NCBI GenBank assembly: GCA_037576195.1
Contig: CM075104.1
Location: 5,958,775 to 6,022,774, forward strand
Reading direction: 5' to 3'
DNA: 64,000 nt
DNA from: Phytoseiulus persimilis
Taxonomy: Eukaryota; Arthropoda; Arachnida; Mesostigmata; Phytoseiidae
Part shown: positions 1-64,000 of the stretch, piece after piece
How positions within the stretch are numbered: position 1 is the first letter of the stretch
Layout of the letters: every line of letters starts with the position of its first letter
Program-made: the position numbers and the translations under genes
Notes under the pieces: generated by a model
Database searches by the model: none
Told to the model about the DNA's origin: nothing
What the model saw: only the letters and a program-made list of their open reading frames with translations

Positions 1-3000
1 CCGTCACAATTTCCCAGATGAGGATTGTTACCGGTGGAGCGCGCAACCTCGCCGTGAGCAAGCCGATTTTCAGGTCCTGAGAATTCACGAGTTCACCAGC
101 GAGCCTCGTAGTCTGCGTTTCTCGCTGCGGGAACTTCTCAAATTTCCATCACAACAAATGGCGCTCGCGATGATACGATTGAGCAGAGCGAATCCCACGG
201 AGAAAATTGGGGAATTCGACTTCTGATCCCATTATACGGTGTACCATTAAGCGGAGTACACAGTATCTCGGGAACCGCCCACTGAATCTGAGCTCAGACA
301 TTGAATCTGATGACGGATTTCGAAGCTCTGGCTCAACGATTCGTAGCAGTATCGATTGGGAATCGAATTCTGCGAACAAATTCTGACCCAGAAGGGTTCG
401 AGATATGGGCGGAAGGGTCTTGTGAAAAATCGGTGAGAAAAATGAGCGTTTAGCGTCGACCCTGATTTTGTTCCAATGTTAGCCATTTTCACAGATTCAC
501 AGAAACTGTTCGCACGCCTGATCCGAGCCATCAAGAGAACGTAGGCGGAACCTGGACTTTTCGTCTGTGAACTCCAGTGGGTGGAACCCGAATGGCGCCG
601 AGAGATCACACTCGGGAGAGCAGTTTGAGGGTGCCATCAAGAAAATCATCGGTAAACACAACCCTCGCCTAAGCGCGAAGGGGTTCTGCGAGAGTGCGAG
701 GTTCGCTTTGCTGCCTTCGCTATCTGATTGCGGTCAGAGTCTCAAAAACATGCGAACGATGCATTTTTGAGTTCTGCTGACGATTCCATGCGTTGTCGGC
801 GGTGAAGTCTCACAACATGCGCTTCAACCGCGATAAGGTTCATGAGTCTGACTTTGAGATGCGAGTTATCACTGGTGCAATAGAAACGGAACCTGCACGG
901 CTGTATAAACTGTAAGGTCCCGGCGGTTTTCACTTCCTGGCGGTTATTCATTCAGAACGATAATTTTAAGTGAGCTCACGGGCTCTAGTAATAACGCATC
1001 ATCTAAAGAATCCGTCCCGCGATATGAGAGCTCGTAAGTTTGATTGGGAGACGAATCGCATTCATGGACGTCGAACTGTCGAACACCTAAGCCACCGAAC
1101 CGACTGGAAACGGAACCCAGACGGAGGAAGGAGGGGCCGATGCGGAATGAGGACGAGAATGGGGAGCGGGTGAACCTATTTCGAGCTAGCGTCGCTTTTG
1201 TGAGGAACGAGTACGTCGGACCGACCGTCCGCCCGCTCGCCCGCATGTGTCCGTCTTCCTGCCGAGAGCATTCCATTCGGAGAGAAGCATTAGAACGAGG
1301 CAAAATGAGAACGAAATCGAGCTTCGCTCCGTTATTTGGTTAAACTCCAATCGGCTCGAGTGGCTGAGTCAATGGTTCCGAGATTTTCTCAAATGTCAAT
1401 TCGGCCAACAGGGGTGGAAGTGAGTGAGAGAGATAAGGAGGATGGCAGAGACTGAACTGCTCCCGATAATGAAAGCGGACTCTTCGGGAATTCGAGATCG
1501 TTGGCGTTTGTTTTCAGATTGAGTCTTGGAGTTGGATCGGATGAGAAGCCGAGGAGAGTGGTCAAAGAGGAGTTCGAGCGGGAAACGTTCCATTCTCATG
1601 ATCCGGTTCCGAGGAACAGCGCTGGGTAACTTGAACTGGGGAATCACTCCAATTCTTCTTCAGCAGCGTTTCGGGACTTCAACTGCAAAGTCTTTGGCAA
1701 CTAGGCCTCTCGTTGAGGAATGGAACCAATCAGACCGATTCGAGCAAGCAACGAAGAGTCGCAAGATTGCCAAAGATCGCCGCGCATTTTCAACACCCTC
1801 GCTCCCAATCCCTTCCTTCTGCGCATTGTGGTCTGGAGCCGCGTATCAAAACACATGTCTGGCCTAAGCAGCGGCAGTTCTGCCTACGTGCCGTCGTTGA
1901 CGACACTACGGTACCTTCCCCGCACATCTCTTTTCCATGGTTGCATTTTTCGCCGCCCCCGACGATCATTCTCTTTTATATGGGGAGGGGAATTTCACGA
2001 GGAAGTTGCTAGGATTTTCCGCTGGCTCGCTCAATGAATCGTCGGATCGTCTGGCGATAACTGAGCGTTTGACCATTCCTGAGAATCACAGACCGAGTAC
2101 ACACTGGAACCCATAGTTGATTTGGAATTCAAGATGTGGGCCCCTTCAAACAGCTTGACTTCCACAGATCTCCCTTTTACTGATGACTTCGAAGTCAGCG
2201 TATCATCCCGCTAGCTTCCAAGAGGAGTCAGCCACAGCTCGGGCACAAAAACCAGATCGAAATAATCCCCACATCAAGCTGGTCAGAATCACAACCGACA
2301 TTTCTAAAGGCGGTGCCACGCCTTCCTCGCCACTGTGGTCGAGTCTTCCCTCCTCGACTGGAAACGAAACGATTCCTTCAATCCGAGGCCAGATGAGAGC
2401 ATGCAAGGTTTGACCAATTCCTCAAGTTCTCTTCGACTTTAATGCAAGAAGATGGCTTGCCGGCTCAAATATCTCGATAGATTTTTCCTCCGGGGGAATC
2501 GTGATGGAATTTCAGGTAACCGAGTCCTCCATCAGAAACCTCGCCTTGATGCTTGGAGCCCGGAAGGGCCGGAGGTCAGCAGCTCCCCTCCTCGGTCTGT
2601 GATACGGGCTCCAAGTTTCTGGTTTCGACTCCAAAGCGACCAATGGGACACTTCTGTCTTCTCAGTTTGGCGGCCTGAACACGTGAGCTGCTGATAGTTC
2701 GAAACTCATAATGGCCATACCTTCTCGGGACAGACGTGAGGAGCTGTGAACGCCTTTGAAAACGATTGTGATCTGACCGAAGGCAATGGGAGACGTGGCC
2801 AATTTCACGCAGGATAGGAAGCTTCTGGAAATGCTTCTGGGAACTCCCCGACAGTGATTTCTGGGGATGTTCTGACGTACACCCGCAAGCAGCAGCAATC
2901 GCCAGGATCAGGAACGGAGTCTTATCGCGGCAATCGCGAAATTCGCGGGACCCAGTGATCCTCGATTTTCGTGATTTCAATGATTCTCGCTCTTCGTCGG

Positions 3001-3674
3001 ATTTCTTCATTATTCCTTCAGAGAATATGGCACGTACTCGAGCTATTTGCACAGGGCTAGAGCCATCGCGGCCTGGCAGCAACGGATTCCTGGACCTCCG
3101 CCGATCTTCGGCTCGTGGGTGTTCGATTCTCGACTCGAGATAGTTGCTCGAACGTCCGATAAAGGAAGAAATTCTCGGGCGAACGTCGGTTTCCCTTCAA
3201 GAACTGCCTCTTTGTCGAGTTCGGTTGAGTTTCCTGGCTTTTGGGATTGTTGCACTCCATTACTGAGGTATAATGAATTGAGGCCGCCATTTCCGGCTTG
3301 TCTCATTGAATACTAGATTCTCCCCGGATCCGCGTTCTTCTTTTCGTAATCGAACGCGAACTCGGGCGATATTCGCCGCAAAAAAATGCTCTACCATAAT
3401 TCGTTTCCGTGATACTCACTCATCGGTCGATCAACTTTTAGATGTGTTCGAAACTTTGGAGGAGGCAAGCATCGGTATTCACGAACAGCATACTCAAACT
3501 CTTATCGACAGGAAACGTGGATACCCTGGTAATGATCACGCTGAAGATCATAAGATGCAGAGAGGAGCGATTATGATATGCTCCTCATAGTGCACTGTCC
3601 TGTTATTTCGAATAACTTGAACGATTCGGTCGCAGCTGAGGCGATTCGGTTGGCCGGAAATCTTCAGAGGCGAA

Positions 3675-3694
3675 GGGGGGGGGGGGGGGGGGGG
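3675..3694 (+). repeat. Poly-G run, 20 bases
   Basis: Twenty consecutive G residues on the plus strand. Runs this long can form G-quadruplexes and are prone to sequencing and polymerase slippage, so the exact length is uncertain. Confidence 0.9.
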
Positions 3695-6600
3695 CTGAAT
3701 CTCATCCAGCCCCCTCTTTGTACGTTGCTGAGTAGGACGTACGACTTGTGCGCCGTCAAAGGGCGCGGCATTCCGAGGAAGTCCATGGGGTTTTATGGTG
3801 CTTTGGTTAGGAGATTATGTTCGCCTTCCTTGGGAAAAAGCTCGCTGTTTGTTCAGTCAGCTGAGCAACATCTGCACAGGTGGGCGTTCAATGAACCAGC
3901 CTTAATGACTCCTGCTCTTGAGAGGAGGCTTTGACTCGCTCGAGAAAGGGCGCGTCCTCGCGATGAAATATCGATGCTTCATTAGAGACGAACATATTCG
4001 TTGCCCTCTGCTCACCCGACTTCCCGATGATGTCCACTCATCGATCCGATTGAGATTGACACCTCGTTGGATCCTTGGATGGGGGACAGGCTACGAGGAG
4101 CCTCCAGGTCGAGTATACTCCGAGAACAATGTTCTTGAGATGCGAGGAGAGAGTTTGAGAACGGAATGGAAAACATGAGCTCTGTATTCCACTTTCGTCG
4201 AAAACATACCAGACATGATAGTCGGAACCCACCACATGTTAATCGACGGAAACCGCTCGCAGTTATTCCATTGCAAAGATGTTGAAACGACTGATCGAAT
4301 ATCGAGCTGAGCTCGGTGACGACAAGCTGCAGCAGTTCATCGGCGGGCAGGAGCTCAGAGGAGGAGATGTATGGGGTATTGTACAATCTGGCGTTTTTCC
4401 TCCAGGATTCGCGCACTGATCCCATTGCTCACATCCGACGACCTAGGAGAGCACGAGAAGTCTGTGATGATCGGAGCGAACTTTTTCGACGACGAGTTGG
4501 ACGCCACTTTTTGGCCCCTTAGCATGCCCCAAAGGAAGCAACAACGGTCCAACACCTTTGAGCATTAGCAAGCCATCCTCAGAAGGATTGAATGGGAGGC
4601 AGGCATAAATGGTAGATCGCTGTGAAGATAGCGACGCGGATATTGTTGCCTTCCGGCGGTATTTGCTCCGCGCAGGAGTTTTGGGGCGCCCACGGTGAAC
4701 GCTCCCGTTATCGTCGCCGTCGACTCTGTGAGTCGTGGGGAATCGGGTGCGTTCCATTTCTGCATGATTGGAAGACTCCTCGAGAGGACTGCGGCAGACA
4801 CTAAACGTTGCTGTTCAGCACATTATGTGATCACTTTCATCACTGTTGCAGTGCGAGATGGAGGAAGAAGCGAGAAGTTTGAGAAAGGAAGTCTTTCGTG
4901 AGAATTTCGTGAGGAAGGCCAACTCCTGGTGCTCGAACTTGAGAGTTCCTCAGTTCGTTCGCTAGGCGCTGGGATCCAAATCAATGCTTCAATCTGAACG
5001 TTTCCTATGGATGTGACACTCCAGCCGACATGAATCACCTCGTTTCGGCTGAGCAACCGTTCTGTATTTCGAAGCAGAGTCTTGGATCTCGAGGAGAATT
5101 GCGGATTCAATAATCGTGTCACACCTCCGCAACGATGGGACATTTGGGCCGTGTTCACACTGTTTTGGAGAAAATATTGTAACTCCCTTGAGCGTCCCAT
5201 TTCCTCGTCGCTTGTTCTGCCAGCAAAGTTTCATCGTCTCAGAAGGACTCAGGAGTGTCTCAAACGTGAATGCGTCCGTTGCAGCTTTCTTGCATCTCTT
5301 TTGGTTCTGGTGGTGGTCGTTCTTTTTTTCCCTCGCACGGACGGGACGCAGCCCGGACGACAAACGCCGCTCGAAGAGCTGGCCCCTGCAAGGTGATCGT
5401 TGAATAGAGCTTTTCCAACGGTACGATATCTCCTCGGTTGAATATCCTTTTGAGGTTGTCACTCTGGAATGCAGGCAAACTCTCTTGGAATAGACGTCGA
5501 GCTTATTCTGGTCCTGACTCGCAACAGGCGTCGGGATAAGAATCTCCATACGATTTCCATGAGAGGGCGCGGCCAGCAGAGAAGGCCAGACTCCGTTTGT
5601 GAGCGACAGGGACCGGTATTAGGTACAAGCCCAGGAATGTCCCGCAGACCGGGATTATGCTAAAGCCACGAGCTGCGAGGACCTCAGCTCCCAATCGGTG
5701 TCCCTCGAGGATCTCATGCGTGACCTGTGGGATTGGGTTCGGGTTGAAGTATCGGACAGTCTCATTAGAGGAAGGCCCTCCGATGTCGACGATTAGCGGT
5801 TACCTTCAAGCAGCATTGGTCGCCTGGGTGAGCACTCATGCAACCACGGTTTCTATTCTCCAAATCAGCCGAGTTCTGTTTCGAGAAGGGAACCGAAGCG
5901 CTTTTAGCAAGTCACGTAGCTTCATTGATCGGATCGAGTCGCTGGTGGAGTTTCCTCTCAAACGCTCTATTCAGCCGACGATTTCCATCCATTTAAGCTG
6001 TGAATGATTTTCCCTCTCTCAATATTTGCACGAACGGCCATCTCTATCAGAACGACGAGCGAATTCCGGTCGCGCAAAAACGCGGTAATGGATTGAATTC
6101 CGGGGCCGGAGCACTAATGGTTCCCGGGGGCCCGAACGCTGAATGGCCAAGAACATGCAAAGCTGCAACAAAAAAATCTTCTACACGCGATTCCGAATGA
6201 CGCGACTGCGCGGATCTCGCATAGCCCGCTCATCGACGCGGTACTTTTTGTGCCTGAGATTGACTCTGCTGCTCGATACGATAAATCCGATACCTTTCGA
6301 ATCCGATTCCCCGCAGAATCAGACTCCTCGGAAAAGCTCGAACACCGTCCGCGCGGAGAGATTTCTGCGGAACCGAAAGCTGGAAGTCCCTCGTTTTCGT
6401 TCACGCGGCGGCCGCGCGCTTTCGATCCGACGAGGTGGGTTCTGGAATGGCCAGACTTCGCTCCAGAGTGCCATTTCCTGGGTTGTTCGGCCTTAATTCC
6501 GAGTCGATAATTTCGGAGGGGCCCCAACGCTAATAGAGGCAGCCGTGGCCTTGATTCGATAAGACGGGAGCTAATTTGTCCACGGCAGGCCCGACGAGAT

Positions 6601-7740
6601 GAGAAACACATAAAAATGAATTCCAGCCTTGAGAACTTGTCCCCTCCGACGTTGAACGTTTTTGGGAGTTCGATTCGCGTTCCTTCCCTCCCGCTGCCTT
6701 CTCTGATCAGAAGCTTCCCCTGAGAACTTTCTCATGGCGCTTGGGGGACCGTCGCTCGCTCGGCCCGGTGTTCGGCGCCGTCGAAGACGCTGACTGAGCG
6801 CAGCCCCTGGCTTTTACAAGCAAACGAGCGCGCGGACAGAATCCGTCTGGCTTCGACACGGAGTGACTGGCTGTCAGTTGCAGCACCCACCAGCCAATTA
6901 AGTTCCTTCCCTCTAACCCGATCTTGTTTACACCTGGCGTCGTCTCTTCAGCCGAAAGAAAAGATACGGGAGAAGAGACACAGACAAAGTACGGAATTGT
7001 CAGGAAGCTCCGCCGAGTGAGCAGGGCAGCCAGGACGTCATTTTCGAACACGGGGAGGAAGTCCACCAAGCAAGCCGAGAGTTTCAACCCAACGCCCCAT
7101 CCCATGTTCTCGACAGGGATCGAACGAATTCCGCGATACAGCGTTGTGGTTGTCAAGCTGGGTCGATAATTTCCGACTAAAACGGTCCGCCCGATTACGG
7201 AAACGAATCTCCGATCCGGAACTCCTCCGCATACAGCTTTCTGACGCGGATCGATGTTCGGTGAACTGATCTACCTGAAGGCAACGAGCTGGCGTCGTAT
7301 AACCTCCGCATCCTCGTAGTCGGAAACGACGCAGCAAAATATTCCACCGCTGAATCAATAAACGATTCTCGATTCCCGGATGAGTTGGATACATTGCGGT
7401 TAAATCCGAGGCATGCGGCGGCGGTTGGCATGCAGACTTCCGATTCTTCCCAGAAGACGGCATATCGGACCGCTGCCCTGAGCAAACCTGGCGTACGCAT
7501 ACCTCCCTCGCACGCGTCCGTAGCTCATATCGCCGACGCAGGCGAGCGGGGAACCTGCTAGATTCGGCCAGCGCCTGCGTCCGACGGTAGTATGGATCGA
7601 TCTTCCCCTCTGTCCACTCGAGCCACCTACCAAAGACAAGCTGCAGCTTCACTTTTCACTCAAGTCAGCCAACGACACCGAAAATTCAAAAACACGAACA
7701 GCTGCTCAGCGCAGAGTTGTTGTTAACTCAATTTAGGAGC

Positions 7741-7806
7741 CTTGTTGTGGTTGTCGTCGTCGGCAATGATGTTGGCGATGTCATCGTTGTTGTTATTGTT
7801 GTTCTA
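7741..7806 (+). repeat. Imperfect TTG/TCG trinucleotide tract
   Basis: Interrupted TTG, TCG and GTT triplets run through this segment. A complementary CAG/CAA-type tract lies about 1.1 kb away at 8850-8900. Both look like ordinary degenerate microsatellites; no gene is attached to either. Confidence 0.6.
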
Positions 7807-8849
7807 TTCGACATCGGACGGAGCTCAACTGCAGAACCCTCTTCCTGCCCGGGATGACGCTCAGAAGCCGCGGGCAAATCAGGCCCCAGCGACTTTCGCA
7901 TGATTTACTTTTGAGAAAAGGAGCATTCCTCCCGCTCGCTCTGTTGGTCGATCAAGCGAACAAGCCGACAAGCACGCTGCAGCCTCGCCGCAGAGCCCGG
8001 AGCCAACAAACGCCGCCTTGTCGCGGTCTCCCAGAGCACGCCGAGATCGTCACAATAAACGATAATAGAAGGTTTTCTCCTCCTTCTGCCAACTCCCATT
8101 ACGCTGGGCCTCCTTGGTCTCGCTGTTTCACTCGACTCGGTCGCTTCCATCAGACCAACCACCGCTCCACCGAGGGAGTTCATTTTTTCGCTCGCGAAAA
8201 CAGTGAAAGACTTGAAGTCGCTGGTGGCGTGGGATGTCCCCGCTCTGGAAATTCGCCAACCGTTCGGCCGTCGAACGAAATCTCCGGTGCCGTCAACATC
8301 GCGTCCCAAAGGCTGACCAACCTGCTGACGCCCATTGATATCGAATGACCACTTCGGAGCGCTGCTCGGTTCCGGTGATCGCGGGGCTTCTCTGGAAGAA
8401 CCAGCAAGAAGAGCCCGCAGAGTTATCGCTTGGTGCTTGAACGGAGCAAACAAGAATTCCGGGGGAAGTTGCGCGTAAACGGGGGAATGGGTTTGGCGAA
8501 CGGAGGTGGGAGTCTGACTGGATCGCACAGAAGTTGCCGGATTCCAGTAAATCTCGAACGAGTCAACGTCGGGAACGCGCATCCGATATGATCGATGACG
8601 ATGGAGCGAGGGATACAACGGTCCAGGACTTCGGTCGTCGTAGACGGCAGAGCCCAAAAAGCATTCAGGTAGCTCCGCGGTCGCACGACCTGTCATTTGG
8701 TGACGTTCATAGAGTCGACCGACAGAGCGCCCTGGCTAATGAACGGCTTTAGTTGGCTCACCCGTTCGCTCGCTCGCTGCTTGGCTGATTTGTCCTTAGG
8801 GACATAATACGTTATTGTCTCCTATGAAACGGTCAATGTATCACCGAGG

Positions 8850-8900
8850 CTAACAACACAGCAGCAGCAGCACACTACGCCAACCACGACAACAACAGTA
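8850..8900 (+). repeat. Imperfect CAG/CAA trinucleotide tract
   Basis: ACA, GCA and CAA triplets, with a pure block of four CAG units near the centre. It is roughly the reverse-complement type of the tract at 7741-7806. Confidence 0.6.
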
Positions 8901-11092
8901 ACGCCTGAGAAGGAAACAACATTCACTGCAATATCCGCTCGGTTGAATGCCTGTCCGCCGTCCAGATACCCGCCGAGTTGCCACCCGACGTTGAGGACAA
9001 TGCGCACATAAGACACCTCGAATGAGCCCTGGGGGCGGTGGACGCTGGTCCGTCATGATGGCCAACGGCCCGCTCTAGCATTCCCCGTTTATTTCGACTC
9101 TGAAAGTTTTTCGATGGCGCCCAAGAGCCCGCGCGGGAGAGACTCGTGCAGTTGTTGCGTATCACAAGGACTCGTCGCCAGTAAGCCGCTGTCTAGTGCG
9201 TGTCCACGGAGGCAGATACCCCCCGCCTTCCATAAGCTCCCCAGCTGAATATATTAGTCCACAAGGACTACAACATCACTCCACCTCAAGCTCTGTGTCC
9301 ATAGATAGGCTGTTTGCTCGACACGTTCTACGCGGATCCCGGGAATCGTGTTCTCCGACGCCCGGACGTGCGACGCTCTCCCCCGCCCCCTCGAAGCACG
9401 GCGAGTGAACAAACTCAATGGCAGCAAACATTGATGCTGTTATCGCCCGTTTCTCTCGTGTAGACGGAGTTGACGCTGTGCTCGCCGCAACCTTTCCGTA
9501 GACGAGACATGGTCCGTCTATAAGCATGCTCTGAAGCGTCATACAGAACTTCGGAAGTTTGCTCGCGAGCTCAAGCACTCTCAAACCTCCCGTCTAGATA
9601 GAGACGTTCTTCCTGACACACCCGTGGACTAGCCGTTCTGATGCATTCGTATCAGGTCATCCATGTGCGGTAAGTCCAGCCGTGAGCGTCATGCGTGAAT
9701 GCTGGAAACTGCTGGTGGCATGGGAGCCAGTTTGTCCGAGCCATTGATTTTGTCCCGTCGACTCGTCGTCACGAACGTTGAGGTCATGATAGCGTTGCTG
9801 CAGGGAGTAAAAGCCCATAAAAATGTTCCGGTTCCCAAGAGGCAGATAAAGCCGCCTCTGTAAAGTCCGCATTCTTAACCAGTGCAGGCGGCTTGTGCGC
9901 ATTTGGGCCCCGCTTGGGTGTTTCCCAGTCCCCTAAACCTGTTCTCGATTCTATGCGCGTCGTCTTCCCGTCTGCTTCCCTACCCACACTAAAGACCTGT
10001 TCTGGCACGGAAGAGAATGTGAAGTATGAAGAGATTCCCGACCGGCGACCAGATTAGACCTTTTGTCCGTTCGAAGTCGTTCAGCGACCTACGAATGCGT
10101 GTCGAGAGCATAACAGGCCATGTGGTTGGATTCGTCGATGTGCCCCCACAGGAACTGCACACAATCCGAACGCTAGGAAGACTCTTGCGGAAAGGCTGAA
10201 CAATGAATCGGAACGTCTATTCTAGGCGGATGTCACACGGACTACGTTTCATCCTAACTCATTTCTCATGCATGTTCGGATTTTCAGAACTCTGGATTCG
10301 GATTCTTGCTCATTTTGCGAGGCCGGTCTCCTCCGAGCCCGAGAGCCAGGAGCCCGATCATCACAAGCTTGGATGAGTTTGGAAACTGTGCCTGTGACGC
10401 GTTCACGAAATGCCACAAAAGATGAACAGTGCCCTTTGGAGCGAACATGAATAAACGGTAGCCATCAGCCATCGCGCTCAGTGCGCGGAGTGAACAGAGA
10501 CGGCTTGATTTCGCAAGAAAAATCAATCAATGTCCCTATTAAAAAGGGTCGAACCTGTACGAGAGTTGAGAACGATATTCCACGCCAAAGTACTTGATTC
10601 GTTTTTGCGATCCGAACTCAGTCACTGAACGGATCACCTGAGAGGATTTTTGAAAGCGTCCCCGATCGGACCTTTGCGAAACAACCTTCTACGACGCTGG
10701 CGGAGCAGAGAGGATGGCCTGTGGATGCAAAACAGTTCTTAGCTGGAGATAAAATTCCCACGCGCATATGGAAGGTCAAAACGATGGGATCCACCAGTAC
10801 TCGTCCATCGTTGGAGTCCGTCATGCTGAGCACAGGGCAAATGCCCATGCTGATTACAACCTGTCCTCCGAGGATTCTCTTTTGATTTTGATCATGCAAT
10901 GTGTGGCACACTGGTTTCCGTGATTGCGGATGCCGGGTCAATCAAAGATGAGAAAGCCGATGAAGTTTTGTTTGCGCCGAAAGTTTCGCATTTTCTTTTG
11001 ATTTCGGACAGAAAATTCTGAATATGACTATAAATTCCATCCGTGAGAGATCGCCTCGTTGCGGGATCGAGGCGAGAATCAACGATTCCCAG

Positions 11093-11628
11093 TCAGGCCC
11101 AACGCTCGCCCCACCCAATAATCAATACTCCAGGGTTGATTATGATCATGTAAAACTCTGGTGCGACTCGAAGAGCTGCTCGAGAGTCCTCCCTCGCACT
11201 CAGCAGGGATGATGATTCCATACGAAAGCTCTCGAGTTTTTCGGTTGCTTCCAGTGCGGTGAAGAGATCGGCATATCGAGCTAAGGAAGTCAATGAATAA
11301 TTTTCCAACAGTTCTCAGGAGCTTGATACTGCAGGAGGACACTGCGTGATGAAAAATTTACGGTGTCGGATTGACTCGAAATGTCGAGCATCGATTCCTC
11401 TAAACTCGAACTTGTTAATTGGATACGTTCGAACTGAGCCGAATCGCGGGCGAGATACCAGGATAGGGAGTTATGATCTGGTTTCATTTTTGCAATGATA
11501 TTCCATAAATGACTCCCGTTTAGCACGCCAGGAGCGAGATTAAGAGATGTAAGAGCGACAATTATTCGATGTTTTTTTTCGGGAGGAACTCTAATCCCCT
11601 GGAGAACTATTTTCCATTCGAACGGCAA
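11093..11628 (-). CDS. Possible unrecognised coding segment
   Basis: A 112-codon minus-strand frame begins with ATG at 11628 and ends at 11290. It starts MPFEWKIVLQGIRVPPEKK and has a balanced, protein-like composition with few Arg/Ser runs. A second minus frame (about 11093-11308) continues in a protein-like way, with ARYADLFTALEATEKLESF near its start. I recognise no domain in either and could not prove a splice joining them. This may be an unnamed gene or chance. Confidence 0.2.
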
Positions 11629-11639
11629 AGAGTCACCGG

Positions 11640-13050
11640 TCGGAAATTCCTACCCAAGCGTGAAGAACATCAAGACAACAATTGAATTCCACAGATGCTC
11701 TTTCAGAGTTCCGAGGTGCGTTTTTCTGTCCCCAACTCTATGATCCTTCCCTGTTCGCCTCCTTTTGGTATCTCCCTCACCTCCATACGGGGAGTTCGAC
11801 GTTCCTTCTGCTGTTCATTCGCTGTTCTGTTGGTCGAGCTTGAGCCGCCCGCGAGCTTTTATTAAATCGACGTCAAGGAATGTGAAGAATTTTTCAATTG
11901 TTTCCTTGCCTCCGGCTTCCTCCTTCCCTGTACTCCGAGCTGCTGGAGATCGACTCACGTGGCGTTCATTCCTCTTCGAGTGGAGCTGATGGTGTCTCAG
12001 AAGGCAACAGAATAGTAATAATATGGGATGATTCGTTCGAATCGACTACCTCCCTCAAGTTTGCTAGATTTTCCGAGGATTTTTCGCGGGTACTCTTATG
12101 GTGCCCAAGCGAGCGCTCATTGCAGCGGCCAGTGCAAAGGGGATGGCCGTTGACCCGGCAGTCCACGATGACATGATGCCTCGTGGTAGTATCTACGAGA
12201 CGCGGTCCAAGGGAATTCGTGTTACTCATTCGTGTGAGCTTGAATCGAGATGTCCGGAGAGAAGAATTGAGAACTACTGGTTCGGGGTCTGATGCCCAAG
12301 GTTGGTAGCGGGTCGAAGTGAGAGTTCTCGCGATATTGCCCTCATGGATTCATCTGATACATTGAACCGCCGCGTCGGACATGCGTGTTTGTGTATAAAG
12401 AGGCCGTCATGATCACCTGCCGGACGTGGTTCATGGTCCTTCCATCTCTCATCCTCTCGCTTCAACTTGTCGAATGCTATCTCTCCTCTGCGCTGCCGCC
12501 CGACGCGGTCAGATACTCGTAATGGCCCTGACGGAGCTTCTCTCCGGCGCTGGTTCGGTTGGCGAAATGTGGAAACGAGCTGAAAAAGCATGCTATCCGC
12601 GGAGTTGAAACTCTCTCCATTGTTTTCTCCACCGAATTCTACTATGTACTGAGCTCGAAAACGAGGAGTCAGTATTCTCTGGAAATCGAACATCCTAGGT
12701 TCCAGGAACATCCTGCTTCGAACCATCCACCTGCCATGAAGCATCGGTCGCCGATTCCTTACCCACCGCTGAAGACCGATCAGCTTGATGACGTCTGTGG
12801 AGTGAGGTTGCGCTGTGTGATTAGTGGTTACCTTGACTCTGATCTTGACGTGATTTCCTCTTCGCCAGTTTCAATGCGATTTCCTCACTCGGCTTCCACA
12901 GGTTTGTCCGTCAGCAAGTGTTGTAGAGCCTCTCGCCTGTTAGTTGGTTGTCACATCTTCATCTTCGTCATTAACAACAGTCCAGTTTCGCCTCCCTCCC
13001 ATCATCAGCTCATCACCGTTTCCAGCTTCTCGGGATGGTAGTGATCTTAG
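11640..13050. other. No recognisable gene
   Basis: Open frames exist on both strands, the longest 156 codons on the minus strand at 12274-12744. None shows a known domain, signal peptide or consistent splicing. Confidence 0.4.
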
Positions 13051-13056
13051 ATGCAG

Positions 13057-13405
13057 GTGATTCCGCCCATTGAATTCGGGATCGGCGAAAAACGACAGGC
13101 GGTCCAACGGATAATCCAGTGTGGAGGAACTTCGCTCGGAACGGTTAAACTGAGTCATACGTCGCATATGAATGCGACGTCCGCGATGTCATAGTTTCTG
13201 GAGCTCGGAGAAGAAGCCCTGGCGAGTTCGGAAATTATCAAAGAGGGTTTCCCACGTTCAGGAAGGTATGTGCCCTCCCAGTCCCTTCTGACCAAGATGC
13301 TCCTAGGCTGATGGAATCCTTCTCATTCCTCGTCCGATCTACGGCCAATTCTAATGCAGGCTATTTTATGGGCAGGGCAAGGATCGTTGCACGCGAGCTC
13401 TGTAG
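13057..13405 (+). CDS. Possible 3' exons of an unrecognised gene
   Basis: Three plus-strand segments can be joined: 13057-13143, 13195-13265 and 13360-13405. Acceptors are ATGCAG, GTCATAG and AATGCAG; the donors are GTTAAA (weak) and GTATGT. Splice phases agree (0, then 2) and the frame ends at TAG. The predicted tail begins VIPPIEFGIGEKRQAVQRII and continues through FLELGEEALASSEIIKEG to a stop after DRCTRAL. I do not recognise the family. The first intron would be only 51 bp, so the model is fragile. No upstream start exon was found. Confidence 0.25.
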
Positions 13406-14675
13406 TGGTGGTACCGGGGTATTATTCTCAACTTCCGACCTTTTTGCGAATTCTCACTCTCGGGTCGATTTGGAATGTACAACGAATATTCGGCTTCCAA
13501 AGAGCTGTGAAGCTGCGCGGTTGATGGAGTGCGAGATGGGTGAACAACCTCCTATATCTGACATCACATCCGCTGGATCCCCTCGATCCTGAGTTCCCAA
13601 GAACAGAGCAACCTCCAACCCAGTGACCCCGCGTACTCGCCTGTTCTTGGTGCAGAAACCATCGAGACCGATGAAGAGAAATACGCATTACCAGACGACG
13701 CCCTTCTGACGTGATTTCTGTAGGGGGATTCCTTCGGCCTAACAGATTCCAGCGCGAACAACAGTGACCTCCAATCGCCCTAGGATGGCAAGTTCTCGAT
13801 GTGGGTCTCCCGGCTGTGAGTCTCTGTTCTCGTCCATCAACCTTGGATTCGCACATCATGACTACTTGAAGATGATTTGAACAGGCACGTACACTCGCAG
13901 CGACACTTTTTTCGAAAGCCCTCTCGCAAGCACAAACGCGACATGAATCTCGATTCAGATGGAGCTGATATGCTTACCGACCCGCGAAGGTTTTCCTGTC
14001 CGCGTGAGGCTCTCTGGCTTCGGCCACCGGATGACGTTTCCCGGCAGCTCGAGCGAAGGATCATGATCAGGGATTACAACGGAAGGCACGTCCATACGGC
14101 GCTTCTCCATTTGCGCGTCGGTCGAGTTTAGCGCATGTTTGATCAAGGCTAAGGATCAAGCTCTATAGCTTGAAGCTGGATAGGGAGCCGAGCTTCCTTC
14201 CTCCGAACCGAAAAACGAAGTGAGGCATAGGCGAATTGAGCGAGTTCTGGAATCTGTTGTCGCATTGGATGCTATGAAAGACTGTCCTCACCATGCGGGG
14301 TTACAGCTGATACAGGGCTCCATGGATGGAAAACGGAATCCCACTGCGTGACGAGCTCACAATTACCAAGATCGGGAACTCCATCGAGAAACGGGGCGAG
14401 AGGCCGTATCACTGCAATCGATCGGTGCTAGGAACTGTCCTTTCGCGTTCCGCGCCAGTATACGGCTGTGTTTCTCCGACGTCCGTACTCCCGCCAGGAT
14501 ACACTGTAGTCGGAACTGGAATACAAACACCTCGTCGACAGTATCCTCACCAGCCTTTTTTTCTCAACGAGGCTCGCCGCTGCCAGGGGCTGGTTCAGAG
14601 AGGAGAAGGAGGGGGACGTGGTTCGTTGGAAGATTGCCGAACCCCCTCCAGTACCGCGTATAAGGAACGTTACAT

Positions 14676-14697
14676 GGGGGGGGGGGGGGGGGGGGGG
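14676..14697 (+). repeat. Poly-G run, 22 bases
   Basis: Twenty-two consecutive G residues on the plus strand, the longest homopolymer in the window. It is the second of three long plus-strand G runs (3675, 14676, 42715). Confidence 0.9.
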
Positions 14698-14843
14698 ATC
14701 ACAACGGAGGAGAACTCGTTCAGTATGTGTGATATTCTATTGCATTAGCAGACAGACGTGGATGGGAGGGTATTCCCGCCCACTAGACTTCGGATCTGAG
14801 TCCGTTGACGGTTGCAGACATCACTGAGGCCCCATCATCACAT

Positions 14844-14881
14844 TTTTTTCACTCTGATTTCGTCCATTTTTTCACTCTGAT
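14844..14881 (+). repeat. Short direct repeat, 23-bp period
   Basis: The 15-base unit TTTTTTCACTCTGAT occurs at 14844-14858 and again at 14867-14881. It has no attached feature. Confidence 0.7.
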
Positions 14882-15330
14882 CTCGACTGAATACCTCGTT
14901 CCACAAATGCAGCCCCACGAACACATCAGAGACACACGCTCAGCTGCTCCGTTCCCCTGCTGTATAAGTATTTATTCTACTCCTTCTCAATAAGCGAATA
15001 ACAAGAGGACCCTTGGACCTCCTCTCGAACTTCGCGTGCAACTGTACATGTGCGAGGCACGTGTCGCATCTTTAACGCAGACAAGCAGCATTTTTTCCGG
15101 TCTCACTCGTTCTTGGGATTGAACACCAGAGGGTAACGCAGCTTCTCGTCCAGTATCGATATCATTGAGTTTCGCGGAAGCTCGCCTGGATCACAGCGGC
15201 CAGTTGGGGTTCCAAGACCGAGGAGCAGACATCTCCGGAAAACGAGGCATGCGAAAATACTGAGCCAGGTATCGAGTGACCTGAAGCGTCCTCTTGAACG
15301 CGCACGAAGCTGACAACCTCGGGATAACTC

Positions 15331-15927
15331 ATGCTTTCTCTCCAGATAATGGCTGGGAACTCGTGTATGTTGAATCCGACTCGCTGGAAAATATTGGATG
15401 AATTCTCAGAGAAAAAAACCTACTCGTCGAATTCAAATATTTCATGCCGGGCATTTCATGGCACTCAGTTTCTTCGCAAGAACGAAACCTGTCTTCCTTG
15501 GAGATCTTTCCGGAGAGTGCTTCAGAATATCAACCCGAAGCCAGTTTCCCAGAGAGTAGAATGTTTCTTATTGCTCCTTTTTAAACCGATCCCCGATGAG
15601 TTGCGAGCGAAACGGATCCCGAGTAAACTCTCTGGCTGCAAACCGATTCCGACGATTGTTTCCTTCCCTTTCAAACACAGTTATTCTCGAAGAGACTGCC
15701 TAGAACGCGTACTTCCAGATCATCCAGGTAATCGCGACCATCGGTCGGCAAACCGACGGTGGCTCTTACCCGGAACTACTCCTGCAGCTACAGGATTCTG
15801 TGAATCTGAGGAGCGGACATCTTGGACATCCCTCGATAGTTCATATGTGTGTGCAGAGCACAGGAATGCCGCGCGGTGCGAGAGATTGACCGCAGATTTC
15901 GAGATTGGGTGCACTCTCCCCACATGA
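15331..15927 (+). CDS. Unrecognised cysteine-rich open frame (198 codons)
   Basis: A long plus-strand frame with about ten cysteines spread over 198 codons. The last segment could also be an exon: TGCAGCTACAG at about 15780-15795 would be an acceptor, and GTAATC after an upstream CATCCAG would be a phase-matched donor. There is no convincing signal peptide at the ATG. It sits about 330 bp upstream of the first SARAF-like gene on the same strand, but shares no cysteine spacing with it. It may be a chance frame. Confidence 0.2.
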   Translation: MLSLQIMAGNSCMLNPTRWKILDEFSEKKTYSSNSNISCRAFHGTQFLRKNETCLPWRSFRRVLQNINPKPVSQRVECFLLLLFKPIPDELRAKRIPSKLSGCKPIPTIVSFPFKHSYSRRDCLERVLPDHPGNRDHRSANRRWLLPGTTPAATGFCESEERTSWTSLDSSYVCAEHRNAARCERLTADFEIGCTLPT

Positions 15928-16253
15928 GCGCTTTGAGGGCTCTCGGGGAGAATGAAAACCTCGATTTAATTTGTTTAAAACACGAATACCCGAAAGAATC
16001 GTCCTTCTTCCGTTCGCGGTGCCTCGTTGGTGAACTCGGTCTCGAAGCCAGGCTGATGGTGCTCTTGCGGTGGTACTCTCAAAGAAGCTTGAGTCGGGAA
16101 GAGATCCGGATTCGCTCTCTCTCCCCCATATTTTCGGTACAAGAGGCGTGTCCGAGAGGAACAACGTATATTGAATCGCGACCATCTGTTGATTGCGCGA
16201 ACAACCTCAGGCCGGATACTTCTTCGAGCGTAACGTGCAGTCGAGAAATCACA

Positions 16254-17503
16254 ATGATCTCTAAATGGTTCTTGATGACTCTGGCAGTGAGCCGTGCCTC
16301 CGTCTCAACGAAGGGCGAGCACGCGGCTGCGTCATCGAGAGTGGCGGCAATTGAAAAAGTTGCTCCACATGGATTTTGGAGTTTCATGAATGCTCTGTCC
16401 TCATCCGACCGAATATCTCATTCCATGTGTTCCAGTTAGTTTGTTGACTCTTCCATCAGCTGTCGTGCTTCCAGCTCTCTAAAAGCAGGCTCCCTTCGAG
16501 CCCACTAGTTTGATGAGATGTTGTTTCCACGAACATGACACCCCTCAATTTCTGGTTCGATTTTACAGTAACTCCATGGTACGGGGATCTGATGGAACTG
16601 AGGATGATGACGTTCGTGTCCAATGCTACCGGCTCGATGCTCTGCGACAACTGTGATCGAAGTGGCCTTCCCTCAGAAGTGATATGCCTAAACAAAAGTA
16701 GGTTCCTCTGCTCGGGTCGTATCCTTGACTCCGACCCCAGGTTTGCACCAGGATTCGCGCAGGTTTGATGACGGCGAAGCAGACCGAGTGACGGCTCTCC
16801 CACGGAATCATGAAAGAATCGAGACTATCCATTGGCTCCTTCTTACCATTTAAATCACACAGGACAGTGAGAAGAGTCAAAATCACCTTCCTCATGTTTG
16901 ATTCATTACCAGATGTGCTCAAAGATGCCGTCGTACCTCTGTGGGCGTGCTCTGCGGACTTCGGCGGGCTGGATTATGAAGTGGACGATGCCTCAGTGGA
17001 CTGTCACCGTCCCCGAAAATCGCCACACTGCTTCGATCTACGTTAGTTGAACACTCGCCATGATACAAAGCACGCATCCGTAGTCCTTGTGGGAAACTCC
17101 GAAACCGGCGAATTCAAGCTCCGTTGGATTGATCTCACACGAATAATCAATCCATGAATTCAAATTCACAGGCACTTGCCGGCTGAGTTTCTCCGTGAGA
17201 GAAACCGGTGCGGGCCACGCTCAAGATATCGCGTCCCTGCTCGTTATCGCGGTGATTGGCACAGTTTTCTTCCTGTGCAGCTTCGCGGGGAGTCAGCGAC
17301 CACCATCTTCTCCCGGAACGATCTCGCTCCCTGAGATTTCGACGAGCCGCGAAGCTCCTGTGGACTCGAGTTCGGATCGCCCTGACGAGAACCCTTCCAC
17401 TTTCCTCGCGATTCCCGACAACTCACCTGCGCCCTACAAGACACTGCACGATTTCCTCGATGGTCCGCCTCCGAGCTACGAACAAGCCGTTAATATAACC
17501 TAA
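16254..17503 (+). CDS. SARAF-like membrane protein, copy A (PPxY tail)
   Basis: Predicted exons are 16254-16434, 16569-16697, 16913-17041 and 17172-17503, all phase 1, giving 256 residues. SARAF (TMEM66) is an ER membrane protein that damps store-operated calcium entry through STIM/Orai. The model shows a signal peptide (MISKWFLMTLAVSRASVST). Luminal cysteines follow: a CDNC pair, a third in EVIC, LWAC, VDC, HC and RTCRLSF. A membrane segment lies near residues 166-186. The Ser/Pro-rich cytosolic tail ends in GPPPSYEQAV, a PPxY motif like the proline-tyrosine tail of known SARAF. Family assignment rests on the cysteine framework, the xxC-x-L motif before the membrane segment, and topology. 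The exon 1 donor (GTTAGT) is the weakest junction. The stop codon overlaps an AATAAA. Confidence 0.65.
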
Positions 17504-17507
17504 TAAA
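17502..17507 (+). terminator. Poly(A) signal overlapping the stop codon of SARAF-like copy A
   Basis: The sequence TAATAAA contains both the TAA stop (17501-17503) and AATAAA. If used, the 3' UTR would be only a few tens of bases. This is sequence inference without transcript support. Confidence 0.4.
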
Positions 17508-17850
17508 GTGGAGTTCCTTCTCGAGAGTTCCCTCGTCATCACTTCTCTGTCTTTTTGAGATATGAACGAAATTCCGATCTGGAGCTTTTCCACTACAACA
17601 CTGACGGAACGCAGCGTGCGGTTTCGAGTGTCGAAGCATTTTGAGAGAGTCAATGGACAGTATTCGCGCTTGTTTTGGAGAATCTCTCGGGTCACCCACA
17701 GCACAGAAAAACGGCCAAGCAGCATCCCCACTTTGCAGCTCAGCATGGGCTCTAGACGCGGAACGCCTGCGCAATCGGCGTAAAGTTTAACGAGACACCA
17801 CTCGGCAACGATCTTAGCGGAAACAGAAAAAAAAACAGCTGTGTGTACAT

Positions 17851-17856
17851 TTTATT
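17851..17856 (-). terminator. Poly(A) signal for SARAF-like copy B
   Basis: TTTATT on the plus strand is AATAAA on the minus strand, about 165 bp past the copy B stop codon. Confidence 0.45.
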
Positions 17857-18021
17857 GTTGGGTTCGATTTCCGTTCATCATTTGCCGTCTCATTCCCGTG
17901 AGTGGTTATAGCTCTTTTCAACAACCTTGGAAGACTCCCCCACGCTAGCATCGTAGTTTGGGGGGCGTAGATTCAGGGAGGAACGGCCGGTACAACCTGG
18001 ATCTGGTATGACAAGGGAGCT

Positions 18022-19167
18022 TCACTCCTGCTGATCCATGGACCGAAGAAACTTTAGTCGAACGCAGCAGAAATAATAACAAAGAAAGCCTATCATGGAG
18101 AATAAAAACAGTAAACCCAGGATTGAAGCCACGACGAACCACCATGGCGGGACAGGCAATTTCGAGAAGTATAGCGCTCTAGATTGCCGCCTACGAGACG
18201 TGAGCTGTAAGATGCAGGACCCTGTAACGAAGACATTTAGAATGAGTCGGGCTTCAACGTGGACTCCGATCGATTAGCGTGAATCTCTATAAGAGTTGAT
18301 ATCTGTTCAAATCTCCTTTGTATAACCATTCTTCTTGCAATTCAGATGAGAGACGAATTTCAGCCCGTGGTCATCGCACGCAATTTCCACGGAGTCGATC
18401 TCGAAGTCTTCGTTGGGAAATCCGGCGTTGCACTGCCAAGGCACGTCGCCATTCCGAAAAGCGTCTGCTGGAATCAAGCGAGTGATAAGGGGATGAACGA
18501 TATTATCACGTTGGATGGCTGCTCTTCTCCCGAGAATCATCATTGGATTCCCGGGAGACGGGAATGATCGATCCACTCGAGACTGGGGGTCACTGATGTA
18601 GAATTCACGTTCGAGTCACAAGCATGACGTGGCACTCATTCATAGAACGGCAGAGCGAAGTCTTCTGAATACTCACTCGATCGAGTGCAGTTCACTGAAG
18701 CTGGTACTCCACTTTCAGCGCACGAAACGCACATGAATCGATTCTCAGGTCTCGCGCCAGTTCTCGAGCTGTTGTTCTCGGAGAACGTGAGTGAGAGAGT
18801 CGCGTTCAGGTCGAAGCATTCCGCTGGAGTTGACAGAAAAAGCATGTTCATGCCGATTCGCGAACATCACCACACTTCTTCTCCCCATTCGCTTCTGAAT
18901 TTCACACTTCATGGGATCACACGACTGCCGCGCCGCCCGAGCTGGACACGTCTTCCCCCGAGACCTCCCCCCCATGACGAGCTTCCATGATCTCGAAAGC
19001 TCTGGAAAGCCGAGCAAGGCGACTCTCAGAGGATTTTAATGACTGTGAGCTCGATACCTACGTTCACAGCGATTCCCATCCTTCGTCGACTCCCAGAGAC
19101 TCGTGGCTGTTTTGCACGCACCAAAACCGCATGAGCACAGTAGCGCTATCGCAATCTGGATTTTCAT
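18022..19167 (-). CDS. SARAF-like membrane protein, copy B (short tail)
   Basis: Minus-strand exons from 5' to 3' are 19062-19167, 18677-18823, 18327-18464 and 18022-18221, all phase 1, giving 196 residues. The signal peptide is MKIQIAIALLCSCGFGACKT. The luminal part has CVSC, SVNC, PWQC, IAC, NC and NGSCILQL, the same order as copies A and C and as SARAF. A strong membrane segment lies at about residues 157-183 (PPWWFVVASILGLLFLF). Only about 13 residues follow it, so the long Pro/Ser-rich tail known from SARAF is missing. Exon 2 is 147 bp, identical in length to exon 2 of copy C. The donor of exon 3 (GTTATA) is poor; I chose it because it restores the NCxxxGSCIL junction seen in copy C. Confidence 0.65.
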
Positions 19168-19169
19168 CG

Positions 19170-19924
19170 GAGCTCGAACCTCATGGGTGAACGGGTCACC
19201 AGTTACGTAATGAGAGCGCAGAGCTCAGTCACTAATTCTGGAGCGCTCTTTCTGAGTCATTGTTGGATCACTTCGACCTGAAATCCGTGAATCTCATTGA
19301 GCGGAGCGACGAATCCCTCGTCAAACGGAGAGCTGCTCGACGCTGGAATCCAGCCGGCTGGGACTTGATTTTTTTTTCGAATCTATTGGTTGTTCGCGTT
19401 TCCGGTACGAAATATCCAGATATTCACCAATCCATCGGGGATGTGGCTCATGGGTTGAATTATTCGAAATCGACAAAAACCCATCATCGGCGGCGCGTGG
19501 CGACCACGAAGCAGCGTCTCGCATTCACGCAGAATCGTCTGCTGAAGGGAAGGAAATATTCAAGGGGCAATCTTAATCCCTAGCTGGTGGTCCCACGGAA
19601 TCACTGGAGAGAGGATTTACGCAAAGAGGCTCCACTATCAGGACTGGAACCAAGTTTTACGATATCCGACAGGTTCCGGGGCTCCGCCGCCAACATAATG
19701 ACATCGACCGGCGGCTTCGATGATGCACAGGGGAGGAATAAGCTCGTGGTCATCCCGATTTCAGTTGACCAACTTCTACAGAGCTCTGGACGAGTATCTC
19801 GCTTTGCCCTAAGGATCCTCGTCGACTTAAGTGATTATGGGTTCCGTGCGACAACGCTCGCTCGCTCGCTTCCAGGAGGCACAACCGCCAGCTCAGGCGT
19901 TGCCAAATATTCAAACGAAGCAGA
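19170..19924. other. Spacer between SARAF-like copies B and C
   Basis: Copies B and C face away from each other here, so promoters of both probably lie in this 750 bp. No TATA box or other clear element was seen. Open frames are short and unconvincing. Confidence 0.4.
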
Positions 19925-21074
19925 ATGGTCTCCGTGACGGCCCTTCACCTGATGGTTTCGTTAGGATCACTCGCTTCCGGTGTCGAAGGAGCTCTCACCT
20001 CTCCTCCCAGACTGAGCTTTCCCATCAGAAGATTCCTGGTGCCCAGCCCTCCGGTGTCACAGACCGGTTGCGGAGGTGAGTCGAATCATTCGTCCCAGGG
20101 AGTTCGGGACAAGCACGTTGGGAGTTAGTTCCCGGTTTTGAGTGCCGAAGCATGGACTGATCTCCCGAAAAATGATCCCTGTTGGAAGACGCATCAGATG
20201 GATGGAGGGAGAGCTGGAACGGACTCTTATTCACGAGCTGTTGATTCTAGCCGAGCATCTTTACTTGAACGTAGAGCCGCGACTGCAGTTTTCGGCCAAT
20301 CAAAGAACAACAACACGATCGGAGAACGAGTTTGAGCTACAATGCAGCAGCTGCGAAAAGAGCGGCGTGCCTGCGTTCGTGAACTGTTCCAACTCAAGTG
20401 AGTATAACAGCAGTCGGGAGGCGATTCTCCCGAGCGCGTGATGTCATGCTTTGATGCCGAAGGCAGGCTCAGAAGCCCAAATCGAACTTTTGCATAGATA
20501 TGAACACTTATTGTTCTCTCTGCGTGGATCGAGCAGATGCCGACAGAGAAAAGTCAGCAGAATGGTTCTGCGAAGGTCCCTTCCCAGATGATACCTACGT
20601 GGTTGTATCTCCTGAGATCGACTGCGAATGGGACGACTCCTCGCCCACAAACTGCGTAATACGGGGTAGGTCGATCCCCCTCGATTATGATGGCTCCGAA
20701 CTGGCAATTAATACTCGCGTGGTCTCGCCCACTTGAAACTTTGGGTTTCAGGTTCTTGCATCCTGAGATTTTCCTCGGGCTCCGCGGGCACCGTTGACTG
20801 GCTCCTCATCTTCCTCCTCTTCCAAGTAGCGGTGATGTTGCTCGCATTTGGAATCATCGAATCCAGGAAGAGAGTGAAAGCGTTGCTATCGAGTCGGGCC
20901 GGCCACTCGAAGCCCGATCTTCGCATTGACGTCATTGAAGCCCAGCGTCGCGGCAGGGAACAAATCAGGCGCTTGCATGGGACGCTTCCCACAACGACGA
21001 ATATCTTGAACGGCGAAGCGGCGCCGCAGGAACCCCGCGCCATGAGTGCGCATGCTACCGTTTGGCTGGAATGA
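19925..21074 (+). CDS. SARAF-like membrane protein, copy C (charged tail)
   Basis: Exons are 19925-20075, 20251-20397, 20537-20665 and 20752-21074, all phase 1, giving 249 residues. The signal peptide is MVSVTALHLMVSLGSLASG. The luminal region carries ELQCSSC, PAFVNC, EWFC, IDCEW, NCVIRGSCILRF. The last motif closely matches the RGSC block that precedes the membrane segment in SARAF proteins, and is the best single link to that family. A membrane segment lies near residues 159-178 (WLLIFLLFQVAVMLLAFGII), followed by about 70 basic and acidic residues (ESRKRVKALL onward) without a PPxY motif. Splice sites are good (GTGAGT, GTGAGT, GTAGGT; TTTCAG at the last acceptor). Role in calcium entry is inferred from family only. 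Confidence 0.7.
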
Positions 21075-21079
21075 GAGAG

Positions 21080-21955
21080 CCGCACATGAGCACACGAGCT
21101 GGCAGCGAGCCGAAGCGGGAGCCTATAGGAACTGACCACAACGTCAGCGAAGTCTCGGGGTTAGACCCTTTGCTTGGCGATTCGAGCTCAGGTGAGATGT
21201 CCATCATCATCTCACCGCTCTCAGGTGCACTTTGAAAGCTGCAGGCCAGCTGTTGCTGCCCCTACTGGAGCAGTCCTAGTGGAAGGAGCTGATTCAGCCG
21301 CTGAGAGCTAACCAAGATCGAAAGTAACTGAAACACCTCATTCGGAAAGCAACAGCCATCAAATCGTCTCTTCAAGTCAATTGTAACCTCGAGCGATTAT
21401 CACCCGATCTCACACGGAATCAACACCTTGTCTTTTCGAAAGTGGTGATGGCTCGGAGCTGGGTGAATTTTCTTATTGAGTGCTCGGCCGTCTCGGGAGT
21501 TTCGAACCTTCGCCCGAGTCGGCCTCCATCGGCGGACTTCGGGGGCCTCTCTGCTCGAAGAAAACGTTGTGCGGACGCTCCTATCGGCTCCGTCGACTGC
21601 CATGGAAACTTTAAGACAACTCGGCCCAGATATTGCCAGACTTCAGCGTTTTGCGAACGTTAGCCGACGGATCATACAAAGTTGAGGACGTGACTCGAAA
21701 GTCTCGGACTAATATGTCACGCGGGCGTTCGAAGCTGTATAACTATCGAATGCGGCCGCAGATGATGCGTGATGCTGGAACAACAGCACGATCGACACCG
21801 AGAGTATACCATCTCATACCCACCGCGCTTTCAGATTTTCATGATGTACTTTAGAGACCGACACTCCGAGGTTCGCGAATTGCGATTTCATTTATCGCTT
21901 CTCCCATGTCGATATAACTGGACAGCTGGTTTTCTCTGCGGAGAACCGCCTGCAG
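21080..21955. other. No recognisable gene
   Basis: Lies between SARAF-like copy C and the first retrotransposon remnant. A plus frame at 21476-21685 is protein-like in places, but has no known domain. Confidence 0.4.
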
Positions 21956-22300
21956 AGAGAGATATCTATGATAACAGCAGAGGCGGTCGACTGCCCACGA
22001 ATACCGGAGCGGGATGCCCACAGACTTGGAAATACAGGTCAAGATGCATTAACATCGAAGCGACCTGCCAGCGTTGCGGAAATGAGGATGGAACTAGGAC
22101 CAAACGAAGAGAGCACGCCGAGAATGATATCCGACACCAAGAAAATACTTGAGAGATGAGAACGGAAAAAGCCCCCAGAACATATGTCCTCGAATAAGAA
22201 TAACCGCATCGTCGACCAGCTGAGTCATCGCCCCGTATTAAGGGTATTCTGCATTGTGTATGGAATGGGAATACAGCCTGAAGATGGTCAAAAAACAATC
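21955..22300 (+). mobile_element. Decayed non-LTR retrotransposon 3' end (copy 1)
   Basis: A plus frame contains IYDNSRGGRLPTN and then KYRSRCINIEATCQRCGNE. This parallels IYDNARGSRLLAN and KYRSKYNDIDTTCLKRG in the larger remnant at 23.68-24.72 kb. The segment is the cysteine-rich end of a LINE-type ORF2. After the stop, the non-coding tail also matches copy 2: an ACACCAAGAAAATACTTGAG-like block and the shared CATCGCCCC at 22226. The element is 5' truncated and mutated and cannot be active. Confidence 0.6.
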
Positions 22301-23675
22301 AATCAACCCTGAAACTCAGGAAATGAGAGACACCATCAGAGAGTCTGAAAGTCGGGCCAGAGAACAGCATCAGTAGTATAATTTTCGCTCGAATTTTTCC
22401 CGATTCCGTGCTCATGCTCCTCGAGGCTCGCTTGGACACAGGTCCCAACGGTTCTGGAGCTCTCCCGAGCGCGGGTCGGACACTCTCGCCGTTATTATCA
22501 AAAGATCCCGCCTCTGCGGTCTCAGAGTTTCTGTCCTCCAGCTCGGGTTTGCCTCGGGCTGTAGTCAGCTGCGGGATTCCCCTGAGGTGTCTCAACGGCT
22601 GAAGTTCCCCATAACCCCGACAGAAAGTCCTGGTGGGTCCCTTGTGAGAGATGGGGGAAGAGTGGAGCTGGGAAAACTTCCAGGTTCCTCTACCGATATG
22701 AATGAACATATTTGCGATGATTCCCAGCCTAGGGATGAGGGGAACAGCCGCATTCTACAGCTAAGACAACTGTTATCAGAGGTGCAGACAGCAGAATCTC
22801 CCGCGTACAATTACCGAGCCAAGCAAAGAATACAGGGAGTTGGTTGCCCCTGTAGGTTATATTGGAGAGTTCGAGGGTGTCGACGACCATCGCTCTGCCA
22901 AGATCGGGGAATCGTTCACGGTCCCAAGACCTGGAATGAAACACATAAGTTTTGGTCAGGTGGGCCCATCTTGGCCCGTTGTGCCAACGGTCACGTACAA
23001 AGCCCGGATGGGCGCTTCGCATGACAGAAGCGCCATAACGTCGAGCTTCCCGCCATAACTTCAGGATCTAACGTGGAATGAACGATGAGCGAAGGTGGGT
23101 GCCCGAGCAGGGTCGTTGTTTCGAACTAAGTGCCAAAAACGCGTGCTCTCGATATCCTCTGCTCACAAAGCAAGGTTCGTGGTGACACCACGAAGTTCAT
23201 CAACGACTGCCAACATCCGCTGGATGCTTCGAGGGATACGGGCGGGATTCTTGGGTGACGATGAATGAGAAAGTTGAAACTTATCGTTCATCGCAGGTTA
23301 TTGGATAGTCTTCTTATCTGATCGGAGGTCCGCCGCTCAAGGCGAGAGGCGCTCCAGGATTGGGAGAAGACGCGGGAGAGGCTTTGGTCGGGGAAACGAG
23401 ATTCGGCAGAGGGTTTCACGCCGCTGAGTTCTTAGCACGACTTCTCACCGGAATTCCAGGATTCGACCGCGCAGCAGGCAGGCATTCAAGACATTCTCAC
23501 CCAACGTCCCTGGCCTTCGAATTACCTTCAGAATCCACTTCGTCTCCGCATTTTCACGACGGTCGCAAGCTCCTCGATCACGGTGGTGTCCTTGAACCAT
23601 GTTCGTCAACGGATTGTGAAACTCGCGAGCCACGTTCTCAACCTTGATACCGTCTCCATTGAGTATACCCGTGAA
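22300..23675. other. No recognisable gene between two retrotransposon remnants
   Basis: Plus frame 22587-23024 (145 codons) and minus frame 23445-23777 (110 codons) are both open and protein-like in places, but no family is recognised. They may be other parts of old elements. Confidence 0.35.
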
Positions 23676-24720
23676 AATATGGGAATCCGAAGCGGAAAGG
23701 GTGATACAGCAAATGCACGCCAAATCGCTCTGGAAGTTTAACCGCTTCGGAGTCACGAAGATACAGTGGGAGAGCACAGCGGTCCCAGCTCTGACTTATG
23801 CGAACTCAGTCACAACGACGTCACAGAAAACAAGGAGAAGGCTCGAACCCTTACAGCGAGAAGCTGGGAAATGGACATTGGGACAACCAAACTCCAACAT
23901 CGCCACTGAATTCATAGACGGAGAACTAGGTCGGTCAACATTCGAGGCCACAGTGGCAAAAAGCAAACTGACATACCTGGCAAGAATCAGCGAAATGAGC
24001 GAAATCAGATGGCCAAGAGCAATTCTCACAATGACAAAAATCGCCAACACACCAATCAGACTGCAGAAGAGGAGCCTAGAGCCAAAGGAAACCTTCGGGT
24101 GCGCAGACATAAGGGAACTCCCGAGAAGAATCATTCGGGTATCACAGACAGCCTATAAAATGTATGCAGACGAAACCATGAAAGCCAAGCTCGACAAGAC
24201 ATGGCGGAGAGGGATGGCAGAGAAAAGAAACTCTCGAGCGATACAGAGACTACAAAACGGTGCGAGGGAACATCGAGCACATATACGACAACGCCAGAGG
24301 CAGTCGCCTACTGGCGAACGTGCAGAGCGGGATGTCTACAGAACAGAAAATACCGATCAAAATACAATGACATCGACACGACGTGCCTTAAACGCGGCCT
24401 AGAAGAAGAAACCCTCGAGCATGTGATCCTACAATGCAGAAAGCCAATCAACATAGAGGAGGAGACCCGGAAGAAACTTGGACTCCGCAAGCACAGTACC
24501 CGAAGACGATACTGAACACTAAGAAAACGCTAGAGGAATGAGAAAACGCCAACCGCAAGAGCAACGAGTACAAAGAAACAAATGCCGCACGGATTAGCCA
24601 CAGCATCGCCCCTTAACTAGGGTCTCCCTAAATATGCTTGTTATTCCAATCAATCCCTAAATATGCTTGAAATGTGAAGATAGAGGGGAGATGATTAATA
24701 AATTTCCATACATCCATCCA
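23675..24720 (+). mobile_element. Non-LTR retrotransposon remnant, ORF2 C-terminus and 3' end (copy 2)
   Basis: A long plus frame (through 24402) contains SLWKFNRFGVTKIQWESTAV, PALTYANSV and LEPLQREAGKWTLG. Then come EFIDGELGRSTFEATVAKSK and LTYLARI. This order is the post-reverse-transcriptase region of tick-type LINE elements. The reverse transcriptase core itself is absent, so the copy is 5' truncated. After about 24280 the homology moves to another frame (KYRSKYNDIDTTCLKRG, then EEETLEHVILQC, a Cys-His knuckle), so there is a frameshift and the copy is dead. The 3' tail holds CATCGCCCC and two copies of a 16-base repeat, and ends AT-rich near 24720. Confidence 0.8.
24625..24669 (+). repeat. 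16-bp direct repeat in retrotransposon tail
   Basis: TCCCTAAATATGCTTG occurs at 24625-24640 and 24654-24669. Short tandem repeats at LINE 3' ends can reflect the target-primed reverse transcription mechanism. Confidence 0.7.
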
Positions 24721-24724
24721 GGCT

Positions 24725-26530
24725 TCAGGATGAAAACTCGTAGATCTCACCATACATGGCTTCCATGCATCTTTCTTTGTCGCTGAGAACGTCTTGATCA
24801 GTAGAATTTCTGATACACAACTCTTCAGAATGTCGAGCGCGTCTCCATGACCATATTCTCCTCTTTATGAATGGTGAATTACCAGAAACTGGAGTTACTG
24901 GGCTCGAAGACGGGCTCATAGACCTGGTCCCACAGGAAGCGCGTCGAATGGTACACACGTTGCAAACAAAGTTGTCGTTCTGTCTACTTCCTAAAGCAGA
25001 GTCGGCCTGCAGTGCGTCCTCAAGATATGAGATCTGAGGGAATCTTGACGCGCTGTGGGCGTGAGGCTCTTTGCCTGAACGTCGCAATGGGTACCGCTTC
25101 ATGCGCTGAATGTGGAGGGAGCTGTGATCGCACGTAGAGCAAAGGAACGGCGATTCTTTGCCTTTGAGAACCCGAATCCTGTGACCGGGAGCAGAATCAA
25201 TATCATCTATTTAACTCGATTGTCAGCATTCTACCGTTTTTTTTTCCTCGAACGCGAAACGATCAAACGATTGAATTCCTCGGGTTCCTCCAAGCAGGTC
25301 AAGAAGCAGGCTCAGCGTCGTCGATATAATTTCGTCTCGTTCTCAGTTTCGCTCGTTTTGTAACATTATGTAGCCACTGTTCCCTGTTGTCACAGCCTGC
25401 TCAAAGTTGTTGCTCAGGCCTGCTGCTCGTTGGGTGAATTCTTGGCGGGGGAAGTCGCCTGTTTTGCGGCATCACCTAATGCCTCCTCGCAGTGTTAGCA
25501 GGTTAAAATTCGGCTGTACGTTCATTTCATGGAAATATGACGGTGTGGTATGCCATGGTTTCCATATCTGAGAGCGCCTGTCATATGATGTAGCTAAGCT
25601 CTTTAGGATTTCAGGTGTTCCAAAACTCAGTGCGCTTTTTGTCCATCTTCCTTGATCAAGCTTTCTCATATGTGTTGACGAGTCGGCGTGATCGGGTATT
25701 GCAGCAGATATTGTGCGTCGTTTCCGTTTGGCCCTTGCGGCTTCATGGAGAGAGCCATTATCATCATCTGCTTCTCACTCAGATTAAACTGTGATCAGTC
25801 TTGCTCCCTTTCCAGAGAATGAATCCGGACGGTCAGTTCTCAGGGCGAGGTTCCAGCGGGAGCTAAGGAACTAAGTACGATGATCTTTGTTGTAAAAACG
25901 AGAAAAAACGCCTCCCCATCTCCCTTCCTCCAGTGGTGCTCGCAGCTGCTAGACCGCACGGCTCGAGAAGTCTCATCCAATCGGCCATCGAGCAATTCGT
26001 AGCGCCGTTCGAACCTCTCAAATGAAACGAATTTCCACTCATCATCATTTTCTTCCACCAGCTGCCGAAGATTCCTCAGCAAACTGGGATCGATCTTGTC
26101 GCATCCCCGAGCTTTGACCACCCAGGGACGATGGTCTGGCCTGATCCTCTTCAGCATTGAAAAAGAACAGACGGAGCGAAATGCCGCAATCAAGGCTCGG
26201 AAAATACAACACAGCAACGAGTAAAGAGAGCTCTATGTAGAACGGGGTCACGATCTCATCTCTGAACTCGAAAATCCAGCGGAGGACGCCGCCTCTTGAC
26301 CCACATCGTAGCCCTGTATGAAGCAGTGGAAAGTAATACCTTGTTCCCATTCCGCCTGTTTCCAATCGTTCAAGCTTTTCCGGCGCGACCTAATCGGCTG
26401 GAAAACCGAATTGATGGAACCGTCTGATTTGCTCGAAGCTCCGCTTAGCAAAGTCTTCCGTTACAGCGCAAGTTCGAAGAACAACTCGGGCCGTGACCAT
26501 TGTTCCGCATGCTCCTTTCTGAGATGACGA
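24725..26530. other. No recognisable gene
   Basis: Minus frames at 24725-25102 (125 codons) and 25840-26217 (125 codons) are open; the latter is moderately protein-like, but neither has a known motif. Confidence 0.35.
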
Positions 26531-26565
26531 CGTGGCCCAACGGGCTTCAGAGAGAGTGGTTACAG

Positions 26566-26813
26566 GGTTTAGTCAGATTCCGAATCTGGACCGCTCGGTG
26601 GACGATCTGTTCGCACCGGTCGCTAGTGCGGAATCCCTCGAACTGAAGCTCAGCATTGCCGTTGAAGAGGAAATCATATGCTATGAGAGTTTTCAAGGGT
26701 GGTCAACGCAAGTCGAGAACTTTCTCACTCTCCCTTCTTATACTCATTACTCGGCGAAGCATTCTCCGATTCTGGAAATTGTTCTCACGATCGATGGCTG
26801 GAACGATTCCTAG
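26566..26813 (+). CDS. Possible unrecognised exon or small gene
   Basis: After a TTACAG acceptor the plus frame reads GFSQIPNLDRSVDDLFAPVA and then ELKLSIAVEEEIICYESF, to a stop at 26813. Composition is strongly protein-like and no comparable frame exists on the other strand. An ATG in the same frame lies upstream at 26532. No domain is recognised and no partner exon was established. Confidence 0.25.
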
Positions 26814-26819
26814 ACGAAA

Positions 26820-28340
26820 TTAACCACAGGATCGGGATATTCCAACCGCTGTCACCGTTTAGGCCGAAGGGTGAGGGGGGACGGAGCGGATCCTGGCAGG
26901 TGTGCCCCGAATACTATGAAAGCTGAAGCCGCCGCTGCGTTTGTAAGGATTGTCAGCGACCTAGGACAACGACATCGGACGTTCGAGCTACTTCGAAGGA
27001 CACACATCCCAAAACCTCAAGCAGGATGCAAGCAGAACATGACTCGTCCTTAACTTCAAGATTCAATGATTCCTAGTCGGCTGTCCGAATTCATGGACCA
27101 CAAGTGTACACCGCGGAGCGAGGTCATCGTTGTCAAAATTCAGCTCATCAATCCGACTGTGTGCACGAAACCCTCCTCTGCGAGCATCGAGCTTGTCTAG
27201 CCGATAGTTCCTCAATTCTCCCAGATCCCAGACGAGGAACTTTCCATCAGGGAAAACCCCTCCCCGGAAGAGAAACGCCTCAGATCAGGAACCTGGAGCA
27301 GCAATGTTGCCTTGAGCGTTCCGCATGGAGGTCGGCGTAATTTTCCGAGTGAACCACAACTCTCGGGGGCGCACTGCACATCCATCATTTGGAATCACTG
27401 AGCGATGCTGCCACCGGGAAGAACTCGAGATGTCTTGCTGAAGCTATACCAATGACGAAAATAGAGGACGCACTGCGGTTTTTCAGCGGGCGACCGTACA
27501 TCGCAAGGATATCGAAGACACACCTCCGATCAGCGAAGGAAATGTTAACAGGACAGGCATAGCTGTGCCGAGAGCTCAAGGCCTTAGCACCTGAGAATGT
27601 GAGCTCGCCAACAAATCGGCAATGGAAGTGCTCCACATGGGTTCTGTCGGTCGATTAAAGGAGAACGAGACTCCTGCTTCGTTTCTCTGCCGCAGTCCAT
27701 TCCTCAGAGAGAGGGGCTCAACTGCGTGCACGGCATGAATGGATCGTCGTGTTTAATCGTGAGAACAAGCCCCCCTCGAGGAGCGAGCATCGCATTGAAA
27801 AGTCACATGCTAGTTTACCTTCGCGCTTGCGCTTCGAACTTCGCTCCGGAGTGCGAGCAGATCACTATAGAAAAATTGAGTTTCTCCCTGACCGGTTGAA
27901 CTCATGATCAGCTTGAGAGTTCAATGACTGCTTACTCCGGCCTTCAAGTATCGAATCGACAACGGAACGTGCCTCTTTGAGCATAGATCATCTGCGTTCA
28001 GCTGCGGTACACGAGAAGTATTCCAAAAAAAGACTTGAATCTTCGTCGAACCCGGCGAAAGATCGAGATGTAACATTGGGCATGTTTCCATGTCGGCACT
28101 ATATGCAGCTGCAGATGTCGCTATCTAGTTATGGATCAGGAAGTATGACCCCAAAGTTTCCATGATGAGCGAAATGAGTAGTGAGCTAAAACAACTTCCG
28201 TTTCTCTATTCTCAAGCGAGAAATATGATGATCGAGTGCTCTTGAGCATCGCTAATGGTCGGCTCGGAAGTTTAGTGAAAGTTCCAGAGAGAATTCGTTC
28301 GCCGCAATGAGCTTCAAAAGGTCGATTTGTTGTTTTCACC
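26820..28340. other. No recognisable gene
   Basis: A 35-codon plus frame begins ATGGACCACAAG near 27092 and reads MDHKCTPRSEVIVVKIQL, but is too short to support alone. Nothing else stands out. Confidence 0.35.
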
Positions 28341-29009
28341 TCCCTTCCTTTCCATCCCTCACTATGCGGCATACTCGAAAATTACAAGACGCCGTTCGCT
28401 CAGCTCCATACGCTGGTCAATTTCGTCCATTACATTTCTTGGTCTATGACCAACCGTTTCGGTTCAAATTCGGGAAACTCCTGGAAATGGTCAAGTCCGA
28501 TTCCGTTGCGGAATTCGTCGCTCGAATCTTCACTTTGGGTAATTTAGAAACGCAACGAGCTTCTCGAGATATCATCAGAGATGAGAGGAAGAGTGTTTTC
28601 GCCGAAATGGCTCATCCTAGAAAGTGACGAAGCAGTAATTCTGAGTTCGTTGCGGTGGACATTCATCCATTGGATACAACAGGCTGACCTCAATCGTTTC
28701 AAGGCTTTGAATTCCCGTTCTCCGTTGAGCGGATATGCAGGTCTACTCGGGAGTCTCGTGCTCCAGGGCTTATCCGAGGCTCTTCCCATCCGCCTGACGG
28801 AGAGCACACGTGATGTGCGGAAAAATCTCGATCAAGCTCATCGGGCAAACCCGAGAGCCCTGAACCTCATCCGACGGTTCATGACTTCAACTTGTGAGAG
28901 CTCTGCGAACGTGATCCATGGGTACAGTGTTTTGGAGCTGTCGATCGTTCCATGGATAAATAGCGGGTATTTCAGCAACAGAAGGTTTCATCGTTTGTGG
29001 GCTCTATGA
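28340..29009 (+). CDS. Possible unrecognised gene, two overlapping plus frames
   Basis: One plus frame includes RPLHFLVYDQPFRFKFGKLL and SVAEFVARIFTLG, followed by GTAATT as a possible donor. The next plus frame (28581-29009) includes AGLLGSLVLQGLSEALPIRL and continues for over 100 codons. Both are protein-like, but I recognise no family and did not find a clean splice between them. Could be one gene or chance. Confidence 0.2.
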
Positions 29010-32000
29010 TTGTCTTGTGCCGCTGCGACTTCGAGATGATCAACTTCCAGAGACTCGGGCCATCTCATTCCCAGCTTTCCCCGTCTCTCAAGACGCGCAA
29101 ATAGTATCCCTAGTGAGAATATTGAGGGTTGGCGGATAGAAAATATGATCGAGCTCTCAGGAGAGGCGAGTCAATCGTGTGTCCAAGTAGGTGTGATTTT
29201 TCAGAGTCTAAGTAGGTGATTCTGATATCGATCTGACTATACTTCTTGAAGTCCATGGAGGCGATTCCGGTGGTAACTCCGCCTCCGTGATTCAAGCTCC
29301 ATGATCCCGGAGCATCGTTCGTGTGAACAGACGTCTTGTCACGAGTCAAGTATTCGGTGCTTCTCCAGGTAGCAGAGCGTTTCCGACGCTTGCATTCCTG
29401 GCGACTGGCGATCATCACACGGCCACCTCGTAGGGTCGATGAAAGTACTGGAGCGTTACCGGCGTGCACGCCGGAATCACGTTCGTCGACCCCGATCCCC
29501 CATAAACCTCGTCTGCGTGTCATCCTCCCGCCGGGTGAGTCAAGAAATCATAGTGATAACCATAATAATCATGAAAATAATCATAATCATGACTAGATTA
29601 TGGTTAATAATGATAATAATCATTATTATGATTATGCCCAACTCTGGTGTCGGAGTAGTTTATCAGGTTGCTCACAAGTTTTGCTGATGAGCCGAAGGTA
29701 CCGGATTTGCAGCTTCGCGTAACGAGTTTACATTCTTCCCACTGTGCAAGATTGATCGAGATTCATAGGCGAGACGATATCATAGCCATTCAGTTGAGCT
29801 TTATTCATCCGCGGGTGTTTTGGGAATTTCTCGGAAGGCATCATCGCAGACAAGCTCCATCGGCCCTGTATGTTGGCGACATCGAATCTCAACTCCCATC
29901 TCGAGCCTTGTCTCGATCCCTCTCTCGGTGCAGTCGTCGCTGCACCATAGACTCCTTCGTGTTTTCAACCGACGGCTATTGATCCCCATCGTGTGCGACG
30001 TTGATGATTCTCCGAAAATCTTGAAGGAACCACCTAATCGCATGCACCCTTGGAAGGCCGGGCAGCATATTTATGCAATGAATCGAGAGTCCGATGAGCG
30101 ATCCCCCAGACTCCAGTGAGAAAAGTATCGTAATGGGTTCGAGCGAAAGCCATGCGCCTACACCCTGCGGATCCAAGTTTTCAAAAGAAGTCGAGTGATT
30201 CTCACCGTCCGGCCCTGCACGACCCTCTTCAGGTCGAGTGAAGCCTAACCCCGCTAGGGATCCCAGTTGGAACCTCAGAGAACCCGGGCTTTTTTTTTAG
30301 ATGAATCAATGGAAAGCGAAGCTCATCGCTGCGGCTCTGACCGATGGCTCTTCGAAAAGCCCGACGGCTTACGCGGAGACACAGATGTTGCGACTCCCGG
30401 CGATCAGCTCCGATGATGAATGCTGCCAAAATATGAGCTCTGAGAATTATTCATCAGAGCGTCGTGACATAGATTAGGCCCGAGGGGCGTTTACCGCGAA
30501 CCACTTGAATACGGGCGGGGAGTCCAACGCGCCAAGAAGGCATCCATGCTCTCTTCCGGCTGTTTTCCGAGCGAGTTTTCCCCCACGAATGTGCCACTCC
30601 TTTCGGGGGCATATTCGTGAGCAGAGTTCACTCAGGAGTGCGGCTTGGCCCCCCTCCCTCTCGGTACAAAAAAATTAGAGTTTCGCTTTCGTCGTACCAT
30701 TCTCTTCGCAAGGACTGAGAGGAGTCGACGTTCGCGGGAGACGGACGCTCCGTCTGCGAAAATGATTGAGTTAATGTATGATATTCTCGGGCCTTCAGGT
30801 GTGGAAGGCTGCAGCTTGTGACTTTATCAAACCTTCTTCCGTGCCAGAGCTTGAAGCCGAGACGAGTCTCGGCTTTCAGTGGACACGCTTCAGTCATCAA
30901 CACCCTACGAGAGGGCTCTCGATGGGAACGACAGTAGTATGTGCTCCATCACTGCGAGAGGGAATCCCTCAGAGCTTTCGATGAAAATGCACTTTCTCGA
31001 AAATCGCCGTCTTCCGTTCACCAAACGTTACGGGAAACGTTCCTCGATGTCTCGTCAAGACAGGAGCTTTCGTTGGCGACTCGGTTGTAGTCGAAGGATT
31101 CGTCAGGATGGAGGCATCCTCTGCGAGCCGGATCGAATTGAATGACGATGACCTCGGACGCTCTCCGAGCTCCACCGCGTGCTCTGCAGTGAGACTCGCG
31201 GCGGCGTCTTGCCTTGAACCTTGATCGCTCTCTTCGTTGATTGCCTTGGCTGATTACTGGGCTGATTGATGACTTGGCTCTCTGAGTTCCTCAGCATCGA
31301 GCATATTCAAGAGCAGCCACGGCTTGAGATGCCCTCGCCACCCCTCTGACCCAGCGTCCTCAAATCTCCTCAAAGCCTGAATCCCGGACGCTGGATTCAC
31401 ATAACAGAGACGGACACTTTTCAGATCGCTCACCGAGACTGATCAACACTGTTTCGACATGGCCCCGAGAATCTCATCTCAGAGTAAGTTTATCTTGTTT
31501 TGAACAATGTCCTCCGAGGCTTGGCCTCCAGCGATTACCGAAAAGACCCCGATTCCTTTCGGAGCTCCGCGTCGTGGCCGGTCACTCATTCCAGCTCGAA
31601 GGCTGTACGTCAAACACCTGTTTATGGTGCAGTAGAACGTTCAGCATTGACACGTGGTCGTCCGCTGTGTGCGTCAAAACTTGCGCGCTGATGGAGAATC
31701 TGAAAGACGTCCCCAATCTTTGTGTACCGTGTGGTTCTATCTCGAGATCCTAAGGGACGTTCGTGTATTTATGACAGTGATTAGCTAGCCGTAAATGTGC
31801 GATCGATTATTTTTCCGCGGATAGCTGTGATAATTATAGAAGATCATGCTCGGACCACGGTGGTGTCTGTAGTTCCGATCGTTCGACTAGTTGTGGTGGT
31901 CCAACGTAGCAGAGAGCCGGATTGTGAGTGTCCGCTAATTTGCGGTGTAGAGAAGCGCACCGCGCTATGATTGCGGTGATATGCGGTGCGAAGAAGCGAC

Positions 32001-32455
32001 CGACAGTTATTCTGAAGAGAATCGCAGTTGGGCGCGGCAACCGGCGACGAAAGAATTGAGAATAGGAACAGCACTCCTCCCGTCTAACCTCGGCGACTCT
32101 GACGCAAACGAAGCGCTCCCACATGTGGCGGACACTTGATGTGACGGATTATTTCGGCAGCTTCAACCGAAGGCCATGGAACTGTCATTCCATTCTCCTA
32201 GGTCTGGAGAGATAGCGACGTTCGAACCTCATCCTTGATTTGAGTACACTGTCGGGCACTTCTGACCCACTCTTCATGCGAGACAGTACCGAAGCGTTCT
32301 CCAAACAGCTTCGGTCCAACCTTTTGACGAACAACTCAGCTCGTCGTTAGCAGTCGAATCAAGCACGATCTCTGCTCTCCTGATCTCCGATCGTTGTGAA
32401 TCAGAGGGAAAACAAAGAGCTCTCTGAATCTTTCAGATTGGTCGCAAGTCCGCGA
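29010..32455. other. No recognisable gene; AT-rich palindromic tract
   Basis: Only an AT-rich palindromic tract (listed separately) stands out. Minus frame 29110-29523 is partly protein-like (GVTTGIASMDFKKYSQIDI), but no family is recognised. Confidence 0.35.
29558..29636. repeat. AT-rich tract with overlapping palindromes
   Basis: Repeated ATAAT, CATAATCATG and ATTATG units form imperfect inverted repeats, including AATAATGAT facing ATCATTATT with a short loop. It could extrude as a hairpin; more likely it is a degenerate microsatellite. Confidence 0.6.
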
Positions 32456-32459
32456 CATC

Positions 32460-33726
32460 ATGGACGTGAATGTGATCGATGAAGATCCTCCTGTTCCGAT
32501 TGAGCTCCAGCGGATCGCGGAGTGCGAGCTGAACGAAACACCCCAGAGTCGAGTGCAATGCACCAAGGCTCTCAGGCAACTCCTTGAAGAGGATGAAAAA
32601 CTCAAGTCCCGGGTTGACGACGCTTTTCTGCTGCGGTAGGTCTGCGTAGGAGCCAAGTGGCGATGCGAAATAGCAGCGAGAAGTAAACGACCCCCGTTCG
32701 GAAACAGCATCACCTGCAATGACCTGATCAATGTTCTTTCTCTCCTAGGTTTCTCCGTCCCGCAAAATTCGACCCTCAGAGAGCATGTAAAATGATCCGT
32801 CGCTACTACAAGATGAGGGCGGACGCCCCGAACATCTTCAAGAACAAATATACACCCAAAGATCAACTCTCATCATTCAAGTTCAATCTTTCAACCGTCT
32901 TGCCGCACAAAGATTCCCAAGGCCGGACTTTGTTCCTCTGTCGAGCCGGCGCCTGGGAACCGAGCAAACTCGCCAAAGATGACTTCTTCATGTCGGTCTT
33001 ATTGATGATGGAACTCTCTATTCGGGATGTACAAACACTCATCAAAGGTAGGCAGATGTCGCATTCGTCAATCGTCGTCCACCTCCTGACTGGCCCGATG
33101 ACGGTAGAAGTGTCGTGCTCAGCCCAGGAAACTGTAACGTGGCACGCACGGGTAACATTGAAGAGCGACAGGAAAGAAAACTCATCGGTCGATCGGATTT
33201 CCAGGAACCGTGGTCATCATCGACATGGCGGGACTTTCTTGGACGCACATCCACAATTTCACTCCGTTGGATCTCAATCGCATCGTATCGATGGTGCAGG
33301 ACTGCTTCCCGTGTCGCATCAAAGCTATTCACATAGTGAACCAGCCGAAGATCTTCTCCATCATTTGGAACATCGTCAGGTGAGATTGAAATGAAATTGG
33401 GAATTTCATGGGAAACTTCCATGAAAAGCTCGCGTTTTTTCCGTGTGCGATGCGTCCGAACATATGACTAACCCGCGACCCTTCCTTCCAGCCAATTCCT
33501 GAGCTCAAAAATCGCAAGCAGGGTGCACATGCATGGACACAATCTGACAGAACTGTACAAACATGTCGACAGACAGCTACTTCCAGACATTCTCGGCGGA
33601 CCGAAACCTGTTGATAGTTCCCCTTGTGTGAACAAACTCTTGGCCTTGAATGATGCTATTTTCGAAGACGGGGCCTATGGTTACACAGATTTCACGGTTA
33701 ATTACAGCCCTATCAAAAGATCATAG
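32460..33726 (+). CDS. CRAL-TRIO lipid-binding protein (alpha-tocopherol transfer protein-like)
   Basis: Four exons (32460-32635, 32749-33047, 33205-33379, 33492-33726) give 294 residues, the usual length for soluble CRAL-TRIO carriers. The N-terminal helical domain (about 1-75) has VDDAFLLRFLRPAKFDPQRA, the standard RFLRARKFD-type block. The CRAL-TRIO pocket follows: GTVVIIDMAGLSWTHIHNFT, then CFPCRIKAIHIVNQPKIFS, then KIASRVHMHGHNLTELYKHV and LLPDILGG. These proteins move hydrophobic ligands such as tocopherol or retinoids, or phosphoinositides, between membranes in the cytosol; the ligand here cannot be told. All junctions are canonical GT-AG with matching phase. A plausible AATAAA lies about 220 bp downstream. 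No break is seen, so the gene is probably functional. Confidence 0.9.
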
Positions 33727-33947
33727 CCTCACAGTTCTCGGGGTTGAGAGACTTCTCATGGTACATGACGTAGTGAGATGTCATTTCTAGTATCAGCTGT
33801 GGTATACGTTTGGATAACGTTGCGAGTTTTCTCCCAGTCATTCAGTTGTACAATGAAGTTTTTTTTTTTTCTCGAATCATCTGCTGAGAAGCTTGACTTG
33901 AAGTTCCGTCGCGCTCGACTGTAGTTAATTGTGTATACGGCTGGAAA

Positions 33948-33953
33948 AATAAA
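33948..33953 (+). terminator. Poly(A) signal of the CRAL-TRIO gene
   Basis: AATAAA about 222 bp past the stop codon on the same strand, the first one downstream. Confidence 0.5.
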
Positions 33954-33954
33954 C

Positions 33955-35250
33955 TGTTTTTGCAAGAATACACATAGGCTCTGAAGCTGCACGACTTCCG
34001 TCCTCGAAATTCGTCACGAATTCCGTTTTCCGTTCTTACAAGGGGCGTAACCGAGCGGTGTTCCGCTCGGGGCAACGCTCGGAAATTTTAGGGAATTCCG
34101 CAAGTGGACTGACTAGCACTGAACACGGAGCTTCATTCGCTCCTCACTTTGAAACAATGACAGCTACGTCAATCGGATGCGGCCGTGTTGGGAGTGCTGC
34201 CCCTCTTCCAGGTTGTCCACAAGTTTTCGAGCTATTTCATGATTTGTTACTCGAGAGTTTGGAGCGCGTAATTCATCATTCGCTAGTAGCTGACAAAAAC
34301 ACAGGGACGAGGGCGAAGCCGATCGGAAATGGGGTGCCACCGGTCGTATGGATCCGCTCCCGAGATCAACTGTCCAACTTTCTGATGACGACGAAGTAGG
34401 TGTCATCATATAGATTCGTTATCTCCTAAAAACTCCGTCGTCGTCGTCAAGTTCGGGAATAGTTTGGACGATCCGAATGACCGATATAGCCTCGTCGACC
34501 GGTATCCGCCCCCTTCTACTTCCGTCTTCCTATTAGCTCCCATTCTCTGGAACCATCGCCAAATCATGAACTATTGGAAGAAGCAGCTCGAGACATCGGC
34601 AGCTGAATGCCAATTACGCTTCTTTATCGCAGCCGGCTTGGTATGGAGGGTGGAAGCACTAGTTTTCGCAGCTGGTAAATCTTACCGTTGCCTCAATCTT
34701 TTACAGATGACCGTAGCGAATTCCAGTGCAACGCTCCCCGAGACGGAAAAAAGAGCGCCGGAACTGGCGCAGTGATCGATATAAGTTGAATGCCCGCGGA
34801 ATCGTTCCGATAGGTGCCTCCGTGAATCGAACAAACAGACGAGACGGGAAGATTCTCAACCGGTTACTCGAGATTGAGATAGGAGAGAGAGAAACCCTCT
34901 CTACCGCGCGGACTCTACCAAGAGAGGGATATCAGGAACAGGATACAGTATCAACCGACTCTTCTTCGCACGAAAACTGCCGTGCTTTGGCAAACCGTGC
35001 CAGTTTATTGGGGTAGCCAGCAGCCCAGAGGGTCGAGAGTACTCCGACAGCCGTCTCGGCTCGAGACGCCACAATGGCGACAGGTGGGTGACATGGACAG
35101 TCGATTGTACTTTCGGAAGCCTCGGGCAAAGTTTGTTTCCAAGCCGAATCGGTGCTTCGCCTCCCTCCTCCAACCCTTTCTTTTCGTCCGCATTGCTTCC
35201 TCGTCATGGAAACCGGGAAATACGAGGAAGCAGTGGCTCTTGATCGAGCC
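33955..35250. other. Spacer between CRAL-TRIO and cytidine deaminase genes
   Basis: Both neighbours are on the plus strand. Frames of about 100 codons occur (34464-34775, 34982-35326), without recognisable domains. Confidence 0.4.
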
Positions 35251-35252
35251 GA

Positions 35253-36447
35253 ATGGGAATCCGACTTTCGTCGACCAAGCCGTGGTTGCCAACCATTGCA
35301 GAGAGCATTTCGATTCCAGAAACTGAACTGAAGCTTCTATTGGAGGCTGCTCACAACGCCAAAAGCAAGTCTTACTGCCCTTACTCGAAAGTGAGTTTTT
35401 CGAGAAGCTATTGCAATACTATGGGAGTTCTCCAGTGCTACTTGTAAGAAACTTTTCATGTTTCGCGACTCGAAGACTTCCCACCACAGCATTCCTGGGA
35501 TCCCGTCGAGTTCCGTTCTCGCGAAACGAACTCCCGGTCTTTTCGCCGATCTTCAACTGCTAAGTCGATTGAACACGATCTCTATTCTCGCTTCTTCGGG
35601 AATCCGCTCGGAAAAAATGTCTGAGAATCATCTTGGGATGACTTCGGTCCCACAAAAATATTTTCTCGGTAATCAGCTCGGAGGGACGCTCGCTTAGGCC
35701 AGCTCTCCGATCGGACAAGATTCCGAGAATGGATCCCAAACTGCTCCAGGAACAAGAGCAGTGAGACGAAAGAAATAATGAGCTGCGTGAACTCAGACGT
35801 GCCGTAGAGCAGCACCGCCTCAAGCTTCGGAACCTGAGTCGAGTCTTTTTGTTAGGAAGCCGATATTTCCCAGCATTGGTCGAGATGAGCCAGCGCTCGA
35901 AGGAGTTTCTCCGCAGTTTGTCGATATGAGATCCGCGAAATTACCTCGAAAATCATTCGAGCCTGAGTGAGAGTTCTTTTCAAAGGTCCAGGTTGGCGCT
36001 GCAGTTTTGACGGAGTGTGGGAAGATTCTAGCCGGTGCGAATGTCGAATGTGCGAGCTACGGACTCGGAGTTTGCGCCGAACGAGGTATTCTAACTCATG
36101 CCTGTTCCCTCGGCTACCGGAAATTCAAAGCGATAGTCGTTGTATCGTAAGTTCCTTAGTTCATTCTCACTCAAGCTACTTGACCAAGCGGCCTTACAAC
36201 TGAGGGGATCGTCTCAAAAAAACACTCTGTTCATATGCATACCAATAACAGATACCCGCCTTCCAGGAACTTGCCCGAAATCACTCCCTGTGGGGCTTGT
36301 CGACAGTTCATCGTGGAGTTCGGCTCCAGTATTGAAGTTTACACAGATTGTCCTGTGGACGGGATTGGGAAACCCAGAAAGTTCGGCATTCTAGAGCTGT
36401 TGCCTGGGGCGTTTACGCCCAGGTCTCTTGGAATCTCGGAGTGTTGA
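35253..36447 (+). CDS. CDA: Cytidine deaminase
   Basis: Exons 35253-35390, 35986-36146 and 36267-36447 give 159 residues. The family is about 140-150 residues, so the start is near right, but the first about 20 residues before ETELKLLLEAAHNAKSKSYC are uncertain and could come from another exon. The enzyme deaminates cytidine and deoxycytidine to uridine and deoxyuridine in pyrimidine salvage, as a cytosolic tetramer. Key sites are visible: the zinc and catalytic motif VCAERG, with Cys then Glu, and the second zinc motif PCGACRQ. YCPYSK and GANVECASYG shape the nucleoside pocket. Acceptors are CAAAG and TTCCAG; donors are GTGAGT and GTAAGT. An AATAAA lies at 36529. Looks intact. Confidence 0.93.
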
Positions 36448-36528
36448 AGCGCGTTTTCATCCGCTCGACGCGGGACCATCTCCTTCGGAGTGGAACCTGG
36501 GCCAGTCAAGCTCGGACGAAGGAAACGG

Positions 36529-36534
36529 AATAAA
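36529..36534 (+). terminator. Poly(A) signal of the cytidine deaminase gene
   Basis: AATAAA about 82 bp past the stop codon, same strand. Confidence 0.5.
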
Positions 36535-38316
36535 GATCAAGTTTGAACATCGGCTGAACCTGGCGTATTCTATGTTCTTATCGTGATTCTGAAACCATGA
36601 CCATGTTTTCGGTTATTCGGCTGCAGCCAATAGAAAAACCCGGCTTCCAAACTGGAGTGAAATGTGTGATTCCGAAGGAATCATACGATCCCTCCAAATC
36701 CCATCCAAGGGAGCTTCGACGAGTCAAAAAACGCGACGGAAATCTCATAGCCCAGGATATAGACTCCTGTGTGAAGGGATGGCGATTCTCGTCTGTCGCA
36801 ATATTTCGAGTCATCGTTCTCTGTTCCCTCCTTATTCTGACAGCAATTTCAACGGAAACTTCTGGCCTGGGTTTTCGCACTGAAGACTCGAGCTAGCCGT
36901 CTTTTTCGCTGCGTTCATTGCAGGACCGTTCGAGCTTCCTGCCCAGCTGTCAGCATCCTCGTTCGAAACGGCAGCTGGATGAAGCCCGAACGCCGTTCAG
37001 AGTAGCTCTCTTTTGTCCTTGGGCATTCGGGTAACAGCTGCAAATGCGAAAGCTTAGGTTGGGTTCGATTGACGTCTTCGCAATTCTCTGGCGAGGCTCA
37101 CTCTGACAAGGAGATACGCCAAGAGGTTATCCTGGGTCTTGTAAGCAGGACGAATCCGAATGGTTGACTCGATCCCAATTTGTCACCTGCCCGTCCCACT
37201 CCTACTCAGGGGCGCATACTATGAGATGATTCACGGAGTTCTCTAGTCAGTTTCTCCTGCTTCCATAGGATCTGAGTTCTCATTGGGCGTCCCTCCCTCT
37301 GAGCGATACGATCAATGCCTTGATCGATACGCCAATCTCATCCAATAGAGGATTTGTTTAGCGAGACTTCTACGCTCTCTCAGCCGATGCTTCCCTCTGA
37401 GAGTCGAGAAAAAAATCAGAATCGATCAGAATGTTCCTGCGTCTCATGTCCGGTCGTTACGTGTCGAGTTGGCGAGTTCTAGAAAGTGGGATTTAGATCT
37501 GTCTTCAAAGGGCGTATCCAGGCGGCGGGTGTTAGGCAGAGAGACCCTTACCCCTGAGATTTTCGTCGGTTCCATTGTAACGATCGTCCGCTGGTCCTTT
37601 TCGAAGAAGTGACGGAATGGCGTCCCCGCCTTCCCCCCTCCCCCGACCTCTCCCCAGATATCTCGGATACGCCCCCGCTGCCTCCTCTGGTGAAGAATCC
37701 ACGTGGACCGTGTTCCAAGCAGAAGCTTCCCACTGGAAAACACGGTGAACTGAGCATCGTCGTACGAGGGCAGCCCGCGCGTCTACACAGCCTGCTTTTA
37801 GCGCTCCATTGGGATTTTAAGTCGAACAGCTGAGAGAGTCCCGTAGAGCTTCCAGAAGAGACTTGGAGCTCGACAGTCGCGGTCGCTTCGCAGCTCTCGA
37901 TGCCGAGTAGGAAGTTCGCTGCTCCATTTTTCCAGTGCAATTTCTGTGTAGAAAACGGATTACGGATGGCAAGTCGAAGTCTCCCTCGAGTGTGGTGAAG
38001 CACTTTGCTCCGGGAATCTCGAGTTAAAAGTGGTGTATTTTTTTCCTCGAAAGTGGCGCCTCACTTTTGAGTCGAGCTAATCGCGCTCGCTGTGTTTTGA
38101 TTTTCTGGAAAAGTTCAGACGGAACTTACGGGTATGTTCGACGACGCTTGCGCGGCATGTCTGAGATAGGGTTGTTGAGTACCTTTGTGTGTCGTTCCTT
38201 ACAGGTTTGTACGAAGTCGGATTCTTGTCCAATCGATCGTCTATCATCATCTCAATTGGCTCCAATTGAACCGCGGGAGTAAAGCTCATCACCGCTCCGT
38301 AATCAGCGAATTCCCG
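36535..38316. other. No recognisable gene
   Basis: Spacer between two plus-strand genes. A minus frame of 151 codons at 37548-38003 is Arg/Ser-rich and unconvincing. The 5' UTR or an additional N-terminal exon of the FKBP-like gene may lie at the right edge. Confidence 0.4.
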
Positions 38317-41300
38317 ATGGAGGCAATCCGGAAAGTTCTTCAGGACGGCGACGATTATGATCTGCCCACCGATGGAGCTGAGTGTCTCATCGAAGTCATT
38401 GAGGACGCAGATTGTATTTTCCCGGAGAAAGAGGTTTGTCACTGAGGCTGAATGCTGTTCATAGAACTTTTCGCCCCCTCGCGTAGCAGCGGAGCGCTTG
38501 CTCCGAGGCCATAATGAAGGTCGGACTGTACTACACAAAGGTCATGGCCGGGCCACCCTATTTTTGATCCTGGCGAAAACTTCCATGACTCCTGGTGTCT
38601 GTCTGTCCTCGACAACCGGCCTGTGGCTGTCGTCCGCCTGGTCGATCGATCATGAGCTCTCATCATGCGTTATTGCGAGGAAAATACGAAGCACAGTCGG
38701 AGCTTGGAACCTGTGGAGCAGGTCCTGGCCGCTACGATTCTCTCCTGTTCACATCGTATCATTCGTCTTGAATAATTAACAGACTCGGGATGCGGACCGG
38801 AGCAGTTCTCTTGGAAAATCCATTAGCAGAGCGGAAAGTTTCCGGAAAAAAATGACCACGGAAGTCTCACCTCACGAAGAGACTCTACAGAACTTTCACA
38901 CAAAGGCCAGCCGCCTGGAAAACGCCCGGAGAGCCCTCACACATTGCTCGGAATTCACGCGGTGCTATTGAATAATTCATCTTCTGCCGATGTGTCGAGC
39001 TTTTAGAACAACTCGCTGCGAATATAGGCGAGAAGCGTGCGAGGAAATCGGATTGATGTCTGAGCTGGAGGTACAACAGCTTCTATATTGCGGCGGATTC
39101 TTCGGAAAGGATCGATGCCACGAATCTGATCAATGATGTACCTGGATATCCGGATTGCCGAGTCATGGCTTTCCATTACCAGCAGATGGGTTCCAACCGG
39201 CCGGTTACGCGGGGGTGGAGCGGCTCACGCGAGTCGATGAAATCGGAGGGGATGTTGAAACTCTCAGACTCGGGATTTCGCATCTGATGGAAATGAAATG
39301 CCGCACTGGTCGAGTCCACAGTATCGTTCCGCCGGGATCGTTGATGTATTGACTCGGAGGTTTGCTCGGAGCGTATTCTCGTCTCGTTCTGACTCGGTCA
39401 TCGATCGGAAATGAATTTCAGCGCATTAAGCCATAACGTGCGAGCTCCGCGAACTGAGTTGGCGTCGCGTGTCCGGATCTGAACTCCCGTGATAAAGGGT
39501 TCTCAGCATGAAAGGGGCTCTGAGCATCTCTAAGCATAAGGTTGATGGGAGGGCAAGCATTGTTTGCGCTCCGATACCCCAGAAAGGAATCCTCCTTTTG
39601 TTATTAGAACTCGTTCCTTAGTCTCGGGGGTCCGGGTCTCGGGCATCGATCCTCAATCTCAGTGCGACAGACTAATGGTGGATCGGCTGGCCGTCGTTAC
39701 TGAATCGATGCATCGGAAGAAGCGCGGAACGTCGTCAAAGGACCCGGGGGCTGGCCCGAGTTCAACTACACTGAATCGTGTCGGGGAATGTGGAGTCCGA
39801 GTGCGTTTAGAGCCCGTCGATAGATCGCGCAGACCGAACTCGTCGCTTGATGATGTTCGGAGCGAGAGCAGGAGAAATCAAGAAGGGCCCGCAGGGGAGT
39901 CGTAGGGGAGCAACGTTGTCGAAAGGTGCTGGCAGAGTGCAATGTTGCCAACTGGTTTTATCCTGAGCTGCGGAACTATTCGTGACTGCAACGGACCCTT
40001 CAACGACCTCAGGGACCTACGGGGCGCGGTTTGAGGTCATGAATATACTACAGAACGACTACAGCAGACTACGCCGGGTTGGTGTGTCAGCTTTTGCTTG
40101 GGTCAGCTCGGCGCCGGAGGACAAGTTTTGCGGCGTGGGGTGCCCTCTTCCGGATGGCCTACCAGGTCCTGTGCACACGAGCAAGAACGCACGCGAACAA
40201 ACACTTGGACGCAGATAAAACAGAGGCAAGCCCGTCACCGCTTCGCGACGAGTATCGCCACGCGGAGACTCGCTCCAAACGTTTCGTAGGCGGGCTCGGA
40301 CGCTGGAAGAGACTGACTGTGGGCCGCCGTCAAACAAATCCCCACTTCAGATCTTGCAATGCAATTATTCCAGCAAACTTTTAATGTATTCCTTGTCGCC
40401 GACAGACGGTCCTGACCCTTGGAGATGCCAGCACAGACGAGAGGCTCGCATTGGAACAGGCCATCATGAGGATGAGGCCCGGGGAAGTGGACGAAATCAG
40501 TATTGGAAACAAGACTACAACATTCAAGCTGGTCGCTTTCAACAGTGGCCTCAAGGTCAGCCCGTGCTCTGTTCGTTAGCTCCAACATATGATCATTCAG
40601 TTTGGGAGCGTCTGCAACAGATCTGTGTCTCCTCTCAGAAACGCACTGAGCCGAATAATCCGCAGTGTGGGCGAAAATCTTTTTCGCCACTTGTGATTAG
40701 TTCCACTCGCACCCAACTAAACTTTACCAACCCATGCGAAAGGTGTTTGAAATGAGTACAACCGAGAAGTGGCGACTCGCGAATTGGCACAAGGACAGCG
40801 GGGTCGCTTTGTTCAAGGATGGAAAACTCGAATGGGCCTTCAGGAGGTTTTCGTTGGCACTCAAGTATATCATATCCCTAGCGCACGACGTCCCGGCGAG
40901 CGAGCACGACGATGAGGTGAGTTGAAGGCTTTGCCGCACGGAAATCGAACAGTAGCCGAGCACAACTCGATTGCAGCTTGGAAGGATTTCCTAGGGCTCA
41001 ACGACTTTAGACGTCGAACGAGACGATCCTCCATATTTTCGAAGACGCAGGCATTCGGATGCGGCTGGAGGGATCCCGAGTCATGATGAGACGCGTCTTC
41101 ATCCGGAGAATGAAAACTGGCCTCCGCTGAGAGCTGGTTCCGATTGTCGGTCGATGCTCACACATACGTGTTGAGGCTCTGTTGATGCACGAAAACTACG
41201 GCGACTTGCGAACATGTGGCTTGCTCCGCATCGCGGAGCGTGCAGCCTGGCGAGGCTCGGATCCGCGATAAGCGATGACTATCGGACATTCAGTCTCCTT

Positions 41301-42600
41301 TTCGACCTCGGAGGCAGAATACACTCCGAGCAACGTTGGGCAATCCTAGCTGGGAAGGAGGGCGGGAGAGATCCAAACTGCAATACGTGTCACGGGAAAA
41401 TCGCGAAGACGACTTAGCGACGAATTTCAGATTCGCTATTCCAATGAACCTAAAGCTCCTGAGATTACCGTTCCAGGACATGAATATTAACCGGCTTCGA
41501 ACGCTTGTCTATTTGAACCTGTGTGCCTGCCAGCTCAAAGTGGAGAGTTTCGATTTCGCCGTCGTGAACGCCACGAAGGCCATAGAAATCGATTCGAAGA
41601 ACGTGAAAGCTCTTTTCCGGCGAGGAACTGGCCTGATGCATCTGCAAGTGAGTACCCACATTCCTGCCTCGGTTGGTTGAGTACGATACGTGGCTGCTTC
41701 CTCCGCTTCCCCTGTCTCCGCGCGTGCTGGCAGTAGTCGATTCGGATGAAATATTCATGAGCTTCTTTTGTGCTTCACGAATGGCTGTTTCCTTTGAGAG
41801 CGGTGTCCAAGGTTAAGCTCGTACGGCGGTGGCATCGGCCGTCTATCTCGGAGCTCTGGGACGACCATCGCGAGCCATTCCTCCCCCAGTCGTCTCAGTT
41901 CCGACTCGAATCGCGATCGAAGGAATTCCGGATCGTTCATTTCCGATAGAGCTTCAAACTCGGCGGAACGATAACATTCAACCCGGAGCGGGAGGAGCGG
42001 AAACAAAATTTTGCTCGGGAAGGAACCCTGCTTGCTTATCGTGCGTCCTTCATTGACGGGAACTTGGCCGAGCGCCAGCTTGGCTCTGCTCGCCAAGTCC
42101 AGATCCAAAAGGTCTAACAGGAAGTGTCTTTCTCTCCGGGGTGGAAGGAACGCGACGGCATCCATCGTTCAGTGCCCTGCAAAAAAAATAAACTCCGCGA
42201 TGAATCGCATGCAACTCGGAGTTTAGACCTCACGGACGGGTTTTTGCCTCTGTTCCTCCTCCGCTCTGGCCCTCGGCTCGCCGTGCTTGAGTCCTCTCGC
42301 AACTATTGCTCTGAGTGATGGAATCCAGATGCCAGAGCTGCATTCCAACCATCCTGAAAGCCATCCCGGCCGCTAGATTCAAAAGAAAAACACGTATCTT
42401 GGCTCTATCAACTCCAACATATCTCTCTCTCTCTCTCCTACCTTTTTCAGGAGTACGAGAGATCGCTGGCCGATCTAAGACTCGCCCTTGAGCTAGAGCC
42501 TGGGAACCCTCAGATTCTAACGGCTCTTCAGGAACTCAAGTGTCGAATGGGTTCACTCGATGCCAAAGTCGCAGCCGCCATGAAGAAGATGTTCCAGTGA
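38317..42600 (+). CDS. FKBP-like TPR protein (FKBPL / bride-of-doubletime type)
   Basis: Five exons, all phase 0: 38317-38433, 40406-40555, 40701-40916, 41477-41647 and 42451-42600, giving 267 residues. Exons 1-2 form a shortened FKBP-like domain: IRKVLQDGDDYDLPTDGAEC, then LEQAIMRMRPGEVDEISIG. The central flap and the aromatic residues that bind FK506 are absent, so it is probably not an active prolyl isomerase. Exons 3-5 carry tetratricopeptide repeats (STTEKWRLANWHKDSGVALF, ATKAIEIDSKNVKALFRRG, SLADLRLALELEPGNPQIL), the kind that bind Hsp90 tails or kinase partners. Such proteins act as co-chaperone scaffolds in the cytosol. Intron 1 is about 2 kb, long for this window. An additional exon upstream of 38317 is possible because the frame stays open. 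Confidence 0.82.
42422..42437 (+). repeat. (TC)8 dinucleotide run at an intron end
   Basis: Pure TC repeat just upstream of the last acceptor (CCTTTTTCAG) of the FKBP-like gene; it doubles as polypyrimidine tract. Confidence 0.8.
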
Positions 42601-42714
42601 GAGGAAGCCGAGCGCGGGCAAAAAATGCACCGGATCGACGGGAGCTGAGAGGGAACACAACAACAGACGGAGTCTGGGATGACGAAGGGGAAAGTTTCTG
42701 TGACAAGGAAGGAT

Positions 42715-42726
42715 GGGGGGGGGGGG
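42715..42726 (+). repeat. Poly-G run, 12 bases
   Basis: Third long plus-strand G homopolymer, in the probable 3' UTR of the FKBP-like gene. Confidence 0.85.
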
Positions 42727-44310
42727 AGGCGCGGGAGACACAAGAGGGCGATCGTTTTTCTGTCGAGGACCGCAACTTTCCAATCCACCGATCCTGGAAA
42801 CAAGAAACTTCTTTTCTCTTCTCTCCCATGGCCAGCCGCACAGCCGACGGAGTGACGCCGAGTCCAAACATGTCTCGTTCGAAATATCGGTCGACGGTGC
42901 CCAATATATGGCCGCCCGCGCCGAGCCGTATTGATCTATTGACCGCGCCGTTGTTGACATTCTCTCTGGAGGCGACCTCTGCCTCCAATTCGAGAGTGTC
43001 ACAAAAGTCTTGTCCCATCGTGTAAGTTATCGTATGTTCTCCGAATTCTATCGCCGCCGCCGCCACCACCACCACGACTGCCGTCCACACGACAGCTTCC
43101 GCCAACTGGACTGTCCGTGCTCCACTGGATGTGAACGCGCTCGAGGGGCTGAGCAGCCCACCCGGCCGAAGCCCGTAGAGAACACTAGAAACAATACGGC
43201 GAGTATTGCCCACGAGATAATAAAGCAATCTACGCAGTGTTCTTGCGCAGCTCCCGCGGACGGGAAAGAATCGAGCGGCTCCAACCGAGGATCAGCGGCG
43301 GTGGCGTCGTCTCTGCGTAGGGCTCGACATATCGGGAGCTTCCATGATTCAGAGATCGGAGCGAGCCCTCGAGTCGTTGGAGCGGAACGTTCCCGATTTC
43401 TCGCTCTTCGAGGGAGGCCGGTATGTCAGAAGGGTCCGCCGAGTGCAGCGGTTCGTTCCTGTTCATCGAACGCCGCTGAGATTGCTTCTGACGAAACAAG
43501 CGTCCGCAACAGTATTCCCAATCGCTTCGGTGGCAACCAGAGTTCTTCTTAGACGCAAAGGCTCTTTCCGTGAGTTTTCTGCGCTCAGTTCAATTGACGA
43601 TAGCTCGTTCAACAGGTGCTCGAAGGAACAGAGTTTCCCACGCGCAATTTCCAGGGGAATTGTTCGGGAACGGTCGCTTCTCCTCTTATTGCCTACCGGT
43701 GCTCCCCGGATCCGTCCATGCGTTGGGCAATCTTTTCAATCACGTAGGCCGGCAGCATCTCTAGTCCATGCCATGAGTAATTTGCTCAATAGATCCCCGC
43801 AGCTCGTAACCTGCTATCGGAATCAGTGATACTCCTCCTGCACGGGCTCGCTCGACGTCACTGCCGCGCCCAAGGATCCCAGCACGTAGGAAGATTTCTC
43901 TCAGTTCCGCTTGTCAACCTCAATAGATATCGGCTCGCATGCCGTGTCGACTCAGATGCGGGGACCTACTTGCCATCACAACGACAGATGTCCTGTGTCC
44001 TACCATCAACTATTCACAGCATCGGAACAGAGGCCGATACAGGAGGAATGCCCGCGGGATTCACAGTCTTCGTCGTCGTCTTATCTGAGACAAGAGCGTC
44101 GGCAGCTCTGAGGTCGATGGTTATTCGGTCGTTCGCCGCAGTTCTCCCGTCTGGGAAATCTTCTCGATGGTGGCGAAAGGCATCGCTGTGATCTTTAACT
44201 TAGCAAGTGCGCACTGTCATCCAGCGTAGGAGAGTTCATGGGCTCCGAGAATAACGGTTCCGGCCAGGCCAGTTATTCTTATCGGATGCTAGCTGTATGA
44301 TGATGAGAGT

Positions 44311-44325
44311 AATAATAATAATAAT
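44311..44325 (+). repeat. (AAT)5 microsatellite
   Basis: Five perfect AAT units followed by GGGGC. Confidence 0.85.
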
Positions 44326-44950
44326 GGGGCGCTTGTCGCCGCAGAGCTCGGATTGCAGAATGTTCGAAAGTGAGTGAGAGCTGGGACGTCGAACGTGCGA
44401 CTGTCGGAAGGAAGTGTTCCTTCTTCGGGCTCCGGTGAGCCTGATCGGAGCGATCATAATCATTATTCGGATGGTGCGGCGATGATGATTATCACGTTAC
44501 TACGGAAAGCACACACCTAGACCGTTGTCACTGTCAGCCAGAATCTTCGCTGCGGAACCATTGACTGCGTTCACTGCGAATTTTCCTGATGTTCAGCCGA
44601 TATCTGATCTCAAGTATATTCTATAGCTGTTAGGACTGTTTCGCCATTAACGATCGAATTTCTATCATGTTCAATAATTCAAGTCGACAATAAATTTTCG
44701 TCTCGCGAAACTCGGGCCACGTTCCCTCTCGACGGAGGCTATATCCGATTTCGTCTCCCGCCCGCTTTCCCGCTTCTGTGTTCTAGACTGTTTGCTCGAT
44801 CATCCGGCGGGAACCGCAGCTAAAATCGGATCGAGCCCGCTGCCGACCGAGCGGGCCGCCGCCATTCCCGACGACGAGATCACTCGAAGCGAGAAAGCGA
44901 GCAACCATTTTTGAAACGACCAAAATCGTTTGTAGAAATCGAGAACACAT

Positions 44951-44956
44951 TTTATT
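44951..44956 (-). terminator. Poly(A) signal of the CPAP3 gene
   Basis: AATAAA on the minus strand, about 144 bp past the stop codon of the cuticle protein gene. Confidence 0.55.
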
Positions 44957-45099
44957 AGGTATTCAATATAATATAGATCTGATACTCGGCCGCGATTCGG
45001 AGCGACGAGTGGAAACTTTTCTATATACAGTTTTGAATGTGGAGCTCTTCTTGGAAGAGCGGATGGCAACAAATCATCTGACCCGACATTTTCTCCTGC

Positions 45100-48000
45100 T
45101 CAACCAAACTGAGGGTTTCGTCTACGCGGTCGCTGAGTGGTGGGCGTCTCGGTGAGCTCCTCATCTTCGTACTCGTACTCTGGAGCTTCGGTTTGAGCAA
45201 CGGGTCGGAAAGCTGGAACAGCTTGTTGGGTGGGGGCCTGGGGCGTGGGCGGGGGCCTCGTAGCCGGCTGCGCGGGGACTACCTGGACGGGACGCGCCTG
45301 GGGACGGGGTTGCGCCTGGGGACGAGCGGGACCCCGTTGAGGGCGGGGCTGGGCCGGCTCGGATCTGGGAGGGGCCTGGGAGCGGGACTTTCCATCTTCT
45401 TCTTCCGGGGCTTCTGGAGGAGGCTCGCAGCCGGCGACCGTGTCTGCCAATTCGCACTTCAGGGTTTCAGCGTTGAAAGCGAGGCCGGCGGAGCATCGTT
45501 GGAGACGAGGATATCCTCCGACACAAAGCCAATAGCGGGCGCAGGACTTCTCGATGGGAATGGGGCCGTTGGCGACGTCTTTGCAGATGGCTGGAAGGAG
45601 AGGAGAACGAATCGTCGGAGTTTGTTCGACCCACATTCGGGCGGAGGAACGGGAGAGAACCCCGAGATGTTTCCAAAGATCCAACGAGCGCCCAATCGTT
45701 GAATTGCGTCGTTGGTCCGATCGTCGATGAATGGTCGCGAGGTGGACAGCCGCGAACAGATGTCCGAGAACTAGAGCTCGATGGATACTCACGATGCTTC
45801 TGGCAATCGGGAACGTTGTCGGGCCAATCACAAGCGTGGGCGGCGTCGTTGTAGAGGAGCGAGAACGGACACTGTTGGTTGGTGGCCGTGCCGTTCCAGC
45901 ACTGCCAGTATCGAGTGCATGATGTGGCATGGGCGAAGATTCCGTACTTCCAGTGACAGTTATCGGTGCTTTCAGGGCTTTGGCCCATTACCCGGTTGTC
46001 TTCGTCGGGACATCCGACCTTGTGCGGGTAATCACAGTTCTCCAGCAGACCCTGCGGAGTTGGTTCCATGAAAGATGGGAACTCCCAAATGCGCTCTGTC
46101 TACGAGATTCACAGGAGCTTTACGAACCTTTTTCTTGCCGGCGAATGCCAAGCCGTTCGGACAAGCCTGCAGAACAGCTTCTCCATTTTGACAATCGAAG
46201 TAGTAATCGCAGTACTGATCGTGCGGGAAGAGGCCGTCGGGCTTTTTACAATTCTTGTTGTCCGCCGCTCTTTGTGCCGACACTGCAACGGAACAGAGTT
46301 TCTCAATTAGGGGATCCCGATCTGAAACTCGCGACGAAATCAAGCAAACGAGCGGCACCGGCTGCTCGCCGAAAGGCCCGCCGTCTAAGGCAATAAAGAG
46401 TTTTCGATCTGGAAGAAGCCTTCGGAGCTATTGCTTCGTTTTTGTGCGGCAACATCCGGTCCCTGAACGACGACGATAACTCAATCACTCCCACGGAATG
46501 TGTCGATAAAAAACTGGGCTTCGGCTCCGAGTGGCTGACAACGAGCGCATCAAGTGTGTCCAGGGTGACCGGGAAGAAATCGCTCACGGAACAAATTACT
46601 CCGGCCGAACTAAGGGAGTCATGCAAATCGGTGCACAAGCCAAGTAACCAGAGAATAAATTACGGCCCGGTGCCGTTCGGATATCGAGCAAGGAGAATAC
46701 ACTGCGGGGAGAAGAAGTCTTCTCGCACATGGACCGGCCGCGGAAGCCGTTTATTTCTTTCAACAGATGTCGAAATCTGTCACAAAAGATCAGCACCCAT
46801 CGATTTTTGCGTTTGACAGTCGCTTCCGGTCGGGAAGTTTTGCAACGCTTGTCGTTGTAGGTAGGGGACCCGTTCACCCTCCTTCAAACTGGCGGTCCCT
46901 TTCACTTGAGGCCCCGCGGAGGCCTCTGGCCAGAGCACAGCGAAAGTGACGATGACCCGGTTCATGGGGCCCGAGTTGGGGTCAACGTTGGAGGCCCTCA
47001 AAACTTGGGGCCCCGGTTCCGACCCGGCCATCGGAGCACGTCCAGAAATCCGACGAGGAGGCCCAACGGCGTAACAATGCGCCCGAGCGAGAAACTCGTG
47101 GCACCCTGATGTTATTTTTCGCTTTGCCTCGCTCTTCCGTTGCCAACAAGGGGTCTGAGGCGGAGATTTTCGCTCAGAATACAATTTCCCTGCACAGGGA
47201 AATTTCCAGAGAACACCATCCAAAGTGGAGTGGAACAGGGTTTGATGTCGCTTAGTTTTGAATGGATTTGCCAAGAAGCGCTTTGTATGAACTAAGATGG
47301 GCGGTTGCCGTTGGATGGAACACTTTGTTGTAGTCCATTGTCATAGAATGAAAAATAAAGTTGAGCGACAACGGAAAGAAGAGAAACAGGAAGCTGGGAG
47401 GGACTTGTCATGAACGCTCCCCGTCGTCGCTGTATGTTGAAACTTTCGATTGTCTAGAAGTGATTCGAGTTTTACAATGAAAATGTGGAAACCCGAGTTT
47501 CGACATTCGACCCGTTCATCACGAAGCGATATGGAAGTGTTGTGCTCGAGATAGGGAAACGGTTATTTTCTCCATCGTTCGGTCACACCTCGTCGGGACC
47601 ACGTAGGTCGACCACTTTCGTGGGCTCGACAGCCTTCTGTGGGTAGAGAGCAACAGACAGATGTGTTCGGGTCCCCTCAGCTCGTGACCGTTAGCTTCCT
47701 GCTGGTTCATACGTGAAACGACATCTGCTCCGCGAGGGGTCATGTTGCAGAGATGAGGTGATGGCTGAGGCCGGGTAGCCGGTTTTCCGCGCAACAATCG
47801 AGCGAGCCTCGAGTTTCCCGAGGGGCAAGCGAGCGTGAGCTTCGGCGGACAAGCAAGCGAACAGACGACGAAGGCTGACGGCGCCAGGAAAAAGCCGCCA
47901 GCTCAACAACACTCACAGAGTTCTCGGATGTCACTTCGGAAATAAGGCCTGGCTCGATGAGCTCGACCAGAATAAGTCAACGAGCGGTGAGCTGAGGCGG

Positions 48001-49092
48001 TATCTTCAGGGAGTCTTGTTGTCGTCTTCTTCGAACGACGCCGATAAACAGGCGGCTGACGGTATGAGCGAAGGTCACTCATACAGGCAGACCGTTAGCC
48101 CCTCGAGGTAAATATTTTAATTACGTCTAGGAAAACTCTCAGGGCCTTGACATGGTTGAATATCATCGACGGGCCACGACGAGCCGAGGCTTCACTGATA
48201 GCTGCGGCAGCAATCACAGTGGCAACAGCAGGGGCGGCCGTGGCGTACGTCTCCGTAATACAATATCATTTACAATATTATGACACAGTTCTCCCGCTGC
48301 GAATCCGGAGAAAGATAAGGCGGCGAGCCGCGGGCCGGGCGCGACGATCCGTCCGACGATCGATGCCGATAGTTGGCTAACACGCCGGACATTCTCACTT
48401 CGCCGATGACCGAAGGAGTCTTCTGATTCGCTTTACGAAAGATGCGTCCCTTCATCCAAGTCTACCGTTCGGCTCGAACCGCTCGCTTCAATGCCGCGAA
48501 GCAGACTTAAGAGATTTGCGTGAGGGCAGAGATTCCTGAGCCGCCCACGGACTCTTGTCCCTGACGAGTTCACTTTGAGTCCCATGAGGTCGCGTGACAA
48601 GGAAAGAAACGCTGCGCCGGATCCAGGCAAGAAAACTTCAGTTTCTCAGGACCAACCTTCCGCAGCTTCCTCTCGATCGGATGGAATTCGCCTGGATAAC
48701 GGACGTCGAGGAATTTTCACCGGCGAAATCCTTCGCTTTGTTCGAAAGCCTCAGCGAAACGGCACGCCGTGAAACGTTTCGCTTCCAGGCAGTAAGTTCA
48801 GCACGATCAGGATAATTTTCACGACATAGTGTTCGTGTGATGCTTCCGACGACGACAATCGATGACTGGGAGGAAGTCGCGATCGATACCGGTAGCGGGC
48901 GATCGAGAGGAAAAGCGGAACCGTGGCACGGGGAAGAAATTGAAGCGCGAGGGAACAAGCGAAAGCAGATAGCACGGGGATGGTAGAAAGAGCCACACGG
49001 GAAGAAAACGGAAAATTGCGAAGATGGTCCGATCTGGCTCTGTACTTACCGGCGGCTACCGCCACGGCTGCAACTACCACAAAACACCTCAT
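45100..49092 (-). CDS. CPAP3 / obstructor-type cuticle protein with three chitin-binding domains
   Basis: Minus-strand exons 49050-49092, 46128-46282, 45793-46051 and 45100-45590 give 315 residues. A signal peptide (MRCFVVVAAVAVAAG) is followed by three peritrophin-A/CBM14 domains of six cysteines each, at about residues 26-80, 98-149 and 155-207. Typical signatures are QYCDYYFDCQNGEAVLQACP, SCTRYWQCWNG and SCARYWLCVGGYPRLQRC. Residues 208-315 form a Pro/Gln/Arg-rich tail ending with acidic EYEYEDEE and Thr/Arg-rich parts. CPAP3 proteins are secreted by epidermis, bind chitin and organise the assembling cuticle. The three-domain layout is the usual one; the tail is longer than in short obstructors and recalls obstructor-E-like forms. 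Intron 1 is about 2.8 kb (46283-49049) and holds no gene I can support. All junctions are canonical and in phase. Confidence 0.92.
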
Positions 49093-49129
49093 CGCAATCA
49101 GTTTTCGTCAGTCATCGCTTAGCCGGTTG

Positions 49130-49137
49130 TATTTATA
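49130..49137 (-). promoter_or_regulatory. TATA box of the CPAP3 gene
   Basis: On the minus strand the sequence reads TATAAATA, about 38-45 bp upstream of the start codon. A start site about 30 bp downstream would leave a very short 5' UTR. Strong TATA promoters are common for arthropod cuticle genes. Confidence 0.5.
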
Positions 49138-49139
49138 CC

Positions 49140-52100
49140 TTACGGTGCACAAAACCGTCTGGAAAGAAGAAACTGCAGCTACCCTTCCAAACCACGGCTG
49201 CTCGTTGGGAGGGAGCCACCCGCTGCGACGTCAGAGCCGAAAGCAGAGCCAGTCCCGTTCACACTGGTCTGGCTCTGGAAGCAGTTGCTGTAGGATCCAG
49301 GATCGATCGCTCGCCGCCGGCTGGTCGGCTAGTCCGACGGCTTTTGTTTCCCAACGAAGTTCCGCCGTCACCACACCACTCAAAAGTCACGCGCCATTTT
49401 TCCCTCGAGGCAACCGATTGTCGAGCTGAGTGGAACCTCTCGTTTCTCCCGGGAGTTGGTCTTCCGCGGACCTCCCGCACTTTTAACGAACCCCCGCATC
49501 ATGGACAGCAACTGAAATTCTCGAGTAAGCCCCGGAAGACCTTTCGTGCGGGACGGTCCGGACCGGGTTCCTGAACGATCGCTCCTGATGGAAACAGGGA
49601 GACGAGTTCTCCATGCGTCGAACCATTTCACGCCGAATCTCTCCAGCTTGTAGTCTCGATTCCACTCGAAAACCTCCCACGGTTTGTCTGGGAAATTTTC
49701 GGAACTTATTGCTGCCGTAAGCGGTTCCATACGTCGGTGCCGTCGAGTTCCCGCGCGGGAAACATCGGGGTAGAGGGGGTTCCGTGAAGAACCGATCTCT
49801 GAAGAGCCGATTCGTCTTGAAAAATTGCGCCGAGGTCGGAAACGAGATCCGGCTGTCGGGGCTCTCGGTCGTCGAAAGCGGAGCCTCTCGAGATTTCGGG
49901 ATGCTATCTGACCATGGAAGATCCTACTTTGCTAAGCAACACGGCTCCGGTTTCGCGGGCAGCGCTGACAGCTCCGCCAACTAAAGAACAAATTTATTTG
50001 CCAGGCGGAGCGCTGTTATGAAATGAAAGCAAATTCATGCCGGTTTTGCGCGTTCGTTCACCCGTCCAACATTCACACTTAAACGCAGCAAATGGGCGCC
50101 GGTTGGATGTCAACAAATCCGAGAGAATCCCGAAGGCGACGACAGCGGGTCGCCTCAGCTTCCAGGTGAACTGCTGGAACCGCGCCAGCTACTGTTCCCC
50201 CAAGCCACACAAAGAATCCGATTGAGCGCGATAAGCTTCAGTCGACAGTGCGGACGCTTCTTCGGAGAAATCTCCCGTCATCGGCGATGTGCGTTGCCAA
50301 GGAGAGAAAGTCAGCGTGGGGACTCCTTCGGATCATCTTCTCCCATTTGGAACGAGCGCTCATCTTCGATGAAGAGCGAAAACGTCACAAAACGCTCGCT
50401 GACCACGGCGCACGATTCAGGCGTGGCGCTTTTGCAAGCCCAAGGGGCTTCAATAGAAAACTGAGGAGTGGTTGAACGTGACAAGCGAACCGCCCCAGTA
50501 CCTAGAACACTTGTCGTCACTGATTATGCCTGCCTGCCTGTCTGTCTGTCTATTTGTGTGTCCCGGTTTGTCTTTGGTTCCATTAGTCTTACTGGATGTG
50601 TGATGCCCTTGGCCCATTCTAGAGTGAGTTCGCATCAAGTCGCTGGCTTCGACGCGTTTAGCTGATGGCTGCTTCTCGATCGCTCCCGCGGTCAACACCC
50701 GCACGTCGAACCCACAGAAGTTTGCTTATGCTCGCAGCATTCCTTTGAATCCTCGTTGTCGACTTCTGAAACTAGGGATGTTGCCACGAATCCGGACCAC
50801 TGCGCCCGTACTGAAACCGATTAGCCAAATGGTGTAACAAACGGTCGCGCCCAAGCATGCGGTACTGAGATCGTCTCTTTTCCTGTCGCTTCATTCGTAG
50901 ATCGGCGTTAACTACAGCGCACACGGCATCACAGTTTGGAAGGAACCGGAACAACTAAGAAACCATTCGAAACGATCCGCCACAGTTTTATATCTCGAGC
51001 TTCGCGAAGCGCACAAAGTGCTCATCAAAAGGGAAAAATTGCCTGACAGCGCGGGCAACGGTCTGTCAAAGCCGCCGATCCCTTGAGCGGAGCTTTGGCG
51101 GTCGCAAAAGTATCAAAATATTCTGTTCCCTTGACAGCGAACCCCAAAAACAGGTAAAGTCCCCATAAACACACGCCTTATCATTTTGAAATGAGTTTCG
51201 AGTCGTTCCCTTCGCAAAGTTCAACTGAAACCATCCCTGAAAACCTATGATATACGCCGGTGGCAACCTTCACGCCTCCGTCGTCTCAGAGAAAAACGCC
51301 AGAGGAGTGACGACCGTAACAGAAATTCGATATTGTCGGTATTGTCGGCTTCGTCTATCGCTGAGGCTCCGCGACGATCCGACCGTCCGCGACGTTGCCA
51401 CCGGAGCTGGCTCCATGGTGTGACAACTCAGCAACGGCTTCGGTGATTAGTCCTTGTCCATCGGTCGGCTCCCCGTCGTCGACCAGCGTCGTCGGGAGAC
51501 TCCTGTCTGCTCCAGGATATCATTAGGCAGATACCTGCTGCATCCCTTGAACACAGGCCTGGAACGGAAGGCGAATCTCCAGAGAACCGAGTTTTTCAAT
51601 TCTTCAAGCGCCGGGGCACTTGGGAGGAACTATCCGGCAGGCTTCCGAAAAGCAGCCGATCGTGCGTTGGTGTGTGTTCCGGGAGCTTGGCGATTGTATC
51701 AGACCCCCGGCATGGGAGCCGTCGCAGAACAATTGAATTAGCGTTCATTTCACCAGAAAGCTTCACGATTCGACGTAGTAGAACTCATCGGTCCCGTGCC
51801 CCTGAAGGGCAGAGACTGCGGCCTACCCGTCGGCTATCGCAACGGCAGCATAAGTCGGGGCTTAGGCCCGTTTGAGAACACTCGGAGATTTTCTTTCGAA
51901 AAGGTTGGAGTTTCGTAAGTTGTTCGAGAGAGCCGCACAACTGGAAAGGACGTGGCTTCGAACTCCAACCTGGAGCTTCAAAATTCATGGAGCGGTCGAA
52001 CTCTGGCGATTCGTTCGGCAGGATTTCCACCGGACGATGTTCGATCGTTGGGCTCTCTCGGATAACAGCAACTTGAACGCTCGTGAATGAGGATGGACAC

Positions 52101-52190
52101 GGCCCTTGTCCGTCCCCTTCCCCCTTCTCGAGCCAGGGAATGGATTCCGAGAGAAGTCTCCTCGGATGACTCTGAAATTTTCGCTTTGGA
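49140..52190. other. No recognisable gene
   Basis: No supported gene. A tetranucleotide run is at 50527-50550. The 202-codon minus frame at 51785-52393 lies opposite the possible AMP-binding fragment and is not convincing. Confidence 0.35.
50527..50550 (+). repeat. (TGCC)3(TGTC)3 tetranucleotide run
   Basis: Three TGCC units directly followed by three TGTC units. Confidence 0.85.
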
Positions 52191-52230
52191 ATTTTTGAGA
52201 GAACTACCGAAATCTCATTTCGGCAAGCAG

Positions 52231-52935
52231 TCGAGACATCGTGGCACCGCCGGTGAAGGTGCTCAGGTTCATTCAACACCCGAACAGAGCGAATGAAAAG
52301 CGGTGAGTAGAACAGCGAAACACTCTCGATCACAGAGTTGCTTCCCGCCAAACCGTGAGGGAATTCGTTTGAGCGCCGCATCTTGCGAGACACGAGTCAT
52401 CTGCACGATGGAAGTGAGTTCCAAGATGCGAGACCACGAACCGTCAGTCACGGAGAGCTGCTTGGCATCGGTGGGTGTTAGGATGGCGCTCCCAGGAGGC
52501 ACGAGGCCTCGAAATGAGATACGCTCAAGGCAAGCGGGCCGGTTGCGGTGGGTTTTCGACTAGCTCTCGGCTGTAACAAGAGCTTCGAGGGAGAATCAAT
52601 TTCCCACCGGATGAGGAGACCGGACTCAGCGGGAGCTGGGATTTCCTCCTTTCTGCCGACGGTCCGGGGTTTGAGGAGCCACTGCTCAGGATCGCGCAAA
52701 ATAGATTGACTCGATACTCCGGAGCAGCGGTGGCCAAGGTGTATGGAATGACAGAACAGGATCACGTTCCGTGGCCATGTACGTATCGTACCCGAATATT
52801 ATACGTTGTATTCCAAGGTTGGACTGTCCTATGCTGCAAGGGAAATTCAAATTAAGCGTGGACGTAGTTACGCATAATATCGTCGGACGATCTGTCCCTC
52901 CCGGTCCGCCATCCAAGTCGAGCTCCAAGTCGTTG
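52231..52935 (+). pseudogene. Possible fragment of an AMP-binding acyl-CoA synthetase
   Basis: Two plus segments can be joined in phase: about 52231-52302 (DIVAPPVKVLRFIQHP, donor GTGAGT) and 52630-52778 (GSWDFLLSADGPGFEEPLL, then AVAKVYGMTEQ, donor GTACGT). The order and spacing match the PPv block, the llSgGaPl block and the YGmTE adenylate motif of 4-coumarate-CoA-ligase-like enzymes. Further on, THNIVGRSVPPG and VELQVVD recall the next conserved block, but sit in different frames. The P-loop SGTTGxPKG and the TGD motif were not found in good form. The result fits a decayed copy or a badly resolved gene. All matches were made by eye, so coincidence is possible. Confidence 0.3.
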
Positions 52936-52999
52936 ATGTGGCGGAACATACAAGCGAGATTCGGAAGCTCAACAGTCCGTTGACAATCGCTGAGCAGGG

Positions 53000-55900
53000 C
53001 CATAGAATTTGAATTCTCCTGCTGGTGGGATCCAACTTCTCGAAGGCACGAAATGAGAGCGAGAACATCACCCTTGGAGAATCCGTTCTCGAAACGCTCC
53101 GGATTTCGAACTTGGTTCAACTGTAACGGACGAACACCAAGGCGACGTACTCCTGGACGCTCATTCGAAAGCGCCGTTGTTGCAAAAGTTCCGAGATCTC
53201 TCTCTCCCCCCATGCTCCGGCCCTGAACGTCGCCAGTTTCGGATTATGTTTCGAATTGAGATCCTGGAGCGAGAAAGTCATGATTCCGGTGACGCGGAGC
53301 CCGGCGAAACGTCACCATGGTTCTGATGGGAAGACTCTGGGAAGCTGGCAAAATTGAGGGTTTCGCCAGAGCCAACCGAAGCTTCCAGGAGCACATAGTT
53401 TGCACCCTCTCCTAGAGAGCACGAACTTCGGCGCTAATGAGTTCGCCACGACAATTGTTCGAGGAGCATCCCCGGAAGTGAGGCAGTTCATCCATTCTCC
53501 AATGTATTGCTCCGCGGCGCGTTTGGTCGCATGCCTGTACTCCAGTGAGCCAATATGCATTTGTTGAGCGAGCGAGGTCGTTTACCCCGGATTCCTCACG
53601 CACTGGGGAGGGGAGGGGAGGGGGGAGATATGAGCGTTAACCGTAACCTGTCAGTTCACCTGATTTATCATATTCGCGAGGGCGGCGCAAGCCATTCGAA
53701 CGTGACTAGCTGGAGCTCGACTAATTCATTTCTCGTGAGAGGACGCCGGCGTGTGGACTGGAGCTCGGTCACCTGATGGCTCTGCGATCTACTCAGGCTC
53801 TCGCTCAAAGAAAATCGGGACGATGTGAGAGTTTTTCCCGGAATTGAACACCGAGGGGGAGCCTGAGAAATCCGCATGAAGTCGCAATGTAAGTCATTAC
53901 ATGTGCTACGCACCGGCTGGGAACTTAGCCACCGCGTCGGCTGAGCCATGCCGGTATCAAACTCATATCATACTCGGGATCGTGGTTCTCCTAGGCACGC
54001 GAAATTGCGCGCCTTCGGGCACAAGGACCCACCAGCAGTCTCTGAATCGATACAGGCAGAGTGTAGGAAATCCAGCGTCAGCCGACGATCTCATCATGCC
54101 CTTTCTCATGTATCCCCAGAACGCTCATAGTAATCTGACCTCGTTCGAGCGATGATACATTCTAATCTCGTCGCCCTGATTGCTTCATGCGTTGGCCTTG
54201 TCGCCTCCTCAGCCCTCCATATGGATGCAAATGTTGGCCACGATTGGAAATATCGCAACCGACGCCACAAGTGCATGGCTCTTGCGATGACATCGTCCGA
54301 GTGGGTAAAAATCGGGAGAATTGAACTGAACACGTGGCAGGGGTGTTAAGCCCCTGCTAGAGCTGAGAGGCAGGATGTTCTGCGAGTGAGTGAGAAGAAG
54401 TAGAGGCTCCTGATTTCAGGATCCATCCTCGATTTCTTAATTTGCAGATTTTCTCTGTCATTCTCGAGGATCGAAAAATGAGTTTCCCGGAATCGTCTTT
54501 CGGGAGAAGAACGGTAACGGGAACAGCTTCGATCCGATGAAGTGAAGGATTACGTCTGAAATGAACTTTTCCGCTCGGAGCGAGAATCGGATTCAGAAAC
54601 ATCAAATATTTACAGCTGCTCAACGAGTTCCAACGACGTAGGGAACGTCTCCTCCCCGAGGACGACTCTCCCGTTTGAATTTTTTCTCTTCTGATAACAA
54701 ACGATATCCATCCATTGCTTGACATGCAAGCTTCGAGCTCACATTCCATTTTGAAACTTCCCTCTCTGCTCGGACAATATCTCACATAAGGGACAGTCGA
54801 TGCCTGCTGCTTCAACTCAGTCTAAGAATAGTTCTTTTGTCGTCGCTGGCTCGGCTTGATTGAGAAACGTACGTGGGAGGGCAAACAGCCATTTCTAATC
54901 TCGCAGCAATGGATGTGAATGAATGAATGGAACCGCTACGAGCTGACTGTACAATGAGTCCCGAGGTTTACCGAGAGTAGATACTTGAGGAATCGATGGT
55001 CCCCAGATATGACCCCCGAGTCCACCGTGGATTCCTGCTCGATCCCCTGGAGCGAGACTTCCTCCGAACTGTACTTTCGATCCTTCAATCTATAGCTCTT
55101 GTAGCCTGATTCGTACTGCTGTGCTTCGCCGAGGTGACGATCCCGCGAAATCAGAGAATCCCCGGTTCCTCGTAACCTTCCTCCCCACAATGATATTTCC
55201 ACTTCGGAGGAGTCTCTTGGAAGCTACGCCGGCTCGCCGAGGGAAAAAGTCTGATCATGACTCCTCGACTTATTGACTCGACATGGAGATCATCGGCAAC
55301 TTATGAGTAAGGCGGTTTAAAATATGCCAAACCGAGAGCCCCGTGAAAAATAAACTCGCTGAAGGTTCAACGGCTTCGATAAGAAACTGTGAAGCATGTG
55401 GCCGTTATTTGTGGATGCGCCAGATGGCGAACCGATTCCAGTGAGCCTTCAGGTCATTGTTTCAGGCTTGCGGCTTTTCCGCTCAACCCATATTTCGCTC
55501 AGCCCGTATCAATGAGCGTCATGTAATTGGCACGATGAGGGACCACATCAGCGGCGAAGAGAGACGGAGATTCTCCTCCACCGATGGGACGGCAGGACGG
55601 AGGCCCAGCGCAAGCCTCGCTCCGAATCGAGTTGACGCCACGATAGCGTCCTCTCGGACAGGAGCCTTCAATCCCCATCGCCAACTCTCACATTCGAAAA
55701 ATGGAGCCGGGTTCATGGTTCCCGAATCCCTCCAGAAGAACGCCGAAATAGGAACCTCGAGCCATGATCAACCCGCTCCACTCATCGAATCTCCGCGCCG
55801 CGAGCCAGAAAAGCTTCCGAGGAGCGGAAAAATGAAACACACTTTCCCAGCAGTGGATCCCGAATTGGCTGAATCTACCCACATACGAGAAGCACTCGGG

Positions 55901-56740
55901 CGACGTCACAGTCATGACCAGGGCTCAGAAGCTCAGGCATTATTCATCAATCATCATCCATCAATCCATGGGTAGATTGATGTATTCGGCATTGTTGCCT
56001 GGGGAACTCCAGCCATGACTTTCCGCGTAGGCGGTGAAATCCTCAGAGCTTCATTCATCGCGAAGCAATTTGAACCATTGGAACGTCACAGACCGTTTCA
56101 TTCTGTATGCACCGTTCATGCAATAACCTCGAGGCGGAATCTGGCGCGGGAAATCTGATCGAACCAAACGCAGCGAGGCAAATTTGAGCCAGCAAATGAC
56201 GCCATCACCTGGTTTGCGTCTGTGAAAACATCATCGACGTGATCGTTCTCCCACGGGAGGTACAGGGAGTGAAGCAGTGCACTTCCGTCGACGGATTCCT
56301 GAAGTCCCCCGAGATATCGACTACGGAAATGGGGAGGTTCATAGTGGAGCTATCGGATTTCCCGAGCTGCGATTTCCGTGGAAATCAACCAAGGCCACGC
56401 TGATAACAGCCTGCGTACTTGATTCCGCATACCATCCCTCCCGAAGAAGGAACTACCCCTCCCCCCCCCCTTGACCCAATAAATCATCGGATTGTCCGAT
56501 TTCCAATCGAATCTCCCTCACTCTCAACAGAGTTCTGAAAAGAGCGTGAACGATCCTCAACTGATTCCGCCTCCGGGAATGATTGAGCTGTAGCTGTCAG
56601 GCAAGGAAGCGTTGCAGAAGGCTAACTCATTTCTTCATCCTCTGCTCAATTCTTCACTCATGGTCTCGAATGGGAAATCCTTATCGTACAACTGATCAAA
56701 AGTGGATAATTGCTGACAGACCATCTGGACACTCACTGTG
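53000..56740. other. No recognisable gene
   Basis: Several frames on both strands (plus 55457-55975, minus 54357-54815, minus 53312-53560) are open but show no known domain. A plus frame at 54152-54349 begins with a hydrophobic stretch, MIHSNLVALIASCVGLVASS, which could be a signal peptide, but the remaining 45 codons are unrecognised. Confidence 0.35.
56461..56470 (+). repeat. Poly-C run, 10 bases
   Basis: Ten C residues following CCCCT; a minus-strand G run like those elsewhere in the window. Confidence 0.85.
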
Positions 56741-56744
56741 ACGA

Positions 56745-57210
56745 ATGGCCGACGTCACGATGAGGAGCCGGGAAGACTGGCGGGAGCGGCCCTGTTCCGA
56801 ACTTCAACCCGGAATCGCCGGTGACGATCGTTTTCTAAAAATTGTGAGCATTGCTCGCAAACTTCCCGACCGCAGAAAATAAGGCTTTCGAAATCTCGGC
56901 CAGTGCGTTCAATCTCGCAGGAGCAAGCTGCAGAAGATATATTGCGTCTCTCGTCGAGTTATAATATGTGAGTTCAATCTCAAGCTGAGTTCGCGCTGGG
57001 AAATTCTTTCAGTTTCTGCCCTCGTTGAGGCTCGCCGAAACGACCCCTGAGGGAATCTCTCTCGCGGTCAGTGTAACGCCCAGAGATCGGGGAATGATCC
57101 CCGTCCGCGCTCAAAACGTTCGTTCAGTCTGTTCAGTGAACAACAGGAGCATCTTTCAGAGCTTGGGAATTCGGAATCGATATCAACAGTATTGGAGTGC
57201 GACTGGTTGA
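56745..57210 (+). CDS. Possible unrecognised two-exon gene
   Basis: An ATG at 56745 opens MADVTMRSREDWRERPCSEL and runs to a GTGAGC donor after 56843, phase 0. A TTCTTTCAG acceptor at 57012 continues in phase with FLPSLRLAETTPEGISLAVS and stops at 57210 after SATG. Alternatively GTTGAA after 57205 is a donor to the TTTCAG acceptor at 57300. No domain is recognised. About 98 residues if it ends at 57210. Confidence 0.22.
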
Positions 57211-57469
57211 ACGAGTCGATCTCTTTGGAGTTTTTTCGCGGTTACGCCGAGCTCGCACGGAATATGTGTTTGTTACACATGAGCCTTGAATACATTTCAG
57301 GCCAAGGCATGTCCGAGGAATCAGAACTGCACCATCGAGTCTTCGATCGCTGTCGTCAAGAACGGCTGCCGCTACATCCATTGAGCTACTCAGGCCCGAG
57401 AATTTCTGATCGTGGAACTTTCTCGAGGAACTCAGAGGATTCCAAGGGAGAACACGCCTGAAAATTCGC

Positions 57470-59610
57470 TGAGCGCGTTAAGCTCTGCGGCAGGGGTACG
57501 AGACTATGTAAACAACTCGTTTTTTCTATAGCTCTCGAGAAAACTCGGAAGCGGGAGTAAGGAAGCAATTTTCTCCGCGAGAGAGGTTTGTGGGAACCTC
57601 TCGGCGCGCGGGATTCAGAGGAAAAAATTACGATGCATATCCTGGGTGATTCCTGCACTCGCTCATCTGTCGTCGCAGGATGAGAACGTCCTCCACGAGG
57701 GGTCGAAATGGACTGGAGACTTGATAATTCGCCGTTTTCGGGAGATGGCGTGAGTGAATCCCTCTGGTAGCGAGTCACCGGGACTATTCCCTCGTTGGAG
57801 CGCTCATCTGAGTCAACGACGGAGGTTTCTCGTCAGTTCATCTGTGAAGTCACTCCTCTTGGGATTACAGGCTGATGGATGGAGATAAATATGTGGAGAT
57901 GAGCCGCTTCCGAGCTCAAAAACGCCAGTAGGTCATAAAAGGGCAGATGAGCGTATGACGGGGAGCTCGGAGCTTTGGGACCTCACTGTTCAAGGAACTA
58001 CCAAGTCATGAGTGCAGGGTACAGAGCAGAGCTCTCATGCCTTTTCCGAATTATGACAGATTCCGCGGCTTCTTGAGTGTAGGAAGATCAGGTGATTGAT
58101 CATCACGTTCTTCATTTCTTCGCTCCCCCACGCGGAGCAACCGAACTGTGGTTTTCTCGTTGTTAAAATCGAAACCTCGGCGTTATCCCAAAGCGCGCTA
58201 CAGCTCCCGAGCCCTGTTAGTGTCTTGCTTGATTCGAGGGAAGCCGAAGCTGTCACTGCTATGGAAGCGCAGTGTGCAAAGAAACAGACGCGTTTGATCT
58301 CGCGTCCAGCAGCAGATGGTCCCTGTCAATTCCTCTCCGAAGTTCGAGTCGGAGAGTAATCTCGAAAAACTCTGAGATTTCTAGGTAAAACGAAATCATG
58401 GCTAAACGCTGCAAGCCCCAGAGGTCGAGATTCACTTTCGTCTCTCCCAGACGGAGGAATCGAAATCTCGAGTGCCTGCAGATCCCCTCGTCAGCTCTTC
58501 GTGTTTTTTTCCATCGAGCAAAATGCGCAAAAGTCACGCAAACCTCGACGGATGCTATTCTGACTTAGAAGAATCGTGCTGAAGACCACAATTATGAAAC
58601 TGTAGAATGGGAGACTCAATACACATCCCTGAATCATCGCGAGGGAGAAACAGGACCGCGTATGGGAGCTTAAGAAAAACTGAGACCCGCAATGAGTCTG
58701 AGAAGACTAGACTTGAGGAATGTCGAGCGCGATGGCTCTTCACACCCCATTCGATCTTGCTTGTGGGGAACCGACAAATGACGCCCAGTTTCTCTCACAA
58801 TGATGGGCAGTGATCCCGGGATCACCGTCAGTTTAGACAGCCTCGTTTTAGACCGGTATATCTCCCAAAGTGTCAGGTACCGCGACTTGGGTCGATTGAG
58901 CTCCGTGCTGATGGTGGATAATACGATGGAGCGGATTCATGGAACAGGAGGCAACGGCAGCAAGCAGCTCAAAGCCAACCACACGAAATCTAGGAACGTT
59001 CCTCATCATGAAAAGCCGTTTACTCTAGTGTGCGTCGCCCCTCCAGTGTCGCCCGATTCCGTTCGCTCCTGGATCCCGCAACATCTCCAGAACCGATTTT
59101 CAATTCACTTGCCTGCATTCTTGAAACGAAAATCGGATCGTCAGGATCATGGGAATCCCGGAGTCTATGATTGACACCTTCACTAGGCATTGCCATCGGT
59201 TTCTCAACCGAAAGGAATGGGGAACCAGGACTGATTCGGCTTCACGAGATGTGTTCTGAGGCGTCACTGGTCGGAATGTACCAAATGGGGATTGGGTGTG
59301 ATCGTAGGTGTACACGATAGCAGCGAAGGAACATTTCTGTCTTTCTTGGCGCGCTTCGACGAGTTCCCAGCCTTGATGGGAAGCCGCGCTACCTTCTCGC
59401 CCGTGCGTCGGGGGCGGGAATATCTACGCGTCTCTGCGATTTCGGGAGCTCTGCATGAATACCAGGCGGGCTTTCTGTATTACTTTCGGTACTTGTGCGT
59501 GTTAGATCCGCCGCATGCTGCAGCTCGGAATCTGTGTCGGGTGGAACTCAGATAGATTAAAAGCATGGTGGAGCGACCGCAGTAGATCCGGTTCCTGAGA
59601 CGGAATGCGG
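57470..59610. other. No recognisable gene
   Basis: Open frames of 60-130 codons on both strands, none with a known motif. Plus frame 59292-59555 has a protein-like end (EYQAGFLYYFRYLCVLDPPH), but no partner exon was found. Confidence 0.35.
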
Positions 59611-59618
59611 GAGCTTAC

Positions 59619-59988
59619 GTCTGATTGTGATTGCGTGCTAACTCTAGCTCGCGACACCGTGACCTACAGATGTAGTCCTTCATGAGATAGGGATCCTCAT
59701 CGTCGGTAAACTTGAATTCACGCCCATCGATACCTGAGGCTCGAAGCAGCGGCCCTCATTCCTTCCTCGAGAAAAACAATGGAGGGAAAGCCCTGTCATC
59801 GCTGGTATCGGAACCTAGCCAGTTCTGCTCGTGGGACGGGGCAATGCTTGTGTCGGTATCGCTGCGGACACTGATGTAGAGATGACCCTGCGAGACGACG
59901 CGAGACCTAGAAGAGACGCTCCCGTTTTCCTTCAAATAACTCCGTCCCCGTTTCGGAGTCTCCCTTCCAAGCCACGTCTCGATCAGCT
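59619..59988 (-). CDS. Possible unrecognised exon pair, minus strand
   Basis: Minus segments 59815-59988 and 59619-59733 join in phase 1 across an 81-bp intron. The acceptors are TATTTCAG and GCCTCAG; the donors are GTTCCG and GTAAGC. The read-through includes ELIETWLGRETPKRGRSYLK, GHLYISVRSDTDTSIAPS and, in the second exon, EFKFTDDEDPYLMKDYICRS. It looks like real protein, but I do not recognise the family and found no credible first or last exon. It lies on the same strand and downstream of the chromoshadow gene. Confidence 0.28.
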
Positions 59989-60574
59989 CTGAAATACTCT
60001 TCCCTCAACTTGATCACGAGCGGCTGCACCGTGAGCCGGGATGTCGACTGCTTGAAATCCGTCAGGCATCTCAAAGAACTCTGAACTTCACTAAGAGATG
60101 GGCAGTTGCAGAACACATATTAGAAGCCTCTTATTCTGCGTGCATCGCTCTGAGAACATTCCGCTGAGAGAGCGAGTACGATATTCGCAGCAGACGGCGT
60201 TCGTAAACGTTTTCCTCGGAAAAATGCCTGAGACGAGCGGTCGATACACTCGACGCTCCATTCCGCTGAACTTTGTCAAGTTCAGAACGCGAGGTAACTG
60301 GCGCTCTGAAATCCATGGAGACGAGGTCCCAACAATCGAGATGTACGGGTTGATTGATCGAAATCTCAACACAATGACCTGTCTGCGTCCGTCGGGGGCG
60401 TATTCAGCGAGAGCGCGATATTCGCTCTCGATGTTATCCGAGAGCGGCATAATGAGTTGAGCTGCCGAGACATTCTAATGCTCGAGTGGTGACAGCGTTC
60501 CGGTGATACGGGGGAATCCATAGAACGTGCTCTGGACACTTTAAACGATCAACAAGTCGGTCATGAGAAATTCA

Positions 60575-60580
60575 TTTATT
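60575..60580 (-). terminator. Candidate poly(A) signal of the chromoshadow gene
   Basis: AATAAA on the minus strand about 340 bp past the stop codon. Confidence 0.35.
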
Positions 60581-60917
60581 CAGGTTCTGAGAACTCAATA
60601 TTCGCTGGATAGCTCACCGAATTGCTGATGTTGGGAGTCGGTGCCATCACATCGCGGAAAGACTCTGGTTGAAGTTCCGATGCGGCGGCACTCTCAGGGC
60701 AACTAACTCTGCGTAAGAACTTGACTTGAAGTGAATTTTCGTCGCATGAGGAAGAAACAAAAACCCCTCTCGATGTTGAGAGGATAATTCAAGGTGAGCC
60801 ACACAGATGGCAGTCGACAGATGAACTACTACATTCTCCTCCATCTCCCTCATGTCCATATGCTATTCATTCCGGAGCGTTCGAAATGGCTGTATACATA
60901 GCGGGCGGTGATGTGAA

Positions 60918-64000
<3,083 letters not shown>

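What the first reader, a model, noticed from the sequence alone, without database searches (positions are those of the whole stretch)
16254..21074. Cluster of three divergent SARAF-like genes in +, -, + order
Three four-exon genes share a signal peptide, the same order of luminal cysteines (CxxC, VxC, WxC, C, C, xxC-x-L), one membrane segment, and phase-1 introns at every matching position. Overall residue identity is low, so the duplications look old. Known SARAF is usually described as a single gene that limits store-operated calcium entry; a local expansion in a mite-like genome would be new to me. The central copy is inverted, which argues against simple recent tandem duplication.
Basis: partly seen in the sequence, partly recalled or inferred. 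Interest (0 to 1): 0.8.

Follow-up and report, generated by a model that had tools for sequence, protein, structure and literature searches.

The report
Three divergent SARAF-like genes in cluster
A 5-kb stretch of an arthropod-like, perhaps mite, genome holds three old, divergent copies of a gene that seems related to SARAF, a membrane protein that limits calcium entry into cells; the copies keep its cysteine-rich core but appear to lack its dimerisation strands and its STIM-binding tail.

Summary
At 16254-21074 three four-exon gene models (A +, B −, C +; 256, 196, 249 aa) have nine GT-AG, phase-1 introns at matching positions, and codon-position identities that indicate selection on protein in each pair. 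B and C are closest and lie head to head. Only short, weak DNA repeats remain, so the duplications look old.

The SARAF reading is partly supported. C matches Pfam SARAF at E 8.4e-5, B at 0.013, A not at all; none reaches the gathering score. A luminal profile of the three has human SARAF (6o2u) as best PDB hit, E 0.0021. Matches stop at the luminal cysteine core.

The copies share eight luminal cysteines against six in the human core, leave 14-25 residues between the last of them and the membrane, so little or no room for the human domain-swap strands, and have short, unalike tails. I read them as non-swapping SARAF-fold paralogues, probably in the ER; a role in calcium entry is inference. 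Whether a canonical SARAF exists elsewhere could not be tested. New variant of a known kind; interest moderate.

The parts
16254..16434 (+). Gene A exon 1: weak signal peptide, ends Cys-x with phase-1 donor GTTAGT
16569..16697 (+). Gene A exon 2: CxxC and VxC cysteines
16913..17041 (+). Gene A exon 3: WxC, DC and extra cysteine (C143)
17172..17503 (+). Gene A exon 4: C-x-L cysteine, membrane segment, 72-aa tail with PPSY (17468-17479), stop
19062..19167 (-). Gene B exon 1: signal peptide, ends Cys-x, phase 1
18677..18823 (-). Gene B exon 2: CxxC and VxC cysteines; donor GTGAGT
18327..18464 (-). Gene B exon 3: WxC and following cysteines; acceptor CAGCAG could be used at either AG in frame
18022..18221 (-). 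Gene B exon 4: GSC-x-L, membrane segment, 19-aa tail, TGA stop
19925..20075 (+). Gene C exon 1: signal peptide, ends Cys-x, phase 1; donor GTGAGT
20251..20397 (+). Gene C exon 2: CxxC and VxC cysteines; donor GTGAGT
20537..20665 (+). Gene C exon 3: WxC and following cysteines; this acceptor chosen because it aligns with A and B (an in-frame AG at 20496-20497 would add 13 codons)
20752..21074 (+). Gene C exon 4: GSC-x-L, membrane segment, 71-aa tail, stop
19168..19924 (.). 757 bp between the start codons of B and C (head to head); candidate shared promoter
   Evidence: coordinates; no promoter test made

Best explanation
Three paralogous genes from old duplications of a SARAF-type gene. Each encodes a type I membrane protein with a signal peptide, a luminal domain built on the SARAF cysteine core (six shared cysteines plus one extra conserved pair that could form a fourth disulfide), one membrane helix and a short cytosolic tail. 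The luminal switch strands that let human SARAF form a domain-swapped dimer have little or no room here, so the copies should be non-swapping. Most likely they sit in the ER membrane and modulate store-operated calcium entry as divergent SARAF variants. A, with a PPSY tail like one of human SARAF's NEDD4-ligase sites, would be the copy under ubiquitin-controlled turnover; B and C would differ in tail-dependent partners. Shown by sequence: gene structures, paralogy, luminal homology, short juxtamembrane spacer, divergent tails. Inferred: the fourth disulfide, monomer state, ER location, any effect on calcium entry.
For: Gene models; matching phase-1 introns and codon-position pattern; Pfam SARAF hits for 2 of 3 copies; human SARAF luminal domain as best PDB hit from C alone, from the full profile and from the luminal profile (E 0.014, 0.0056, 0.0021); hhalign of the luminal profile with the human segment, E 0.00028 but probability only 41%; shuffles reaching the observed score against the human segment: C 0 of 2000, A 6 of 2000, B 14 of 2000; cysteine, membrane-segment, spacing and tail counts. 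Human switch (beta 9-10; deletion of 150-165 is monomeric), three disulfides, and STIM1 binding by the C-terminal region: PMC8391525, sections read. PPXY motifs and NEDD4-family ligases: PMC7504102, abstract and passages.
Against: No copy reaches Pfam's gathering score. Against the human segment, spliced A (47) and B (41) lie near the background of unrelated window ORFs (best 43, then 40), and the best raw ORF, C's exon 3, scores only 46; A and B are tied to SARAF through C rather than by themselves. The cytosolic part of SARAF, which binds STIM1, has no counterpart in the profile match. No expression, location or calcium data.
Confidence: 0.5

Rival explanations
1. SARAF-derived but refunctioned: the three are fast-evolving cysteine-rich membrane proteins (cell surface, salivary or reproductive) that kept the fold and lost the calcium-entry role.
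For: Luminal-only match; short, mutually unalike tails; identity of only 28-36% between copies over the luminal and membrane part.
Against: PPSY tail in A; no evidence of secretion or surface location; matching gene structure kept.
Confidence: 0.33
2. Not SARAF: an unrelated family of cysteine-rich type I proteins whose cysteine spacing resembles SARAF by convergence.
For: Sub-threshold Pfam scores; PHD-finger profiles and chains also give weak hits, showing that cysteine spacing alone can score.
Against: SARAF is the top Pfam hit for B and C and the top PDB hit in 3 of 3 searches; C beats 2000 of 2000 shuffles of its own composition; the alignment runs through VxC, WxC, the mid cysteine and RGSC-x-L in order.
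Confidence: 0.12
3. Partly degenerate cluster: one or more copies (B first) are decaying, or exon models are partly wrong.
For: B has a TGA followed by 43 in-frame codons carrying PPNY; C exon 3 and B exon 3 have alternative in-frame acceptors.
Against: Nine usable splice-site pairs and open frames in all twelve exons; protein-level selection pattern in every pair; B has a complete membrane segment before the stop.
Confidence: 0.05

Closest known systems
SARAF / TMEM66 (Pfam PF06682, formerly DUF1183; human luminal structure 6o2u)
   Same: Type I layout; luminal core whose six cysteines align in order (C, the profile); W-x-C and RGSC-x-L; A has one PPxY motif in the tail.
   Different: Two extra conserved luminal cysteines; CxxC where human has a six-residue spacer; little or no room for the beta 9-10 luminal switch; tails 19-72 aa without match to the rest of the SARAF profile; three clustered copies; below Pfam gathering score.
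Monomeric human SARAF mutant lacking residues 150-165 (PMC8391525, section read)
   Same: Lacks the domain-swap segment, as the copies seem to by nature.
   Different: It keeps the human cytosolic tail, which the copies do not match.

Membership tests
SARAF (PF06682) | Score at or above the curated gathering cut-off (30.8 bits) | tested here: not met
   C 22.8 bits (24.2 for its luminal part), B 15.6, A no hit
SARAF (PF06682) | Luminal cysteine core homologous to human SARAF | tested here: met
   6o2u is best hit of the luminal profile, E 0.0021; C alone 0.014; shuffles 0, 6 and 14 of 2000 for C, A, B. Strong for C, weak for A and B alone
SARAF (PF06682) | Signal peptide and one membrane segment (type I) | tested here: met
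   Hydropathy only: membrane segments 2.57-2.88; N-terminal maxima 0.88 (A, weak), 1.52, 1.56
SARAF (PF06682) | Luminal switch, beta strands 9-10 (human residues 150-165) | tested here: not met
   16, 25 and 14 residues between the C-x-L cysteine and the membrane segment in A, B, C; in human the switch starts about 20 and ends about 35 residues after that cysteine (counted on a recalled human sequence). B has room for a few residues only
SARAF (PF06682) | Cytosolic domain that matches the family profile and binds STIM1 SOAR | tested here: not met
   Sequence only: Pfam matches end at profile position 102 (B) and 121 (C) of 333. Binding itself not testable
SARAF (PF06682) | PPXY motifs in the cytosolic domain (human has two) | tested here: inconclusive
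   A has one (PPSY); B and C none within the reading frame; B has PPNY after its stop
SARAF (PF06682) | SARAF beta-sandwich fold | not tested
SARAF (PF06682) | ER location and slow inactivation of store-operated calcium entry | not testable with these tools
   Needs cells

The most novel reading that the evidence does not exclude
The lineage has turned the single SARAF regulator into a set of three non-swapping, four-disulfide luminal sensors with different tails, so that calcium-entry inactivation is tuned by which copy is expressed rather than by the dimer switch.
Probability: 0.15. Interest if true: 0.65.

Novelty: new variant of a known kind. Interest (0 to 1): 0.42.

Why it matters
SARAF's luminal domain modulates how calcium entry is shut off and its tail binds STIM1, but what the dimer switch does is unsettled (PMC8391525, sections read). 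Natural copies that keep the core but lack the switch and tail would be ready-made tests of what each part does, and would show that the regulator can diversify by local duplication.

Tried and rejected
Pfam on nine unspliced ORFs of exons 2-4 gave SARAF in 0 of 9, and one weak unrelated hit (DUF5478, E 0.068); only spliced B and C gave SARAF. A self-trained codon model collapsed mostly onto proline-rich runs and was dropped; a seeded model was used instead. No whole genome is held for the window, so a canonical SARAF elsewhere could not be sought. Scans for relatives in prokaryote genomes and viral contigs gave 34 and 108 pattern matches, 0 confirmed, as expected for an animal gene. Rfam (gathering threshold) and tRNA scans of the window were empty. 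A splice of plausible length that would bring PPNY into B's frame was looked for by eye on the printed sequence and none was found. The PHD-finger hits were taken as cysteine-spacing noise.

Literature: ten searches of the open library, nine on SARAF, TMEM66 or DUF1183 and one on the mite genome. No title listed there concerns SARAF duplication in mites, ticks or insects, but several lists were capped (20 of 1,046; 15 of 68; 15 of 49; 8 of 21). In two papers opened for the word it was an author's name; a paper on the evolution of ER calcium proteins does not name SARAF or TMEM66 in its text. Of the SARAF-plus-mite list I opened none, of the SARAF-plus-Ixodes list one. A mouse SARAF paper gave nothing on paralogues (passages). 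The human structure paper and the M. occidentalis genome paper are not held.
Full report
What is there. Each has four exons; the proteins are 256, 196 and 249 aa; introns are 86-238 bp; 9 of 9 introns are GT-AG and phase 1. I picked exon ends by eye so that frames stay open and copies align, so the shared phase is partly by construction. A and B are tail to tail (518 bp between stops), B and C head to head (757 bp between start codons), from the coordinates.

Is it more than chance? Yes. Luminal parts of the three align with z 14.4-27.4 over shuffles (0 of 5000 reach each observed score), and a profile of B and C alone finds spliced A at E 9.2e-10 (search space set to 1787), though A's single exon ORFs only at 0.037 and 0.058. 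Introns 2 and 3 share alignment columns 54 and 103; intron 1 splits the second codon after the same cysteine in all three. Identity is highest at second and lowest at third codon positions in 3 of 3 pairs. In a codon-usage test the proposed frame is best of six in 3 of 3 genes, but all scores are negative and the training ORFs had been picked with a model seeded by the cluster, so this is weak. No other copy shows among ORFs of 25 aa or more in the 64 kb (next profile hit E 1.6). Repeats of 20 bases or more in 15800-21600 are two direct families and three inverted pairs, 20-23 nt, 73-85% alike, so the duplications are old. B and C (36% over the aligned part, 44% over 110 aa by BLAST) are closer than either is to A (28-29%).

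What family? Nine unspliced ORFs of exons 2-4 give no SARAF hit in Pfam. Spliced C hits SARAF at 8.4e-5, B at 0.013, A nothing at E up to 1; the curated cut-off of 30.8 bits is not reached (luminal part of C 3.3e-5). In PDB sequences, C alone gives the human SARAF luminal domain first (E 0.014), the full profile 0.0056, the luminal profile 0.0021. hhalign of the luminal profile with the human segment gives E 0.00028 at probability 41%. Against the human segment C scores 75 (shuffle mean 26.5, 0 of 2000 reach it), A 47 (6 of 2000), B 41 (14 of 2000). Scores of 43 and 40 occur among unrelated ORFs of the window, so A and B are tied to SARAF through C rather than by themselves. I judge homology of the luminal core likely, about 85-90%.

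How do they differ from SARAF? Each copy has eight luminal cysteines in conserved places; B has further ones in its signal peptide and at residue 38. Six align with the human cysteines (C, the profile); the two at the end of exon 1 and just before the (R)GSC motif are extra, and a fourth disulfide between them is my inference. In human SARAF three disulfides hold a ten-strand sandwich, strands 9-10 swap to make the dimer, and the mutant without residues 150-165 is monomeric (PMC8391525, its section 7 read). The copies have 16, 25 and 14 residues (A, B, C) between the C-x-L cysteine and the membrane segment: too few for that segment in A and C and for most of it in B, if the residue numbers that I counted on a recalled human sequence are right. 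Tails are 72, 19 and 71 residues and unalike, while human SARAF binds STIM1 through its cytosolic part. Pfam matches cover only profile positions 29-121 of 333. The regulatory parts are thus missing by sequence, and I do not file the genes as full SARAF members.

PPxY. Human SARAF's cytosolic domain has two PPXY motifs (PPPY, PPSY) used by NEDD4-family ligases (PMC7504102, abstract and passages). A has PPSY at 17468-17479 near its end. B's frame stops at TGA 18024-18022, yet the next 43 codons are open and hold PPNY at 17964-17953, before an AATAAA at 17856-17851. Of 1376 open 43-codon pieces of the window in six frames 8 carry PPxY (pieces of the cluster itself are not excluded). A 43-codon open stretch is not rare: about 45 codons are also open after A's stops. 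This may be chance, a young stop, a sequence error or readthrough; nothing here decides.

How it may work. Best reading: ER type I proteins that modulate store-operated calcium entry without the dimer switch, A being subject to ubiquitin turnover. The anatomy is shown; location and action are inferred. The main rival is refunctioning away from calcium entry, which the unmatched tail makes serious.

Source and context. G+C is 51.9%; one published table gives 52% for Metaseiulus occidentalis and 30-45% for nine other arachnids (PMC5467014, passage). Of 20 other long or high-scoring ORFs scanned with Pfam, six had a hit at E 0.01 or better: three peritrophin-A (CBM_14), one chromo shadow, and weak CRAL/TRIO and TPR matches; these fit an arthropod. 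The species is not proven.

Novelty. The searches of the open library showed no report of a SARAF gene cluster in the titles listed (limits in Tried and rejected). Public eukaryote gene catalogues could not be searched, and these genes may already be listed there under a SARAF-like name. New variant of a known kind; interest 0.42.

Noticed in passing
17893-18024 (minus strand): Gene B's TGA stop is followed by 43 open in-frame codons that carry a PPNY motif, like the PPSY in A's tail and the PPXY motifs of human SARAF; possible readthrough, young stop, sequence error or chance.
   Followed up: partly
45103-46427 (minus strand): Three exon-size ORFs each with a chitin-binding peritrophin-A domain (E 9.3e-12, 3.9e-13, 1.2e-9), perhaps one cuticle or peritrophic-matrix gene.
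   Followed up: no
61592-62095 (minus strand): ORF with a chromo shadow domain (E 1.7e-17), HP1-like (name recalled).
   Followed up: no
32723-33391 (plus strand): ORF with a weak CRAL/TRIO match (E 0.0008, under cut-off).
   Followed up: no
41279-41677 (plus strand): ORF with a weak TPR match (E 0.006, under cut-off).
   Followed up: no
19168-19924: Genes B and C are head to head with 757 bp between start codons; a shared promoter could co-express the closest pair.
   Followed up: no
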